Origin: Methylomarinovum caldicuralii | GTDB lineage: Bacteria > Pseudomonadota > Gammaproteobacteria > Methylococcales > Methylothermaceae | Assembly (NCBI RefSeq): GCF_033126985.1 | Contig: NZ_AP024714.1 | Span: 1,240,001-1,304,000, forward strand | Length of the DNA: 64,000 nucleotides | Direction of reading: 5' to 3' | Made by a program: the position numbers and the translations under genes | In this document: in pieces, positions 1-64,000 of the stretch | Numbering within the stretch: position 1 is the first letter of the stretch | Layout: every line of letters begins with the position of its first letter | Notes under the pieces: generated by a model | Database searches by the model: none | Seen by the model: only the letters and a program-made list of their open reading frames with translations | Told to the model about the DNA's origin: nothing

Positions 1-486
1 CTGCGCCTTGGCGGTGCGTTCGGCGGCGACGGCGGCATCGAGATCACGCTGGGTGGCGGCCTGTTGTCTGAACAGATTGCGGATGCGCCGGGCATCGGCG
101 GCCGCCCGTTGCGCCTGGGCCTGGGCGGCGGCCAGCGCGGCCTGCGCCGCCTTGAGACGGGCGCGGATTTCGCTGTCTTCAAGGCGGGCCAGCAGTTGTC
201 CCTGTTCGACCCTGCTGCCGATATCGACGCCGATTTCCAAAATCCGCCCGGGAATCTTGGGGGCGATGTGGGCCACGGTGTCGGCGCTGACGGTGCCGGG
301 CCAGCGCAGCCGCCGCGGCAGGGGGGTCTCCGCCACCGCCACCGTCGGCCCGGAGACGGTTTTCCCAGGTCGCCCCGTATTCCCCGGCGGCACCTTGGTG
401 GCAAAGGCCCCCTGGACCCAGGCCAGCAGCAGCACCAGTCCCAGAAAAGCGAGCGGTCCCCAGACGAGTTTGCTGGTGAGTTTCAT
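1..486 (-). CDS. HlyD/RND-type periplasmic efflux adaptor (3' part outside window)
   Basis: The reading frame opens with ATG at 486 on the minus strand and runs off the left edge, giving 162 residues. The N-terminus is a membrane anchor or signal (KLVWGPLAFLGLVLLLAWV). Next comes a biotinyl-lipoyl-like half-domain (GTVSADTVAHIAPKIPGRI, then GSRVEQGQLLARLEDSEI) and an Ala/Gln-rich coiled-coil hairpin. This order is typical of membrane-fusion proteins that link an inner-membrane pump to a TolC channel. The TolC-like gene at 1091-2446 has the same orientation, so the two were probably one efflux operon now separated by a toxin-antitoxin pair. Substrate unknown; the C-terminal domains are not visible. 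Confidence 0.8.
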   Translation of the reverse strand, partial: MKLTSKLVWGPLAFLGLVLLLAWVQGAFATKVPPGNTGRPGKTVSGPTVAVAETPLPRRLRWPGTVSADTVAHIAPKIPGRILEIGVDIGSRVEQGQLLARLEDSEIRARLKAAQAALAAAQAQAQRAAADARRIRNLFRQQAATQRDLDAAVAAERTAKAQ

Positions 487-517
487 AGTATGATGTTCTT
501 ACCGTAATACAGTATGA
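487..517. promoter_or_regulatory. Candidate operator: AGTATGA direct repeats
   Basis: AGTATGA occurs at 487-493 and again at 511-517, a 24-base pitch. Both copies sit in the 40-base gap between the divergent efflux-adaptor and antitoxin starts. Repeated sites in this position would suit autoregulation by the AbrB-like antitoxin and could also affect the adaptor gene. This is inferred from position and repetition only. Confidence 0.3.
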
Positions 518-526
518 GGGGTGATA

Positions 527-757
527 ATGACGCATGTGGTGAAAGTGACCAGCAAGGGGCAGGCCACCATTCCGGCGGAAATCCGCAAGGCCCTGGGTAT
601 CCGTCCCGGGGATCGGATCGTCTGGGAGATCGACGCCGAAGGGGCGGTTCGGATACGGCGGGCCACACCGCTGGACCTGGAATATCTGAAAGCGGTCGAA
701 TCGACCCTGGAAGAATGGCATTCGGAAGCGGACGAAGCCGCCTACCATGACCTTTGA
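527..757 (+). CDS. AbrB/MazE-like antitoxin
   Basis: This 76-residue protein has the SpoVT/AbrB swapped-hairpin signature near its start (VTSKGQATIPAEIRKALGI, then GDRIVWEI). The C-terminal tail, probably toxin-binding, is acidic (ESTLEEWHSEADEAAYHDL). The ATG at 527 is preferred because GAGGGG lies 6 bases upstream; an in-frame GTG at 521 is the alternative. The last 11 bases overlap the downstream MazF-like gene, as usual for translationally coupled toxin-antitoxin operons. Such antitoxins usually repress their own promoter, and direct AGTATGA repeats lie just upstream. Confidence 0.85.
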   Translation: MTHVVKVTSKGQATIPAEIRKALGIRPGDRIVWEIDAEGAVRIRRATPLDLEYLKAVESTLEEWHSEADEAAYHDL

Positions 758-1085
758 GCGCTTCACGGTCGTCCGGGTGCCGTTTCCGTTCACCGATCGC
801 CAGACCCGGAAACGGCGCCCGGCCCTGGTCTTGTCTTCGGCGTCGGCTTTCAACGATCTCGTCGGTCATTCGGTGATGGCGATGATTACCTCGGCTTATC
901 ATCGGCCTTGGCCGTTGGACTGTGCGATCCAGGACCTGCAACCTGCCGGCTTGCCGGCACCGTCCAAAGTGCGTTTCAAACTCTTCACCCTGGACCACCG
1001 TCTGATCGACGGGCGTTTGGGGCGATTGTCCGAGCGGGATACGGTGACGGTGAGCGCGGCTTTGGAGCGCTTGTTCGGAGGTTGA
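747..1085 (+). CDS. MazF/PemK-like toxin, probable endoribonuclease
   Basis: The 112-residue protein has the PemK/MazF barrel pattern: an early hydrophobic strand (FTVVRVPFPFTD), the RRPALVLSS segment, the MAMITSA strand, and a Ser/Lys-containing segment (PSKVRFKLFTLD) before the C-terminal helix. MazF toxins cleave single-stranded RNA and are neutralised by the antitoxin encoded just upstream. The gene overlaps the antitoxin gene by 11 bases and stops 5 bases before the end of the convergent TolC-like gene. Length is normal, so the pair looks intact. RNA target specificity cannot be read from the sequence. Confidence 0.85.
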   Translation: MTFERFTVVRVPFPFTDRQTRKRRPALVLSSASAFNDLVGHSVMAMITSAYHRPWPLDCAIQDLQPAGLPAPSKVRFKLFTLDHRLIDGRLGRLSERDTVTVSAALERLFGG

Positions 1086-1090
1086 ACGCC

Positions 1091-2446
1091 TCATCGTGGC
1101 TCCTCCAGCGACCACATCCCTGTCGCCCGTTTCAATTCCGCTTCCGCCACCAGGGCCCCGAACCGGGCGGAGATCAGTTGCAGGCGGGCGCCGGCGGCGT
1201 CGGTTTCGGCTTCGAGAAAGCGGGTCACGGTGGCGGTGCCGCCGCGGTACTGGGCCCGCACCAGTTTGAGCGCCTCCTCGGCGGCGGCCAACCCTCGTCT
1301 GGCGACTTCGACCCGGGCCAGGGCGTCGCGCAGGTCGAGCCAGGCGCTTCGGACTTCCTTTTCCACCCGCAGGCGGGTGCTTTCCGCCAGCCGTTCGGCC
1401 TCTTCCAGGCGCCGGCGGGCCTGACGAACCCGGGCGTTGACGGCGCCGCCGGAGAACAGGTCGATTTCGGCCTTCAGCCCCATGGTCCAGTTGTCCCTGG
1501 AGGTGGGAAAGCGCGGGTTCCTGCTGTTCATGCCGTAGACCACGAAGGCGTCCACCCGCGGCAGATGCCCGCCCCAGGCGGCTTTGAGCGCCTTCTCCCG
1601 CATTGCCACCTGTTTGCGGGCAGCGAGCCATTCGGGGCGGTGGGCCAGGGCCTGCCGGAGCCAGGATTCAAACTTCCCTTCGCTGGAGGGCAGGCGGCGG
1701 GATTCGTCGCGAACCTGAAGGCGGGCGTCCGAAGGCAGGGCCAGCAGGGTGGCCAGTGCGGTGCGGGCCGCCTGCTCGGCGTTCTCGGCGCGGATGCGGT
1801 CGTGGCGGGCCTGGGCCAGACGTACCTCCAGCGACAGCACGTCGGACTTGAGGGCGGTGCCTTCACGCTGGCGGGCGCGCATCAGTTCCAGTTCCTTGCG
1901 GACGGTCGTCAGGGTCTTGTCGGCCACCTCCACCCGCTTCGGGGCCTCCAACAGGGCGTAAAAGGCCCGGCTGGCGGCGGCGGCGAGCAGGTTGTGCAGT
2001 TCGCTGCGCTGCAGCCGGCGGCTGTCGATCCCCAGTTTGGCCGCCTGGCGCGCATACCAGTCCTGGCCGCCGCGGAACAGGGACCAGTAGGCGCCGATCT
2101 CGGGACGGAAATCTTCCACATAACCGGGATGGTTGACGTCCATGCTGAAGTCGAAGCGCCTCTGGGAGACGATCATGCCGAAGGCGCGGGCGGGATCGTT
2201 GCTATGGAGGTAGTGGACGCCAGCCTTGATCCGGGGCAGGAAAGCGGCATTCACCTCGTCGAGCCGGGCGGCGGCCTGCCAGATGCGGGCCTGGGCGGCC
2301 TGGAGATCGGGGTTGCGCTGGCGGACCAGAGCGAGGGTTTCCGTCAGTGACAGCGGGCGGGGTGGCAGGACGGGGGTGTCGGCGGCGGCGTTCAGCCCCA
2401 GACAAAGCAGAAGCACGATGTGGAAAGCGCGCGCCGTGAACTCCAT
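1091..2446 (-). CDS. TolC-family outer-membrane efflux protein
   Basis: The 451-residue product starts with a signal peptide (FHIVLLLCLGLNAAADT). It contains two OEP repeats, each rich in long amphipathic Ala/Arg/Glu helices (LVRQRNPDLQAAQARIWQAA near residue 40; VRQARRRLEEAERLAEST near 340). The internal repeat, length and lack of membrane helices after the signal fit TolC-family channels, which form the outer-membrane exit duct of tripartite pumps or type I secretion systems. Its partner is probably the adaptor gene at 1-486. The gene is convergent with the MazF-like gene 5 bases away. Confidence 0.88.
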   Translation of the reverse strand: MEFTARAFHIVLLLCLGLNAAADTPVLPPRPLSLTETLALVRQRNPDLQAAQARIWQAAARLDEVNAAFLPRIKAGVHYLHSNDPARAFGMIVSQRRFDFSMDVNHPGYVEDFRPEIGAYWSLFRGGQDWYARQAAKLGIDSRRLQRSELHNLLAAAASRAFYALLEAPKRVEVADKTLTTVRKELELMRARQREGTALKSDVLSLEVRLAQARHDRIRAENAEQAARTALATLLALPSDARLQVRDESRRLPSSEGKFESWLRQALAHRPEWLAARKQVAMREKALKAAWGGHLPRVDAFVVYGMNSRNPRFPTSRDNWTMGLKAEIDLFSGGAVNARVRQARRRLEEAERLAESTRLRVEKEVRSAWLDLRDALARVEVARRGLAAAEEALKLVRAQYRGGTATVTRFLEAETDAAGARLQLISARFGALVAEAELKRATGMWSLEEPR

Positions 2447-2574
2447 GTCGTCGTCCTGATGATTGTGATGGGCATCATTCTATTATGGGGAGCGAATATA
2501 GTCCATCCTCTGTTCCGTTTTTGCAGGTGGGGCTGGGGCAAGGGTCTGCAGCGGCCAGGGAGGGCCGCGCCGGA

Positions 2575-3945
2575 TCAGCCATCCAGGCCGAACTTCTGTA
2601 CCCGGTAGCGCAGGGTTTCACGGGAGGTCTTGAGGAGACGGGCGGCGGCAGTGACGTTGCCGCCGGTCTTGTGAAGGGCGGCGACGAGGATGCGGCGTTC
2701 CATCTCCTCCAGGGACAGGCTGCCGTCCAGGGGCAGGCGCAGGCAGTCGTCGTCCTCCGGCGGTGCGGCAAGGCCAGGCAGGCCGAGCCACTGGATCGGC
2801 AGGGTGTCGTCTTCCGCCAGCAGTACGCAGCGCTCGATCAGATTGCGCAGTTCGCGCACGTTGCCGGGCCAGTCGTAGCGCTCGAAGGCGCGCTAGGCGG
2901 CCTCGGGAACGTGCCGGACCTGCTTGCCGGCCTTGGCGTTGAATTCGGCCACGAACAGGGGAACCAGGGCTTTCAGGTCCTGCTTGCGTTCCCTAAGCGG
3001 CGGGATGGTGAGCTGAAACACGCTCAGGCGATGATAGAGATCCTCGCGGAAACGCCCCTCTTTGACCTGGGCCTTGAGATCGCGGTTGCTGGCGGCGATG
3101 ATCCGGACGTCCACCTGGATTTCCCGTTACCCTCCGAGGCGGCGGAAGCGCTTGTCCTCCACCGCTTTGAGCAGCTTGGCCTGGATGCCCGGTTCTAGTT
3201 CGCCGATCTCGTCCAGGAACAGGGGGCCGCCGTCGGCCTGTTCCAGTAGTCCCCGGTGGCGACCCTTGGCGCCGGTGAAGGCGCCCGGTTCGTAGCCGAA
3301 CAGCTCCGCTTCCACCAGTTCGCGGGGCAGGGCGGCGCAGTTCAGCTCCACCCAGGGGCCCTGGGCGCGGGTTCCGCCGGCGTGGAGGATCTTGGCCGCC
3401 AGCCCCTTGCCGGTCCCGGTTTCCCCCAGGATTACCAGGGAGGAGAACGGCACCTGGGCCAGGCGCGTCAGCATCTGCCGCAGCCGCGCCGTGGCCGGGC
3501 TGTCGCCGGCGAACAGCTGCGGGGTGTAGCGCTGATGCTGCTGGGCGCGCTCCTCGGACAGGCGCCGCTGGGCGCGGGCGCTGCGCACCGCCGCCTCCAG
3601 CACCATCTGCAGGCGGTTGGGATCGCAGGGCTTCTCCAGGAATTCGTAGGCCCCCAGACGCAGGGCGCGCGCCGAGTCCGGAACGCTGCCGTAGCCGGTG
3701 AGGAAGATCCATTCACAGCCCGGCCGGCGGCCGCCGCGGCGTTCGAGAAACTCCAGGGCGTTGCCGTCGGGAAGGTTCATGTCCGAGAGCACCGCGTCCG
3801 GTTCCAGTCCCTCCTGGTCCAGCACCCGTTGGGCGCCGGCCAGGTCGCGCACCCATTCCACCTCCCAGCCGAGATGCAGGAAGTGGCGCTGCAGTTCCTC
3901 GCCCAGCAGGGGCTCGTCTTCGATGATCAGCAGGGTGGCGCGCAT
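2575..3945 (-). pseudogene. NtrC-type sigma54 response regulator, broken by two in-frame stops
   Basis: One continuous frame encodes a receiver domain (IIEDEP; phosphoacceptor Asp in LSDMNLPDG; Lys in EKP), a sigma54-interacting AAA+ domain (Walker A GETGTGKG; GAFTGA loop; Walker B LFLDEIGEL) and a Fis-type HTH (ETLRYRVQKFGL). TAA at 3127-3129 falls after RRFRLGG-like sequence, where related proteins have a Thr or Asn codon before REI. TAG at 2893-2895 falls just before the segment ending in WPGNVREL. No base is gained or lost, so these are substitutions rather than frameshifts. The translated product would be 272 residues and would lose part of the ATPase and all DNA binding. The start overlaps the kinase gene by 19 bases. 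Confidence 0.85.
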
Positions 3946-5318
3946 GGAATCTCCAGGGTGACCCGGGCGCCGCCTTCGGGGCGGTTGGCCAGTTCCAGGC
4001 GTCCGTCGAGGGCAGAGACAAAGCGTTTGACCATCAGCAGCCCCAGACCGGTGCCGCCGTCGCGGCTGCTGGCGAAGGGGCGGACCCCGTGGGCCAGCAG
4101 TGATGGCGGGAAACCGGGACCGTCGTCGCTCACCGTCAGCAGCAGGCGTCCCGGTTCGATACGGGCCTCGATTCGGATGCAGCCCCGGGTTCCCAGGGCC
4201 TGGGCGGCGTTGAGCACCAGATTGATGAGCACCTGGCGCAGGCCGGTTTCCGGCAGTTGCACCTGCAGACCGGTGGGGATGTGGCACTGCAGCGCGATGT
4301 CGGGTGGCAACTGATAGCGCAGCAGTTCCAGGGTTTCCTGGACCACCGGGGCCAGTTCGAAGGTGCGCGGCGGTTCCGGCCGGTGGCGGGCTTGGTCCAG
4401 AAATTGATTGAGGTGACGGCTGATCCGCTCCAGTTCGGCGATGACCAGATCGAGGCGGCGCCAGGTTTCCGGGTCGTCCGTGTCGCTGCGCAGATTATGG
4501 AGCGCCAGGCGGATGCCGGCCAAGGGGTTGCGCAGCTCGTGCGCCAGGCCGGCGGCCACCTCGCCCACCGCTGCCAGGCGCTCGGCCCGGGCTAGGTCGC
4601 GGTTCTGGGCCAGCAGCGTGCTGGCGGCCCGGCGCACCTGGGATTCCAGCTGCTCGGTGCGTTCCCGCCGGGCCCGTTCCAGTTCGGCAAGGCGGCGGAC
4701 CATGCGGTTGTAATTGTCCAGCACAGGACGCCAGGGCGAGCTGCTGTCGGGGTTGTCGATGGGCTCGAAGCGGCCGTCGGCCAGCTGCAGCAGCAGGAGG
4801 TTCATGCGCCTCAGGGGAAGCAGCAGCCAGCGCCAGGTCAGCAGCGCGCCGAGGGCAAGCAGCCCCGAAAGGACGATCAGGCCGACGAAGGCGGCCCGGC
4901 GTTCCATCTCGGTATCGGCGACGATCTGCGCCAGGAGCCGGGTTTCCCGCTGGTTTTCCCGTCCGAGGAGAGACTGGAGGCGGCGGATGGCGCTTCCCAG
5001 CCGGGGTGGGGAGGGATCGTCCAGGGCGCTGACGATGGCGGGAATCAGGTCCGGCCATTCCTGTTCCAGTCGCTGTAATTGTGTGCGGATGTTTGCCAGC
5101 ATCCGGGGATCGGGGCCGTCGAGCAGCATGGCCTGGAGCTGATGGTCGATGGCCTGGAGCTGGTTGACCTGGCCGACGGTGGCCTCGATCCGGTGAATGC
5201 GCGCCAAGTTGCGGTCGCTGAGGAAGATGAAGGCGGCGATGACCGCCGCCACCGCCAGGCTCGCCAGCACGGTGGCGGCGATCAGGGGCCGGTAGAGCAG
5301 CTGTTTGACGGAAGGCAC
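3927..5318 (-). CDS. Membrane sensor histidine kinase
   Basis: A GTG at 5318 gives a 463-residue protein. It has an N-terminal membrane helix (LIAATVLASLAVAAVIAAFIFL), a periplasmic sensor region of about 140 residues, a second helix (VGLIVLSGLLALGALLTW), a HAMP-like linker, an H-box (GLAHELRNPLAG) and a HATPase domain with an N-box-like segment (LINLVLNAAQAL), G1 (DDGPGFP) and G2 (GTGLGL). It overlaps the NtrC-type regulator gene, so the two form a two-component pair. The kinase is intact although its partner is broken. The signal sensed is unknown. A longer upstream reading frame is rejected because it runs through phnA. Confidence 0.85.
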   Translation of the reverse strand: MPSVKQLLYRPLIAATVLASLAVAAVIAAFIFLSDRNLARIHRIEATVGQVNQLQAIDHQLQAMLLDGPDPRMLANIRTQLQRLEQEWPDLIPAIVSALDDPSPPRLGSAIRRLQSLLGRENQRETRLLAQIVADTEMERRAAFVGLIVLSGLLALGALLTWRWLLLPLRRMNLLLLQLADGRFEPIDNPDSSSPWRPVLDNYNRMVRRLAELERARRERTEQLESQVRRAASTLLAQNRDLARAERLAAVGEVAAGLAHELRNPLAGIRLALHNLRSDTDDPETWRRLDLVIAELERISRHLNQFLDQARHRPEPPRTFELAPVVQETLELLRYQLPPDIALQCHIPTGLQVQLPETGLRQVLINLVLNAAQALGTRGCIRIEARIEPGRLLLTVSDDGPGFPPSLLAHGVRPFASSRDGGTGLGLLMVKRFVSALDGRLELANRPEGGARVTLEIPCAPPC

Positions 5319-5338
5319 CGGGTGACGGCTACCGGGGG

Positions 5339-5678
5339 TCAGGCCTTTTTGACGAATTCCGACTTCAGCTTCATGGCGCCGATACCGGGGATTTTGCAAT
5401 CGATGTTGTGATCCCCTTCCACCAACCGGATGTTCTTGACCTTGGTGCCGACCTTGACCACCGCCGAAGCCCCCTTGACCTTGAGATCCTTGATGACGGT
5501 GACGCTGTCGCCGTCGTGCAGGACGTTGCCATGGGCGTCGGTTATGGTCAGGGTGTCTTCGGCGGCTTCTGCTTCGGTCTGGCTCCATTCGTGGCCGCAT
5601 TCGGGGCAGACATACAGGTGGCCGTCTTCATAGGTGTATTCGGACTGGCACTGGGGGGCAGGGGGGCAGGGCGCTCAT
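5339..5678 (-). pseudogene. phnA: PhnA-like zinc-ribbon protein, frameshifted in a C run
   Basis: The ATG at 5678 starts MSALPPCP, but the frame then needs a one-base shift to continue as a typical PhnA protein: [10 protein letters not shown], a second Cys pair in [10 protein letters not shown], and a C-terminal domain with [16 protein letters not shown] and [17 protein letters not shown]. The interval is 340 bp, one more than a multiple of three. The extra base lies in a run of six C (six G on the plus strand). Correcting it gives 112 residues, the usual family length. It sits 11 bases after the DUF2490 gene and 20 bases before the kinase. The shift could be real decay or a sequencing error. 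Confidence 0.8.
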
Positions 5679-5689
5679 GCAAACCTCGC

Positions 5690-6397
5690 TTAAAGATGAA
5701 AACCGATATTGACGAACAGGATGTGGTTCAGCTGGCTGGTCTTGGATGTGCCCTTGCGCACGAACTGGTTCATATAACCGAGGGTCAGCCTGGTTTTGGT
5801 CGCCAGGGGAATGGCGAAACCGGCGAAGGCGCGGTTTTCGGCGAAGCCGTCGCTGCGCCAGGCGCTGGAATTGAGATACCAGAACACCTCGTCGTTGAGG
5901 ATGAAGTCAACCTGGGACAGGCCCGGCACAGGGTGGTTCCATTGCACCAGTTCGCGGATCCGCAGGCCCATATCGTTGGAGTCGAGCTTCTCGTGCAGCC
6001 GTTGCTCCAGCCGGGTGCGGGTGAACCAGCGCCCGGTATCTGTAGAGGGGGAACGCCAGCCGATCTCCTCGTAGGCGCGGTTTTCGTTGAAACGGTCGAG
6101 CCAGTCGCGGGTGTAGCCCAGGCCGACGTGGAGCTGGTCGTTGAAGTGGTAATTGAACTGGACGAACAGCAGGTTCTCGGTCAGCTTGTTGGACTTGTCA
6201 GCAAACAGAGGCTGGGGATTGTGACTGAAGCGGGCCTGTTGGAGGAAACTCCAGCTGAATTTCTCCAGTCTGGGCGACAGCGCCGCCAGGCTGCCTTGGG
6301 CCGAGAGGCCGTACCAGCCGAAGAAGGCGTTGTCGGCGCCGAAGGCGTCCGCGGCCGTCAGGCCGAGGAAGCCCAGTATCAGCAACAGGCGTTTCAT
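5690..6397 (-). CDS. DUF2490-family outer-membrane beta-barrel-like protein
   Basis: The 235-residue product has a signal peptide (LLLILGFLGLTAADAFGA). It then shows alternating aromatic/polar strands typical of small outer-membrane barrels: FSWSFLQQARFS, LLFVQFNYHF, LHVGLGYTRDW, TRTRLEQRL, and a final strand ending in FVNIGFHL with aromatic and leucine at the C-terminus. Similar DUF2490 proteins are of unknown function. The start ATG overlaps the TGA of the upstream NuoB-like remnant (ATGA), so it was once translationally coupled to that gene. A longer open frame upstream exists only because of an indel and an IS insertion. Confidence 0.75.
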   Translation of the reverse strand: MKRLLLILGFLGLTAADAFGADNAFFGWYGLSAQGSLAALSPRLEKFSWSFLQQARFSHNPQPLFADKSNKLTENLLFVQFNYHFNDQLHVGLGYTRDWLDRFNENRAYEEIGWRSPSTDTGRWFTRTRLEQRLHEKLDSNDMGLRIRELVQWNHPVPGLSQVDFILNDEVFWYLNSSAWRSDGFAENRAFAGFAIPLATKTRLTLGYMNQFVRKGTSKTSQLNHILFVNIGFHL

Positions 6398-6594
6398 CGC
6401 TTTCTTCTCCCTTTTCCGAGCGCTTCCAGAATCCCGGCCAGCAGCACTGCCGGTGGCGGGGGGGCAACCGGAGATTTTAACATCCACTGGAATGACGTTT
6501 TCCACCGCGCCGCAGCTGGCATAGGACACGCCGAACTCGCCGCCGCACACGGCGCAGTCGCCGCAGGCGATCACCCACTTGGGATCGGGGGTGG
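6394..6594 (-). pseudogene. C-terminal remnant of a NuoB-like/[NiFe]-hydrogenase small subunit
   Basis: Directly after the IS end, the minus strand encodes WVIACGDCAVCGGEFG and then YASCGAVENVIPVD, followed by a GCPP motif. This is the C-terminal cluster-binding region of NADH dehydrogenase subunit B and the related small subunits of group 4 hydrogenases. The N-terminal part is missing because of the IS. A run of seven C after the GCPP codons shifts the frame; removing one C restores AVLLAGILEALGK and a TGA that overlaps the next ATG. So it carries two lesions: truncation and a one-base indel. Confidence 0.72.
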
Positions 6595-7651
6595 TGTCAA
6601 GCCCCGTGAGATTGTATACACGTTTTTTGAAGAGCTCCGGCCGCTTCTTCTGCCAGTCTTTGAGGGCCTGTACTGGTGATATGTGTCCCAGGGCCTTCTG
6701 GGGGATCTGATGGTTGTAGACACTGGCATACTGCATCAAGGTCCGTTCCAGATCCTGGCTGCTGCGGAAGGGGGTGGTTTTGAGGATCTCGGCGATCCGA
6801 CCGTTGCAACGTTCTACCATGCCGTTGGTCTGCGGGTGTTTGGGTGGGATGAGGCGGTGCTCGATGCCATGGCGTTGGCAGGCCTGGTCGAAAAGGTGAC
6901 GGCCGGTCGGTTCGCGTTCCCCGGTGGCGCAGAAGCGGTCGGTGAATTGCTCACCCCATCCCTGGGGTTCGCCCCTTCGGGGCCCGCTGCGCGGTCCAAA
7001 TCCGCTCCCGGCGGATTTGTCTTTGCCGTTGTCGGTCAGGACCTTGGTGATTTTGAAGGGGGCCTTGGCGATCAGGCGGTCGAGGAAAGCGGCGGCGACC
7101 TGGGCTTCCTTGGTGGGATGGATTTCCAGGCAGACCCAGCGACTGGCCCGGTCGATGGCGACGAAGAGGTAACGGCCCCGAGTCTCATCGGGCATCTTGG
7201 GCAGGTACTTGATGTCGATGTGGACAAACCCGGGCTCGTAGTCCTTGAAGCCTTTCTTTTTGGCCTTGGCGGGGGCGTTCTCCCCTTCCTTGGCAGCGAT
7301 CAGTTCCTTGAGATTGGAGACCCCATGGCGGCGCAGCAGCCGGTCCAGAGCCGAGCGGGACATCTTGGGATGGATGAAGCGGTGAACGACCGCCAGCAGG
7401 TCGTCCAGGGGCAGCAGCAGGGTTTCGCGCAGACAGACCACGATCGCTTCCTGCTGCGGGGTCAGGGTGGCATGGATGCGATGGGGCCGGTGCGGGGCGT
7501 CCTCGACCGAATCGCGCTGGCGCCACTTGCGGATGGTATGACGATGAGCGCCGTATTTCCTGGCCAGGACCGTGGCCGGCAGATCGGAGTTCTGGATCTC
7601 CCGGCGGATCTCAGGGGTGGTGCGGGCTTTCTTGTGAAGACGGATGACCAT
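6593..7651 (-). CDS. IS481-family transposase with an internal 24-residue insertion
   Basis: The ATG at 7651 opens a protein with an N-terminal helix-turn-helix (LPATVLARKYGAHRHTIRKW) and an rve-type DDE core: first Asp in VHIDIKYLP, second in LTDNGK, and Glu in NGMVERCNGR. Between LTDNGK and QFTDRF, normally adjacent, there are 24 extra residues encoded by 72 bp of palindromic DNA. The insert lies close to the second catalytic Asp, so the enzyme may be inactive. No stop codon occurs before the IS end; the frame runs on through the NuoB-like remnant and into the DUF2490 gene, for 653 codons in all. Confidence 0.82.
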
Positions 7652-7782
7652 AACTTCCTCCTCGTCCGTCAGGCTTGAGTCGTCTTTCTGGCCTGGGCCT
7701 CTGCCATCAGCTCACTCAGAATATCCCAGGCACGGAACAAAGGATAGCTCCTTTTGGGAATATGATCACACGGGACCCAACA
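6595..7782 (-). mobile_element. IS481-family insertion sequence
   Basis: The element is 1188 bp with imperfect terminal inverted repeats. The left end reads TGTCAAGCCCCGTGAGAT and the reverse complement of the right end reads TGTTGGGTCCCGTGTGAT; about 17 of the outer 25 bases agree. It contains one DDE transposase. No target-site duplication is visible (left flank GGGGGTGG, right flank TATAACCG), so one side may have been lost by deletion or rearrangement. It truncates the NuoB-like gene and now lies 156 bp upstream of a cytochrome gene on the other strand. Confidence 0.78.
6950..7021 (-). repeat. 72-bp palindromic element inserted in frame in the transposase
   Basis: Read on the minus strand, the 72 bases form four successive short hairpins: AAATCCGC/GCGGATTT, GGACCGC/GCGGGCC (one mismatch), CCCC-GAA-GGGG and ACCCC/GGGGT. 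The length is exactly 24 codons and contains no stop in the transposase frame. The flanking codons join into the expected LTDNGK-QFTDRF sequence. It resembles the REP-type repeats of GC-rich bacteria. No other full copy was seen in this window. Confidence 0.7.
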
Positions 7783-7938
7783 TATAACCGATAAATGTTA
7801 TATGAATATAAATTTTTGCAATAATGCTGCGGCCCTTTATTACAATGGCGGTGTGTTTGGAATTGAAAAATATTAGAATAACATGATTAAAAGGGTTATG
7901 ATTGGCTTCCCCAAAATCCGAAAAGCGGAGGAGTACCC

Positions 7939-8241
7939 ATGACCAGAAAACTGATTCCCGTTCTGGCGCTGGCCAGCCTGGCCGGCATCGCCAATGCTGC
8001 CGACATCGCCGCCGGCAAGGCCAAGGCGGCCGCCTGCGCCGGCTGTCACGGGGCCGATGGCATCGCTGCCAACCCTGCCTATCCCAATCTCGCCGGCCAG
8101 CATGCCCAGTATCTGGTCGCCGCGATGCAGGCCTACAAGACCGGTGCCCGCAACCATGCGGTCATGAAGGCGATGGTGGGCAGCCTCTCCGACGAGGACA
8201 TGGAAAACATCGCCGCCTACTACGAAAGCCTGAAGAAATAA
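7939..8241 (+). CDS. Small periplasmic class I cytochrome c (c553/c4-like)
   Basis: This is a 100-residue protein with a Sec signal ([17 protein letters not shown]) and one heme-binding CAGCH at about residue 34, followed by [17 protein letters not shown] and a C-terminal [15 protein letters not shown] helix. One candidate distal Met (MKAMVGSL) is present. This matches single-domain electron carriers of the c553/c4 type. A strong GGAGGAG lies 6 bases upstream of ATG 7939. The gene precedes the heptaheme cytochrome by 56 bases on the same strand, so the two probably form one operon and exchange electrons in the periplasm. Confidence 0.9.
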
Positions 8242-8297
8242 CATTCCGCCGCCGTGCCGGGAGGGCTGCAGGCGGCCAATCGTGAAGGAGGTTTGTC

Positions 8298-10664
8298 ATG
8301 ATTCGCCATTCTCTGCTATGGGGTGCCCTGCTGCTCTCCGGTGTGGCGGCGGCCGCCACCGATCCCACCAAACCCAAGAACGACTACAACATCACCATCA
8401 ACTACGAGCTGGGCATGCACTGCACCGGCTTCGATTTTTCCTACTGCTGCATTCTGCCTCCCTACAACTCGATCCAGAGTCAGGTGGTCAAGACCGCCCG
8501 GGGACCCCACGACAAGCCGCGGCTGCTCGGCGCCGATCCCAAGGACCCGATGATCCTGGTGGACGGTAACAAGCGCTTCAAGCTCGAATACGGTCACGTG
8601 GACAACACCTATTCGGAAGGGGCCAAGCTGTACTACTGGACCGTTCCCTACGACGTGGACGGCGACGGCAAGTACGAGGCCAGCGAGAACGTCGCCAACG
8701 CCTACTGGACTCATCTGTACGTTTACAAGGACCTTAAGGGCAGCAATCCCAAGCACACCAGCAAGGACAGCGAGAAGCAGCGGGTCGGCATCGAGATTCC
8801 GGTGCCGGTGGACAACGGCCCGGCAGGAGCGGCGGTGCCCAGTCCCATGAAGGGGGGGCACCTGCACTATACCGGCGAGGCGGGCACCATCGTCTTCACC
8901 AAGTCGCCGGTACTGGAGAACGTCCCCATCATGCTTACCCATCCCGGTATCTGGGACGCCCTGGGATTGCCGCTGACCCCGTTCTGGGACAGCACCGTCA
9001 CCAAGAATCCCATCACTATCGTCGAGAGCGACATCCGTCCCTACCAGGAGGCCTGGGTGCGGATGGTGGACGCCAAGACCGGCGAGCCGGTGCTCGACAG
9101 TCATACAGGCAAGCCCATCGAATTCCACGGCACCAACCCCATCGACGTGCCCAATTGCTCCAACTGTCATTCCAACGAGAACGCCAACGGCGACCGCTAC
9201 ACCCTCTACAAGCGCGAGTTCGCCTTCTGGAAGGGGCTGGGAGCCAGCGACTACATCGCCGGCCTCAAGGCCACCTCCATCTCCATCCTGCAGATCCACG
9301 ACGCCAAGCACGGCACCAAGTTCACCGCCAACTACAATCCCGACAGCCGCTCGCTTGCCAACCGCCTCGGGCGTGATCCGGTGCTGTGCCAGAAATGCCA
9401 CGCCGACAACGTCATCGGGGTGTTGGCCTCGAAAGGCGTGGTCGAGGCGCTGACCGGCCAGCAGGTGCCCGGTGATGTGCGTATTCCGCCCTTGAGCGAA
9501 GCGCTGCACCGCGCCCACCAGACCGTGCGGCCGCTTCCCGACAGCCAGGGCCGTACCGGCACCTGCGCCGGCTGCCATCCGGCCCACCGCCAGGACGGTT
9601 CCCTGGACGGCTATCCCATCACCCCCGACGGCCGCAACCATTACGCCAACGCCGACAACCGCGACACCAAGGGCGGCTGTTTCGCCGGCCGCGACGTCCA
9701 CTCCAACCCCAACAAGGACAAGGACGGCGTGGAAACCCCCGAGCACCTCAACGCCATCGGCAAGTGGCTGCAGGCCAATGTCTCCAAGATCGGCAACGGC
9801 CAGCACGGCAAGGGACTGTGGTGCACCAACTGCCACAACCAGCTCTCGCGCGAGCTGTACCAGCGTGACCACATCACCCACGCCTTCCGCCAGGAAGGGG
9901 AAACCCTGCGCAACAAGTCCCTCGAAGCCATCGCCCTGGCCATCGGCGTGACCGAGAAGGAGCTGGTCGAGCGCTATCTCGATCCCAAGGTGATGCTGGA
10001 CAAGAACGGTCACGACGACCCGGCCGAATCCGGCATCCTGCTCAATTGGGCCAAGGAGCGCACCGAGGCCGACATCGCCGTGATCGCCATGCAGGGCGGC
10101 AAGCCGCTGATCCACAAGGACGAGGACGGCGATCCCAGTGTCACCATTCTGTCCGCCGATCCCATGGTCGATCCCGACAGCCTTAAGCTGCCCAGGGGGG
10201 CCGACGACGCCATCGCCGTGCCCTACCGGGCCGCCGATCACGGCCGCGACTACTGGCTGGCACCGGGCGAGCCCCACTGCGCCGACTGTCATGAGGCGCC
10301 CTATGTGGAAGGACAGGGCGGTATCGCCTATCCCATCAACCAGCCGGGCAAGTACAGTCTGATGCGCTACTCCAAGGGCCACGCCGGGCTGGCGTGCCAG
10401 GCGTGCCACCAGTCGATCCATGGCTTGTATCCGGTGACGCCGCGGGTGGACACCACCACCTACAAGCAGGCGCCCCAGTACAACCCGGACGGCAGCCACG
10501 GACCGCTCAAATGCGCCGCCTGTCACGAAACCAACCAGTACGGCGTGCCGCTGATCGCCGAAGGCAAGACCTGGAAGGGCAAAAAGATCGACAAGGACTT
10601 CGATGCCGCGGTGACCTGGATGCACGCCAGCGCCCCCGATCTGGGCGGGCGCAATCCCCGCTGA
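8298..10664 (+). CDS. Heptaheme c-type cytochrome, 788 aa
   Basis: After a signal peptide (HSLLWGALLLSGVAAAA), the first ~280 residues contain no heme motif but have a Cys-rich start (GMHCTGFDFSYCCILPPYNS). Seven CXXCH motifs follow at about residues 287 (CSNCH), 364 (CQKCH), 423 (CAGCH), 509 (CTNCH), 661 (CADCH), 700 (CQACH) and 739 (CAACH). It is therefore exported, probably periplasmic or surface exposed. From memory it recalls the large multiheme cytochromes reported at the surface of methanotrophs, but this was not checked. Substrate or redox partner is unknown. The small cytochrome lies upstream and a parvulin downstream on the same strand. Confidence 0.85.
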   Translation: MIRHSLLWGALLLSGVAAAATDPTKPKNDYNITINYELGMHCTGFDFSYCCILPPYNSIQSQVVKTARGPHDKPRLLGADPKDPMILVDGNKRFKLEYGHVDNTYSEGAKLYYWTVPYDVDGDGKYEASENVANAYWTHLYVYKDLKGSNPKHTSKDSEKQRVGIEIPVPVDNGPAGAAVPSPMKGGHLHYTGEAGTIVFTKSPVLENVPIMLTHPGIWDALGLPLTPFWDSTVTKNPITIVESDIRPYQEAWVRMVDAKTGEPVLDSHTGKPIEFHGTNPIDVPNCSNCHSNENANGDRYTLYKREFAFWKGLGASDYIAGLKATSISILQIHDAKHGTKFTANYNPDSRSLANRLGRDPVLCQKCHADNVIGVLASKGVVEALTGQQVPGDVRIPPLSEALHRAHQTVRPLPDSQGRTGTCAGCHPAHRQDGSLDGYPITPDGRNHYANADNRDTKGGCFAGRDVHSNPNKDKDGVETPEHLNAIGKWLQANVSKIGNGQHGKGLWCTNCHNQLSRELYQRDHITHAFRQEGETLRNKSLEAIALAIGVTEKELVERYLDPKVMLDKNGHDDPAESGILLNWAKERTEADIAVIAMQGGKPLIHKDEDGDPSVTILSADPMVDPDSLKLPRGADDAIAVPYRAADHGRDYWLAPGEPHCADCHEAPYVEGQGGIAYPINQPGKYSLMRYSKGHAGLACQACHQSIHGLYPVTPRVDTTTYKQAPQYNPDGSHGPLKCAACHETNQYGVPLIAEGKTWKGKKIDKDFDAAVTWMHASAPDLGGRNPR

Positions 10665-10716
10665 TCCCGACCGGACGCCGGCTTCCGGCCAGCGTCCCTT
10701 TTCCCGGAGAACTGCC

Positions 10717-11790
10717 ATGCGAATCTTGATTTTCGCCGCCTTGCTGGCAAGCACCACCCTGCAGGCCAAGGTGCTGGCCACCGTCGACGGGACGCCGGTC
10801 ACTTCCGAGCAGTTGGAACAGACCCTGCGCTCCTCACCCTTTGCCACCCAGTATCCCAGCCTCGATGCTGACGAACAGACTGTCCTGCGCCGTGATCTGC
10901 TGCAGCGCCTGGTGCAGGCGGAAGTGTTGTATCAGGAGGCCAGACGACTGGGATTGGAAGAAGACGAAACCGTGCGTCGTGACGTGGCCGAATTCGAGAC
11001 CGGCCTGCTGGCGCAGAAATATCTGCAATACCTGCACGACCGGATCGAAATCCCGGCGCCAAAACAGGCCGACTGGCGTCGCCGGCTGGGCACCGATCTC
11101 GACGCCCTGGCCGCGGTCCGCTCGGTTTACATTGCCGACCGCTACCGGCAGGCCAAAGCCGCGGCCCTGGCCCGGCTGCGGCGGAAGTATGGTGATCTGC
11201 CCGAAACCGGGCTGTTGGCCCGGGGCGCGCGGGAGGCGGAGATCGACGTTTCCGCCCAGGTGGCCGGCTTCCGGCGGGAACGCCTGATCCAGCGTCTGCT
11301 GGAACGGAAGGAAAAGGAATGGATGCCCGATGAGACCACACTGCGCGACTACTACCAGCGTCACCCGGAAATCGGCCGGGTGCCGGAGCGGCGCCACATT
11401 GGCCAGATCGTGGTGGCGGACCGCGACACGGCCCAGGCCCTGCGCCGCCGGATTCTGCAGGGCGAGAGCCTGTTCCGGCTCGCCAAACAGTACAGCATCG
11501 ACCCTTACGGCAGGCAACACGCCGGCGACATGGGCTGGTTGCCGGAAGGCAGCGCCATGCCCGCGATCGAAAAGGCATTGACCACGCTGAAGGACGGCGA
11601 GATCAGCGAGGTGATCGAAACCCCGAGGGGATTCCATCTCGTCACCATCATCGAACGCAAGCCTGGGGAGCAAAAACCCTTCGCCGCCATCGGCGACCGG
11701 GTGCGGCGGGCGTTGCTGCTGGAGCGGATGCCGGCCTGGCTGCGCGAGGTCACGGCCCGCCACCGCATCGCCTGGTCCGGGGCGCCCTAG
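10717..11790 (+). CDS. Periplasmic PpiC/SurA-type peptidyl-prolyl isomerase
   Basis: The 357-residue protein has a signal peptide (LIFAALLASTTLQAK), a SurA-N-like chaperone region starting VLATVDGTPVTSEQLEQTL, and a C-terminal parvulin domain (RRHIGQIVV, then RLAKQYSIDPY, GDMGWLPEG and ETPRGFHLVTIIE). Such proteins assist folding of exported proteins in the periplasm. It lies 52 bases after the heptaheme cytochrome on the same strand, so a dedicated role in folding or heme-protein maturation is plausible, though inferred only from position. It ends next to the convergent rnt-like gene with no gap. Confidence 0.85.
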   Translation: MRILIFAALLASTTLQAKVLATVDGTPVTSEQLEQTLRSSPFATQYPSLDADEQTVLRRDLLQRLVQAEVLYQEARRLGLEEDETVRRDVAEFETGLLAQKYLQYLHDRIEIPAPKQADWRRRLGTDLDALAAVRSVYIADRYRQAKAAALARLRRKYGDLPETGLLARGAREAEIDVSAQVAGFRRERLIQRLLERKEKEWMPDETTLRDYYQRHPEIGRVPERRHIGQIVVADRDTAQALRRRILQGESLFRLAKQYSIDPYGRQHAGDMGWLPEGSAMPAIEKALTTLKDGEISEVIETPRGFHLVTIIERKPGEQKPFAAIGDRVRRALLLERMPAWLREVTARHRIAWSGAP

Positions 11791-12471
11791 TCAGCCCTGT
11801 TCCGTTTCTGTCGCTTCCTGTGCGTCGGGGGAGTGCGGTGCGGCGCCGTCATTGCGTTTGAGCCGCTCCCAGGTGTTGACGATGGTGCAGAACAGCTCCG
11901 CGGTCTTCTCGGCATCGTAGCGGGCCGAGTGGGCCTCGCGGTTGTCCCATTCGATGCTGGCGGCCTTGGCCGCCCTGGCCAGAACGGTCTGACCGTAGAC
12001 CAGCCCGCCCAGGGTGGCGGTGTCGAAGGTGCTGAAGGGGTGGAACGGATTGCGCTTGAGACCGGCGCGCTGGGCGGCGGCCTTGACGAAAGCCAGGTCG
12101 AACGAGGGATTGTGTCCCACCAGGATGGCGCGGGTGCAACCCTGTTTTTTCACCGCCGCCCGTACCGGGTGGAAGATTTTCAGCAGCGCCTCCTTCTCGT
12201 CGAGGGCGATGCGCAGGGGATGGTGGGGGTCGATGCCGGTGAATTCCAGCGCCGCAGGATCGAGCTCAGCGCCGGGGAAGGGCTGGACGTGGGCGCTGTG
12301 GACCTCGGCGATGCGAAGGAACCCCTGCGCGTCCATCTCCGGGATCACCGCGGCGATCTCCAGCAGGGCGTGTTTTTCAGGCTCGAAACCGGCGGTTTCG
12401 ACATCGACGATGACCGGCAGATAGCCGCGGAAGCGGCGTGCCATTGGCGGTTTTTCCTGGGACATAGGCAT
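11791..12471 (-). CDS. rnt: Ribonuclease T
   Basis: A 226-residue DEDDh exonuclease. Motif I is [20 protein letters not shown], motif II is in [12 protein letters not shown], and motif III, with the catalytic His, is [15 protein letters not shown]. The length and the [15 protein letters not shown] region match RNase T, which trims 3' ends of tRNA and other stable RNAs. ATG 12471 is used; ATG 12465 (MSQE) is equally possible. It is divergent from mlaA. Confidence 0.9.
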
Positions 12472-12577
12472 GGGACGGCCTCAGAAAGGGCAATCAGTAT
12501 ACCCTGAACTCGAAGCGCCAGGCCGAATATGCTATTTTTAGCAGTACGCTCTATTTTCACATCGTGGTAACAAAAAC

Positions 12578-13339
12578 ATGGAAAACAAGACGATAGCGAC
12601 GACCTGGAAGCGGGCCGGATGGATGGCGCTGGTGCTGCTGGGCCTGCTTGGGGGCTGCGCCAGCACCGATCCCCGCGATCCTTTGGAGCCGGTCAACCGC
12701 AAGGTCCAGGCTTTCAACGACACTCTCGACGATTACCTGATGAAGCCGTTGGCCAGAGGTTATCAGTGGGTGACGCCGGATTTCGTCGATCAGGGGGTGA
12801 CCAACTTCTTTGGCAACGTCAAGGACATTGCTGTGACCGCCAACGACCTGTTGCAGTTCAAGTTCAAGCAAAGCGGTCAGGATGCCGCCCGGTTTCTGGT
12901 CAACACCACGGTCGGTGTCGCCGGCCTGATCGATGTCGCCTCCGAGATCGGCCTGGAAAAGCATGACGAGGACTTCGGTCAGACCCTGGGCGTGTGGGGG
13001 CTTCCGCCCGGCCCCTATCTGGTACTGCCGTTCCTGGGGCCGACGACCCCGCGTGACGGTGTTGGCAGCGTCGCCGACGGGTTCATGAATCCGATCGCCT
13101 ACACCATTTTCCCGGTCAAGGTGGGGCTTTTCGGCCTGCGGACGGTCGATTACCGGGCCGACAACCTCAGCTCCACCGAGATTCTCGATCAGGCCGCCCT
13201 GGACCGCTACGCCTTCATCCGCAACGCCTATCTGCAGCGGCGCGAATATCTGATCCACGACGGCGAGGTGCCGCTGGACGAGGAATTCGAGGAACTGGAA
13301 GAGGAACTGGACGAGGGAAGCGGCGAAAGCGGGATCTGA
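12578..13339 (+). CDS. mlaA: MlaA (VacJ) phospholipid-transport lipoprotein
   Basis: A 253-residue lipoprotein with the lipobox LLGGC after a short hydrophobic signal. It is followed by DPLEPVNRKVQAFND and the MlaA core (VTNFFGNVKDIAVTANDLL, GQTLGVWGLPPGPYLVLPF). MlaA sits in the outer membrane and removes misplaced phospholipid from the outer leaflet, passing it to the MlaC carrier. No other mla genes are nearby. The C-terminal tail is strongly acidic (runs of Glu, Asp and Leu), longer than in the E. coli protein as I recall it. A strong terminator follows. Confidence 0.93.
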   Translation: MENKTIATTWKRAGWMALVLLGLLGGCASTDPRDPLEPVNRKVQAFNDTLDDYLMKPLARGYQWVTPDFVDQGVTNFFGNVKDIAVTANDLLQFKFKQSGQDAARFLVNTTVGVAGLIDVASEIGLEKHDEDFGQTLGVWGLPPGPYLVLPFLGPTTPRDGVGSVADGFMNPIAYTIFPVKVGLFGLRTVDYRADNLSSTEILDQAALDRYAFIRNAYLQRREYLIHDGEVPLDEEFEELEEELDEGSGESGI

Positions 13340-13361
13340 GCCGGGTTGCTTGCAAAATTGC

Positions 13362-13396
13362 GGGCCGGCGCCGCAGGGCGCCGGCCCGTGTTTTTT
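13362..13396 (+). terminator. Rho-independent terminator after mlaA
   Basis: An 11-bp perfect stem, GGGCCGGCGCC (13362-13372) with GGCGCCGGCCC (13377-13387), a 4-base loop and a T6 run at 13391-13396. It lies 22 bases after mlaA and directly at the end of the convergent pyrC gene, whose stop overlaps the T run. Confidence 0.88.
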
Positions 13397-14430
13397 CAGG
13401 CGTCGTGCAGGCGCCAGGGAAGGGTTTCTCCCGCCCGCAGCGGAACCAGGGGGATTTCCCCGCCGAGGGTTTGTGGCACTTCCCAGCTTTTCCGAAGCAG
13501 ACGGACCTTCTCCCGGTTCCGGGGCAGGCCGTAGAAGTCGGCGCCGAAACCGCTGGCGAAGTCCTCCAGCCTGTCGAGGGCGCCGGCATGTTCGAAGACC
13601 TCGGCGTACATTTCCAGCGCCAGCGGGGCGGTGAAGCAGCCGGCGCAGCCGCAGGCGTTTTCCTTGGCCGGACGGGGGTGGGGGGCGCTGTCGGTGCCGA
13701 GGAAGAACTTGGGCGAGCCGGAGGTGGCCGCCGCCAGCAGCGCCTGGCGGTGTTTTTCCCGCTTCAATACCGGCAGGCAGTAATAGTGCGGGCGGATGCC
13801 GCCGGCCAGCAGCGCGTTGCGGTTGTAACGCAGGTGTTGGGGGGTGATGGTGGCGGCCACCTGGGGCGGGCTTTGCTGCACGAAGGCCACGCCTTCGGCG
13901 GTGGTGACGTGTTCCAGGACGATTTTGAGGTCGGGAAAACGCCGCCGCAGCGGCACCAGTTCCCGCTCGATGAAGACCGCCTCGCGGTCGAAGATGTCGA
14001 TGTCGGGATCGGTGACCTCGCCGTGGACCTGCAGGACCACTCCCAGTTCCTCCATCGCCTCCAGCAGCGGATAGACCGCTTCCAGACGCCGCACGCCGGC
14101 ATCGGAATGGGTGGTGGCGCCGGCCGGATAGAGCTTGAAGCCGAGCACGCAGGGTTCGGCGGCGGCGCGGGCGATCTCCGCCGGCGCCGTGTTTTCGGTG
14201 AGATAGAGGCTGAAATAGGGCGTAAAACCGCAGTCGGGGGGCACGGCCTTGAGGATGCGGTCGCGGTAGGCGAGGGCCGCAGCGACGGTGGTGACGGGCG
14301 GTTTCAGGTTGGGCATGACCAGGGCGCGGCCGAACCGGCAGGCGCTGAAGGGGGCGGCCTGGGCCAGGAGGGCGCCGTCGCGCAGGTGTAGGTGCCAGTC
14401 GTCCGGGCGGGTCAACGTGAGTGTCTTCAT
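13396..14430 (-). CDS. pyrC: Dihydroorotase
   Basis: A 344-residue class II dihydroorotase, which closes carbamoyl-aspartate to dihydroorotate in pyrimidine synthesis. Metal ligands are visible in the N-terminal DDWHLHLRDG, in the carboxylated-Lys region (GFKLYPAGATTHSDAG), in QVHGEV, in LEHVTT, and in the catalytic-Asp segment GTDSAPH. Length and motif order match E. coli PyrC. It is a single gene convergent with mlaA and divergent from the fmdB-like gene. Confidence 0.95.
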   Translation of the reverse strand: MKTLTLTRPDDWHLHLRDGALLAQAAPFSACRFGRALVMPNLKPPVTTVAAALAYRDRILKAVPPDCGFTPYFSLYLTENTAPAEIARAAAEPCVLGFKLYPAGATTHSDAGVRRLEAVYPLLEAMEELGVVLQVHGEVTDPDIDIFDREAVFIERELVPLRRRFPDLKIVLEHVTTAEGVAFVQQSPPQVAATITPQHLRYNRNALLAGGIRPHYYCLPVLKREKHRQALLAAATSGSPKFFLGTDSAPHPRPAKENACGCAGCFTAPLALEMYAEVFEHAGALDRLEDFASGFGADFYGLPRNREKVRLLRKSWEVPQTLGGEIPLVPLRAGETLPWRLHDA

Positions 14431-14558
14431 GGGTTTCGGTTATAATTCCATGTTTTCGCGTGCCTGCATGATGCCGCAAATACAGGAACTTGAAAAGCCT
14501 CTCGGCCGTCTCCACTAGAGGGGCGGAAAAGTTCAACCGAAATTCGAGGAGGTGACGG

Positions 14559-14840
14559 ATGCCGATTTACGAATACCGCTGTCAGAAGTGCGGCCACGAA
14601 CTGGAAGCCCTGCAGAAGGTCAGCGACCCGCCGCTGACCGAGTGTCCGGAGTGCCACGCCCAGAGCCTGCAGAAGCTGGTGTCGGCGGCCGGTTTCCGTC
14701 TCAAGGGCACCGGCTGGTACGAAACCGACTTCAAGGGCAAGGCGGAGAAGAAGCGCAACCTGGCCGACGGCGGCGAGTCCAAGGGTGCGGGAGAAAAATC
14801 CGCCGGCGAGTCCTCCAAGAAGGCGGCGGCGGAAAGCTGA
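14559..14840 (+). CDS. FmdB-family zinc-ribbon protein
   Basis: A 93-residue protein starting [20 protein letters not shown] with a second Cys pair in CPECHAQSL, the putative regulatory zinc ribbon of the FmdB family. After [12 protein letters not shown] the tail is low-complexity Lys/Ser/Gly/Ala, a common feature of the family. GAGGAGG lies just upstream of the ATG. It precedes aspS by 52 bases, a frequent gammaproteobacterial arrangement. Exact function is unknown. Confidence 0.9.
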
Positions 14841-14892
14841 CCGCCGTTTTTTCATTCAACTTCTCTCTATTTTAAGGAAACCGAGAACGACC

Positions 14893-16701
14893 ATGTTGCG
14901 AACCCATCGGTGTGGAGAATTAAGCGAAGCCAACATCGGCGAGGAAGTGGAGCTGAGCGGCTGGGTCCACCGCCGCCGCGATCACGGCGGGGTGATCTTC
15001 ATCGACCTGCGCGACCGCGAGGGCATCGTCCAGGTGGTGGTGGATCCCGACACACCGGATGCGTTCGCCCTGGCCGACAAGGTGCGCAGCGAATACGTGA
15101 TCCGGGTGCGCGGCAAGGTGCGCCGGCGCCCGCAGGGAACGGAAAATCCCGGCATCCCCACCGGGAAAATCGAAGTGCTGGCCCGGGAGCTGGAAATCCT
15201 CAACCGCGCCGAGACCCCGCCGTTCCCCCTCGACAGCGAGGTGCCGGTGAGCGAGGAGGTGCGGCTGCGTTACCGTTATCTCGACCTGCGCCGTCCCGAA
15301 ATGCAGGAGAAACTGCGGCAGCGCCATCGCATCACCCAGGTGCTGAGGCGGTTTCTCGACGCGCACGGTTTTCTCGAAATCGAAACCCCGTTTCTCACCA
15401 AGGCGACCCCGGAAGGGGCGCGCGACTATCTGGTGCCGAGCCGCACCCATCCCCACGCCTTCTTCGCCCTGCCGCAGTCGCCGCAGCTCTACAAGCAGCT
15501 GCTGATGATCTCCGGCTTCGACCGTTACTACCAGATCGTGCGCTGCTTCCGCGACGAGGACCTGCGCGCCGACCGCCAGCCGGAGTTCACTCAGCTCGAC
15601 ATCGAAACCTCGTTCATGGACGAGCACGACATCATGGCGCTCATGGAAGAAATGATGCGCGACCTGTTCCAGCAGGTGCTCAAGGTCGAACTGCCCAATC
15701 CCTTCCCGCGCCTGAGCTATGCCGAGGCCATGCGCCGCTTCGGCAGCGACAAGCCGGACCTGCGTATCCCGCTGGAGCTGGTGGATCTGGGGGACGTGAT
15801 GGCCGACGTCGAGTTCAAGGTCTTCGCCGGCCCCGCCAACGATCCCAACGGCCGGGTCGCGGCCCTGCGCCTGCCGGGGGGCGGTGATCTGAGCCGCAAG
15901 GAGATCGACGACCTGACCAAATTCGTCTCGCAGTACGGCGCCAAGGGGATGGCTTACGTCAAGGTCAACGACGTGGCCAAGGGCCGCGACGGCCTGCAGT
16001 CGCCGATCCTCAAGTTCCTGCCGGATACGGTGATCGATGCCATCGTGCAGCGCACCGGGGCCCAGGATGGCGACATCATCTTCTTCGGCGCCGACAAGGC
16101 CAGGGTGGTCAACGAGGCCCTGGGCGCGCTGCGGGTCAAGCTGGGCCAGGACCGCGGCCTGGTGGAAGAAGGCTGGCGTCCCCTGTGGGTGGTGGAATTT
16201 CCCATGTTCGAATGGGACGAGGAAGAAAAGCGCTGGGTGGCCCTGCACCATCCCTTCACCGCGCCGGCCTGTTCCATCGAGGAACTCAAGGCCGATCCGG
16301 GCAAGGCGGTGTCGCGCGCCTACGACATGGTGCTCAACGGCGTCGAGGTGGGGGGCGGTTCCATCCGTATCCACACGCCGGAGATGCAGCAGGCGGTGTT
16401 CGAGCTCTTGGGAATCGGCGAGGAAGAGGCGCGGGAGAAGTTCGGCTTCCTGCTCGACGCCCTCAAGTACGGCTGCCCGCCCCACGGCGGCATCGCCTTC
16501 GGCCTCGACCGGCTGGTGATGCTGATGACCGGTTCCAGGACCATCCGCGACGTGATGGCCTTCCCCAAGACCCAGACCGCCGCCTGTCCGATGGTGGACG
16601 CCCCGGCCCGGGTCAACGAACAGCAGCTGCGGGAATTGTTCCTGCAGCTGCGCAAGCTGCCGCAGCAGCGCGCCAGGGAAAAGGCGGAAAACGCCTCTTA
16701 A
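14893..16701 (+). CDS. aspS: Aspartyl-tRNA synthetase
   Basis: A 602-residue class IIb synthetase. It has the OB-fold anticodon domain ([23 protein letters not shown]), motif 1 and 2 regions ([38 protein letters not shown]), the bacterial GAD insertion and motif 3 ([13 protein letters not shown]). ATG 14893 gives [10 protein letters not shown], the expected AspRS start; an upstream GTG-initiated frame overlaps the fmdB-like gene and is not used. The length matches bacterial AspRS. nadA follows after 24 bases. Confidence 0.96.
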
Positions 16702-16725
16702 GTCCAACTACCGAAAACCAAGCCT

Positions 16726-17820
16726 ATGACCGCAGCGCTGGCGATTCAGGATTACGCGTTACTGGAAGATGCCGATTGCACCGCCCGCATCGTCGCCGCC
16801 AAAGAGAAGCTGGGCGACAGGGTGGTGATTCTCGGCCATCACTACCAGCGGGACGAGGTGTTCCGCCACGCCGACTTTACCGGCGATTCCCTCAAACTGG
16901 CGCGGGAGGCAGCCCGTTCCGGGGCCGAGTACATCGTCTTCTGCGGGGTGCATTTCATGGCCGAAGTGGCTGACATCCTGTCGCGCCCGGAACAGGTGTC
17001 CATCCTCCCGGATCTGGCCGCCGGCTGTTCCATGGCCGACATGGCCGACCTGGCCCGGGTGGAAAAGTGCTGGCAGGAGCTGGGCCAGGTGCTGGAGGTG
17101 GAAACGGAAGTCACCCCCATCACCTACATCAATTCCGCCGCCGATCTGAAGGCCTTCTGCGGCCGCCACGGCGGCATCGTCTGCACCTCCAGCAACGCTG
17201 CCTGGATTCTGGAGTGGGCCTTCACCCAGCGCCGCAAGGTGCTGTTCTTTCCCGACCAGCATCTGGGGCGCAACACCGGCTACCGCATGGGCATCCCGCT
17301 GGAAGAGATGGTGGTGTGGCGGCCCGGCAAGCCCCTGGGCGGGCTGACCGAGGAACAGATCAGGAAGGCCCGCATCATCCTCTGGGAGGGGTTCTGTTCG
17401 GTGCACCAGATGTTCCGCCCCGAGCACATCGACCGCTTCAAGGAAAAGTATCCCGACGCCCGGGTGATTTCCCACCCGGAATGCTGTTTCGAGGTCTGTC
17501 AGAAGAGCGACGTGATCGGCTCGACGGAAGCGATCCTCAAGACGGTGCGGGCCTCGGAACCGGGAACCCGCTGGCTGGTGGGCACCGAGCTCAACATGGT
17601 CAACCGGCTGCGCCAGGAGATGAAGCCCAGGGGCGTCGATGTCCATTTCATGTCGCCCACGGTGTGCATGTGCTCGACCATGTTCCGCACCGATCCCCAG
17701 CACCTGGCCTGGGTGCTGGAGAATCTGGTGGAAGGCAACGTGGTCAACCGCATCCAGGTACCCGAGGAAGACGCCCGTTACGCCAAGCAGGCGCTGGACC
17801 GGATGCTGGCGCTGGGCTGA
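16726..17820 (+). CDS. nadA: Quinolinate synthase
   Basis: A 364-residue NadA, which condenses iminoaspartate with dihydroxyacetone phosphate to quinolinate in NAD synthesis. The typical VILGHHYQRDEV and VEVTPITYINSAA-type segments are present. Cysteines expected to bind the [4Fe-4S] cluster are visible in VFCGVHFMAE, in HPECCFEVC and in TVCMCSTMF. It is co-directional with aspS (24-base gap) and convergent with ribA, separated by a single base. Confidence 0.95.
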   Translation: MTAALAIQDYALLEDADCTARIVAAKEKLGDRVVILGHHYQRDEVFRHADFTGDSLKLAREAARSGAEYIVFCGVHFMAEVADILSRPEQVSILPDLAAGCSMADMADLARVEKCWQELGQVLEVETEVTPITYINSAADLKAFCGRHGGIVCTSSNAAWILEWAFTQRRKVLFFPDQHLGRNTGYRMGIPLEEMVVWRPGKPLGGLTEEQIRKARIILWEGFCSVHQMFRPEHIDRFKEKYPDARVISHPECCFEVCQKSDVIGSTEAILKTVRASEPGTRWLVGTELNMVNRLRQEMKPRGVDVHFMSPTVCMCSTMFRTDPQHLAWVLENLVEGNVVNRIQVPEEDARYAKQALDRMLALG

Positions 17821-17821
17821 A

Positions 17822-18430
17822 TCAGGGCTTTTTGAGGCTGAGGAGATGGGCCATCTTATCAGCCTTGGTCTTGAGATAGCGCCAGTTTTCGTGGGTGTGG
17901 CCGACTTCGATGGGGATGCGTTCGTCCACCTGTATGCCGTAACGCTCCAGTTCGGCGATCTTGCGGGGGTTGTTGGTGATCAGACGCACCGAGTCCACGC
18001 CCAGATCCCGTAGCATCAGGGCGGCGATGCGGTAATCGCGCTCGTCGGCCTGATGCCCCAGTTTCAGATTGGCGTCGACGGTGTCCAGACCTTCGTCCTG
18101 CAGGTTGTAGGCCTGAAGCTTCTTGAACAGGCCGATGCCGCGCCCCTCCTGGCGCAGATACAGCAACACCCCGCATTCCGATTCACCGATCAGGCGCAGG
18201 GCTTCCTCCAACTGCTCGCCACAGTCGCAGCGCCGGGAGCCGAACACGTCCCCCGTCAGGCACTCCGAATGCAGGCGGACCGGCACGCCGGTCTTGCCGG
18301 CGACCTCGCCTTTGACCAGCGCCAGGTGCTCCTTGCCGTCGATATCGTTTTCGTAATAGTAGAGCAGGAACTCGCCGTGGCGGGTGGGAATGCGGGCGCG
18401 GACCGTGCTCTCGACGTGGGCAGGTTTCAT
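17822..18430 (-). CDS. ribA: GTP cyclohydrolase II
   Basis: A 202-residue RibA, the first enzyme of riboflavin synthesis. Visible are the zinc-binding Cys motif (CLTGDVFGSRRCDCG), the catalytic LRQEGRGIGL segment and the C-terminal ITNNPRKIAELERYGI. It is a standalone RibA without an N-terminal RibB domain. It is convergent with nadA and stands 76 bases from the following gene on the same strand, so probably has its own promoter. Confidence 0.94.
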   Translation of the reverse strand: MKPAHVESTVRARIPTRHGEFLLYYYENDIDGKEHLALVKGEVAGKTGVPVRLHSECLTGDVFGSRRCDCGEQLEEALRLIGESECGVLLYLRQEGRGIGLFKKLQAYNLQDEGLDTVDANLKLGHQADERDYRIAALMLRDLGVDSVRLITNNPRKIAELERYGIQVDERIPIEVGHTHENWRYLKTKADKMAHLLSLKKP

Positions 18431-18506
18431 CGGAAATAAGATACCTCAATCTAGCGCCGGGGCGCGGAAACACAGCGTTCGACCGCAGAACGGCGGGAAG
18501 GTGCCG

Positions 18507-19394
18507 TCACGGAAGCGGCTTTTCCAGGGCCGGCAGTTTTTGCTGCCAGGCCTTCAGGGTGCCGTCGTCGACTTCTTCCAGGCGTGGCTGCAGGGTCAAC
18601 AGCATCATACCGGAAACGATGGGATTGAGGAAGGCGCCTTTGACCCAGTAGGTGAGGATGGCGGCGAACACGTAGTTCCAGACCCCTAAGGCGGTCGGCA
18701 GGGCCTCGTCCACCCACACGACCGGGCGCAGCAGCAGCAGGAAAGCCCCCAGCCACAGGCTGTAGAGGAAGGCCTTGCCGATCAGGGTCTGGCGCAGGAC
18801 CTCGGGGAAATGCACGCCGAAGGCCGCCACGCCGCGGCGGCAGACGTCCGGGGCCCGGTGCCGGGCCGCCTCGGCCAGGATGGCGTCGGCACTGTGCCAC
18901 CCCAACAGATCCAGCAGGCGGGTGCGGACCGCTTCCGGCAGGCGCTGCAGGCCGGCGGTGTGCTGCAGGGCTGCGGCGGCGAGCAGGTCGAGCAGCCGGC
19001 GGCGCAGCGCGAAAGTGGTCTTGGCGTCGCCGAAGGTGTCTTCGACCTGGTGGGAGACCTGCTCGAACTGCGCCTTGCCGGGGGGCAGGTCGCCGCCGGC
19101 CGTCCTGACCGCCATGGCGGTGAGATGGGGCAGCTCGAGGCGGAAATAGCGCAGCGCCCGAAACGATCGGGCCAGATAGATGCCTGCCGCCAGCCCGACG
19201 ACGGCGCCGATGCGGCCCCAGAATCCGGGATCGTCACTGAGCGAGGCGAGGCCGACGAAGGTGCCGCTCCCGGCGAGCACGGCGAACACCAGTCCCAGGG
19301 TGATGGCGGCATAGACCAGAATGCGCCGGGAGGTGACCGGCATGGTCTGTTCCAGCAGGCGGGTTGCGGTCAGCAGGGAAGGGGTTGCATTCAT
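18507..19394 (-). CDS. Membrane protein of unknown function, 295 aa
   Basis: I do not recognise a family. Four likely membrane helices are visible in two pairs, near residues 25-50 and 60-78 (RIGAVVGLAAGIYLARSF), then near 208-228 (FLYSLWLGAFLLLLRPVVWV) and 238-262. Between the pairs is a soluble region of about 120 residues rich in Leu/Arg/Ala helices, without Cys clusters or nucleotide motifs. Its start overlaps the end of the upstream EAL-HDOD gene by 4 bases (ATGA), so the two are translationally coupled and may act together. Confidence 0.6.
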   Translation of the reverse strand: MNATPSLLTATRLLEQTMPVTSRRILVYAAITLGLVFAVLAGSGTFVGLASLSDDPGFWGRIGAVVGLAAGIYLARSFRALRYFRLELPHLTAMAVRTAGGDLPPGKAQFEQVSHQVEDTFGDAKTTFALRRRLLDLLAAAALQHTAGLQRLPEAVRTRLLDLLGWHSADAILAEAARHRAPDVCRRGVAAFGVHFPEVLRQTLIGKAFLYSLWLGAFLLLLRPVVWVDEALPTALGVWNYVFAAILTYWVKGAFLNPIVSGMMLLTLQPRLEEVDDGTLKAWQQKLPALEKPLP

Positions 19395-20590
19395 GCGGTG
19401 CCTCCATTGTTTTGATCTTCCAGCACGCGGCGGACGGCTTCCGCTTCCTCGATCGCCTCCAGATAGGCGCTCATGGCCTGGGACAGATCGAGGTCGGGGA
19501 GGGGTATTTTATGACAAAGTCCGTTTTCCAGCTGCAACACCGTCTGCAGGACAGGCCCGATGGGCCCAGCGCCGTAGAGCAGGGCCTGCTCGATTTCCTC
19601 CGCCAGGCTGAGATTGGCGAGGATCTCGGTCATGGGTGCATCCATGATGGCGTCAAGGAGGGAAAACAGTCCGGCGATGTAGCAGGCTTCCACATCACTG
19701 CGTCCCAGGCGTGCGGCGATGCGGGCGCAGGTCTGGGCCCGCACAAGCGCGGTGACCAGCGGCTCCCGGGGTTTGTAGTCGATGGCGTTGACGGCGATGA
19801 CGATGGCCCAGTGGCGAATGCGGTCAAGACCGAGGAAGACCACAGCGCGGCGGATCGAGTCGACCTGCTTGGGCAGGCCGTAGAAGGCGGAGTTGATGAG
19901 GCGCAGCAGTTTGTAGCTCAGGGTCATGTCCTGGCTGACCAGGGTTTCGACTTCCTCGATCCTGATGTCCGGGTCGTTCAGGCGGGCGATCAGATGCAGC
20001 ACCGCCAGGCGGTTGGCGGGCAGCTGGGTGCCGTGGATGAAGCGGGGGCATTCGAAATAATGGCCCTGGAAGTAGTCGCAGCCGGCATCGAAGGCGCGGT
20101 CGTATTGCTGGCGGGTTTCGATGTCGCGCACCAGCAGCTCGAGGCCATGCCGGTGAAGGGCGTCGAGGTGGGGAATGAATTCTTCCAGATGCGAGGCGTC
20201 CATCGCCCACAGGCGGGCAAACTCCAGATCGGCCGCCAGGGTGGCATCGTAGCGGTCATGGCGGACCGCCAGCATATAACCCTCTTCAGTCCAACGCTGG
20301 AGGGTTTCCTTCGGGTAACGGTCGAGCAGCTCGCCGGGCAGGGTGATGATGACGGCTTCCTTCTGCCAGGCGTGTGCCTGGAGCTGGGCCTCCAGGGCCG
20401 GGGTGAACGGCACCAGTCCCGGACGGCCGCCGGTGAGCCGCTCCAGCCGCAGCGACTGCCACAGTTTCTGGAGCTTTGCTTCCGACGCCGTGTCGTTTTC
20501 CACGGTGAGACTGCAGGGACGCAGTTCGTAGGCGAACAGATTCAGGGCACGGTCGTAGACCGGCACCCGGCCGATGAATCCGGGAAGCAT
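19391..20590 (-). CDS. EAL-HDOD (YuxH-like) signalling protein
   Basis: A 399-residue protein with two domains. Residues 1-200 follow the EAL fold (FIGRVPVYDRALNLFAYEL; HLDALHRHGLELLVRDIET; FDAGCDYFQGHYF) but lack the Glu-Ala-Leu and metal ligands of active c-di-GMP phosphodiesterases. Residues ~205-370 are an HDOD domain (LVSQDMTLSYKLLRLINSA, RRAVVFLGLDRIRHWAIVI) without HD-type metal residues. Such proteins act as signalling scaffolds rather than enzymes. It is the first gene of a two-gene unit with the membrane protein downstream. Confidence 0.83.
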   Translation of the reverse strand: MLPGFIGRVPVYDRALNLFAYELRPCSLTVENDTASEAKLQKLWQSLRLERLTGGRPGLVPFTPALEAQLQAHAWQKEAVIITLPGELLDRYPKETLQRWTEEGYMLAVRHDRYDATLAADLEFARLWAMDASHLEEFIPHLDALHRHGLELLVRDIETRQQYDRAFDAGCDYFQGHYFECPRFIHGTQLPANRLAVLHLIARLNDPDIRIEEVETLVSQDMTLSYKLLRLINSAFYGLPKQVDSIRRAVVFLGLDRIRHWAIVIAVNAIDYKPREPLVTALVRAQTCARIAARLGRSDVEACYIAGLFSLLDAIMDAPMTEILANLSLAEEIEQALLYGAGPIGPVLQTVLQLENGLCHKIPLPDLDLSQAMSAYLEAIEEAEAVRRVLEDQNNGGTA

Positions 20591-20666
20591 GACGAAACCC
20601 TCCTCTCCTGCTTCTTTATATGAGGAGCTTAGGCAATCACCGGCCGGGATACAAGTAAAGCCGGCT

Positions 20667-21086
<420 letters not shown>

Positions 21087-21104
21087 GGTTTGTTCTCCCC
21101 AAAG

Positions 21105-21365
21105 CTAACAGTCGTTCAGCAATTCATCGAGCCGGCCCTGATGCTCCAGGGCGGCCAGTTCCTGATACCCGCCCACGTGGGTGTCACCGATGTAGATTTG
21201 TGGCACGGTACGGCGGCCGGTGCGTTCCATCATCTCCCGGCGCCGCTGCGGGTCGAGATCGACCCGGATCTTGTCGATGTCCGTCACCCCCTTGCGCGCC
21301 AGCAGGCGTTCGGCCATCAGGCAGAAGGGGCAGTGGGCGGAGGTGTACAGGGTCACTTTTTTCAT
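21105..21365 (-). CDS. grxC: Glutaredoxin (GrxC type)
   Basis: An 86-residue class I glutaredoxin: KKVTLYTSAHCPFCLMAERLL with the dithiol CPFC, the cis-Pro segment TVPQIYIG and the GGYQEL glutathione-binding loop. ATG 21365 gives the usual MKKVTLYT start; an upstream in-frame start at 21404 adds 13 atypical residues and is not used. It precedes trxC and lies about 120 bases from the left end of the ISAs1-family element. Confidence 0.92.
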   Translation of the reverse strand: MKKVTLYTSAHCPFCLMAERLLARKGVTDIDKIRVDLDPQRRREMMERTGRRTVPQIYIGDTHVGGYQELAALEHQGRLDELLNDC

Positions 21366-21486
21366 CAGCAGTCCTTGATATTGGGGTGGGATCGAAAAAA
21401 TCAAGGGTCATTCTAACCGCTCTTTCCGCCCGCCCTGCTGCGGGAGGGGGCCGGGAAAGCAAATTACCAGCGGCCGGGTTAACCGC

Positions 21487-22748
21487 CAGGGCAATCGCAT
21501 GAATATACCCCACGAAGATGATGGTTTAAGATTCGATGACTTGCAGCAGATTACTTGGAGATTAGAGACTTCTTCTCTGAGGAGCATGCTTTTTGTGGGA
21601 GGCACAGATGCTGGAAAAGCCCCTGGCGCTGAGCGAGGTGTTCGTATCGATTCCGGACCCGCGACAATCATCGAAGGTAACTTACGATCTGGTGGAAGTG
21701 CTGGTGGTTGTGGTGTGCGCGGTGATCTGCGGTGCCGATACGTTGGTGGAGATTGAACTTTGGGGCAAAGAGAAGCTGGATTGGCTGCGTCGATATGTGC
21801 CCTTGCCGCATGGGATTCCGTCCCACGACACCCTAGGGAGGATTTTGGCGATGATCGATCCGGAAGCGTTCGGATCGGCCTTCCAGCGCTGGGCGGTGAG
21901 CGTGGTTCCGGCATTGGAAGGTCAGGTGATCGCCATCGACGGCAAGACCAGTCGGCGCAGCCGGTCCAAGGGGCAGGATCCCCTGCATCTGGTCAGTGCC
22001 TTTGCGGCTCAGTACCGGTTGGTGGTCGGTCAAGAGGCGGTGGCCGACAAATCCAACGAGAAGACGGCCATTCCCGCCCTGCTGGAGACCCTGGCCTTGA
22101 AAGGATGCGTGGTGACCCTCGATGCCATGGGGACCGATCCCAAGATTGCCAAGGCCATCCGTGACCGGGGGGCCGACTATGTACTGGCGGTCAAGGACAA
22201 CCAGAAAGGTCTGTCCGAATCGATCCGGGATTTCTTCCAGGCCTTTCAGGACGCGCCGGACAAAACCCCGCATCAGCAATGCGAGACGGTCGACAAGGCG
22301 CATGGTCGCCTGGAAGTGCGACGCTGCTATGTGTTCGACCAGCTCGACGGCCTGGACCGGCCCCAGCGCTGGCCGGATCTGGCCTGCTTTGCCGTGGTCG
22401 AGTCCGAACGCACCGTCGCCGGCAAAACCACCCGGGAACGGCGTTTCTACATCACCAGCCTGCCGGCCGATGCCGAACGGCTGGCCTCGGCGGTGCGCCA
22501 GCATTGGGCGGTGGAGAACCCGCTTCACTGGTGTATGGATGTCGTATTCAACGATGATCAGATGCGCCTTCGAACCCGACATGCGGCTCATAACCTGGCG
22601 CTGCTCAAACAGATGGTGCTCAATCTCTTTCGCCTCGACCACACCAAACGCCGCGGGGGCATCAAGGCAAGACGGCTCCTGGCCGCCTCCAGTGACCACT
22701 ACCGGGCTCAGTTGCTTGGATGGACGTAGCGTTCATGCGATTGCCCTG
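21487..22748 (+). mobile_element. ISAs1-family insertion sequence with 10-bp target duplication
   Basis: The 1262-bp element is bounded by perfect 17-bp inverted repeats (CAGGGCAATCGCATGAA at 21487; its reverse complement ends at 22748). It is flanked on both sides by GGTTAACCGC (21477-21486 and 22749-22758). The CAGGG end, the size and the duplication length match the ISAs1 family. The target core GGTTAACC is itself a palindrome. Intact ends and an intact transposase suggest recent insertion, between grxC and rpe. Confidence 0.92.
21608..22729 (+). CDS. ISAs1-family transposase
   Basis: A 373-residue DDE transposase. The N-terminal DUF4338-like region (VFVSIPDPRQSSKVTYDLVE) is followed by GHGIPSHDTLGRIL-type sequence (here PHGIPSHDTLGRI), the catalytic core IAIDGKTSRRS, the second Asp in VVTLDAMGTDPK, and the C-terminal QHWAVENPLHWCMDVVF with the catalytic Glu, then HNLALLKQMVLNLF. 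ATG 21608 (MLEKPL) is preferred; ATG 21593 is in frame. The full family length is present with no lesions. Confidence 0.92.
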   Translation: MLEKPLALSEVFVSIPDPRQSSKVTYDLVEVLVVVVCAVICGADTLVEIELWGKEKLDWLRRYVPLPHGIPSHDTLGRILAMIDPEAFGSAFQRWAVSVVPALEGQVIAIDGKTSRRSRSKGQDPLHLVSAFAAQYRLVVGQEAVADKSNEKTAIPALLETLALKGCVVTLDAMGTDPKIAKAIRDRGADYVLAVKDNQKGLSESIRDFFQAFQDAPDKTPHQQCETVDKAHGRLEVRRCYVFDQLDGLDRPQRWPDLACFAVVESERTVAGKTTRERRFYITSLPADAERLASAVRQHWAVENPLHWCMDVVFNDDQMRLRTRHAAHNLALLKQMVLNLFRLDHTKRRGGIKARRLLAASSDHYRAQLLGWT

Positions 22749-22828
22749 GGTTAACCGCTGAAAGCCGCAGGGAAATCCGGTAAACTTAACCGCTAACCAA
22801 AAAATGACAACTCATTGAGGAGCCCGGT

Positions 22829-23512
22829 ATGCAGACACCCTGGATAGCCCCGTCGATTTTGTCGGCCGATTTCGCCCGCCTCGGCGAAGAGGTAAAGAAC
22901 GTCCTCGCCGCCGGTGGCGACGTGGTCCACTTCGACGTCATGGACAACCACTTTGTCCCCAACCTGACCTTCGGGCCGATGGTATGCCAGGCGCTGCGTG
23001 ATTACGGCATCACCGCCCCCATCGACGTCCATCTGATGATCGAGCCGGTGGACCGCATCATTCCCGATTTCGCCAAGGCCGGGGCCAGCTACATCACCTT
23101 CCATCCGGAAGCCTCCACCCACGTGGACCGCACCCTGCAGCTGATCCACGACCAAGGCTGCAAGGCCGGTCTGGTGTTCAATCCCGCCACCCCGCTGGAT
23201 TATCTGGAATGGGCCATCGAACGGGTGGACATGATCCTGCTGATGTCGGTCAACCCGGGCTTCGGCGGCCAGTCCTTCATCCCCTACGTGCTGCGCAAGA
23301 TCGAGAAGGCGCGCGAGATCATCGACGCCAGTGGCCGCGACATCCGCCTCGAAGTCGACGGCGGGGTGAAGGTGGACAACATCGCCAAGATCGCCGCCGC
23401 CGGGGCCGACACCTTCGTCGCCGGTTCCGCCATCTTCGGCCAGCCGGACTACAATCAGGTGATCGACGCCATGCGCGCCGAGATCGCCAAGGGCCTGGCG
23501 ACGGGGGACTGA
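22829..23512 (+). CDS. rpe: Ribulose-phosphate 3-epimerase
   Basis: A 227-residue TIM-barrel enzyme: [17 protein letters not shown], the metal-binding [38 protein letters not shown] and LEVDGGVK. It interconverts ribulose-5-P and xylulose-5-P, an essential step in pentose-phosphate and ribulose monophosphate rearrangements. GAGGAGCC lies upstream of the ATG. The ISAs1 element ends 80 bases upstream and could have separated it from its old promoter. trpE follows after 58 bases, probably in the same transcript. Confidence 0.95.
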
Positions 23513-23570
23513 TTGAACTTGTCACCGCGGCGGGGGATCGAACGGGAAGATCACCCGCCGCTTCAAGCCC

Positions 23571-25049
23571 ATGACACCACAACGATTCCGGCAACTCGCT
23601 GACCAGGGCTACAACCGTATCCCCGTGCGCCGCCAGGTCCTGGCGGACCTCGACACCCCCTTGAGCGCCTACCTCAAGCTGGCGGCCCGGCCCTATACCT
23701 ATCTGTTCGAGTCGGTCCACGGCGGCGAGCAGTGGGGGCGTTATTCCATCATCGGCCTGCCGGCGCGGCGGGTGCTCAAGGTCTTTGGGCGGCGTATCGA
23801 GCTGTGGCGCGGGGACGAGCGGCTGGAGCAGACCGAGGCGGACGACCCGCTGGCCTGGATCAAGGATTTCGCCGCCCGCTACCGGGTCGCGCCGCTGGCG
23901 GGCCTGCCCCGTTTCAGCGGCGGGCTGGTGGGCTATTTCGGCTACGAGACCATCGGTTACATCGAACCGCGGCTGCGTCGGGCCATCGCGGGCAAGCCCG
24001 ATCCTCTGGCGACGCCGGACATCCTGCTGATGGAATCGGAAGACCTGCTGGTGTTCGACAACCTCTCCGGAACCCTGGAGCTCATCACCCACGCCGATCC
24101 CGGCGAGCCCGACGCCCTGGAACGGGCCGAGGCACGGCTGGAATCCTGGGTCGAACGCCTGCGTGGCAGCTGTCCCTATCCCGACAGCGGAACGGGCGGC
24201 CGGGTGCACGAAAGCGACTTCGTCTCCGGTTTCACCCGCGAGGGCTTCGAGAACGCGGTGCGCCGGGTCAAGGACTACATCGTCGAGGGGGACGTGATGC
24301 AGGTGGTGCTGTCCCAGCGCCTGTCGATCCCCTTTCACGGCGAGCCCCTGAGCGTCTACCGCGCCCTGCGCTGCCTCAACCCGTCGCCGTATCTGTATCA
24401 TCTGGACCTGGCCGATTTCCATATCGTCGGCTCTTCCCCGGAAATCCTGGTGCGGCTGGAGGACGGCGCCGTGACCGTGCGCCCCATCGCCGGCACCCGG
24501 CCACGGGGGGCGACGCCGGAAGATGACCTGGCCCTGGAGCGCGACCTGCTCGCCGACCCCAAGGAGCTGGCCGAGCACCTGATGCTCATCGACCTGGGCC
24601 GCAACGACGTCGGCCGGGTGGCGCGGATCGGCAGCGTCGAGGTCACCGACCGCATGATCATCGAGCGTTATTCCCACGTGATGCACATCGTTTCCAACGT
24701 CGTTGGCCAGCTGCATCCCGGCTTCGACGCTTTCGACGTGTTGCGGGCCACCTTCCCGGCCGGCACCGTCTCCGGCGCCCCCAAGATCCGGGCGATGGAG
24801 ATCATCGCCGAGCTGGAGCCGGTCAAGCGCGGCATCTATTCCGGCGCGGTGGGTTACATCGGCTGGTCCGGCAATCTCGACACCGCCATCGCCATCCGCA
24901 CCGCGGTGATGAAGGACCGGCAGCTGCACGTCCAGGCCGGCGCCGGCATCGTCCACGATTCGGTGCCGGAGAAGGAATGGGAGGAGACCATGAACAAGGG
25001 CCGCGCCCTGTTTCGCGCCGTGGCCCGGGCGGCGGAGGGGCTGTCGTGA
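23571..25049 (+). CDS. trpE: Anthranilate synthase component I
   Basis: A 492-residue TrpE that makes anthranilate from chorismate with TrpG. The N-terminal feedback-site region includes [19 protein letters not shown], and the catalytic domain has [45 protein letters not shown] and [17 protein letters not shown]. Length is normal. It heads the trpE-trpG-trpD-trpC run and overlaps trpG by 4 bases. No attenuator leader peptide was recognised in the 58-base upstream gap. Confidence 0.95.
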
Positions 25050-25636
25050 AGCGCATTCGTACCGTCTGCATCGACAATTACGACTCTTTCACCTACAACC
25101 TGGTCCAGTACCTGGGGGAACTGGGGGCTGAGGTGATCGTGGTGCGCAACGACCAGGTCAGCCTCGCCGACATCGAAGCCCTGGAACCGCAGCGGCTGCT
25201 GATTTCCCCGGGGCCCTGCACGCCGAAGGAGGCGGGCGTCTCGGTGGCCGCCATCGAGCATTTCAAGGGCAGGCTGCCGATCCTGGGGGTGTGCCTGGGG
25301 CATCAGAGCATCGGGGTGGCCTTCGGCGGCCGCATCGTCCACGCCAAGCGCATCATGCACGGCAAGACCTCGATGATCCACCACCGCGATGTCGGCGTGT
25401 TCCGCGGTCTGAGCAATCCCTTCGAGGCCACCCGTTACCATTCCCTGGTGATCGAGCGCGAATCCCTGCCGGAATGTCTGGAGATCACCGCCTGGACCGA
25501 GGACCGTGAGGGGGAATTCGAGGAGATCATGGGAGTGCGCCACAAGACCTATCCCATCGAGGGGGTGCAGTTTCATCCCGAGTCGATTTTGACCCGCCAC
25601 GGTCACGACCTGCTGCGCAATTTCCTGGAAGGCTGA
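25046..25636 (+). CDS. trpG: Anthranilate/aminodeoxychorismate synthase glutaminase subunit
   Basis: A 196-residue class I glutamine amidotransferase: [19 protein letters not shown], the oxyanion segment [11 protein letters not shown], the nucleophile Cys in [10 protein letters not shown] and the His-Glu pair in [11 protein letters not shown]. The GTG at 25046 overlaps the trpE TGA (GTGA) and gives the normal length; longer in-frame starts lie inside trpE. It supplies ammonia to TrpE and, as in many bacteria, may also serve PabB for folate synthesis. Confidence 0.93.
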
Positions 25637-26652
25637 TGGAAGTCAAGGCCGCCCTCGACCGGCTGCTGGCGCCGGCGGATCTCACCGCCGCGGAAATGCG
25701 TGCCTTGATGCGGCGGATTCTCGCCGGCGACACCACCCCGGCCCAGACCGCCGCCCTGCTGGTGGCGCTGCGGGCCAAGGGCGAAAGCGTGGACGAGATC
25801 GCCGCCGCCGCCGAGGTGCTGCGGAAAAAGGCCGTGCGTATCGAGGTGGCCGGCGACCACCTCATCGACACCTGCGGCACCGGCGGCGACGGTCTGGACA
25901 CCTTCAACGTCTCCACCACCGCCGCCTTCATCGTCGCCGCCGCCGGCGCTCAGGTGGCCAAGCACGGCAACCGCTCGGTGTCGTCGCGCTCCGGCAGCGC
26001 CGACGTGCTCGAGGCCGCCGGGGTCAACCTGGATCTGACCCCGCAGCAGGTCAAACGCTGCATCGAAGCCGTCGGCATCGGTTTTCTCTACGCCCCCCAG
26101 CACCACAGCGCCCTGCGCCAGGTGGCTCCCGTGCGCCGGGAACTGGGCATCCGCACCCTGTTCAACCTCCTCGGCCCCCTGCTCAATCCCGCAGGCGCGC
26201 CCCATCAGCTTCTGGGGGTGTTCGCCGCCCGCTATCTGGAACCGCTGGCCCGGGTCCTCGGCCGCCTCGGCAGCCGCCACGTGCTGGTGGTCCATGCCGA
26301 CGACGCCCTGGACGAAATCAGCCTCGCCGCGCCCACCCGGGTGGCGGAACTGAAACACGGCCAGGTGCGCAGCTACCGGATCGAGCCCGAACAGTTCGGT
26401 ATCCCGCGTTCGCCGCTGGAGACCATCCAGGTGGCTTCCGTGGCGGAGAGCCTCGAGGTGATGCGCCGGGTGCTGGCCGGGGAGGCGGGCCCGGCGGCCG
26501 ACATCGTGGTCCTGAACGCCGGGGCGGCGATCTATGCCGCCGATCTGGCCCCCGATCTCGAAGCCGGCATCGAACGCGCCCGCCGGCTGCAGCGCAGCGG
26601 GGCCGGCCTGAAAAAACTCGAAGCTTTGATCGACTGGAGTCAGCGCCCATGA
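25636..26652 (+). CDS. trpD: Anthranilate phosphoribosyltransferase
   Basis: A 338-residue TrpD, which transfers phosphoribosyl from PRPP to anthranilate. Visible motifs are the PRPP site [35 protein letters not shown] and the anthranilate-site segment [12 protein letters not shown]. The ATG shares one base with the trpG stop (TGATG), and the gene overlaps trpC by 4 bases, so translation is coupled along the cluster. Confidence 0.95.
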
Positions 26653-27458
26653 GCGACATTCTCAGCCGTATTCTTGCCACCAAGCAGGAAGAGATCGACC
26701 GGCGCCGCCGCCGCCTGCCGCTGACGGAAGTGCGGGCGCTGGCGGAAGACCAGGGTTCGCCGCTGGATTTTCGCGGCGCCCTTCAGCGCCGGATCGACCA
26801 GGGCCAGGCGGCGGTGATCGCCGAGATCAAGAAGGCCTCTCCCAGCAAGGGAGTGATCCGTGAGGACTTCGACCCGCGCGCCATCGCCCACAGCTACGCC
26901 CGGGGGGGTGCGGCGTGCCTGTCGGTGCTCACGGACAAGACCTATTTCCAAGGCAGCGAAGCCTATCTGGAACTGGCCCGCCAGGTATCCGGGCTGCCGA
27001 CCCTGCGCAAGGATTTCCTCATCGATCCCTATCAGCTCTACGAGGCCCGCGCCATCGGCGCCGATGCGGTGCTGCTCATCGTCGCCGCCCTTGACGACGC
27101 CCGCCTGCAGGACCTGTATCAGCTCGCCGGGGAACTGGGCATGGCGGTGCTGGTGGAAGTCCACGACGAGGCCGAACTGGAGCGGGCGTTGCCGTTGGAA
27201 GAGGCGCTGCTCGGCATCAACAACCGCAACCTGCGCACCTTCGAGACCAGTCTCGACAACACCTTGCGGCTGCTCCCCCGTATTCCCGGGGAGCGCCTGG
27301 TGGTGACCGAAAGCGCCATCCACACCCGCGACGACGTGGACACCATGCGCCGCCACGGGGTCCATGCCTTCCTGGTGGGAGAGGCGTTCATGCGCGCCGA
27401 AGATCCGGGCGCGCAGCTGCAGGCCCTGTTCTATCCGGTGCAAGCAAGCCGCGTCTGA
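26649..27458 (+). CDS. trpC: Indole-3-glycerol phosphate synthase
   Basis: A 269-residue monofunctional Trp[14 protein letters not shown], the catalytic Lys region [42 protein letters not shown] and [12 protein letters not shown]. It cyclises carboxyphenylamino-deoxyribulose phosphate to indoleglycerol phosphate. It is not fused to TrpF, and trpF and trpBA are not in this window. It is the last gene of the cluster; a 478-bp gap follows. Confidence 0.95.
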
Positions 27459-27936
27459 CGTTGCGGGTTTGATGCCGCTCCAAAGCGCGCACATCCCGAC
27501 GGTTTGCAGCGCCGGTTCCGGCCGCGGTGGTGAGCGGAAGCCCCGGGGGGAGGTGAAGGCAGCGCTTCCTGTCCCGGCGGCACAAGGGCCGGCAAGAGGC
27601 CGGCGCTCCCGGAAGGACGCCCCTTCCACATTGCCTTTCCTTTTGCTTCCAGACGTATGAGTTTTGTGCTATATATGACGGCTGCGATGGCGAGGGGTCA
27701 TATAACCAATCGCGCAGCCCCTTCTTGCTGCCTTGGTTCCGAAGCACCGTCTAGAAAGCGACCTGTTTGAAAAGGGATTAAGACCTGGCGGCGATGTGGG
27801 CCGGTGGTAGGCCCGATGAGCGCAGCGCATCGGGCGATGAAAGATTGCCGGATATGACTGCAGGCTAGCGGACGCCGGTGCATCCTTCGGGGTGGGGCGG
27901 GTCGTCATACGGCCTCATGCAACCAAAGGGGAAGGG
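27459..27936. other. Repeat-rich intergenic gap without a recognised gene
   Basis: This 478-bp stretch between trpC and galE holds several palindromic segments: GGGCCGGCAAGAGGCCGGC near 27587-27605, and GCCCGATG/CATCGGGC at 27811-27835. Short frames in it are low quality and have no recognisable domain. The AT-richer part around 27655-27700 (GTGCTATATATGACGG) may include a promoter, but no convincing -35/-10 pair was identified. AAAGGGGAAGG at the end is the galE ribosome binding site. Confidence 0.5.
27811..27835. repeat. REP-like palindrome
   Basis: GCCCGATG and CATCGGGC form an 8-bp perfect stem around AGCGCAGCG, which can itself pair (GCGC/GCGC). This is the typical look of REP-type extragenic palindromes. 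It lies about 100 bases upstream of galE. Confidence 0.55.
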
Positions 27937-28983
27937 GTGAAACGGATATTGGTGACCGGCGGCGCCGGTTATATCGGCAGCCACACCTGTGTGGAACTGC
28001 TCAGCGCTGGCTACGACATCGTCGTGGTCGATAATCTCAGCAACAGCAATATCGAGGCGCTCCGTCGGGTCGAGGAAATCACCGGCAGGGAGGTGCCGTT
28101 CTTTCTCGCCGACATTGGCGATGCGGACGAGATGCGGCGTCTGTTCGAGGTCTGGCCCGACATCGCCGTGGTCGTCCACTTCGCCGGCCTCAAGGCGGTG
28201 GGGGAGTCCTGGGAAAAGCCGCTGCTGTACTACCAGAACAACATCGCCGGGACCCTGAACCTGTGCGAGGCGATGCAGCGGGCCGCGGTCAAGCGGATGG
28301 TGTTCAGCTCCTCGGCCACCGTTTACGGCGATCCTGCTTCGGTGCCGATCACCGAGGATTTTCCCCTCCAGGCCACCAACCCTTACGGCCGCACCAAGCT
28401 GTTCATCGAAGAGATCCTGCGCGATCTGGTGGAATCGGACCGCCTTCACCGGCGCGAGCAGCCGTGGACCGCAACGCTGCTGCGCTATTTCAATCCGGTC
28501 GGGGCCCACGAAAGCGGCCGAATCGGTGAGGATCCCCACGGTATCCCCAACAATCTGATGCCTTACATCACCCAAGTGGCGGTGGGCAAGCTGCCGCAGC
28601 TGCAGGTCTTCGGCGGTGACTGGCCCACCCGCGACGGGACCGGGGTGCGCGATTACATCCACGTGGTCGATCTGGCCAGGGCCCACGTGAAGGCGGTGGA
28701 AAAGCAACTGGAGAACCCGCCCGGGCGGGTCTATACCTACAACCTAGGCACCGGTGAGGGCTACAGCGTGCTGGAGATGGTGGCGGCCTTCGAGCGGGTC
28801 ACCGGCCGCCGGATTCCCTACCGCATCGTCGACCGCCGCCCGGGGGACGTGGCCGAATGTTACGCCGATCCCTCCCGCGCGGCCGAGGAACTGGGTTGGC
28901 GGGCGGAGAAGGGTATCGACGACATGGTCCGCGATGCCTGGCGCTGGCAGTTGCAGAATCCGGACGGTTATCCGGATTCTTGA
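27937..28983 (+). CDS. galE: UDP-glucose 4-epimerase
   Basis: A 348-residue extended SDR enzyme: NAD-binding [37 protein letters not shown], the catalytic SSSATVYG and YGRTK, and [13 protein letters not shown]. It interconverts UDP-glucose and UDP-galactose for surface polysaccharide or LPS. GTG 27937 is chosen because GGGGAAGG precedes it closely and [14 protein letters not shown] is the normal start; the frame stays open upstream. The final codons overlap a 9-bp hairpin. Confidence 0.94.
28956..28979. terminator. Hairpin at the galE 3' end
   Basis: GAATCCGGA and TCCGGATTC form a 9-bp perfect stem with a 6-base loop, inside the last codons of galE and just after the end of the convergent ygiT-like gene. 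There is no clear T run on either side, so termination is uncertain. Confidence 0.35.
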
Positions 28984-28987
28984 AGGT

Positions 28988-29227
28988 TCAGGCAGCGTCA
29001 GGCCAGTTCAATACTTCGATTTCTGGGGCCTTCTTGCGCGCCTCCTGAATCAATTTTTCCAGATGGCGGGCCGTTTCCTGTCCAATCCAGCTTTCACCGC
29101 ATTGTTGGCAGACCTGCGCTGGCACTTTGCGCACGACAATGACTCCCGATGCCAGGTCGATCGTAATTGTCGTGTATCCGGGGGTTTTGTCGCCACCACA
29201 GAGTGGACATACACTATCGCGGTTCAT
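28988..29227 (-). CDS. YgiT/MqsA-type zinc-finger antitoxin-like protein
   Basis: A 79-residue protein with two Cys pairs (CPLCGG, residues 7-12; VCQQCGESW, residues 39-47), the zinc module of YgiT/MqsA N-terminal domains. The C-terminal helix is basic. The HTH domain of full MqsA is absent. Short YgiT-type proteins are commonly encoded just after DUF4258 proteins, as here, where the two overlap by 14 bases. Probably the antitoxin of a small module; activity unproven. Confidence 0.72.
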   Translation of the reverse strand: MNRDSVCPLCGGDKTPGYTTITIDLASGVIVVRKVPAQVCQQCGESWIGQETARHLEKLIQEARKKAPEIEVLNWPDAA

Positions 29228-29396
29228 TCATGGCTTCCTCTGGATAAAATTCGATCATCTCGCCCTGGAGTAAGACAGCTTCGACTTCTTCGAGCGCAAT
29301 TCCCCGTTCGAGCAGTCGCTCCAGCGCATGTTGCTGGTATTCTATTTTGCCGCAACGAACTGCTTGGCGTAATTTCCTGAGCCAAGAATCCGGCAT
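29214..29396 (-). CDS. Short DUF4258-like protein, possible toxin
   Basis: A 60-residue product with the DUF4258 pattern YQQHALERLLERGIALEEVEAVL then GEMIEFYPEE. DUF4258 proteins are usually longer (about 80-100 residues, from memory), continuing with a hydrophobic strand after the ...YPE... segment. Here the protein stops after EEAMNEPR, where the YgiT-like gene starts, so it looks C-terminally shortened. It lies 3 bases after the cupredoxin gene on the same strand. A non-functional toxin is possible. Confidence 0.6.
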   Translation of the reverse strand: MPDSWLRKLRQAVRCGKIEYQQHALERLLERGIALEEVEAVLLQGEMIEFYPEEAMNEPR

Positions 29397-29399
29397 GGA

Positions 29400-30167
29400 T
29401 CAATCTTCCGCCAGACTTCGGAGTATCCAGCGTCCGGCCCACACCAGCAGGATGCCGCCGGCCAGTGCCAGCACGAGGAAGGCGATGCGCCCGCCGGTCC
29501 AGCGGGTGGGATAGCGGTCCGGGCGGACCGGTTTGGTCAGCCCCGGCAGGCTGGTCAGGTCGCGGTCGCCGCCGGCCACCTTGAGCTGCGCCTTCATGCC
29601 GTGCTCGGTGTGCTGGGCGATGTCGCAGTGGACCAGATAGGTCTTCTTGTAGGGCGGCAGGATGAAACTGGCGGTTTCCTCGCCGGGACCGGAAACCTCG
29701 ATGGTGAACATGCCCATGGGGTAGAGGTCCTGCGGCAGGCCGTGGACCATGAACTGGTGGCGGATGTGGTCTTCGTTGACAAAGCGTACCGTGAGGCGGG
29801 CGCAGGGCGGCACCTCCCAGCTCTGCCGGTCGTAGGCGAACACCAGCCCGGGGAATTTTTTGGCGTATTTGCGGCTGGCGTGGACGGTGATCTTGACGTC
29901 CTCGGAGATTTGGGCGCAGCCCTGGGGCAGCCGGGTCGGGTTCTCGTTCATCACCATGCTGTCCATGTCCATGCGGTGGCCGGCATGGGCCAAGCCCGTG
30001 AGGGAGAACAGCAGAAGCAGGATACCGGCAAGGCGGGACAGGGCGGGTCCATTCGCAGGGTGTACCCGGCCTGGACGGGCGGGTTTCAAGCCTCCAGGGA
30101 CGGATTCACGGCGTCCCGGAGAACGGACCCGCCCTGTCCCGCCACGGCATAGCAATACCTGGATCAT
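29400..30167 (-). CDS. Membrane-anchored cupredoxin-like protein with disrupted leader
   Basis: The 255-residue frame has a core cupredoxin-like domain: KITVHASRKYAKKF, RLTVRFVNEDHIRHQFMVHG and a copper-site-like YLVHCDIAQHTEHGMKAQL with Cys, His and Met. A C-terminal membrane helix follows (IAFLVLALAGGILLVWAG). A hydrophobic signal (GILLLLFSLTGLAHA) begins at about residue 47. Before it lies a 112-bp inverted-repeat element that leaves the frame open and adds about 37 residues. The ATG overlaps the multicopper oxidase stop by 4 bases. It is probably an electron or copper partner of that oxidase. Confidence 0.75.
   Translation of the reverse strand: MIQVLLCRGGTGRVRSPGRRESVPGGLKPARPGRVHPANGPALSRLAGILLLLFSLTGLAHAGHRMDMDSMVMNENPTRLPQGCAQISEDVKITVHASRKYAKKFPGLVFAYDRQSWEVPPCARLTVRFVNEDHIRHQFMVHGLPQDLYPMGMFTIEVSGPGEETASFILPPYKKTYLVHCDIAQHTEHGMKAQLKVAGGDRDLTSLPGLTKPVRPDRYPTRWTGGRIAFLVLALAGGILLVWAGRWILRSLAED
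30032..30143. repeat. 112-bp inverted-repeat element inside the cupredoxin leader
   Basis: The element has perfect 19-bp terminal inverted repeats: GGCGGGACAGGGCGGGTCC at 30032-30050 and its reverse complement at 30125-30143. Its interior contains GGGACG/CGTCCC around CGGATTCACGG-type sequence. Read in the gene direction it has no stop codon. Removing it would join MIQVLL to the hydrophobic RLAGILLLLFSL signal. It resembles a non-autonomous mobile palindrome; no second full copy was seen in the window. Confidence 0.72.
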
Positions 30168-31819
30168 GACGCTTCCCTCCATTCCCGCCAGGCGAAGAAG
30201 GCCAGTCCCAGGGCCAGCCCCAGGCTCAGGCCGGCCAGCAGCACCCGCACCGGGTCGGGCGGCAGGGGCGCCGGGTCGCTGTAGATTTCCCAATCCTTGC
30301 TGCGGGCCCAGGCCGGCACCTGTTTCTGGTAGAACCAGCGGTTGAAGAACGGCACCAGATCCATGCCCTGCAGCTTGGGGAAGCCGTTTTCGTCCAGGAA
30401 GCGGCGGTAGATCACCAGACTGATGTCGCCGCCGGGGCCGACGCCGTCGGAGGTGACGCTCTTTTCCGTATGGTCGTGCATCAGCCAGGCGCCCTGGCCG
30501 AAGCTGTGCAGGCCGTCGTCGTGGGTGTCGAGCACCAGGTCGAGACGCTGGGCCGGGGCCAGGTCCTGGACGTCGCGGGTGACGGGGGATGGCAGCGGCA
30601 CGCCGTCGGCGGCGATGGCGGTGGTCTTGTGGCCGTGGAGGTGCAGCGCCAGGGTTTCGGGATGACCGTTGAGGACCCGCAGCAGTACTTTCTGATCCGG
30701 TTCCACCACGATCAGACTGTCGCGCAGGGTGTAGGGAAAGGACTGGCCGTTGACCAGGAAGAAATCCTCGTCGGCATCGGTGATGTCGTAATCCCGATTC
30801 ATGGCTTTGGCCACCAGGCGTGGGTCATTGTACTGCTGGATCGGCCGGTAGCGTTCCTTGTCCAGCGTCTGATAGTGGAGGTCGTATTCCTGGGCGTATT
30901 TTTCCCGCACCGCCCGCGAGGGATGGCGAACCTTGCCGGCGCCGACGTTGAAAGTCTGGAGCCAGTTGTTAGGCCGGTTCTCCTCGACGATGAACAACCC
31001 CTGCAGGCCCATGAGCATGTGCTTGTCGGTCTGCACGTGGCAGTGGTAGAGCATGGCGCCGGGCTGGCGCGGCCGGATCGGATAGGTGCGGCGCTCGCCC
31101 GGCATCAGCATCTTCTCGCTGGTGATGGGGACGCCGTCGTTGCCTTCGCCATTTGGCTTGAGGTAGGGATGATCGACGCCGTGCAGGTGAATGGTGTGGG
31201 GCAGATAATGGGTGTTTTCCAGGGTCAGATAGACCGTGTCGCCCTGTTCCACCCGGATCGGCGGCGAGGGGGCGCGCAGCAGGGGGTTGGCGTCCAGGTT
31301 GACGGCATCGACGGTGGCCATGCCGCGCATCTTGGGCACGAATACCCACAGGCCGGGCGTCAGTCCCGGGGCGATGCGGTAGCCGGGGATGAGGAAGTCG
31401 CCGTCGGGAGTGCTGCCGTTTAGTTCCCCCACTTCCAGGCGGATGTGGATGACGTCGGGGTCGCCGTCACCGTCGCGGTCGTTTTCCTTCACCACCGCAT
31501 CGGCCGCCAGGCGGGTCTTCATCAGGGTGGGCATGGTGACGTTGTTGGTGCCCTTGACCACGCTGGCGATCACATAGGGGTTGTCCGGATCGCACTGGGG
31601 ATCCTCGTCGATCTCGACGCCTTCGATGGTCTGGGCCCGGCGCCATTCCGGATGGGCGAAGCTGCAGAACGGTTCGGTCTCGGAGAGCGAGGGCACCCAT
31701 TTCACCGTCGGCGGCGCCTCGAGACCGGCCTGGGTGGCGTTGCCGGGAAACAGCAGCCAGGCCGCCCCCAGGCTCAGCAGGATGCCGAGGAAATAGGCGG
31801 AAAGACGCAGAGGCTTCAT
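30164..31819 (-). CDS. Two-domain multicopper oxidase with C-terminal membrane anchor
   Basis: A 551-residue exported protein with an N-terminal signal/anchor (YFLGILLSLGAAWLLF). Cupredoxin domain one has HTIHLHGVDH and YHCHVQTDKHMLMG, which includes the Cys, His and Met expected of a type 1 copper site. Domain two has ALHLHGHKT and WLMHDHTEK, where HDH replaces the usual HCH, so no type 1 site is visible there. A C-terminal helix (VRVLLAGLSLGLALGLAFF) anchors it. It overlaps fchA and the cupredoxin gene by 4 bases each. A role in copper handling or electron transfer is inferred; substrate unknown. Confidence 0.83.
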   Translation of the reverse strand: MKPLRLSAYFLGILLSLGAAWLLFPGNATQAGLEAPPTVKWVPSLSETEPFCSFAHPEWRRAQTIEGVEIDEDPQCDPDNPYVIASVVKGTNNVTMPTLMKTRLAADAVVKENDRDGDGDPDVIHIRLEVGELNGSTPDGDFLIPGYRIAPGLTPGLWVFVPKMRGMATVDAVNLDANPLLRAPSPPIRVEQGDTVYLTLENTHYLPHTIHLHGVDHPYLKPNGEGNDGVPITSEKMLMPGERRTYPIRPRQPGAMLYHCHVQTDKHMLMGLQGLFIVEENRPNNWLQTFNVGAGKVRHPSRAVREKYAQEYDLHYQTLDKERYRPIQQYNDPRLVAKAMNRDYDITDADEDFFLVNGQSFPYTLRDSLIVVEPDQKVLLRVLNGHPETLALHLHGHKTTAIAADGVPLPSPVTRDVQDLAPAQRLDLVLDTHDDGLHSFGQGAWLMHDHTEKSVTSDGVGPGGDISLVIYRRFLDENGFPKLQGMDLVPFFNRWFYQKQVPAWARSKDWEIYSDPAPLPPDPVRVLLAGLSLGLALGLAFFAWREWREAS

Positions 31820-32427
31820 AGCTTGGCCAGAATGTGGTTGTACAGCTGTTCGACTTCCCGGTCCCTGCCGTCGAGCAGGGCTTCGAGCTCCCCGCGGCGC
31901 TCGGCCACGAAGGCCGGATCGCGGATGGCGTTGAGGTTGACGGTCACGTTGATGGCGCAGCTCTTGAGCGCCGCATGGGCCGCCAGCACCCCGACGCCGG
32001 CATCGGACAGCACGTTGGGATTGCCTTTTTCCGCCGCCTCATGGCACAGGCCGATGACCTCGACGCACAGGCGGGCGCAGGCGAGGGGCACGTCGGTGGC
32101 GCCCTTGAGGGCGGCCTGGATCGCCTCGCCGCGGTTCGGGTCGTCCTTCGGCAGCCGGTAGGCGGCCATGACCCGGTCGAAGGCCGCCACATCCGCCTCG
32201 ATGGCGGCCAGCAGCCGCTGGCGCAGTTCCGCGGCCTTCGCCTGGAGGGCATGCATCTCGGCCTCCACCGCCCGATAGCGGGGCTTGCCCACGGTGAGGC
32301 TGGCGACCATGCCCACCAGCGCCGCGCCCATCGCCCCCATCACCGCCGCCGCGCTGCCGCCGCCGGGGGTGGGGTCGGCGCTGGCCAGGCGGTCGAGAAA
32401 AGTATCGAGGGATTGGTCTTTGAACAT
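31816..32427 (-). CDS. fchA: Methenyltetrahydrofolate cyclohydrolase (FchA type)
   Basis: A 203-residue all-helical protein of the FTCD_C/cyclodeaminase family: SLDTFLDRLASADPTPGGGSAAAV, MVASLTVGKPRY, NPNVLSDAGVGVLAAHAAL and NVTVNLNAIRDP. In methylotrophs FchA interconverts methenyl-H4F and formyl-H4F. The gene lies head-to-head with mtdA, whose product makes the methenyl compound, so both reactions of the H4F branch are encoded together. Its end overlaps the multicopper oxidase start by 4 bases. Confidence 0.88.
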   Translation of the reverse strand: MFKDQSLDTFLDRLASADPTPGGGSAAAVMGAMGAALVGMVASLTVGKPRYRAVEAEMHALQAKAAELRQRLLAAIEADVAAFDRVMAAYRLPKDDPNRGEAIQAALKGATDVPLACARLCVEVIGLCHEAAEKGNPNVLSDAGVGVLAAHAALKSCAINVTVNLNAIRDPAFVAERRGELEALLDGRDREVEQLYNHILAKL

Positions 32428-32458
32428 GGCGCAAACCTGGTGGCGGAATCGGCCCGCT

Positions 32459-32475
32459 ATTATAATCGATCGATT
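32459..32475. promoter_or_regulatory. Candidate overlapping divergent -10 elements and palindrome between fchA and mtdA
   Basis: TATAAT on the plus strand (32461-32466) and TATAAT on the minus strand (32464-32459) overlap within ATTATAAT. They are followed by the perfect 12-bp palindrome AATCGATCGATT (32464-32475). The position, 32 bases from the fchA start and about 30 from mtdA, suits a shared control point. Matching -35 boxes are weak on both strands, so an activator may be required. Confidence 0.42.
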
Positions 32476-32495
32476 GTTTCCTTAGGACTTCCAAG

Positions 32496-33368
32496 GTGCA
32501 TGCGGTGAAGAAACTCCTGTTCCAGTTCGATACCGACAGCCATCCGGCTTCCTTCGATACCGTGGTCGCCTACGATGGCGGCGCCGACCACGTCATCGGG
32601 CACGCCAACCTGACGCCGGACAACGTGGGGCCTCTGGTGGACGGGACCATCTTCACCCGCGCCCCCAAGGACAAGAAAAACACCGCCATCTTCATCGGCG
32701 GCAGCGACCTCCAGGCCGGCGAGGCCCTGCTGGCGGCGGTCACGGCCCGGTTTTTCGCTGATTTCCGGGTGTCGGTGATGCTCGACAGCAACGGCAGCAA
32801 TACCACCGCGGCCGCCGGGGTGGCGCGGATCGCCTCCAGCACCGAGGTGCGGGGCAAGAGGGCGGTGGTGCTCGCCGGCACCGGTCCCGTCGGCCAGCGC
32901 GCCGCCGCCCTGCTGGCCAAGGAGGGGGCCCAGGTGGTGCTGACTTCGCGCGCCCTGGCGCGGGCCCGGGCCGCCTGCGAGGCGATGAAACGGCGTTTCG
33001 GGGTGGAGATCACCCCGGTGGAGGCCATCGACAACGCCGCCCGCGCCGCCGTCATCGAAGACGCCCACATCGTGTTCGCCACCGGCGCCGCCGGTGTTCA
33101 GCTGTTGGAGGAATCCCAGTGGCGGGATCTGCCCCGGCTGGAGGTTCTCGTCGATGCCAACGCCACGCCGCCCCTGGGAATCGAAGGGGTGGACATGATG
33201 GACCGCGGCACGGAGCGCCACGGCAAGATCTGCTGGGGGGCCATCGGCTTCGGCACCCTGAAACTGGCCGTGCACCGGGCCTGTATCGCCAAACTGTTCG
33301 AGCGCAACGATCGGGTGCTGGACGCCGAGGAGATCTACGCCATCGCCAAGGAGATGGCGGCGGCCTGA
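32496..33368 (+). CDS. mtdA: NADP-dependent methylene-H4MPT/H4F dehydrogenase (MtdA type)
   Basis: A 290-residue protein that follows MtdA closely: KKLLFQFDTDSHPASFDTV, YDGGADHVIGHANLTPDNVG, DGTIFTR, MLDSNGSNTTAAAGVA, the NADP-binding VVLAGTGPVGQRAAALLA, and HRACIAKLFE near the end. MtdA oxidises methylene-H4MPT or methylene-H4F in formaldehyde metabolism. GTG 32496 is used; GTG 32505 (giving MKKLLFQF) is an equally good start with AAGG 8 bases upstream. Together with fchA it marks the organism as methylotrophic. Confidence 0.92.
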   Translation: MHAVKKLLFQFDTDSHPASFDTVVAYDGGADHVIGHANLTPDNVGPLVDGTIFTRAPKDKKNTAIFIGGSDLQAGEALLAAVTARFFADFRVSVMLDSNGSNTTAAAGVARIASSTEVRGKRAVVLAGTGPVGQRAAALLAKEGAQVVLTSRALARARAACEAMKRRFGVEITPVEAIDNAARAAVIEDAHIVFATGAAGVQLLEESQWRDLPRLEVLVDANATPPLGIEGVDMMDRGTERHGKICWGAIGFGTLKLAVHRACIAKLFERNDRVLDAEEIYAIAKEMAAA

Positions 33369-33369
33369 A

Positions 33370-34749
33370 TCAGGCCCGCCGCCACAGGGTTCCCTGGGGC
33401 GTATCCTCCAGCACGATGCCCTTTTCCCTGAGCTGGTCGCGGATGCGGTCGGCGCTGGCCCAGTCGCGCCGTTTGCGGGCCTGATTGCGCTGTTCGATCA
33501 GGCGCTCGATTTCCTCGTCGGAAAGATCCGCCGTCTCCCCCTTGAGGAAGGTTTCCGGGTCCTGGGTCAAAATCCCTAAGACGTTCCCCAGCGCCTTGAG
33601 CGTCGCTCCGAGGCGGGCCGCCCGGTCCGGGTCACGGTCGCGCAGGCGGTTGATCTCCTTGGCCAGGTCGAACAGCACTGCCAGGGCCTCCGGGGTACCC
33701 AGGTCGTCGTCCATGGCGGCCTCAAAGCGCTGGCGCCAGATTCTGCCTTCCTCGCCTTCCTCCGCCTCCGGCAGACCACGCAGGGCGGTGTAGAGACGGG
33801 TGAGGCCGGCTTGGGCGTGCCTCAGTGAATCCTCGGAGAATTCCAGCGGGCTGCGGTAATGGCTGGAGAGGAGACACAAGCGGATCACCTCGCCGGGATA
33901 TTTCTGCAGGAGCTCGCGCAGGCGGATGAAGTTGCCCAGGGACTTGGACATCTTTTCCTGATTGACGCGCACGAAGCCGGCGTGCACCCAGTAGTTGACG
34001 AAGGGGTGGCCGGTGGCCGCCTCGCTCTGGGCGATCTCGTTTTCGTGGTGGGGGAACTGCAGGTCGGCGCCGCCGCCGTGGATGTCGAAATGGGCCCCCA
34101 GGCAGGCGGTGGACATGGCGGAGCATTCGATGTGCCAGCCGGGGCGGCCCGGTCCCCAGGGGGAATCCCAGGCAGGCTCCCCCGGCTTGGCCCGTTTCCA
34201 GAGGACGAAGTCCAGGGGATCGCGCTTGGCCTCGCTGACCTCCACCCGGGCGCCTGCGCGCAGTTCCTCCGGTTTCTTGCCCGACAGTTTGCCGTAATCC
34301 TTGAAGCGGCTGACGGCGTAATAGACGTCGCCGTTTTCCCCCACGTAGGCATAACCCTTGTCGATCAGGGCCTGGATCATGGCGATGATCTGCGGGATCG
34401 ACCGGGTGGCGCGCGGTTCCTGATCCGGCGGCAGGCAGCCGAGGGCCTTTTCGTCCTCGTGCATGGCACGGATGAAGCGCTCGGTCAGTGCCTCGATGGG
34501 TACGCCTTCCTCGGCGGCGCGGCGGATGATCTTGTCGTCGATGTCGGTGATGTTGCGCACGTAGGTGACCTCAAAGCCCTTCCAGTGCAGGTAGCGGGCC
34601 AGCACGTCGAACACCACCATCACCCGGGCATGGCCCAGGTGGCAGTAGTCGTACACGGTCATGCCGCACACGTACATGCGGACCTTGCCGGCTTGAAGGG
34701 GTTTGAACGGTTCCTTGCGGCGGGTGAGGCTGTTGTACAGTTTCAGCAT
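33370..34749 (-). CDS. cysS: Cysteinyl-tRNA synthetase
   Basis: A 459-residue class I synthetase: zinc Cys in [18 protein letters not shown] (also the HIGH-like motif), [22 protein letters not shown], the His-rich [19 protein letters not shown] and the [10 protein letters not shown] signature. ATG 34749 gives [13 protein letters not shown], the standard start, and lies 7 bases inside the end of gltX. It is convergent with mtdA, with 1 base between the stops. Confidence 0.96.
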
Positions 34750-36140
34750 TGGTGCGTGATCCATTGGGCCAGTCGGGTTTGCACCCGCCCGGGGCCGGGC
34801 AGGCGGTAGAGACGTTCCAGTTCCGGGCCGTCGAGGCGGCCGCTGAGGGCGGCGCGCAGCGGCTGGAACAGCCGTTTGCCTTTGACGCCGGCGAGCCGCT
34901 TCAATTCCGCCACGAAGGCCTGGTAGTCCTCCGGGTGGCGGCGGGCTGTTTCCAGGGCGGCCTGGAAGAATTCCGCCGGGGTCTGTTCCAGGACCCGGCG
35001 GGCTTCGGGGTCCGGAGCCCCGGCATCGCCGAACAGGATTTCGGCCCAGCGGCGGGCCTCCTTCGGGAACAGGCAATTGCTGCGCACCAGACTCAAGAAT
35101 TCGCTGCGGCAGGATGCGGGGATCAGGGCGCGGGTAGCCTCATCGAGCCAGTCCCATAGGGTGGCGTCGTCGGCGGCGTGGACCGCCTGCTTCTGCCAGT
35201 GGTCGAGCTGCTGGGGGTCGAAGCGGGCCGGGGACTTGCCGATGGCGGCCAGATCGAAGCCTTCGCTCAGTTCCGCCAAGGTCAACAGCGCCTCCTCGCG
35301 GTAATGATGGCCGAGACGGGCGAGCAGGTTGACCACCGCCAGGGGCAGATAGCCCTGCTGGCGCAGCTCGCGGATACTGCGGCTGCCGTTGCGCTTGGAC
35401 AGGGGGGCACCGTCCTCGCCGAGGATCAGGGGCAGATGGCCGTAGCGCGGCGGGGTCAGCCGCAAAGCTTCGAGGATGAGCAGCTGGCGCGGGGTGTTGG
35501 CCAGGTGGTCCTCACCGCGCAGCACGTGGGTGACCGCCATGAGGGCATCGTCCACGGCATTGCAGAACAGGAACGCAGGGGTGCCGTCGGCGCGGCGGAT
35601 GATGAAATCGCCGATGTCGTCGCTGCGAAATGCCTGGGGGCCGCGGATCAGGTCGTCGAAGGCGATCTGACGGCCTGGCGGGACGCGAAAGCGCAGCGTC
35701 GGTTTCAGGCCCCGGGCCAGGCGGGCTTCGACCTCCTCCGGGGACAGCCGCGCGCAGGTGCCCGGATAACGGGGAGGCTGACCGGCGGCGCGCTGGCGGG
35801 CGCGGATTTGCGCCAGTTCCTCCGGGGAGCAGAAGCAGGGATAGGCGCTTCCTGCCTGTTCCAGGCGGGTGTAATAGCGGTCATAGATCGCCTGCCGCCG
35901 GGACTGGAAATAGTCGTCCGCTTCGGCCGAACGGGGGCCTTCGTCCCAGTCGATGCCGAGCCATTGCAGGTCCTCGATTATCGCTGCGACATACTCGGCG
36001 CGGCAGCGCTCGCGGTCGGTGTCCTCGATGCGCAGCAGGAAGCGCTCGCCGGCAAGGCGGTTGAACAGGGCGGTGCGGGCGTTGCCGAGATGGATGAAGC
36101 CGGTGGGACTGGGCGCAAAGCGCGTCTTGCCTGGGCGCAT
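34743..36140 (-). CDS. gltX: Glutamyl-tRNA synthetase
   Basis: A 465-residue class I synthetase: [21 protein letters not shown] (HIGH motif variant HLGN), [24 protein letters not shown] and the KMSKS-like LSKRNGS. The HLGN form and the absent Cys-rich zinc knot of E. coli GltX suggest a GltX2-like variant, so charging specificity could differ; a second gltX elsewhere in the genome is possible. It overlaps cysS by 7 bases, so the two synthetases are coupled. Confidence 0.93.
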
Positions 36141-36255
36141 GTTGTTTCATCTGTAGGGGAAACGGATATTCTATTGAATTTCCACGGCGAACGAAAACAG
36201 AGCAGCCGTGGTAAACAAAAATTGACCGGCACCGAGGGGGAAGCACGGCCCTTTC

Positions 36256-36284
36256 TTGACAGGATGATGTCAATTCGTAACAAT
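36256..36284 (+). promoter_or_regulatory. Candidate sigma70 promoter for the 45-codon ORF
   Basis: TTGACA at 36256-36261 matches the -35 consensus exactly. AACAAT at 36279-36284 lies 17 bases downstream and matches the -10 at four of six positions. The predicted start of transcription is about 50 bases before the ATG at 36346. Confidence 0.5.
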
Positions 36285-36345
36285 GAAGCCGCTTGCATTT
36301 TGCGTAGCACGACCGATTAAAACAAATTTTTCAAGGTAGGATCTC

Positions 36346-36483
36346 ATGGGAGCTATACTCGACTTAGTGGAAAAGATGCGCACCCCGGGCGGCATCGTCG
36401 TGACCATCCTCATCATCGTGGCCGCTTATTTCTTCTATAAGTGGGTGATGGCCGAGCCGGAAGATCAGGACAAGGGCGAGTAA
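36346..36483 (+). CDS. Small single-pass membrane protein, 45 aa
   Basis: An isolated short gene of unknown function. MGAILDLVEKMRTPGG is followed by a hydrophobic helix (IVVTILIIVAAYFFYKWVM) and an acidic tail (AEPEDQDKGE). A good ribosome binding site (AAGGTAGGA) lies 6 bases upstream of ATG. A consensus -35 box lies upstream, and a strong terminator lies 36 bases after the stop. These independent gene signals make it likely to be real. It may be a regulator or subunit of a membrane complex; no family is recognised. Confidence 0.65.
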   Translation: MGAILDLVEKMRTPGGIVVTILIIVAAYFFYKWVMAEPEDQDKGE

Positions 36484-36518
36484 TCCACGCCCCGGACCTG
36501 AATTTCCCTCCGGGGAGA

Positions 36519-36560
36519 GCACGAAAAAAGCGGGATGTCTCCATCCCGCTTTTTTCGTGC
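36519..36560. terminator. Strong bidirectional terminator
   Basis: A perfect 19-bp stem (GCACGAAAAAAGCGGGATG with its reverse complement) around a TCTC loop. Symmetric A6 and T6 runs allow termination in either direction. It isolates the 45-codon ORF from the DUF2782 gene. Confidence 0.92.
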
Positions 36561-36594
36561 CTGAAAACGCCGCCGCCGCCGTTATAATGGGGCC

Positions 36595-36945
36595 ATGCAA
36601 GCCACCAGGAGAACAGCGATGCGCCGGCTTTTACCCGTTTTGCTCCCGCTTCTGATCGGCGGTGCGGCCCGGGGCGCTGATGATGATGCCCCGCCGCCGC
36701 TGGAGCCGCTGCCGGAAGTGGAGGAGGATCAGGAACTGCAGCCGGAGGTGACGATCCGCCGCCGCGGCAAGAGTGTGATCGAGGAATACCGCATCGGCGG
36801 GCAGCTTTACATGATCAAGGTCATTCCGCCCATCGGTCCGCCCTATTATCTGGTGGATACCGATGCCGACGGCACTCTCGACACCCGCCGCAGCGATCTG
36901 GAGGAGGGGGCCCGGGTGCACCAGTGGCGCATCCTGGAATGGTAG
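36595..36945 (+). CDS. DUF2782 periplasmic protein
   Basis: A 116-residue protein. A signal peptide is likely (LLPVLLPLLIGGAARGA), then an acidic Pro/Glu-rich linker and the DUF2782 core (VTIRRRGKSVIEEYRIGGQLYMIKVIPPIGPPYYLVDTD). The family occurs in gammaproteobacteria and has no known function. ATG 36595 is used; ATG 36619 is an alternative. It is convergent with the YcgN-like gene, 4 bases away. Confidence 0.82.
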   Translation: MQATRRTAMRRLLPVLLPLLIGGAARGADDDAPPPLEPLPEVEEDQELQPEVTIRRRGKSVIEEYRIGGQLYMIKVIPPIGPPYYLVDTDADGTLDTRRSDLEEGARVHQWRILEW

Positions 36946-36949
36946 GATC

Positions 36950-37381
36950 TCAGCGCAGCCCTTCGACCACGTGGTCGTGAACGTCTTCCACCTCCGTCTC
37001 CGGAATCGCGAAGCTGCGGATGGAAATGCCGGCTTCGTGCACCGTTTCCGGGTCGCCGCTCACCAGGGGATGCCACCCGGGTAGGGGTTTGCCCTCCGCC
37101 AGCAGGCGGTAGGCACAGGTTTGCGGCAGCCAGTGCAGCGGCGGCAGCCCTTCCTTGAGATCGAGGCAGTCGGGCACCAGCTGGCGGCGGATGCGGTACT
37201 GGGTGCAGCGGCCGCCGGTCAGGTCGAACAGGGCGCAGACCACGTTGGTGAACAGGATTTCACCGGTGTCGATGTCCTCGATCTTGTGCAGGCAGCATCG
37301 GCCGCAGCGGTCGCACAGGCTTTCCCACTCCGCCTCGGTCATTTCCGCCAATGATTTGCGCTGCCAGAACGGTTCGGTCAT
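36950..37381 (-). CDS. YcgN-family (UPF0260) Cys-cluster protein
   Basis: A 143-residue protein: FWQRKSLAEMTEAEWESLCDRCGRCCLHK, then TGGRCTQYRIRRQLVPDC and LPQTCAYRLLAEG. The conserved Cys (CxxCGxCC, and single Cys further on) suggest binding of a metal, perhaps zinc or iron-sulfur, but the function of the family is unknown. ATG 37381 gives the usual UPF0260 start; the frame is open further upstream inside the rhomboid gene and is not used. The rhomboid gene lies 4 bases upstream. Confidence 0.88.
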   Translation of the reverse strand: MTEPFWQRKSLAEMTEAEWESLCDRCGRCCLHKIEDIDTGEILFTNVVCALFDLTGGRCTQYRIRRQLVPDCLDLKEGLPPLHWLPQTCAYRLLAEGKPLPGWHPLVSGDPETVHEAGISIRSFAIPETEVEDVHDHVVEGLR

Positions 37382-37385
37382 GCCG

Positions 37386-38141
37386 TCACCAGCGGTAGTC
37401 GCTGCGTTGCCGCGGGGTCTGGGCGATATGTTCGGCCAGATAGTCGGGCCGGTGCAGCGGGCCGGCCAGCAGCAGCCCGGCGAGGAAACCGCCGGCATGG
37501 GCCCAGAAGGCCACCCCGCCCGCTGCGGTGTCGGTCGCCAGGCCGGCGATGATCTGGATCAGGAACCAGTAGCCGAGCATGAAATAGGCCGGCACCGACA
37601 CGACGGCCAGATAGAAGCCCATCGGCACCAGGTTTTCCACCCGGGCGTTGGGGTAGAGGCGGGCGTAGGCGCCCATCACCCCGCCGATGGCGCCGGAGGC
37701 GCCCACCATCGGCACCGGGCTGGACGGATCGGCCAGCGCCTGGGCCGCGGCAGCCGCCAGACCGCACAGCAGGTAGAAGAGCAGGAAGCGGCCGGATCCC
37801 ATGGCGTCCTCGACGTTGTCGCCGAAGACCCACAGAAACCACATGTTGGAGATCAAGTGGAACCAGCTGCCGTGCATGAACATGGACATGAACACGCTCA
37901 GCCAGGGGGAACGGTTCTCCAGCATGCATTCCACCTCCGGTCCCAGCGGTACGCTGTCTCCGGGTTTGAGATGGCCGAACAGTTCGGCGGGAATCATGGC
38001 CCAGTCGCACAGGGCCTGCAGCACCATCAGCGGCTGGCCGAAACCTTCCAGCCCGGCCCAGACCAGCACGTTAAGGGCGATGATGGCCCAGGTGGCGATG
38101 GGGGTGCGGAGCGTCGGGTTTTCGTCGCGTAAGGGGAACAT
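37386..38141 (-). CDS. Rhomboid-family intramembrane serine protease
   Basis: A 251-residue polytopic protein with about six membrane helices. Motifs are FMHGSWFHLISNMWFLWVFG (oxyanion and Asn/His helix), the nucleophile in VGASGAIGGVMGAY and the catalytic His in FWAHAGGFLAGLLL. Such enzymes cleave transmembrane segments of other proteins; substrates are unknown here. It begins 25 bases after sucB and is followed closely by the YcgN-like gene, all on the minus strand. Confidence 0.9.
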   Translation of the reverse strand: MFPLRDENPTLRTPIATWAIIALNVLVWAGLEGFGQPLMVLQALCDWAMIPAELFGHLKPGDSVPLGPEVECMLENRSPWLSVFMSMFMHGSWFHLISNMWFLWVFGDNVEDAMGSGRFLLFYLLCGLAAAAAQALADPSSPVPMVGASGAIGGVMGAYARLYPNARVENLVPMGFYLAVVSVPAYFMLGYWFLIQIIAGLATDTAAGGVAFWAHAGGFLAGLLLAGPLHRPDYLAEHIAQTPRQRSDYRW

Positions 38142-38165
38142 GGATCGACCTCGTCGTTATTCTCG

Positions 38166-39353
38166 TCAAATGCCCAGGAACAGCCGCTCCGGCGCCTCCA
38201 GGATTTCCTTGACGGTGCGCAGGAACAGCACCGCTTCGCGGCCGTCGATGAGGCGGTGGTCGTAGGTCAGGGCCAGATACATCATCGGCCGGATCACCAC
38301 CTCGCCGTCCACCGCCACCGGCCGTTCCTTGATGGCGTGCATGCCGAGGATGGCGCTCTGGGGCGGGTTGAGCAACGGGGTGGAGAGCAGGGAACCGAAG
38401 ATGCCGCCGTTGGTAATGGTGAAGGTGCCGCCCTGCAGGTCCTCCAGCGCCAGGGAGCCCTCCCGGGCCTTGCGGGCGAATTCGTCGATCTGCTTTTCGA
38501 TGTCGGCGAAGCCCAGCCGGTCGGCATCGCGCAGGATAGGCACCACCAGACCGCGGTCGGTGGAGACGGCGATGCCGATGTCGAAATAGCCGTGATAGAC
38601 GATGTCCTCGCCGTCGATGCTGGCGTTGACGATGGGAAAGGCCTTCAGCGCCTCCACCGAGGCCTTGACGAAGAAGCTCATGAAGCCGAGCTTGACGCCG
38701 TGTTTCTTCTGGAACGCCTCGCCGTGGCGTTTGCGGATCTGCATGACCTTCAGGAGGTCCACCTCGTTGAAAGTGGTGAGCATCGCGGTGTTGCGCTGCA
38801 CCTCCAGCAGCCTTTGGGCGATACGGGCGCGGATCCGGGTCATGGGAACCCGTTGTTCGGAACGCTCGCCGGTGGGCGGCGCCGGTGCGGTAGCCTTGTG
38901 GCGTTCCAGATAGGCGAGCACGTCTTCCCGGGTCAGGCGGCCGCCTTTGCCGGTGGCGGGAATCTGGCCGGCGTCAAGGCCGTGTTCGGTCAGCAGGCGG
39001 CGCACCGAGGGGCTGAGCGCTGGCGGCTGTGCTTCCGCTTCCGGTTTGGCCGGCGTCAGCGGTGGCGGGACCTGGGGGGCGCCGGTGGGCGGTTTCTCAG
39101 TCGGGGCCTGCACGGCGACTTCACCGGGTTCGAGAACCGTCAGCACCTCGCCGCTGGTGACGGTGTCGCCTTGCGGATGCTTGATTTCCTTCAGGGTGCC
39201 GTCGGTGGGCGCGGGCACCTCCAAAACCACCTTGTCGGTTTCCAGGTCCACCAGCTTTTCGTCGCGGCGGACCGCCTCACCGGGTTTTTTGTGCCAGGCG
39301 GCGACGGTGGCATCGGTGACCGATTCCGGCAAAGGAGGAACGCGTATTTCCAT
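38166..39353 (-). CDS. sucB: 2-oxoglutarate dehydrogenase E2 (dihydrolipoyl succinyltransferase)
   Basis: A 395-residue E2: a lipoyl domain with the modified Lys in [17 protein letters not shown], a Pro/Ala linker, the E1/E3-binding domain ([19 protein letters not shown]) and a catalytic domain ending with the active-site [17 protein letters not shown]. It follows sucA with a one-base stop/start overlap (TGATG). The E3 gene (lpd) is not in this window. Many type I methanotrophs were once thought to lack this complex; here E1 and E2 are complete. Confidence 0.95.
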
Positions 39354-42193
39354 CAGCCTGCTGCCCGTTTGAGTTCGTCGATTTGAGGATGCAACGCGGC
39401 CTCAATGATAGCGTGTTGCCGTTCCACGTGCATGGCGAAAGCGCCTTCGGCGGGGGCGGCCGCCGGCGGGCGGCCCACGTAGCGCAGTTCCACCCCGGAA
39501 GGCAGGGTTTCCAGGAAACGGTGGCGGATCTGGTACCAGGCGCCCTGGTTCTTGGGCTCCTCCTGGCACCACACCAGCTCGCGCAATTTGGGATAGCCTT
39601 CCAGGGCCTGTTGCAGGGCTTGGGCGGGGAAGGGGTAGAGCTGTTCCAGGCGGAGGATGGCGATGTGGTCGATTTGCGCCTGGCGCCGGGCTTCCAGCAG
39701 TTCGTAATAGATCTTGCCGCAGCACAGGATCACCCGCCGCACCCGGTCGCGGTCGATGGGATCGGTTTCGTCGATCACCAGCTGGAAACGCCCTTCGGCC
39801 AGTTCCTCCAGGGTGGAGACGGCAAGGCGGTGGCGCAATAGGCTCTTGGGGGTGAAGGTGATGAGCGGCTTGCGGTAAGGCCGCAGCATCTGCCGCCGCA
39901 GCAGGTGGAAGATCTGCGCCGGCGTGGTGGGGACGCAGGCCTGCATGTTGTCCTCGGCGCACAGTTGCAGGAAGCGCTCGAGACGGGCGGATGAATGCTC
40001 CGGCCCCTGGCCTTCGTAACCGTGGGGCAGGAACAGGGTCAGCCCCGACAGCCGCCCCCACTTGGCCTCGCCGGAGCTGATGAACTGGTCGATCACCACC
40101 TGGGCGACGTTGGCGAAGTCGCCGAACTGGGCCTCCCAGATCACCAGGGTTTCCGGATCGGCGGTGCTGTAGCCGTATTCGAATCCCAGCACTCCCTCTT
40201 CGGACAGCAGCGAGTCGTAGAGGTAGAAGCGGGTGTCGAAGCGGTAGGCGATCTTCTTCAGGGGGATGAAGGGTTCGCCGGTCTTGTAGTGATAGACGAT
40301 GCCATGGCGGTGGAAGAAAGTGCCGCGGCCTGAATCCTGCCCGGTCAGTCTTACCGCCTTGCCGTCCGCCAGCAGGGTGGCATAGGCCATGTTTTCTGCG
40401 TAGCCCCAGTCCACCGGCAGCTCGCCCTCGGTCATCCTGCGCCGGTCCTCCCAGATCTTGGCGACCCGGGGATGAAGCTCGAAACCTTCCGGCAGCTTGA
40501 GCCACTCGTAGGCCAGGTCCCGGAGTTTCTCCAGCGGGAAGCGGGAATCGTAGGGTGCGTCCCAGCGTTTGCCCACGTAGGGATGCCAGGCGACCCGGTT
40601 GCGGAAGGTGGTCTTGGGCAGGGGTCGGCGCAGCAGCGGCCCGCCCTGTTCCAGGGCCTGGGTGTATTCGCGCTCGAAGCGTTCGGGGGTGGCCGGATCG
40701 ATCACGCCTTCCTCGATCAGCCGGCGGGCGTAGAGGAAGGCGGCGCTGGGATGCTGGCGGATGTGGCGGTACATCACCGGCTGGGTCACCGCCGGCTCGT
40801 CGGCCTCGTTGTGGCCGTGGCGGCGGTAGCAGACCAGGTCGATGACCACGTCGCGGTTGAAGGTCATGCGGAATTCCAGTGCCAGGCGGATGACGTAGAT
40901 CACCGCCTCGGGATCGTCGCCGTTGACGTGGAAGACCGGCGCCTCGATCATCTTGGCCACGTCGGTGGGATAGGTGGTGGAGCGGGCGTCGAAGGGGTTG
41001 CTGATGGTGAAGCCGATCTGGTTGTCCACCACCACGTGGACGGTGCCGCCGGTGTGGAAGGCGCGGGTCTGGGCCATCTGCAGGGTCTCCATTACCACCC
41101 CCTGGGCGGCGAAGGCGGCGTCGCCGTGGATCAGCAGCGGCAGCACCCGGTTGGGGCCGGTCTTGCCGATGCGGTCCTGGCGCGCCCGGGCCGAACCTTC
41201 GGCGACCGGGTCGATGATCTCCAGATGGGAGGGGTTGAAAGCCAGGGCCAGATGCAAAGGACCGCCCGGGGTGGGAATGTCGGAGGAAAAGCCCAGGTGA
41301 TATTTGACGTCTCCGGTGGTCCCCTCGCTGGGTGTGGCCTTGCCCTCGAATTCCTGGAACAGCGATTCCGGCTGTTTGCCGAGGATGTTGACCAGCACAT
41401 TGAGGCGGCCGCGGTGGGCCATGCCCATGACCATCTCCTCGATCCCCTTCTCTCCGGCGCGTTGGATGAGCTCGTCCAGGAGGGGGATGAGGCTCTCCCC
41501 GCCTTCCAGGGAAAAGCGCTTCTGGCCCACGTAGCGGCGGTGAAGGTACTTCTCGATGCCCTCGGCGGCGATCAGCAGTTTCAGGACCCAGCGCTTCTCC
41601 TCCGGCGTCAGCCGCGGTCGGCATTCACTGGTCTCCAGCTGCCGCTGGACCCAGTGGCGCACGTCGCGGGAGAGGATGTGCATGGTTTCGCTGCCCACCT
41701 TGCCGCAGTAGATGCGTTTAAGCCTGGCGAGAATCTCGCGCAGGGTCATGCGGCCGGCACCGTGGATCAGGGAGGCGTCGAATTCCCGGTCCAGGTCGGC
41801 ATCGGTGAGGCCGTAGAAGCCCGGATCCAGTTCCGGCAGGTAGGGTTTGGGGCGCAGCGGCAGGGGATTGGTGTCAGCCACCAGGTGCCCCAGAAGGCGG
41901 TACTGGACGATGAGGCGGTTGACGGCGATCTGCTTGGCGCAGGCGGTTTCCTCGCCGGTTGCCGCCGCCGCTTTCGCTTCCCGGGCCAGGGCGGCGAAAC
42001 GCTGGCGCACCGGCCGGTGGGGGATGTCCGGATGATCGGGCAGCTGCCGCTGCAACTGGCGGAAACGCTCGCGCCAGTGAGGCGGGACGCTGTCGGGATC
42101 TTCCAGGAAACGCTCGTAGAGGGTCTCCAGATATTGGATGTTGCCCCCGTAGAAGGGGGAGGACTGGCGCCAGCGTTCGAAGGAGTCGCTCAT
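39353..42193 (-). CDS. sucA: 2-oxoglutarate dehydrogenase E1
   Basis: A 946-residue thiamine-diphosphate enzyme: [20 protein letters not shown] at the start, [50 protein letters not shown] and [19 protein letters not shown]. It decarboxylates 2-oxoglutarate in the TCA cycle. ATG 42193 gives the normal N-terminus; the frame is open 41 codons further but that part does not resemble SucA. It is transcribed with sucB and divergent from lptF. Confidence 0.95.
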
Positions 42194-42355
42194 AGGCCCT
42201 CGTCGGGGTTGCGGATGTTGATGGCGGGGGCAATTGGTACAATGGCTGAATGACCGGTTTTCGCGATCGCCGTTCCCTCCAAGCCTTGGAATGAAATTAT
42301 AGGGAGATTGAGGCAAGATGCGGACACTTTCTCACTTTCTGGGTGAAGCGCGCCG

Positions 42356-43480
42356 ATGATCTCCTGGCTGCGCTGGCCCTTGCTCGACCGCTACCTGGTT
42401 CTGGAAGTCCTGCGCCCCCTGCTGGCCACCGGCGGATTCTTCGTCCTGCTGTTCGGGGGCTACAGCAGTGCCCAGCTGCTCTCCGACGCAGTGGCCGGCA
42501 TCCTCCCCATGGACATCGTCTGGCAGCTGGTGGGCCTCAAGATCCTCATCGCCCTCGAGGTGCTGTTGCCCATCGCCCTCTATCTGTCGGTGGTGCTGGG
42601 GCTGGGCCGGCTCTACAACGATGCCGAGATGACGGCGATGTTCGCCTGCGGCTACAGCGAGCTGCGGGTGGCCTGGGCGGCCTTGCGTCTGGGGATGCTC
42701 GTCGCGCTGGGGGTGGCGCTGCTTTCCTGGTACGTGCGTCCCTGGGCCTACGCGCGCAGTTACGTGCTCCAGGACCGGGCCAAGGCCCAGTTCGACATCG
42801 ACAAGCTCGAGCCGGGCCGTTTCCACAGTAGCGAGAGTGGCCACTACGTGTTGTTTTCGGAAGGCATCGACCGCAGCCAGGCGCGTCTGGAGCGGGTGTT
42901 CTTCACCCGTCCCAGGGACAACGGCCGCCGCCAGACCATCCATGCCCGTTACCTGACCCAGGAAACCACCGCAGACCTGCGCACCGCGCTGGTCTTCCAC
43001 CAGGGGTACGCCTACGATCTGAATCCCGGCGGCCGTGACGATGTGGTGCTGCACTTTGAGACCTTCACCCTGGCGCTGGCAGGGGTGCCCAAACCGCTGG
43101 GTTACAAAGCCAAGGCCGCCAGCCTGAAGACGCTTTGGCGCCATGCCGGCGACGATCCCAAGAACCTGGCCGAACTCCAGTGGCGCCTGCTGCGGCCCGT
43201 CTCGGCCCTGCTGCTGGCGCTGCTGGCGGTCCCCCTGAGCCGCAGCGCGCCACGCCGCGGCCGCTTCGCCCGGACGATATTCGCCATCGTCCTGTTCGCG
43301 GTCTATTACAACCTGTCGGGAATCGCCAAGACCTGGGTCAAGGAAGGCCAGGTGGGGGCCATGCCCGGCCTGTGGTGGGTGGATGCGCTGTTGGCTGTCA
43401 TCGTCGTGATCTGGTACGCGCCCCTGCTGCGCGCCGCCTGGCGCGCACGGTCTTTCAGGGCGCGTTGGAGGGCGGCCTGA
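42356..43480 (+). CDS. lptF: LPS export ABC transporter permease LptF
   Basis: A 374-residue YjgP/YjgQ-family protein: three N-terminal membrane helices (starting FDRYL-like LLDRYLVLEVLRPLL), a periplasmic beta-jellyroll region (residues ~130-270) and three C-terminal helices, the second including TIFAIVLFAVYYNL. With LptG and the LptB ATPase it extracts LPS from the inner membrane. It shares one base with lptG (TGATG). lptB is not nearby. Confidence 0.92.
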   Translation: MISWLRWPLLDRYLVLEVLRPLLATGGFFVLLFGGYSSAQLLSDAVAGILPMDIVWQLVGLKILIALEVLLPIALYLSVVLGLGRLYNDAEMTAMFACGYSELRVAWAALRLGMLVALGVALLSWYVRPWAYARSYVLQDRAKAQFDIDKLEPGRFHSSESGHYVLFSEGIDRSQARLERVFFTRPRDNGRRQTIHARYLTQETTADLRTALVFHQGYAYDLNPGGRDDVVLHFETFTLALAGVPKPLGYKAKAASLKTLWRHAGDDPKNLAELQWRLLRPVSALLLALLAVPLSRSAPRRGRFARTIFAIVLFAVYYNLSGIAKTWVKEGQVGAMPGLWWVDALLAVIVVIWYAPLLRAAWRARSFRARWRAA

Positions 43481-44550
43481 TGGGCATCCTCGAGCGTTAT
43501 CTGGCCGGCCACTTTCTGCGTTTCTACCTGATCGTGATCCTGGTGCTGCTGGCCCTGTTCGGTTTCCTGGACTTGGTGGACGAGCTCAGCGAGGTGGGCG
43601 AGGGCAACTACCGCCTGCGGCACGCGTTGTGGTACGTGGCCGCCTCCTTTCCCACCAAGCTGCTGGAGTTCTCCGCCATCGCCACCCTGATGGGCGGCAG
43701 CCTGGCGCTGGCGGTGTTGGTGGGAAGCCGCGAGATTCTGGCCATGCGCGCGGCCGGGCTGTCGTTGGCGCAGCTGGCCTGGGGGTTGCTCAAGACCGTG
43801 TTGCTCCTGGCCGCCCTGCTGATGCTCGATGCCCAGTTCGTCGCCCCCAGGACATCCCAGTGGGGTTTCGTCATGCGCCAGCAGGCCCGGGCGGGGCAGG
43901 GAACCCTGCGGACCGAGTACGGTTTTTGGTCCCGGGACGGCCGGCGTTTCGTCAACGTCCACGCCATCCGCCACGGCCGCCTGCCTCAGGACGTGGACAT
44001 CTACGAATTCGATGCCCAGGGCCGGCTGTTGAGCTATCTCCATGCCCGTCAGGCCCAGGTGCTCGACGAGAGCACCTGGCGGCTGCAGCAGGTGACCGAG
44101 AAGCGCTGGCGGGGCGGCATTCTCCAGACCGAATTTTTGCCCCGGTTGCAATGGCGCGCGTTCCTGTCCCCGAGGCAGCTGGCGACCCTGGAGCTGCCGC
44201 CGGAGACCCTGGCGCTGGCCGATCTGTGGGGTTACGTCCAGTACCTCAAGGCCACCCGCCAGAAGGCGGAAGGCTACGAACTGCTGTTCTGGCAGCGCCT
44301 GCTGCTGCCCCTGAACATGGCGGTGATGGTGCTGTTCCTGGTGCCGGTGGCAGCGACCAATCCCCGCGGCGGTGGCTTCGGCTGGCAGGTGGTGGCGGCC
44401 ATCGTGATCGGGGTGCTGTATTTTCTCGCCACCCAGGTGATCGCCAACCTAGGGCTGCTGTGGAATCTGCCGCCGCTGCTCACGGCATTGGCGCCGACGG
44501 GGCTGATTTTGCTGCTGAGCCTGGGGTGGGTGCGTCAGCTGCGGCAGTGA
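43480..44550 (+). CDS. lptG: LPS export ABC transporter permease LptG
   Basis: A 356-residue partner of LptF with the same plan: MGILERYLAGHFLRFYLIVI, helices near residues 60-80 and 95-115 (ILAMRAAGLSLAQLAWGLL is the LptB coupling helix), a periplasmic domain, and C-terminal helices (LPLNMAVMVLFLVPVAATNPRG). Its last 16 bases overlap the 3' end of the convergent phosphoesterase gene. Confidence 0.92.
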   Translation: MGILERYLAGHFLRFYLIVILVLLALFGFLDLVDELSEVGEGNYRLRHALWYVAASFPTKLLEFSAIATLMGGSLALAVLVGSREILAMRAAGLSLAQLAWGLLKTVLLLAALLMLDAQFVAPRTSQWGFVMRQQARAGQGTLRTEYGFWSRDGRRFVNVHAIRHGRLPQDVDIYEFDAQGRLLSYLHARQAQVLDESTWRLQQVTEKRWRGGILQTEFLPRLQWRAFLSPRQLATLELPPETLALADLWGYVQYLKATRQKAEGYELLFWQRLLLPLNMAVMVLFLVPVAATNPRGGGFGWQVVAAIVIGVLYFLATQVIANLGLLWNLPPLLTALAPTGLILLLSLGWVRQLRQ

Positions 44551-45413
44551 AGCCGGAAGCCGCCCTCGTGACGGAAGGCCCGGCTTGCCGGGTCGAGCCC
44601 GCGGATGGACACCTCGATGCGCCAGCCGTCTGCGGCCGTTTCGATGTCGTAGAGATGATAACGGGCCCGGTAGCCGCGCCGGCGGCCGAGGGCGGACGCC
44701 GAGGGGACGCCGAGACAGGGGATGGGGCCGGCGGGCCCCTCGAGCCAGTGCAGCTGCCAGTGGTGGCTGTGGCCGTGCAGCACCAGTTCGCAGCCGTGGC
44801 GGCGCAGCACCGCCAGCAGCCGGTCGCGGTCGGTGAGGCGTTTGCGGGCCTTGACGGCTTCCGGGTGGGGCGGGTGATGGATGGCCACGATGCGGCAGCC
44901 TTGGGTTTCCGCCAGCAGGGTCTCGAGACGACGGCACTGGGCGGCCCCGAGCGCCCCGGTCGCCAGGAAGGGGGCGGTGGGCGGCGCCGAATCGAGGCCG
45001 ATCAGGTGGATTGTACCCAAGGCTCTGACATAGGGAAACCGCCCGCTTTGGCAATAGGGGGCCCAGCGGGCCAAAGTATCGGCTGCGTTTTCGGCGACGT
45101 AGCGGTCGTGATTGCCGGGGATGACGCTGACCTGCGCCGGCGGGCCGAGGGTCGCCAGCCACGCGGCCGCCTCCCGGCATTCGTGGGGCAGGGCGATCTG
45201 GGTCAGATCGCCGGTGACCACGGTATGGTCGGGGGCCTGCCGCCTCAGATCGGCCACCAGCGCGGCCAGCACCTCGGGGCGGTGTTCGCGGCGGCGGCGC
45301 AGGCGCCAGGACAGCCACCCCAGCAGGCGCTTGCTGCACAACTGCCGCAGGCGGGGACGGGGATCGGTGAGATGAGGATCGGAAAGATGGGCGAGACGGA
45401 AGCGACGGGACAT
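44535..45413 (-). CDS. Metallophosphoesterase (CpdA-like)
   Basis: A 292-residue calcineurin-like phosphoesterase: LAHLSDPHLTD (metal 1), VVTGDLTQ, VIPGNHDRY, AIHHPPHPE and LVLHGHSHHWQL. This is the complete metal-ligand set of the family. The order resembles CpdA-type 3',5'-cAMP phosphodiesterases, but UDP-diacylglucosamine or other phosphodiester substrates cannot be excluded, and its neighbours act on lipids and the envelope. It is divergent from the Tam41-like gene, with overlapping 5' regions. Confidence 0.85.
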   Translation of the reverse strand: MSRRFRLAHLSDPHLTDPRPRLRQLCSKRLLGWLSWRLRRRREHRPEVLAALVADLRRQAPDHTVVTGDLTQIALPHECREAAAWLATLGPPAQVSVIPGNHDRYVAENAADTLARWAPYCQSGRFPYVRALGTIHLIGLDSAPPTAPFLATGALGAAQCRRLETLLAETQGCRIVAIHHPPHPEAVKARKRLTDRDRLLAVLRRHGCELVLHGHSHHWQLHWLEGPAGPIPCLGVPSASALGRRRGYRARYHLYDIETAADGWRIEVSIRGLDPASRAFRHEGGFRLHCRS

Positions 45414-46337
45414 GAATTATCGGCCTGGATGCGGCAAGTGATCGAAACTCCGGTGCCCGGGGCGGTGCGGGCGCTGGCGGAGCGTTTGACGGCGCGTCAT
45501 CCGGGCACCGCAGCGGTGCTGATGTACGGTTCCTGCCTGCGCAGCGGCGATCCCTACGACGGCCTGGTGGATCTGTACGTGCTGGTGGACGATTATACCA
45601 GGACCTACGATCGCCGCTGGCTGGCCTGGGCCAACCGGCTGCTGCCGCCCAACGTCTTCTATGCCGAAATCCGCCACGAGGGCAGGACGGTGCGCAGCAA
45701 GTACGCCGTGCTCACCCTCGCCGACTTCCAAGGGGGCACCCTCGATTGGTTTCATTCCTATCTTTGGGGGCGCTTCTCCCAGCCCTGCCGTCTGGTCTGG
45801 CGCCGTGACGGGGCCGTAGCCGAGCGTATCGCCGCCTGTCTCGTCGCCGCCGCCGCCCGCTTCGTCAGTGAAACCGCGCCCCTGCTGCCCCCCTGTTTCG
45901 ACACCGCCACCCTGTGGCAGACCAGCCTGCGCTCCAGTTACGGGGCCGAGCTGCGGGCCGAAAAGGCGGCGGAGCGGGCCCGGCAGTTGTATCGGTGGGC
46001 GCAAGACTATTATCAGCGCCTGACCCCTTCCCTGCTGGCCGGGTTGCCCTATCGGCTGCGGCGCCGGCAGGCGCTCTGGTGTCTCGACATCCCCGCGCCG
46101 GTGAGGCGCTGGTATCGCTGGCGCTGGCGGCTGCGCAGCATTCAGGGCAAGGTGCTGTCACTGCTGCGGCTGGTCAAGGCCCTGTTCACCTTCCAGGGCG
46201 GGGTCGATTACATCCTCTGGAAGCTGACCCGCCACACCGGCCGCACCATCGAGGTTCCCGCGCGCGTCCGCCGCCACCCCTTGATTTACGGCTGGGGGCT
46301 GTTGTGGCGCCTGTACCGGGAAGGGGTGTTCCGTTAG
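45387..46337 (+). CDS. Tam41/Mmp37-like nucleotidyltransferase, possible CDP-diacylglycerol synthase
   Basis: A 316-residue protein. The nucleotidyltransferase motif is VLMYGSCLRSGDPYDGLVDL. It continues with NVFYAEIRHEG and KYAVLTLADFQGGTLDWFHS then YLWGRFSQP, which recall the Tam41 family of mitochondrial phosphatidate cytidylyltransferases (YGSG; KYGVVS...DL). The match is from memory. The middle and C-terminus are Arg-rich, and membrane attachment may be peripheral. Start uncertain: ATG 45372, 45387 or 45429. It is convergent (4-base overlap) with the sulfotransferase gene. Confidence 0.55.
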   Translation: MGETEATGHELSAWMRQVIETPVPGAVRALAERLTARHPGTAAVLMYGSCLRSGDPYDGLVDLYVLVDDYTRTYDRRWLAWANRLLPPNVFYAEIRHEGRTVRSKYAVLTLADFQGGTLDWFHSYLWGRFSQPCRLVWRRDGAVAERIAACLVAAAARFVSETAPLLPPCFDTATLWQTSLRSSYGAELRAEKAAERARQLYRWAQDYYQRLTPSLLAGLPYRLRRRQALWCLDIPAPVRRWYRWRWRLRSIQGKVLSLLRLVKALFTFQGGVDYILWKLTRHTGRTIEVPARVRRHPLIYGWGLLWRLYREGVFR

Positions 46338-47362
46338 ATCCGCTTCCAGTGACTCAGGTCCCGTTCCAGCAGCGCACCGAGGCGGTCGATGTCGGCGGTG
46401 AAGGTCTCCACCAGCTCGGCGCGCAGTTCCCGCGGCAGCGGGGGGCGGGGGCGATAGACCGTGTTCCATTTCAACAGCCGCTTGCGCAGGCGTTTGAGGG
46501 CGGACTTGCGTTTCCCCTGTTTGCGGCGGCGCTGATGTTCCAGGGTGGCGGCGAAGCTGGCCACCTGCGTCGGCGGCCGCTTGAGCCAGCGCTGCAGCCA
46601 TTTGAAACGGGCGACCTTGTTGCTCTCCCGCGGCGGAAATTCGGCGCGGCCGTCGTCCTCGACGCCGATGAAGTCGAGGATGCTCCGATAGACCTGGTGC
46701 GGATCGGTGATGAAATCGTCGAACACCTGCACCAGACAGCGCTCCCTGCCGGCCTGGTTCCACAGTCTTTCCAGATATTTGCCCAGCCGGCCGATCTCGG
46801 CGTACTGGAGCAGGAAGGGGTTGCGGCAGGTCTTGGGGATGCGTTCGCCGCGGGCGCGGGCTTCCTGCAGGCGCCAGGCGCTGGCGAAGTCCTCTACGTC
46901 CTCGTCGAGCAGGGCGACCAGGCGGGCGTGGTAGGAATAGACCAGATCCACCGGATTGCGCACCATGACGATGAAGCGGGCGTCGGGATTGTAACGCAGG
47001 ATGGTGGCGATGGCGGTTTCGTCGTAGAGGTAGGACACCGAGCCTTCCCCCACGGCCCGGTGCCGCTGCGGGTCGTAGTGGGGAAAGCAGTGGGCCAGGT
47101 AGTCGGCCACCGTCATCTGCGGCATCAGTTGCCGCAGCAGGCTGAAGAAGTGGGGCTCCTTGGGTTTGGAAAAGCAAACCTGCGGATGATGGCCGAGATA
47201 GTGGCTCATGGCCGTGGTGCCGCAGCGGGGGGCGCCGACCAGGAAAAAATCCGGAAAGCGCGCTTCTGCCGCTGCGGCTGTCCCCGCGGTTGCCGAAGCC
47301 TGCTGGCGGGACGCCGCTGCGCCGAGGAAGCGCAGCGGCGTCCAGGGGGCGGTTTCAGGCAT
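46334..47362 (-). CDS. Sulfotransferase family protein
   Basis: A 342-residue PAPS-dependent sulfotransferase-like protein. The 5'-phosphosulfate loop is FFLVGAPRCGTTAMSHYL and the 3'-phosphate motif is FIVMVRNPVDLVYSYH. The C-terminal part is basic. Acceptor unknown; a lipid or surface glycan is plausible from the neighbours. ATG 47362 is used and lies 8 bases inside the end of the hydroxylase gene. Confidence 0.87.
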   Translation of the reverse strand: MPETAPWTPLRFLGAAASRQQASATAGTAAAAEARFPDFFLVGAPRCGTTAMSHYLGHHPQVCFSKPKEPHFFSLLRQLMPQMTVADYLAHCFPHYDPQRHRAVGEGSVSYLYDETAIATILRYNPDARFIVMVRNPVDLVYSYHARLVALLDEDVEDFASAWRLQEARARGERIPKTCRNPFLLQYAEIGRLGKYLERLWNQAGRERCLVQVFDDFITDPHQVYRSILDFIGVEDDGRAEFPPRESNKVARFKWLQRWLKRPPTQVASFAATLEHQRRRKQGKRKSALKRLRKRLLKWNTVYRPRPPLPRELRAELVETFTADIDRLGALLERDLSHWKRI

Positions 47363-48134
47363 CGGTGGCGACCGGCTGGTTCTCCATGCGCTTGAGGGCA
47401 GCCGCATAACGGTCCTCCCACTTGCGCATGTTCCTGACCCCGTCCTTGAAATAGGGCGACGCCTTGATGAGGGCGAGCATGGCGCGGCTGACCCATTGCC
47501 CCAGCGGCTTCATGGGGCGGGCGACGTGCACCAGCAGCACCACCCGGGTCTCGTCGGTGTCGTTACGGACTTCGTGGTCGAAGGTGTCGTCGAACACGAA
47601 GCACTTGCCTTCCTCCCAGTGGAGTTTGCGGTCGGCCACCCGCAGATAGCATTTGTCCCTTTCCCTGGGGATGATGAGCCCCAGGTGGCAGACCACGAAA
47701 CTCTTGCTCGGGCCGCGGTGGGGCGGAATGTGATAGCCGGGGTCGATGATCGAGAACCAGGCGGTCATCATGTCGGGGATCTGCTCCAGCACCCGGGCGG
47801 TTTCCGGGCAGCGCCGGCAGTTGGTCTCGATGCGGCGGCCGAAGCCGTAAAGGATGTGGGTTTTCCAGTGATCGCCCTTGGAGATGCGCTTCTGATCCGG
47901 CGACACCTCGTGGAAGGCCGGGATCAGCGCCCGTTCCTTGAGCAGCTGCTCGGCCTCGCGGCGGATCGGTTCGTAGTTCTGTTCCAGAATCCGGACCCAG
48001 TCGAACTGGGCCGGATCGAACGCCGGGGCATCGCCGATCAGCGACTGGGCGGCGAGGATGCGGTCAACCGTGCGGGTGAGGAATTTGCCGGTCTTGATGA
48101 TGGCGCGGCGTTTGATCTGCTGCAGACGCTCCAT
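47355..48134 (-). CDS. Aspartyl/asparaginyl beta-hydroxylase-domain protein (LpxO-like)
   Basis: A 259-residue member of the Asp_Arg_Hydrox family: MMTAWFSIIDPGYHIPPHRGPS (first iron His), VCHLGLIIP, then FDDTFDHEVRNDT (second His) and TRVVLLVHVARP. These Fe(II)/2-oxoglutarate dioxygenases include LpxO, which hydroxylates lipid A acyl chains. ATG 48134 (MERLQQIKRR) is preferred; a frame from 48185 adds 17 residues. It is coupled to the sulfotransferase gene, suggesting joint modification of a lipid or glycan. Confidence 0.85.
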   Translation of the reverse strand: MERLQQIKRRAIIKTGKFLTRTVDRILAAQSLIGDAPAFDPAQFDWVRILEQNYEPIRREAEQLLKERALIPAFHEVSPDQKRISKGDHWKTHILYGFGRRIETNCRRCPETARVLEQIPDMMTAWFSIIDPGYHIPPHRGPSKSFVVCHLGLIIPRERDKCYLRVADRKLHWEEGKCFVFDDTFDHEVRNDTDETRVVLLVHVARPMKPLGQWVSRAMLALIKASPYFKDGVRNMRKWEDRYAAALKRMENQPVATDA

Positions 48135-48239
48135 GATGGCCTCGTGGTTTGCTGAGAATTGCCGATGGACAACAAATAATAGCATTTTTGCAACGAAGAA
48201 CGCAGGGTGGGATGACTTTTGGCATTGTTTTTCCGGGGC

Positions 48240-49325
48240 TTAAACGCCCAGAAGCGCCCGGATGCGCCGCGTTACCTTGGGCAGTTCGTCTTCGATCGGC
48301 GGCGGTGACAGGGGCAGGATGTCGCCCTGACCCAAAGGCAGGGCGGCGCCGCTGTGGTAGAGGTGCTGATGGATGTTCTCCAGGCGGCGTTCGTAGCCGA
48401 TCAGTCCCAGACGGAACAGCAGCTGGCCGAGCCGGGCCCGAATGCTGCCGGGGTGCGGGTGATAGAGCAGCCCTCGCCTCAGCCTCCGGGCCCAGGCGTG
48501 CAGCCGTGGATATTGCACCGGCAGCGGAAAGATCGCCAGTGGTTTGCCTAGGCGCGCCACTTCCATCATCATGGAAACGCTGTCGCCGGTGACGACGAAG
48601 GCATCGCCGTGGGCCAGCAGGCCGAAGTAGGGATTATCGCCGCCTTCATGCCAGTCGTAGTAGGGCAGGCCGCTGGCGCGGATCGCTTCCCGGACCGGGG
48701 CCTTGGTGCGCCGGCTGGTGCAAAAGAACGGCGTGCCCCTGCCGACCAGGCAGCGGCTGTGTTCGATCAGGGTCTCGGCCTCGGTCCGGCCGAAGCGGTA
48801 GGGGCGGGTGCGGCCGCCGATCAGGACCGGAACCAGCGGCCGCGGCAGATCGGCGAGGCGGTCGGCCCAGGCCGTGCGGGCCGCCTCGATTCTTTCCCGG
48901 TCGGGAAAAATGAGCGGAAACTTGAGTTCGAGCACCCGCGGATCGGGGGGTAGGGGATAGTGGGCGGCGGTGACGATGAGATCGTAAGGGGCCCATCCGC
49001 CTTGGGGCCGCCCCAGCACGACGATCCGGCTGCGCCCGCCGCTCTGTCGTTTGATCCACAGGGCGGCGCTTAAAGGGCGGCGGCCGATGGTGAGGATCAG
49101 CTCCGGCCAGAGGGGCGTCAGCGGATCCGAACGTTCAAGATCCAGATGGCTCAGGGTGGGGCGCACCCGTGGCTTGCCTTCCTGGTAGGCGGGCTTGCAG
49201 CGCAGGATCTTCCATTCACACGGAAGCCCCAGGGCATCGGCGATGGCGCGTACCTGGGCGTTGTCGCCCAGCTTTTCTCCGACCACCAGCCAGATGCGGG
49301 GATCAGACGATTGTCGCGATGGCAT
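48240..49325 (-). CDS. ELM1-family (mitochondrial fission protein homologue) glycosyltransferase-like protein
   Basis: A 361-residue protein with the ELM1 pattern: IWLVVGEKLGDNAQVRAIADAL, LILTIGRRPLSAALWIKR, VPVLIGGRTRPYRF, and a GT-B-like ending DAFVVTGDSVSMMMEVARLGKPLAIF. The ending resembles the nucleotide-sugar site of GT-B enzymes, so a glycosyltransferase role is likely in bacteria; no activity is established. Its start overlaps the end of the HAD gene by 23 bases. Confidence 0.8.
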   Translation of the reverse strand: MPSRQSSDPRIWLVVGEKLGDNAQVRAIADALGLPCEWKILRCKPAYQEGKPRVRPTLSHLDLERSDPLTPLWPELILTIGRRPLSAALWIKRQSGGRSRIVVLGRPQGGWAPYDLIVTAAHYPLPPDPRVLELKFPLIFPDRERIEAARTAWADRLADLPRPLVPVLIGGRTRPYRFGRTEAETLIEHSRCLVGRGTPFFCTSRRTKAPVREAIRASGLPYYDWHEGGDNPYFGLLAHGDAFVVTGDSVSMMMEVARLGKPLAIFPLPVQYPRLHAWARRLRRGLLYHPHPGSIRARLGQLLFRLGLIGYERRLENIHQHLYHSGAALPLGQGDILPLSPPPIEDELPKVTRRIRALLGV

Positions 49326-49962
49326 CGGCAAGCTGTTGCAACGATTCGAAAGTATGGGCGGCCAGCCGCAGTTCTTCCGGGGGGCGGTATTCGCCCGGAA
49401 TCCAGACCGGCCGGGTACCGGCCCGGGCCGCCGCCAGCAGGCCGGTGTGGGAATCTTCGACCGCCAAACAGTCGCCGGGTGCCTGCCCCAGCCGCGCACA
49501 GGCGAGCTGATAGATTTCCGGTGCGGGTTTGCCGGATTCGACCTCGTCGCGGCAGACCAGTTCGGGGATCTCAGCCTTGATGCCGGCCAGTTCAAGGCAT
49601 TTTTCCGCATAGGGGCGGCGGCTGTTGGTGGCGACCAGATAGGGGATCGCATACTGCCGCAGCACCGCCATCAGCGCCCCATAGCCGGGACGGGTGGCGA
49701 TGCCTTCCGCTTCGACCTGACGGCGCCAGTGTTCGGCGCTCAAACGCTGGAAGCGCTCGAAATCGAAGCCGGGGCCGAAGGCTTCTTTCAGGATGTTGGC
49801 GATGCGGTCGATGCTCTGACCGCTCAGGCGCCGGGCCAGAGGATCGTCGAGTTCGAATCCCAGCGCGGCGGCGGTCTGACGCCAGGCGCGCAGATAACCG
49901 GCCTCGGTGTCGAGCAGCAGGCCGTCCAGATCGAGGACGACGGCGCGGAAGGGCGGTAACAT
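49303..49962 (-). CDS. HAD-superfamily hydrolase (phosphoglycolate phosphatase-like)
   Basis: A 219-residue subfamily IA protein: nucleophile motif VVLDLDGLLLDTE, motif II in LVATNSRRPYAEKCL, Lys of motif III in ESGKPAPEIY and motif IV DCLAVEDSHTG. Cap domain residues lie between about 20 and 90. Substrate cannot be told; sugar phosphate is usual. ATG 49962 is used, with an upstream ATG at 49989 possible. It is the first gene of the minus-strand envelope cluster. Confidence 0.85.
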   Translation of the reverse strand: MLPPFRAVVLDLDGLLLDTEAGYLRAWRQTAAALGFELDDPLARRLSGQSIDRIANILKEAFGPGFDFERFQRLSAEHWRRQVEAEGIATRPGYGALMAVLRQYAIPYLVATNSRRPYAEKCLELAGIKAEIPELVCRDEVESGKPAPEIYQLACARLGQAPGDCLAVEDSHTGLLAAARAGTRPVWIPGEYRPPEELRLAAHTFESLQQLADAIATIV

Positions 49963-50012
49963 TGGAGTTATCTCACGGATAACCGGCATCCTCTCTCACG
50001 GGACGGGGCGTC

Positions 50013-50501
50013 CTAGAAGCGCTCGGGGAACAGCCGGCTGGCGCCATCCATGTCGCCGGTGTCACGGTACAACAGCGGTTCCCCCAGGCGCTGGATCGCG
50101 CCGCCGACGACCCGCCCCATCACCACCCGGTGGTCGCCGGCGGGACATTCGTGGTGGAAGTCGCAGTCGAGCCAGGCCAGGGCGTCGGTGAGGATCGGCG
50201 CGCCGCAGTGACCCGCCAGCCAGGGGACGCCGGCCAGCTTGTCGATGTCGCCGGGCTGGCCGAAGTGGCGCGCCAGTTCCAGTTGATCCTTCGCCAGCAC
50301 GTTGACGGTGAAACCGTCCCCCTGCTTGAGAAGGGCGTAGGAGCGGTGGTTGGGATTGATGCTGAGGGCGATCAGCAGGGGATCGAAGGAAACCTGCATC
50401 ACCCAGGCGGCGGTGAAGGCGTTGCGGGTCTCGCCCGCCGCCACGCCGATGACATAGACGCCGCAGCTTATCAGCTTGAGCAGTTCCGCCGGACGGGTCA
50501 C
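50013..50501 (-). CDS. Flavin reductase-like domain protein
   Basis: A 162-residue FMN-binding split-barrel protein: LKLISCGVYVIGVAAGE, NAFTAAWVMQVSFDPLLIALSIN, HRSYALLKQGDGFTVNVLA, and C-terminal LAWLDCDFHHE, GDHRVVMGRV. These match flavin reductases that supply reduced flavin to oxygenases or act as flavin-binding sensors. The GTG at 50501 overlaps the MutS-like stop by 4 bases. Confidence 0.82.
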   Translation of the reverse strand: MTRPAELLKLISCGVYVIGVAAGETRNAFTAAWVMQVSFDPLLIALSINPNHRSYALLKQGDGFTVNVLAKDQLELARHFGQPGDIDKLAGVPWLAGHCGAPILTDALAWLDCDFHHECPAGDHRVVMGRVVGGAIQRLGEPLLYRDTGDMDGASRLFPERF

Positions 50502-52105
50502 GGGCTTTCCTCCCCGAGGTAGCGGTCGATGTCCTCCTTGGAAAAGCCGACCTCCTTGGCGACCCGGTCGGCATGGCTGACCCGGGAGATGCCGTCGATG
50601 AGGCGGTGGGTCGGGTGGTCGCCCACGAATTCCACCTGTTTGGCCTGGCCGATGCCCTGTTCGATGAACTTGTCCACCAGCTGATGGTTGTGGGTCACCA
50701 GGAGGGTGGTGCAACCCTTTTTGTGGAAGCCTTCCATGATGTCGTAGGAGATCTTGAGGCGTTCCTCGTAGGTGGTGCCTTCGGCCAGTTCGTCGAGGAT
50801 GACCAGGCTTCTCGGGGTGGCGGCGAGAAAGATTTCCTTGGTGTGGCGCAGTTCGGTGGCGAAGCGCCCCTCTCCGGAGGTCAGCTGGCTGACTTCCGGC
50901 ACCTGATAGAAGATGCGGTCGGCTACGGTCATCCGGGCCTCGCGGGCCGGCACGTAGGCGCCGATCTGGGCCAGCAGCTGCGATTGGGCGATGGTCTTGC
51001 AGATGGCGGTCTTGCCACCGCTGTTGGGGCCGGTGATGAAGGTGAGGCGGTGCCGGTCCAGCTCGATGTCGTTGGGGACGTAGGCGGGATTGCCCTTGCC
51101 GAGAATGGGATTGCGCAGTTCCCGGGCGACGAAGCGGTGGTGGCCGTCGTCGAGGATCTCCGGCAGGCAGGTGGGATGGCCGAAGTCCTCGGCGAAGCGG
51201 TGCAGGGCCAACAGCTCGTCCAGATAGCCGATCGTCTCCAGCAGTTGCTGGACGTCGGGGTCTTCCCGGAACAGGCGGCGCAGGGGATAGATGAACTTGT
51301 CGCGGTCGAAGGTCCCCACCAGGTGGGGATAGAAGGCGCCGATGGGTAACAGGAACAGCCACAGCACCCCGATGGCCGGGCGGCTCATGTTCAGCAGCGC
51401 CGGCAGCCCCGCCCAGGCCGCCAGCAGGGCGCCGACCAGACCGGCGATGAAGACCGGTTTGAACAGGGAAGGGCGGAAGCGGATCGCCGGCAGCCAGCCC
51501 TTTTCCTCCCGGGTCAACAGCCGCTTTTCGGTGCGGTAGACCGGGCCGGTCATGAGGCGGTAGGCACGGCTGTGGGCGAAGTTTCTCAGGCAGGCCAGAA
51601 GTTCCTGGAGATAGGGGCTTTGGGGCTCGGGCAGATGTTGGGCCTGGTCGACGCTTTCGAGCACGAAACGGGTGCCGTTGACGTAGGCCTCGTAGCCGTA
51701 GCCGCGCAGGTCGCGGCCGCTGACCGGGGCACCGATGCCGCCGAGGAAGTTGCAGTAGAGCAGCTTGTAGAACTCGGGCTCGCGGTCGCGGCGGGCGGCG
51801 TTGGCGAGCAGATCCGCCAGCTGCCGGCGCAGCTCGGGATTGTCCTGCAGTTCCCGCAGCGCGGCCTGTCTGGCGCGGATCAGCTCGGCATCGCGCAAGG
51901 GGCGGGCCAGGCTGCGGTGCAGTGTCGCCTTGCCCACCTGGGTCCGGGCGGTGTCCAGAGCTTCGTACAGGGCCGGCACCTCCAGGACTGCGTAGGTGGG
52001 CGGGTCGATAACGCCGTCTTCCGCCGGTGCGACCGCCTCCGTTTCCGGTCCCTCGCGCCACAGTTTCAGAAAGGGCGTGTAAAGCTGACGCAGTCGTTCG
52101 CGCAT
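50498..52105 (-). CDS. MutS-like ATPase with two membrane helices
   Basis: A 535-residue protein. Residues ~40-200 resemble MutS core/lever helices. Two hydrophobic helices follow (about 217-238, PVFIAGLVGALLAAWAGL, and 243-262, AIGVLWLFLLPIGAFYP). The C-terminal half is a MutS ABC-type ATPase: Walker A TGPNSGGKT (358-366), signature LTSGEGRFATELRHTKEI, Walker B LVILDELAEGTTYEE and VTHNHQLV. No mismatch-recognition domain is present. Membrane attachment makes classical repair unlikely; role unknown. It is coupled to the flavin reductase gene (GTGA overlap). Confidence 0.8.
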   Translation of the reverse strand: MRERLRQLYTPFLKLWREGPETEAVAPAEDGVIDPPTYAVLEVPALYEALDTARTQVGKATLHRSLARPLRDAELIRARQAALRELQDNPELRRQLADLLANAARRDREPEFYKLLYCNFLGGIGAPVSGRDLRGYGYEAYVNGTRFVLESVDQAQHLPEPQSPYLQELLACLRNFAHSRAYRLMTGPVYRTEKRLLTREEKGWLPAIRFRPSLFKPVFIAGLVGALLAAWAGLPALLNMSRPAIGVLWLFLLPIGAFYPHLVGTFDRDKFIYPLRRLFREDPDVQQLLETIGYLDELLALHRFAEDFGHPTCLPEILDDGHHRFVARELRNPILGKGNPAYVPNDIELDRHRLTFITGPNSGGKTAICKTIAQSQLLAQIGAYVPAREARMTVADRIFYQVPEVSQLTSGEGRFATELRHTKEIFLAATPRSLVILDELAEGTTYEERLKISYDIMEGFHKKGCTTLLVTHNHQLVDKFIEQGIGQAKQVEFVGDHPTHRLIDGISRVSHADRVAKEVGFSKEDIDRYLGEESP

Positions 52106-52110
52106 CGGAT

Positions 52111-53040
52111 TCACCTCATGACTTTGACGTATTCGCCGGGTGCCTCGCGGCTGGCCCCTACGATAACACGGCGGTCGCCGGCCTCCGAGATTTCCAGCCG
52201 GCCGCGGACCTCCACCCGCTCCCCGCGCCGGGCCTGGCCCAGATAGGTGGCGGTGAAGCACAGCACTTCAGGGATCTGCGGGTGGTCGAGCCGGTAGCGG
52301 GCCGGGGTGGCGAAAGCGTCGCCGTCGTCGATCACGGTGGCCTGCAGGGTGAGGTAACCCGCCTTGCGCCAGCGCTGCCCGGTTTCCGGCGCCGGACTTT
52401 CCTCCACCAGCATCAGATCGAACTTGGTGCCGTCGATGGCGCCCTTGTTGAACTTGCGGCGTTCGTGCCACAGCCAGGTGGGAAAATCCAGGGGCCGGCC
52501 GCGCCGCTGCCAGGTGGTGCGCCACAGGGGCTCGGACAAGGGTTGCAGCCGCCCGGCTGCGGTCAGGTCGCGCACCGCCGCCCGGGCCTGGTGGAAGGTG
52601 TCGCGGTGGTAGCAGACCAGGTCCAGGTCGGAGTCGGGGCGGTGACAGCCGAGCAGGAGCGAGCCGGTTATCCCCAGGTGTTCCGTGGCGATACCGCAAT
52701 CGGCCAGGCGGGCGGTCAGGCGCTGCAGACGCCGGAGCAGGGGATCATCACGCTCCTGCGCCAAAAGTTCCCTCAGCCGCGTCCGGGGGTGCCAGTGGCG
52801 GCGGATTCGCTCGCAGGGAACCGCCTGCAGGGTCACATCGCGCCGCGGCGAATGGTAGAGGTATCGAGGGAAGCGGTCCCGCAACAGCCCGATCGCCTCC
52901 AGGCTGCCGACCTTGGCCCAGCCGCCGGCCCGGGGGCGGTAGCGCAGGCAGGCGATGACCCGGCCGTCCTCGGTGCCGCTCAGGGTCACGGCGAAGACCA
53001 GTCCTTCCGGGGTTTCGATGAAGTCACGGGCCAGATACAT
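52111..53040 (-). CDS. Nucleotidyltransferase-superfamily protein, unknown substrate
   Basis: A 309-residue protein with a central nucleotidyltransferase motif: HLGITGSLLLGCHRPDSDLDLVCYH, including GS and two Asp. The N-terminal 110 residues (FVIETPEGLVFAVTLSGTEDGRVIA-type strands) and the C-terminal strands (TLQATVIDDGDAF) are not recognised. ATG 53040 is used; a TTG start 18 codons further is possible. It ends 5 bases before the MutS-like start, so the three genes form one transcription unit. Confidence 0.7.
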   Translation of the reverse strand: MYLARDFIETPEGLVFAVTLSGTEDGRVIACLRYRPRAGGWAKVGSLEAIGLLRDRFPRYLYHSPRRDVTLQAVPCERIRRHWHPRTRLRELLAQERDDPLLRRLQRLTARLADCGIATEHLGITGSLLLGCHRPDSDLDLVCYHRDTFHQARAAVRDLTAAGRLQPLSEPLWRTTWQRRGRPLDFPTWLWHERRKFNKGAIDGTKFDLMLVEESPAPETGQRWRKAGYLTLQATVIDDGDAFATPARYRLDHPQIPEVLCFTATYLGQARRGERVEVRGRLEISEAGDRRVIVGASREAPGEYVKVMR

Positions 53041-53166
53041 GCTGCCTATTATACCGGGGACGGGCCGGTCAAAATTGTCAAGAAGATTTGACAAAAATGC
53101 TGCCGATGTCCGTGCCTTTCGGTTGAGAAACAGGAAACAGTCTGAATTTCAATGGGTTTTCAGGAA

Positions 53167-53181
53167 TGGCAGGCTTGTTGC
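53167..53181 (+). promoter_or_regulatory. Sigma54-type (-24/-12) promoter
   Basis: TGGCAGGCTTGTTGC fits the sigma54 consensus TGGCACG-N4-TTGC at 10 of 11 defined positions, with the GG and GC dinucleotides at the correct spacing. Transcription would start near 53193, about 30 bases before the ATG of the 59-codon gene on the same strand. No enhancer site was identified. Confidence 0.6.
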
Positions 53182-53223
53182 CTGAGTTATGGCAGAAACA
53201 TCGTTCTTAAGGAGGATTGTCCC

Positions 53224-53403
53224 ATGCAACATCAACTCAAACGCCTGGTTCAATCGTTTCACGGTTACACCTACGAAATGGCCGGCATGCTCGCCGCCTT
53301 CTTCGACGACCCCCAGGAGGCCCGCGCCTGCGCCGAACGCATCACCCGGGAGTGGCAGCGGCCGGTGGAGGTGAACGGTACCAGTATCGTCATTCTGCTG
53401 TGA
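53224..53403 (+). CDS. Small protein of unknown function, 59 aa
   Basis: MQHQLKRLVQSFHGYTYEM begins a soluble, helical protein without Cys or recognisable motifs; the tail is a short strand (VEVNGTSIVILL). An almost perfect Shine-Dalgarno (AAGGAGG) lies upstream of the ATG, and a sigma54-type promoter precedes it. It stands alone between two minus-strand genes. The unusual promoter suggests a regulated role, for example in nitrogen or stress response, but nothing in the protein itself shows this. Confidence 0.68.
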   Translation: MQHQLKRLVQSFHGYTYEMAGMLAAFFDDPQEARACAERITREWQRPVEVNGTSIVILL

Positions 53404-53447
53404 CCTTGGGCAGCGCGCGTCCGGGATGGGCGGTCTGCGGTTTCGCC

Positions 53448-54197
53448 TTACGGGGGCGGATTACGGGCTGTTCCGGTATCGTCGCAGCCGTTTTTCTCCA
53501 CCCCGTCGCCGGTCAGGGGGACGAAGGCGACGCCCAGCACGTCGCGGGTTTCCAGGCGGCCGCTTTCGTCCTTGTCGACCACCTTGAGCATCTGGTAACC
53601 GAACGGCTCGCCCACGGGGATCACCAGCCGCCCGCCGGGCTTGAGCTGCTCGATCAGGGGCGGCGGGATCCTGGGGGCGGCGGCCGTGACGATGATCTTG
53701 TCGTAGGGCGCGTGTTCCGGCCAGCCATAGTAACCGTCCCCCACCTTGATCTCGACGTTGTCGATGCCCAGTTTGCGCAGGCGTTCGCGGGCCTGTTCCG
53801 CCAGGGCGCCGATGATTTCGACGCTGTAAACTTTTTTGACAAGCCTGGCCAGAATGGCGGTCTGATAGCCGGAGCCGGTGCCGACCTCCAGCACTACGTC
53901 CCCGGGTTTCGGTTCGAGCAGGTCGGTCATGAGGGCGACGATGAAGGGTTGGGAGACGGTCTGACCGAAGCCGATCGGCAGCGGTCCGTCATCGTAGGCG
54001 TAGCGGCGCGATTCCTCCGGCACGAACTCGTGTCGCCGCACGGCGGCGATCGCTTCCATCACCCTCGGGTCGAAGCGGTCCTTGCCAATCTCCTTTCTGG
54101 TCAGATCCAGCTCCCACTCGATGTCGCGGAGCAGCTTGTCGATTTCGGGCGGGTGTTCGCGGGTCACGGCATGATGTTGACGTTTTTTCGCAGACAT
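53448..54197 (-). CDS. pcm: Protein-L-isoaspartate O-methyltransferase
   Basis: A 249-residue SAM-dependent methyltransferase that repairs isoaspartyl residues: FVPEESRRYAYDDGPLPIGFGQTVSQP, SAM motif VVLEVGTGSGYQTAILA, KVGDGYYGWPEHAPYDKIIV and LKPGGRLVIPVG. It has extra N- and C-terminal tails compared with E. coli Pcm. The start overlaps the lipase gene end by 34 bases. surE and nlpD, common pcm neighbours, are absent. Confidence 0.9.
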   Translation of the reverse strand: MSAKKRQHHAVTREHPPEIDKLLRDIEWELDLTRKEIGKDRFDPRVMEAIAAVRRHEFVPEESRRYAYDDGPLPIGFGQTVSQPFIVALMTDLLEPKPGDVVLEVGTGSGYQTAILARLVKKVYSVEIIGALAEQARERLRKLGIDNVEIKVGDGYYGWPEHAPYDKIIVTAAAPRIPPPLIEQLKPGGRLVIPVGEPFGYQMLKVVDKDESGRLETRDVLGVAFVPLTGDGVEKNGCDDTGTARNPPP

Positions 54198-54976
54198 CGC
54201 AGATAGGCGGTCATGGCGTGATCCTTCATCCCGTCGGTTCCGGGCTTGCCCAGATCGTCAAGATGGCCCCGGAGCCGGTCCCAGAGCATTTCCCACCAGG
54301 ACATGGAGAAGCGCAGCCTCCCCTTGGCATCGAAATAACAGAGCCGGCCCACGTGGCGGTAATCCCAGCCGAGGATTCCGGGAGGGGGGACGCGGGTGAC
54401 CACGTCGTTGTTGTTGTGGAAACGGAAGGTTATGCGCCGGCAGCGCTGGTTGAACCGATCGGCGAACACTTCGTTTCCCACCCGGGGGGAGCCGAAGGTG
54501 TAAAGCCCCTGCAGGCGGAGGTCGAAAGCCGGATCGAACGCCAGCCGGCCGGCGGCGAGCGTGGCCAGGGCCGCCCCGAGACTGTGGCCGCAGAGCCAGA
54601 TCGGCTGGCCTTGATATACGCTTTGCATCCAGTGCTCGATCGGCTCCCAAATGCCGTTCAGGGCCCGCAAAAAGCCGTAATGGACCTGGCCGACCGGGCC
54701 GGGTGTCAGGACGACGTTGGCGTCGGTGAGGATGTCGCGCAGGTCGCGCAGCTCGGTGCCGCGGAAGGCGATGAGCATCATGCGGTCGTTGGCCGCCAGA
54801 TAGCCCTGGGTCCCGTTTTTGTCCAGCCACCGGGTTTGCGGGAAGCCCCAGCGGTCCAGGGTGTCGAGCACTTTGGGGCGGGTTTCGTAGGCCAGGTCGG
54901 CCGCCAGGCCGAGCGCCAGGGCATTGCGGCCATGATAGCCGGTGGCGTTGGGGTCGAAATCTAGGAAAGAACCCAT
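54164..54976 (-). CDS. Class 3 lipase-like alpha/beta hydrolase
   Basis: A 270-residue Lipase_3-family protein: LIAFRGTELRDLRDILTDANVV, the nucleophile in WLCGHSLGAALATLAA, FGSPRVGNEVFADRF, the Asp in FHNNNDVVTRVPP and a His in YRHVG. The full catalytic triad seems present. No signal peptide is visible, so it may be cytoplasmic or exported by another route. ATG 54976 is used. It is preceded by a palindrome that separates it from the isocitrate dehydrogenase gene. Confidence 0.85.
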   Translation of the reverse strand: MGSFLDFDPNATGYHGRNALALGLAADLAYETRPKVLDTLDRWGFPQTRWLDKNGTQGYLAANDRMMLIAFRGTELRDLRDILTDANVVLTPGPVGQVHYGFLRALNGIWEPIEHWMQSVYQGQPIWLCGHSLGAALATLAAGRLAFDPAFDLRLQGLYTFGSPRVGNEVFADRFNQRCRRITFRFHNNNDVVTRVPPPGILGWDYRHVGRLCYFDAKGRLRFSMSWWEMLWDRLRGHLDDLGKPGTDGMKDHAMTAYLRCLRKNVNIMP

Positions 54977-55034
54977 GGCAGATTCCTCAGAGTGACCAAG
55001 GAATCGCATGGTAGCACCGCTGACGGGGAAAGGG

Positions 55035-55058
55035 AACCGGCGGCCCGGGCCGCCGGTT
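55035..55058. terminator. Perfect 24-bp palindrome after the isocitrate dehydrogenase gene
   Basis: AACCGGCGGCCC joined directly to GGGCCGCCGGTT, with no spare loop bases. It lies 3 bases after the minus-strand stop at 55062. The downstream tract on that strand is CCCTTTCCC, not a proper T run, so it may be a weak terminator or a processing barrier. Confidence 0.5.
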
Positions 55059-55061
55059 TGG

Positions 55062-56081
55062 TCAAGACTGCAGTTCGGCGACGATGGCGTCGGCCATTTC
55101 CTGGGTGGTGCAGGTCGATCCCGGTTTGAGGTCGGGGGTGACGTGTTTGCCTTCCTTGATGACGGCGCGGACCGCCTGTTCGATGCGGCGGGCCGTCGCC
55201 TGTTCGCCCAGGTGTTCGAGCATCATCACCCCGGCCATGATGAGGGCGGTGGGATTGGCGATGCCCTTGCCCGCGATGTCCGGGGCGCTGCCGTGGACCG
55301 CCTCGAACATGGCCGCTTCCCGGCCGATGTTGGCGCCGGCGGTCAGCCCCAGGCCGCCGACGAGGCCGGAGGCCAGGTCCGAGAGGATGTCGCCGAACAG
55401 ATTGGTGGTGACGATGACGTCGAACTGGCCCGGGTCCATCACCATCTGCATGGCGCAGGCATCGACGATGCGATCCTCGCATTCGATGTCGGGATAACGC
55501 TTGGCCACCTCGCGGCCGATCTCCAGGAACAGGCCGGAGGTGCACTTGAGGATGTTGGCCTTGTGGACGATGGCCACCTTTTTGCGCCCGGTCTGGCGGG
55601 CATAGCGGAAGGCGTAATCGACGATGCGCTCGCAGCCGGTGCGGGTCACCAGGGCGATGCTCTCGGCGGCGATGGTCTTGCCTTCGGCCTTGATGAAGTG
55701 CTCGATGCCGGCGTACAGCCCTTCGGTGTTCTCACGCACCGTCACCAGGTTGACGTCGTCGAAGCGGGCCCGGGTGCCTTCGAAGGACATGGCCGGACGC
55801 ACGTTGGCGAACAGATCGAATTCCTGGCGCAGGGTGACATTGACGCTGCGGTAGCCGCCGCCCACCGGCGTGGTGAGCGGCGCCTTGAGGGCCACCTTGT
55901 TGCGGCGGAAGGATTCAAGGGTCTCCTCCGGCAGCGGGGTGCCGAACTTCTCCAGCGCCGCCATGCCGGCGAGGTGCCGGTCCCACTGGATCGGTGCACC
56001 GCTGGCCTCGATGACCTTGACCGCCGCGGCGGTGATTTCCGGGCCGATGCCGTCGCCGGGGATGAGTGTGACGGTATGCAT
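55062..56081 (-). CDS. NAD-type isocitrate dehydrogenase (isocitrate/isopropylmalate family)
   Basis: A 339-residue member of the family: [65 protein letters not shown] and [15 protein letters not shown], then [12 protein letters not shown]. The sequence is closest to small NAD-dependent isocitrate dehydrogenases rather than LeuB, but homoisocitrate or tartrate dehydrogenase cannot be excluded. ATG 56081 is used; ATG 56093 lies inside the fae-like gene end. It supplies 2-oxoglutarate for SucAB. Confidence 0.85.
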
Positions 56082-56086
56082 GGCGC

Positions 56087-56638
56087 TCACCATTTGGACT
56101 CACCGGTGACCGGATCGTACATTTCGTGATGGATCTTGTTGCGGTTCTCGATCAGCTCGTCGATGGTGGGTTCCCCGGCGATGGCGCGTTTGATGGCCAG
56201 CTTGGTGGCCTCGTAATTGGTGCGGTACAGGTCCTTCTTGTCGGGGTTTTCCTGCTCGGCGCACCAGGGATCGAGCCAGACGTTGACGATGATGCAGACC
56301 TTCTTGGCCCAGTCCTTGGGGATGACGCCGTCGATGACCGAATCCAGCACCGCGTCGGCGATGGCCGACTGCACCACGCCGAAGAACAGGTTGATATACT
56401 GGGTGCTCTTCATGGTCACCTTGGGCACCATCAGGGTTGCCGGTTTGACCTGCTGATTGCAGGCGCGGATGGCGAACAGGCGAGTGTGGCCTTCGGTCTG
56501 CCCCATCAGGGTGGCGAAGGCGGTGCCGACCGGACCGTCCACCGCGCCCAGCACCACTTCGGGCATGGCGTCGGTGCCCTGGTCGTGGCTGGCGAAGACG
56601 GTGGCTTCACCGGTTTTGAAAACAGGTACTTCGGACAT
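56087..56638 (-). CDS. Fae-like protein (formaldehyde-activating enzyme paralogue)
   Basis: A 183-residue Fae-family protein: GPVGTAFATLMGQTEGHTRLFAI, KPATLMVPKVTM, VIPKDWAKKVCIIVNVWL and NYEATKLAIKRAIAGEPTIDELI. Fae condenses formaldehyde with H4MPT. In true Fae the catalytic His lies in a segment like VAHIDLIIG; here the aligned segment reads DAMPEVVLG, so that His seems replaced. It may therefore be a non-catalytic or altered paralogue (Fae2/Fae3-like). A canonical fae is not in this window. The gene shares a unit with the isocitrate dehydrogenase gene. Confidence 0.85.
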   Translation of the reverse strand: MSEVPVFKTGEATVFASHDQGTDAMPEVVLGAVDGPVGTAFATLMGQTEGHTRLFAIRACNQQVKPATLMVPKVTMKSTQYINLFFGVVQSAIADAVLDSVIDGVIPKDWAKKVCIIVNVWLDPWCAEQENPDKKDLYRTNYEATKLAIKRAIAGEPTIDELIENRNKIHHEMYDPVTGESKW

Positions 56639-56674
56639 GGGCATCCCTCTTGTGTTGCGCTTCGAGAACGCGCC

Positions 56675-56720
56675 ATTATACCAGTCCGGTACCATGCCGC
56701 CGCCTTGGAGGCGGCATGGT
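56675..56720 (-). promoter_or_regulatory. Candidate -10 box and hairpin upstream of the fae-like gene
   Basis: TATAAT on the minus strand (56680-56675) lies 36 bases before the fae-like start. Just upstream is a perfect inverted repeat, ACCATGCCGCC (56691-56701) with GGCGGCATGGT (56710-56720), which covers the place of the -35 box. It could be an operator. No good -35 sequence is seen. Confidence 0.4.
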
Positions 56721-56758
56721 AAACTGAATGTTTCCAGGATCATCCCCCGAAGGCCGTC

Positions 56759-57538
56759 ATGACCGATTTCAGCCGGATCCGCGGATTGTTACTCGATCTG
56801 GACGGGGTGTTTTACGTCGGCGACCAGGTGATCGAAGGTGCGCGGGAGGTGTTGCCCCTGCTGCGCCGGTACTACGTCTGCCGCTTCATCACCAACACCA
56901 GCACCCGTTCCCTGGACTCGCTTCACGCCAAATTGACCCGTCTGGGATTCGAGGTCGCCCGCGAGGAGATCTTCAGTGCCCCCCAGGCGGTGTTGCGCTT
57001 CCTGCAGGCGCAGGGGACGCCGGTGTGCCATCTGCTGCTGGCCGACGAGGTGCGCCGCGATTTCGCCGTCTTTCCCCAGTCGGAGGCGCGCGCCGATTAT
57101 GTGGTCATCGGCGACATCGGCGAACGCTGGAACTATGCGATTCTGAACCGGGCCTTCAACCTGCTGTTCGCGGGCGCCGAGCTGCTGGCGGTGCACAAGA
57201 ACCGTTTCTGGCAGACGGAAACCGGGCTGAAGATGGACATCGGCGGCTTCGTCGCCGCCCTCGAGTACGCCAGCAACAAGGCGGCGCGCATCTTCGGCAA
57301 GCCGGCGCCGGATTTCTTCCGCATGGCCCTCGAGGACATGGGCTTGCCGCCGGAGGCGGTGGCGGTGGTCGGTGACGACATCGAAACCGACGTCGGCGGC
57401 GGCCAGCAGGTGGGCCTGACCGGGATCCTGGTGAAGACCGGCAAGTACCGCGAGGCTTTCGTGCGCGCCTCCGGGGTGCGTCCGGATACGGTCATCGACT
57501 CCATCCGCGAGCTGCCGGCGTTGCTGGGTGTGCGATGA
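56759..57538 (+). CDS. HAD-IIA family phosphatase (LHPP/NagD-like)
   Basis: A 259-residue protein: nucleophile LLLDLDGVFYVGD, RFITNTSTRS, KPAPDFFRMAL (motif III Lys) and VVGDDIETDVGGGQQVGL (motif IV). The cap type and the order match the NagD/LHPP/HDHD2 group. Substrate unknown. It overlaps guaD by 4 bases (ATGA), so the two are co-translated. Confidence 0.88.
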   Translation: MTDFSRIRGLLLDLDGVFYVGDQVIEGAREVLPLLRRYYVCRFITNTSTRSLDSLHAKLTRLGFEVAREEIFSAPQAVLRFLQAQGTPVCHLLLADEVRRDFAVFPQSEARADYVVIGDIGERWNYAILNRAFNLLFAGAELLAVHKNRFWQTETGLKMDIGGFVAALEYASNKAARIFGKPAPDFFRMALEDMGLPPEAVAVVGDDIETDVGGGQQVGLTGILVKTGKYREAFVRASGVRPDTVIDSIRELPALLGVR

Positions 57539-58812
57539 CCACCGTCTATCTGGGAACCCTGGCGCATCTGCGCGGCAACCCCTTCGTCCGCCCAAACGCC
57601 CTGGAAATCATCGCCGACGGGGCCCTGTGGGTGGACGGGGACGGCCGGATCGCCGGTTATGGGCGTGCCGGAGAGGCCCCCGAGACGGGCGAACGGGTCG
57701 ATTTCGGTGCCGCCTGGCTGCTTCCCGGCCTGATCGATGCCCATCTGCACTTCCCCCAGTACTACGCCGTGGCGGCGGCCAACCGCGGTCTGCTGTCCTG
57801 GCTGCGGGAGACGGTGTATCCCGAGGAGGCCGCTTTCCGCGACGCCGGCTATGCGGCCGGGGTGGCCAGGGCGCTGGTGGCGCGGCTGCTGCGCGGCGGG
57901 GTGACCTGCGCCTGTGTTTTCGGCTCCCAGTACCTGGAGGCCACCGGGGCCCTGTTCGAGGCGGCCGGGCAGGCGGGGCTGCGCCTCATCGCCGGCGTCA
58001 CCCTGATGGACCGCAACGGGCCCGACGAACTGCTTACCACCCCGGAACGGGCCTGGTGGGCCAACGAAACCCTGCTGGAACGCTACGGCGGCGATCCCCG
58101 CCTGCACCTGGCCCTCACCCCCCGCTTCGCGCTCTCCTGCTCGCCGCAGTTGCTGGCGATGTGCGGCGAGTTTCGCCGCCGCCATCCCCAGGTGTACCTT
58201 CAGACCCATATCAACGAGACTCTGGAGGAGATCGCCGCGGTCCAGCGCGCCTTCCCCGACGCCTGGAACTATCTCGACGTTTACGAGCGCTACGGTCTGC
58301 TGGGGCCGCGCACCCTGCTGGCCCACGACATCCATCCCCAGAGCGCCGAGCTGAGACGGATGGCGGAAAGCGAATGCCGGGTCGTCCACTGTCCCAGCAG
58401 CAACCTGTTTTTGGGCAGCGGCCTGTTTCCCCTGCGCCGCCACGTGGAACACGGCATTCCCCTGGCGCTCGGCAGCGACATCGGCGCCGGGCTGCACCTT
58501 TCGGTCTGGGAGGAGCTGTCCGAGGCGTACAAGATCCAGCGGCTGCAGGGGGAGACGCCGACCGCCGCCCAGCTGCTGTACCTGGCGACCCTGGGAGCGG
58601 CCGAGGCCCTGGAGCTGGGCGGGGAGATCGGCAATTTCCTGCCGGGCAAGGCGGCGGACTTCTTCGTCCTCGATCCCGGTGGGGACGACTATCTCGATGC
58701 CCGCCTGCAGCGCTGCCCCACGCTCGAGGCCCGGCTGTTCGTGCTCATGCAGCTGGCCGGTTCCGGTCATGTCCGCCGGACCTTCGTCGCCGGCAGGCCG
58801 GTGTCACCGTAG
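57535..58812 (+). CDS. guaD: Guanine deaminase
   Basis: A 425-residue amidohydrolase: LLPGLIDAHLHFPQYY (metal His pair), GVTCACVFGSQY, LALTPRFALSCSPQLL, LQTHINETLEEI, LLAHDIHPQ, VHCPSSNLFLGSGLFPL and LALGSDIGAG (catalytic Asp). The motifs fit guanine deaminase, which converts guanine to xanthine in purine salvage. Its end overlaps the convergent transporter gene by 9 bases. Confidence 0.9.
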   Translation: MTTVYLGTLAHLRGNPFVRPNALEIIADGALWVDGDGRIAGYGRAGEAPETGERVDFGAAWLLPGLIDAHLHFPQYYAVAAANRGLLSWLRETVYPEEAAFRDAGYAAGVARALVARLLRGGVTCACVFGSQYLEATGALFEAAGQAGLRLIAGVTLMDRNGPDELLTTPERAWWANETLLERYGGDPRLHLALTPRFALSCSPQLLAMCGEFRRRHPQVYLQTHINETLEEIAAVQRAFPDAWNYLDVYERYGLLGPRTLLAHDIHPQSAELRRMAESECRVVHCPSSNLFLGSGLFPLRRHVEHGIPLALGSDIGAGLHLSVWEELSEAYKIQRLQGETPTAAQLLYLATLGAAEALELGGEIGNFLPGKAADFFVLDPGGDDYLDARLQRCPTLEARLFVLMQLAGSGHVRRTFVAGRPVSP

Positions 58813-60567
58813 CGGCCAGAGCTTCGGTACCAGCCACAACCCCACCAGCCCGACCACGAGCGTCAGGCCGCCGCCACAGCGCAGATAATCGCGGAAGCGG
58901 TAGCCGCCGGGACCATAGACCATCAGATTGGTCTGGTAGCCGATGGGGGTGGCGAAGCTGCTGGAGGCGGCCAGCATCAGCACCACCAGATAGGGCAGGG
59001 GATTGAGCTGAAAGTGTTCCACCGCCGCCATCAGGATCGGGAACACCAGCACCGCCGCGGCGTTGTTGCTGATCAGCGAGGTCAGCAGCGTCACCAGCCC
59101 GTAGGTCAGCGCCAGCAGCACATAAGGGTCATCGCTGAGCCGCAACAGGCCGGCGGCGAGGAAGCGGCCGGCGCCGCTGGTTTCCAGGGCGCTGCCCAAG
59201 CCGAAGGCGGCGGCGATGGTCAGCAGCACCGAGGTATCGACGTTGCGGCGGGCCTTGGCGAAGGTGCAGCAGCCGGTGACCAGCATGGCCGCCGCCCCGG
59301 CCAGGGCTGCCTTGAAGAGATCCAGGGCGCCGCTGGCGGCCAGCGCCACCACGGCGGCGAGGATCGACCAGGCCAGCCAGGCTTTCTCATGCAGGGGCCG
59401 AGCGGGGCCGTCCACCTCGCTGACCAGCAGGAAGTCGCGGGCGTGGCGGTACTGTTCCACGAAGCTGGGGCGGGTTTCCAGCAGCAGGGTGTCGGCCGGC
59501 TGCAGCCGGATCCGACCCAGGTTGCCTTCCACCCGTTTGCCCTCGCGGCACACCGCCAGCACCGCAGCGCCGTACAGGGTGCGGAAGCGACCGTCGCGGA
59601 TGGTCTGGCCCATCAGGGCGCAATCCGGAGACACCACCACCTCGACGATGCAGCGGTCCGGATGCTCTGCGAGGCCGAAGCGGCTGTGGGTGGAGGGGCG
59701 CAGTCCCTTGATCTGCTGCAGATCAAGGGCGGCGTGGGTGCTGCCGGCGAACACCAGGCGGTCGCCGCCCCGCAGCCGCTCGCCGGGTCCGACCGCCGCC
59801 AGCAGGGCCCCGTCGCGTTCGATTTCCACCAGATAGACATCGCCCAGATGGCGCAGGCCGGCGGCCTCGATGGTCTTCCCCACCAGGGGGCCTGCGGGAT
59901 CGACCTCCATCTCGATGGTGTATTCCTTGGGATCGGCGAACAGCCTGGCGCCGTTACGGTCGGGAAGCAGCCAGCGGGCGGCCACCACCAGGTAGGCGAT
60001 GCCGGCAAGGCCCACCGGCACGCCGATCCAGGCCAGATCGAACAGCCCTAGCGCCAGCTCCGGGTGGCGCCGGGCCAGCAGGCCGTTGACCACCAGATTG
60101 GTGCTGGTGCCGATCAGGGTGCAGGTGCCGCCGAGCATGGCGGCATAGCTGAGGGGCAGCAGCAGCCGGGCCACCGGCAGCTTGAAGCGCCGGGCCCAGG
60201 TGAGGACCGCGGGAATGAAGGTGGTCACCACCGGGGTGTTGTTGAGGAAAGCGCTCAACAGCCACACCGGCAGCACCACCCGCAGCAGGGTGCCGGCCGG
60301 ATGGCGCGGCCGGCCGAGCAGATGGCGGACGATGGTTTCCACCCCGCCGGTCTCGCGGATGCCCGCCACCAGCACGTACATCAGCGCCACGGTGGCCACG
60401 CTCGGCTGGCTCAGTCCGGCCAGGGCGGTGGGAACGTCGATGACCCCGGCCAGCAGCAACAGGGTCAAGCCACCGCTGAGAACCAGTTCCGGCGCCCAGC
60501 GGCCCCAGGCCAGCAGCAGGATGCACAACCCCGTGACCGCCAGGGCCAGCCAGGCGGAAAGCGGCAT
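58804..60567 (-). CDS. SLC13-family transporter with two RCK_C domains
   Basis: A 587-residue permease. N-terminal helices carry the anion-transporter motifs FLNNTPVVTTFIPAVL and GTCTLIGTSTNLVVNGL. A central soluble part has two TrkA-C/RCK_C domains (EYTIEMEVDPAGPLVGKTIEAAGL; VEVVVSPDCALMGQTIRDG). The C-terminal helix set repeats the motif (LISNNAAAVLVFPI; FATPIGYQTNLMVYGPGGY). Such proteins carry dicarboxylates, sulfate or similar anions; substrate unknown. It starts 2 bases after the glgA stop, so it is probably in the glycogen operon. Confidence 0.88.
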   Translation of the reverse strand: MPLSAWLALAVTGLCILLLAWGRWAPELVLSGGLTLLLLAGVIDVPTALAGLSQPSVATVALMYVLVAGIRETGGVETIVRHLLGRPRHPAGTLLRVVLPVWLLSAFLNNTPVVTTFIPAVLTWARRFKLPVARLLLPLSYAAMLGGTCTLIGTSTNLVVNGLLARRHPELALGLFDLAWIGVPVGLAGIAYLVVAARWLLPDRNGARLFADPKEYTIEMEVDPAGPLVGKTIEAAGLRHLGDVYLVEIERDGALLAAVGPGERLRGGDRLVFAGSTHAALDLQQIKGLRPSTHSRFGLAEHPDRCIVEVVVSPDCALMGQTIRDGRFRTLYGAAVLAVCREGKRVEGNLGRIRLQPADTLLLETRPSFVEQYRHARDFLLVSEVDGPARPLHEKAWLAWSILAAVVALAASGALDLFKAALAGAAAMLVTGCCTFAKARRNVDTSVLLTIAAAFGLGSALETSGAGRFLAAGLLRLSDDPYVLLALTYGLVTLLTSLISNNAAAVLVFPILMAAVEHFQLNPLPYLVVLMLAASSSFATPIGYQTNLMVYGPGGYRFRDYLRCGGGLTLVVGLVGLWLVPKLWPLR

Positions 60568-60569
60568 CG

Positions 60570-62018
60570 TCAGGTAGGATCGCGGTCGCTCATGGCCTGC
60601 AAGTATAGCCGGCAGTAGGCTTCCGCGCTGCGACGCCAGGAGAAATCCCGGGCCATGGCGTTGTGCTGCAGCCGCCGCCACAATTCCGGTTGCCCATAGA
60701 GCAGCCAGCCGCGCTTGACCGCCTCCTCCAGGGCGCCGGTCTCGGGGTGATCGAAACTGAGGCCCGTGGCCTCTTCGAGCCGGCTGGGAATGGCGTCGGT
60801 GACGGTGTCGGCCAGGCCCCCGGTGCGGTGGACGATGGGAAGGGTGCCGTAGCGCTGGCTGTACATCTGGTTGAGCCCGCAAGGCTCGAAGCGCGACGGC
60901 ATCAGGAACAGGTCGGCGCCGGCCTCGATCCGGTGCGACAGGGCCTCGTCGTAGCCGATGTGGACGGCGACCTGGTCCGGCTGGCGCCGGGACCAGTACA
61001 GCAGGCTGTGTTCGTAGTCGCTGTCGCCGGAGCCGAGGAACACGAACTGCAGGGGGTGTTGCAGCAGTCCCGGCAGGGCCTTGAGAATGAGATCGACGCC
61101 TTTTTGGGACACCAGCCGGCCGATGAAGGCGATCAGCGGGACGATGGTTTCCTGGGACAACCCGAAGTGGGCCTGCAGGGCCTGCTTGTTGGCCTGTTTG
61201 GCGTCCAGGTGGTCGCTGTCGTAGTTCGCGGCGATCAGGGGGTCGGTGGCCGGATTCCACTTGTCGGTGTCGATGCCGTTGAGGATGCCGCTGAGGCGCT
61301 CGGCCCGGGCCCTGAGCACCCCTTCCAGGCCGCAGCCGAAGCGCGGGGTCTGGATTTCCCGGGCGTAGGTGGGGCTGACGGTGTTGACCCGGTCGGCATA
61401 GACGATCCCGCCCTTGATGAACGACAGCTGGTGGTGGAATTCCAGCCCTTCCGGATGCCACAGCACCTTGGGAAGCTGCAGTTTTTCCACCGACTCGGCC
61501 GGGAACACCCCCTGGTAGGCCAGATTGTGGATGGTGAACACCGATGCCGGCCGCTGCGGCCCCAGCGACAAGAGCGCCGGGATCAGGCCGGTCTGCCAGT
61601 CGTTGCAGTGGACTACGTCCGGCTGCCAGTCGATGCCGGCGCGGCCGCAGGCGAGTGCAACCCCGGCCCAGCACAGGGCGCCGAAACGGACATCGTTGTC
61701 GGGCCAGGGTTCGCCCTCCGGGGTCAGGTAGGGATTGCCGGGACGGTCGAACCAGACCGGGGCGTCGAGGAGCCAGACAGGGGTCTTGGTGCCGGGGACG
61801 GTGTCGGCAAGCAGGCGCACCGGCCGGCCGAGGATGGTCAGTTCCGCCACTGGGCGGGCATCGGGCAGTTGTTCCTTGACTGACTGGTAGCCGGGCAGCA
61901 GGACGCGCACGTCCTTGCCCAGTTCGGTCAGAGCCTTGGGCAGGCTGCCGGCCACGTCCGCAAGCCCCCCGGTCTTGATCAGGGGATACAGTTCACTGGC
62001 GACGAAAAGGATTTTCAC
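60570..62018 (-). CDS. glgA: Glycogen synthase (ADP-glucose type)
   Basis: A 482-residue GT5 enzyme: ILFVASELYPLIKTGGLADVAGSL (ADP-glucose binding KTGGL), VVHCNDWQTGLIP, FTIHNLAYQGVFP, GILNGIDTDKWNP, FIGRLVSQKGVDLIL and RFEPCGLNQMYSQRYGT. It elongates alpha-1,4-glucan. It lies 7 bases after glgB. Glycogen is a common storage product in sugar-phosphate-based methylotrophs. Confidence 0.95.
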   Translation of the reverse strand: MKILFVASELYPLIKTGGLADVAGSLPKALTELGKDVRVLLPGYQSVKEQLPDARPVAELTILGRPVRLLADTVPGTKTPVWLLDAPVWFDRPGNPYLTPEGEPWPDNDVRFGALCWAGVALACGRAGIDWQPDVVHCNDWQTGLIPALLSLGPQRPASVFTIHNLAYQGVFPAESVEKLQLPKVLWHPEGLEFHHQLSFIKGGIVYADRVNTVSPTYAREIQTPRFGCGLEGVLRARAERLSGILNGIDTDKWNPATDPLIAANYDSDHLDAKQANKQALQAHFGLSQETIVPLIAFIGRLVSQKGVDLILKALPGLLQHPLQFVFLGSGDSDYEHSLLYWSRRQPDQVAVHIGYDEALSHRIEAGADLFLMPSRFEPCGLNQMYSQRYGTLPIVHRTGGLADTVTDAIPSRLEEATGLSFDHPETGALEEAVKRGWLLYGQPELWRRLQHNAMARDFSWRRSAEAYCRLYLQAMSDRDPT

Positions 62019-62025
62019 AGGCAGG

Positions 62026-64000
62026 TTACTTTTGCGGTTGACGACACAGGACGATGCCGGCCAGGGGCGGCAGGGTCAGGCTGATGGAGTAGGGGCGGCC
62101 CATCCAGGGGATTTCCTCGGCTTCCACCCAGCCGTTGCCGACGTTGCTGCCGCCGTAATAGCTCGAATCGGAATTGAAGATTTCCTGGTAGGTGCCGGCC
62201 TCGGGCACGCCGAGGCGGTAGTCGTAGCGGGGCACCGGGGTGAAATTGAGGGCGACGAGCAGGAAATCGTCGTCGCTCCTGCGCAGATAGGAGAGGGTGG
62301 ACTGGGCCGAATCGTGGCAGTCGATCCACTCGAAACCCTGGGACTGGAAATCGTAGCGGTACAGTTCCGGGTGGCTGCGGTAGAGGCGGTTGAGGTCCGC
62401 CAGCAGGCTCTGGACGCCCTTGTGCAACGGGTACTGGAGCAGGTGCCACTCCAGTTCGGTGTCGAAATTCCACTCCGCCGGCTGGGCCAGCTCGTTGCCC
62501 ATGAACAGCAGTTTCTTGCCCGGATAGGTGAGCATGTAGGTGTAGAGCAGGCGCAGGTTGGCGAAGCGCTGCCATTCGTCTCCCGGCATCTTGCCCAGCA
62601 TGGAACCTTTGCCGTGGACCACCTCGTCGTGGGAGAAGGGGAGGACGAAGTTTTCGGTGAAGGCGTACAGCAGCCCGAAGGTGAGCTGGTCGTGGTGGTA
62701 CTTGCGATAGATCGGATCCTGCTGGAAATAGGCCAGGGTGTCGTGCATCCAGCCCATGTTCCACTTCATCGCAAAGCCGAGGCCGCCGACCCAGGGCGGC
62801 CGGGTCACCTGGGGCCAGGCGGTGGATTCCTCGGCGATCACCACGCAGCCGGAATGCTGTTCCTGGGTGACCGAGTTGAGTTCGCGCAGGAAGGCGATGG
62901 CCTCCAGGTTCTCGTTGCCGCCGTACTGGTTGGGGACCCACTCGCCCGGTTCGCGGGAATAGTCCAGGTACAGCATGGAAGCGACCGCATCGACCCGCAG
63001 GCCGTCGATGTGGAATTCCTCCAGCCAGTACATGGCGCTGCCGAGGAGGAAGTTGCGTACCTCGTTGCGGCCGTAGTCGTAGATCAGGGTGCCCCAGTCG
63101 CGGTGCTCGCCGCGGCGGGGGTCGGCGTGTTCGTACAGGGGTTCGCCGTCGAACCAGGCCAGGGCCCAGGCGTCCTTGGGAAAGTGGGCCGGCACCCAGT
63201 CGAGGATCACGCCAATGCCGTTCTGATGGCAGTAGTCCACGAACCAGCGGAAGTCGTCCGGTTTGCCGAAGCGGCTGGTGGGGGCGTAGTAGCCGGTGGT
63301 CTGATAGCCCCAGGAGGCGTCCAGGGGATGTTCGGTGATCGGCAGCAGTTCGATGTGGGTGAAACCCTGTTCCTTGACGTAGGGCACCAGCTGGCGGGCC
63401 AGTTCCCGATAGTCCAGAAAACCGCCGTCCTCGGCCAGGCGCCACGAGCCCAGATGCACCTCGTAGATGGACATCGGCGCGTGCTGCCAGTCCCACTGGC
63501 GGCGTTTTTGCTGCCAGTCCCGGTCGCCCCACGGGTAGCCGCTTTCCTCGACCACGATGGCGGCGGTCTTGGGACGCAGTTCGAAGAAGCGGCCGTAGGG
63601 GTCGGTCTTGACGAACACGTTGCCGGTGCGGCGGTTGCGGATCTCGAATTTGTACAGCTCCCCCGCCCCGATGCCGGGAATAAAGATTTCCCACACCCCG
63701 GCGTCGTAGCGGCAGCGCATGGGATGGCGGCGGCCGTCCCAGGCGTTGAAGTCGCCAACCACGCTGACCCGCTCGGCGTTGGGGGCCCAGACCGCAAACA
63801 GGGTGCCGTCGATGCCGTCCACGGTGCGCCGCTGGGCGCCGAGCACCCGGTAGATGTGCCAGTGCTTGCCGGTGCCGAACAGGTACAGGTCGAAGTCCGG
63901 GATCTGCGGCATGAACGTGTAGGGATCGACGTAGCGGTGCGTGTTGCCGGCCTTGTCGGTCCAGATCACGGTGTAATGCAGGGGGAGGTCCCAGTCGCCC
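62026..64000 (-). CDS. glgB: 1,4-alpha-glucan branching enzyme (5' end outside window)
   Basis: About 658 residues are visible; the frame is open to the right edge, so the true start lies outside. It has a CBM48 domain ([21 protein letters not shown]), then the GH13 barrel: [28 protein letters not shown], the nucleophile region [26 protein letters not shown] and [16 protein letters not shown], and a C-terminal beta domain. It makes alpha-1,6 branches in glycogen. The visible N-terminus already contains family sequence ([19 protein letters not shown]), so less than 100 residues are probably missing. Confidence 0.94.

Follow-up and report, generated by a model that had tools for sequence, protein, structure and literature searches.

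The heptaheme c-type cytochrome encoded in the window (the whole 64,000-nucleotide stretch of Methylomarinovum caldicuralii DNA analyzed here) forms, with the isomerase gene beside it, a conserved unit with exchangeable upstream wiring. We propose that the protein transfers electrons in the cell envelope, where it would link a small c-type carrier to a partner outside the cytoplasm, and that it probably serves as an outlet. We give this reading a probability of about one half, and assign about two thirds of that to outward electron flow as the most likely direction. A conserved cytochrome, a folding helper, and exchangeable wiring would together point to an unnamed respiratory function in methane, sulfur, and iron oxidizers at oxygen-poor interfaces.

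The heptaheme protein and its conservation

The gene starts with ATG, with AAGGAGG located 6 bases 5' of it, and the surrounding genome is a single contig of 2,694,844 bases. An earlier note on this DNA, made from the letters alone, described seven CXXCH motifs in residues 287 to 743 preceded by a heme-free stretch of 280 residues. Both descriptions hold, with the motifs starting where Table 1 places them and none in residues 1 to 286. Seven motifs are far from chance, because 2000 shuffles of the protein gave a mean of only 0.0165.

Table 1. Features of the heptaheme locus, in window positions
Feature	Position	Strand	Remarks
Class I monoheme cytochrome c, 100 aa, probable electron partner	7939..8241	+	Pfam Cytochrom_C, 44.1 bits (cut-off 21.3)
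Heptaheme cytochrome, 788 aa	8298..10664	+	Signal-peptide-like N-terminus, residues 1 to ~20, read by eye, Sec-type
Heme-free N-terminal domain, residues 25-285	8370..9152	+	Without CXXCH; beta-strand-rich in AF2 models (middling-low confidence)
GMHCTGFDFSYCC signature, residues 39-51: H41, C42, vicinal C50-C51	8412..8450	+	Nonaheme relatives have only its GMHC
Heme 1 motif CSNCH (287-291)	9156..9170	+	Invariant
Heme 2 motif CQKCH (364-368)	9387..9401	+	Invariant
Heme 3 motif CAGCH (423-427)	9564..9578	+	Invariant
C461, lone invariant heme-domain cysteine, between hemes 3 and 4	9678..9680	+	Proposed disulfide partner of C42
Heme 4 motif CTNCH (509-513)	9822..9836	+	Invariant
Heme 5 motif CADCH (661-665)	10278..10292	+	Invariant; invariant H660 just before
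Heme 6 motif CQACH (700-704)	10395..10409	+	Invariant; flanking H695 and H708 common to nonaheme relatives
Heme 7 motif CAACH (739-743)	10512..10526	+	Invariant
Periplasmic PpiC/SurA-type isomerase, 357 aa	10717..11790	+	Pfam Rotamase_2, 67.3 bits; SurA_N_3, 31.4

A scan of GTDB genomes returned 174 candidate stretches, 163 of which encode a relative, and we analyzed the best 80 of the 163, which are 59 to 94% identical to the heptaheme protein. All seven motifs are present in 78 of these 80, with the other two (L002, L019) cut by contig ends, and across the 81 aligned sequences the motifs are unvaried wherever aligned. Ten histidines outside the motifs (H41, H334, H404, H407, H430, H468, H660, H695, H708, and H776) are likewise unvaried where the position is present. 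These would be enough for bis-His ligation of all seven hemes, a ligand assignment read solely from conservation, and such a full set of possible distal ligands favors low-spin electron-transfer hemes.

Searches against known families returned little. An NCBIfam scan of the heptaheme protein gave no family up to E 0.1, OmcA/MtrC included, and a PDB sequence search with the single protein gave no match. The best hit of a family-profile search was a short lipoprotein at E 0.051, which we do not find convincing. The earlier note would have yielded to clear membership in a family of known enzymatic function, such as a characterized reductase. We considered characterized multiheme enzymes of the nitrite, hydroxylamine, and tetrathionate types and rejected them, since no family model or solved structure matched by sequence.

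Structure prediction, proposed in the same note for the packing of the hemes, produced models but neither a fold match nor a packing result. The AF2 model of the whole mature protein, built from 60 of the 81 sequences, has a mean pLDDT of 71.2 and a pTM of 0.78; Foldseek against the PDB gave no match for it at E ≤ 0.001, and VIA-align listed only three rows, with Z of 2.1 to 2.5. For the N-terminal domain alone, pLDDT was 67.0 and pTM 0.50, and a structure search again gave no match at E ≤ 0.001. We draw no conclusion on fold or heme packing because the models are middling to low in confidence and the searches gave no convincing match.

Cysteines of the front domain

The motif CTGFDFSYCC (residues 42 to 51), which the earlier note called conserved-looking, is indeed conserved, with H41, C42, and C50 in 80 of 80 aligned rows and C51 in 79 (L044 is the exception). 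The note spoke of a cysteine pair here, but the motif holds three cysteines, 42, 50, and 51. It also overlooked C461, the only further cysteine outside the heme motifs, found in 81 of 81 rows.

The mature parts of six compact nonaheme proteins (L094-L099) have only two non-heme cysteines, one in GMHC and one in CLRGAM, and in a 17-row alignment these align with C42 and C461. Both cysteines are present in the four heptaheme rows, both paralogs of genome G008, and all nine nonaheme rows of that alignment, while the 8- and 9-heme c553o-like proteins of G042 have neither. Because the two cysteines of this wider family occur together or not at all, they probably form an interdomain disulfide between front domain and heme domain. 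The pairing suggested by the earlier note is not supported as it stands: C42 most likely pairs with C461 and not with C50 or C51, and we dropped the latter as the obvious partners, given that C42 co-varies with C461. Across the sequences compared, the vicinal C50-C51 pair is the mark of the heptaheme branch, and it is retained also in the 9-heme and 7-heme G008 paralogs. PMC9973256 describes a CX8C disulfide in MtrC that acts as a redox switch controlling flavin reduction; C42 to C51 has the same spacing, for which we claim no homology of site.

Kinship with nonaheme cytochromes and cytochrome c553o

Searches with the single protein gave weak matches in other Methylococcales, to 9-heme proteins carrying NDLGMHC...ILPP(Y/F). 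When compared with these nonaheme GMHC cytochromes by hhalign, the heptaheme family matched with a probability of 99.7% (E 5.3e-27) over the front domain and first two hemes. In five g4 genomes, the nonaheme profile picks out a single full-length protein of GMHC type per genome, along with many partial matches in proteins of 8- to 9-heme size. One g4 genome has a multiheme cluster that starts with 9-, 8-, 7-, and 7-heme genes, the order reportedly given by Bergmann in 1999 for ORF1, occ, and ORF3 of M. capsulatus. A GMHC gene of G042 lies ~75 kb from the multiheme cluster, as the numbering of MCA0338 and MCA0421 would suggest. After its first two genes, the g4 cluster holds ~53 hemes (overlapping frames counted once) versus the 58 quoted for M. 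capsulatus. We therefore do not equate the g4 genes exactly with Methylococcus c553o: the heme order fits and the heme count does not.

Passages of PMC517821 name MCA0338, MCA0421, MCA0423, MCA0424, MCA2160, and MCA2259 of M. capsulatus Bath as c553o family members, and in 2004 presented the family as unique to that species. The profile search for related methanotroph cytochromes that the earlier note recommended thus leads to the nonaheme GMHC proteins and on to the c553o family. We would place the heptaheme protein in a separate, more widespread branch of the c553o superfamily, because hhalign joins it to the GMHC nonahemes, whose profile reaches 8-/9-heme c553o-like genes; the Methylococcus names for g4 genes are assigned by inference.

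Like the heptaheme protein, members of the c553o family are multiheme c cytochromes that methanotrophs export, and their hemes follow a long N-terminal part. They also share an H-G/A before heme 6 and an S/T-x-H type histidine after it. They differ in having 8 to 9 hemes, so that the seven found here fall short of c553o proper, and the two c553o-like proteins that we aligned are without H41, C42, C461, and C50-C51. The nonaheme GMHC cytochromes of other Methylococcales (L093-L101) share GMHC...ILPP(Y/F) and the C42/C461 pair, whereas they have nine hemes, no C50-C51, and only ~19% identity over the aligned part.

Further members of the wider family turned up in two genomes. Contig C54 of G008 (L102) carries tandem diverged paralogs that both keep GMHC...YCC, one of 1184 aa with nine hemes and an acidic D/E/G-rich linker, the other of 766 aa with seven; over longer matches they are 48 to 56% identical to the heptaheme protein. 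The only long nonaheme-GMHC relative in the M. caldicuralii genome itself (G000:C1 ~1551620-1552814, minus strand; L105:2121-3314) retains its GMHC domain and four heme motifs, the last ones, while the stretch of the first five is missing, as after an internal deletion. The same genome has a multiheme cluster at G000:C1:1063400-1078500 (L104) with a heme-flavodoxin-reductase fusion and a 14-heme NHL-like protein. The fusion has homologs at E ≤ 1e-150 in 7 of 9 other Methylococcales genomes, two of them over about half the length.

Distribution

The relatives analyzed, the best 80 of 163, represent Methylococcales, Sedimenticola, Thiotrichaceae, Chromatiaceae, Gallionellaceae, Rhodocyclaceae, tubeworm and snail endosymbionts, and Nitrospinota. 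Most belong to lineages of sulfur and iron oxidizers, which rules out a trait of methanotrophs only. Across an even sample of Gammaproteobacteria, 15 of 369 genomes match at E ≤ 1e-30 (its own included; G407 has only a diverged form). Within the genus, 9 of 10 genomes match, again counting its own, and elsewhere in the order only 2 of 51 have a close match, and one of these two is a contig-end fragment. Three Methylobacter genomes carry the family at 74 to 75% identity (L007, L010, L055).

The nearest named relatives are Methylothermaceae; a tree from which L080 and the truncated L002 and L019 were omitted places the window protein beside L001 and L013 with a support of 99. Nitrospinota and Pseudomonadota fall on opposite sides of a fully supported branch, so that the tree gives no sign of a recent exchange between the two phyla; heptaheme cytochromes of Nitrospinota and Gammaproteobacteria are ~60% identical. 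Our search of the open-access literature found no paper describing the heptaheme family.

Gene neighborhood

The earlier note saw a monoheme cytochrome and a periplasmic isomerase on either side of the gene and suggested that it might be the core of an exported redox module. The flanking genes are as described, with the cytochrome 56 bases upstream and the PpiC-type isomerase 52 bases downstream, all on the plus strand, and the wider comparison supports the module. Neighbor-group HMMs place the isomerase immediately behind the heptaheme gene, in the same orientation, in 62 of the 67 loci that have at least 1.2 kb downstream; L034, L046, L047, L070, and L074 lack it in this place, and in L034 and L070 it lies upstream instead. 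It is a probable dedicated folding helper. Directly upstream on the same strand, the monoheme cytochrome also occurs in the Methylothermaceae loci L001, L002, L013, and L019. Another gene of the neighborhood encodes a TlpA-like thioredoxin, found 0.8 to 2.2 kb downstream in 36 of 54 loci, in 27 of them on the same strand.

Upstream, 38 of the 60 loci with at least 3 kb of sequence have a recognizable redox partner. This is a NapC/NirT tetraheme within 3.7 kb in 16 loci, mostly with a dihaem class I cytochrome; COX1 with a CuA-type COX2 and a dihaem class I cytochrome in 13, directly so in Methylobacter and others; and NrfD with an Fe-S protein in 3. None of the partner types searched for is upstream in the other 22. 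Several of the dihaem class I cytochromes have PdsA as their best NCBIfam match, below its cut-off. Partners of these kinds serve in chains that run either from quinol to c (NapC/NirT, Fe-S/NrfD, and the dihaem shuttle) or from c to oxygen (the CuA oxidase).

The Nitrospinota locus L074 has DsrC, DsrMKJO, and an NrfD/DsrP-like gene upstream, with DsrC, DsrK, and DsrO exceeding curated cut-offs and DsrM and DsrJ below theirs; the DsrP model, scored on the L071 homolog, was below cut-off. NapA adjoins the relative in L011, and the Nap-like genes near that in L040 group with the L011 NapA by clustering only.

Neighbor groups were single-linkage BLAST clusters; one of them (cluster 2) combined four types of protein, which we separated by heme count and length before the HMM search. 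We took counts from HMM matches because longest-ORF calling in GC-rich DNA gave false antisense ORFs, and synteny counts omit L080, whose N-terminus is missing. Our scan of 7600-12700 for sigma-70 promoters found none, and the five terminator-like sites there are no more than expected from shuffles (mean 4.4).

The context linked to copper, which the earlier note offered as a possible ligand of the cysteines, is confined to the upstream CuA oxidase and, in some loci, a copper-type P-ATPase. A P1B ATPase gene of this type precedes the heptaheme gene in L026 (3365-5851, the one scanned), L046, L052, and L069; in all of these but L046 the oxidase and dihaem cytochrome are there too. Ankyrin-repeat genes lie near the heptaheme gene in 14 loci (L021, L022, L025, L028, L029, L035-L037, L043, L050, L054, and L063-L065), mostly between NapC/NirT and the dihaem cytochrome. 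Within the Nitrospinota clade, a conserved exported-looking protein of 300 aa is encoded just 5' of the heptaheme gene (L071:4849-5772, L073, L074, L075), and neither Pfam nor NCBIfam gave a match for the copy in L071. On the minus strand of the window, a single frame at 5690-7651 joins a transposase-like part, a short NuoB/hydrogenase-small-subunit-like piece (PF01058, 22.4 bits, under the cut-off of 27), and DUF2490; it may be the trace of an insertion that hit a gene of hydrogenase type.

A proposed electron outlet and its alternatives

We read the upstream genes as the probable wiring of an electron outlet, given that NapC/NirT proteins (CymA type) and dihaem class I cytochromes are partners known from extracellular electron-transfer chains. 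In such an outlet, the isomerase would help fold or deliver the heptaheme protein in the periplasm, and a small class I cytochrome, here the 100-aa monoheme protein, would exchange electrons with the heme domain. The seven hemes would form a wire at the cell surface or outer membrane, with the C42-C461 bond clamping the front domain onto the heme domain. C50-C51 may tune or gate the exit end; in loci that have the TlpA-like protein, this protein would keep the pair reduced or switch it. Electrons would then pass outward from quinol or the c pool of respiration to an acceptor outside the cytoplasm, much as in CymA-PdsA-MtrC systems, which would give microaerophilic bacteria an extra electron outlet.

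The functional data behind this model stem from distant c553o relatives, and their bearing on the heptaheme protein is by analogy. Passages of PMC4831470 place c553o-family proteins on the M. capsulatus surface with copper-repressed expression, and, as reported in part of PMC6281684, deletion of the family member MCA0421 lowers anodic current in M. capsulatus. A crude rule finds lipobox-like signals in 26 of the 80 relatives; none of these has Asp at +2, and at least one is a false hit (L039). This lipoprotein-like third is consistent with the outer membrane. By the same error-prone rule, about two thirds of the relatives show no lipobox, which counts against the outlet, as do the 22 of 60 loci in which we found no upstream partner of the types searched for. 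Also against it, no outer-membrane conduit accompanies the heptaheme gene as a rule: the best MtrB/PioB score in its own genome is 19.9 bits (cut-off 23), and only 8 of 26 genomes carrying relatives have a match over the cut-off, so we rejected an Mtr-type porin as the regular partner.

The COX2-COX1-dihaem c arrangement fits inward flow at least as well. Electrons could thus enter from an extracytoplasmic inorganic donor, a reduced sulfur compound or Fe(II), and pass through the heptaheme protein and a class I cytochrome to the CuA oxidase, or to quinone by way of NapC/NirT or Fe-S/NrfD. Besides the lineages in which most relatives occur and the Dsr genes that precede the heptaheme gene in L074, this is favored by the upstream COX1, which, read by eye, keeps HPIVY, a motif that we take to be the mark of an O2 reductase. 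However, no sulfur-oxidation gene is common to all loci, and the aerobic methanotrophs that carry the heptaheme gene are, to our knowledge, not known to live on sulfur or iron. The sole deletion reported for the wider family, in the part of PMC6281684 cited above, lowers outward current. Electron entry is the main rival to the outlet, and we consider it possible but less likely.

An enzymatic role is unlikely in our view. One heme would be open or unusually ligated, and the protein would be a periplasmic small-molecule reductase or oxidase whose active site is shaped by the heme-free domain. NapC/NirT proteins commonly feed periplasmic reductases, and relatives adjoin NapA (L011) and a weakly HDH/HAO-like octaheme gene (L051). 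Conservation also seems extreme for a mere wire, with 250 of 788 positions varying in at most one of the 81 rows. On the other side, the ten spare invariant histidines suffice for bis-His ligation of every heme, Pfam and NCBIfam gave no enzyme-family match, and EPR of c553o by Bergmann in 1999 reportedly showed low-spin hemes.

The heme-free domain might instead be a new redox site, an idea that we consider quite unlikely. C50-C51 and H41, lying beside the heme chain, would carry out two-electron thiol or sulfur chemistry (e.g., on polysulfide, a low-molecular thiol, or flavin), kept active by the TlpA-like protein and feeding or draining the seven-heme wire. If so, different bacteria would have connected one plug-in respiratory oxidoreductase either to oxygen, through the CuA oxidase, or to quinone, through NapC/NirT or a Dsr-type complex. 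Very improbable is a periplasmic capacitor in which the front-domain cysteines report redox state as an oxygen or thiol sensor: the vicinal C50-C51 with its TlpA-like neighbor and the MtrC-like spacing speak for it, but spacing alone is weak, C42 seems paired with C461, and no conserved signaling gene stands out among the shared neighbor groups.

Comparison with known extracellular electron-transfer systems

If the heptaheme protein is an electron outlet, it would be a second candidate beside the conduit of Mtr type suggested for methanotrophs at anodes. For the Methylobacter that it studied, PMC13322032 reports no outer-surface multiheme cytochromes of the MtrC/OmcA or OmcB/OmcC kind, whereas the three Methylobacter genomes with the heptaheme family (L007, L010, L055) are others. 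The heptaheme protein resembles the MtrC/OmcA decahemes in combining heme-free and heme domains and in its C-X8-C spacing. Its Pfam match to MtrC/MtrF domain II/IV is weak (PF22113, 31.3 bits against a cut-off of 30), and Foldseek and VIA listed no MtrC domain II/IV chain for the middling AF2 model. It differs in having seven hemes rather than ten, and an MtrB-type partner is not obligate here.

By gene content, the locus can be likened to the SEEP-SRB1 16/26-heme operon, which includes a peptidyl-prolyl isomerase (PMC5539420), and to the Uet multiheme system with its isomerase UetB (PMC10734462), in that an isomerase is encoded beside exported multiheme cytochromes. Those clusters have other heme counts, and their beta-propeller/NHL-repeat genes are not a conserved neighbor here. 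In passages of PMC8805035, mtrCAB/pdsA/cymA(netBCD) clusters have CymA or NetBCD, with the dihaem PdsA, exchanged around mtrCAB, the same kind of partner swapping that we see upstream of the heptaheme gene.
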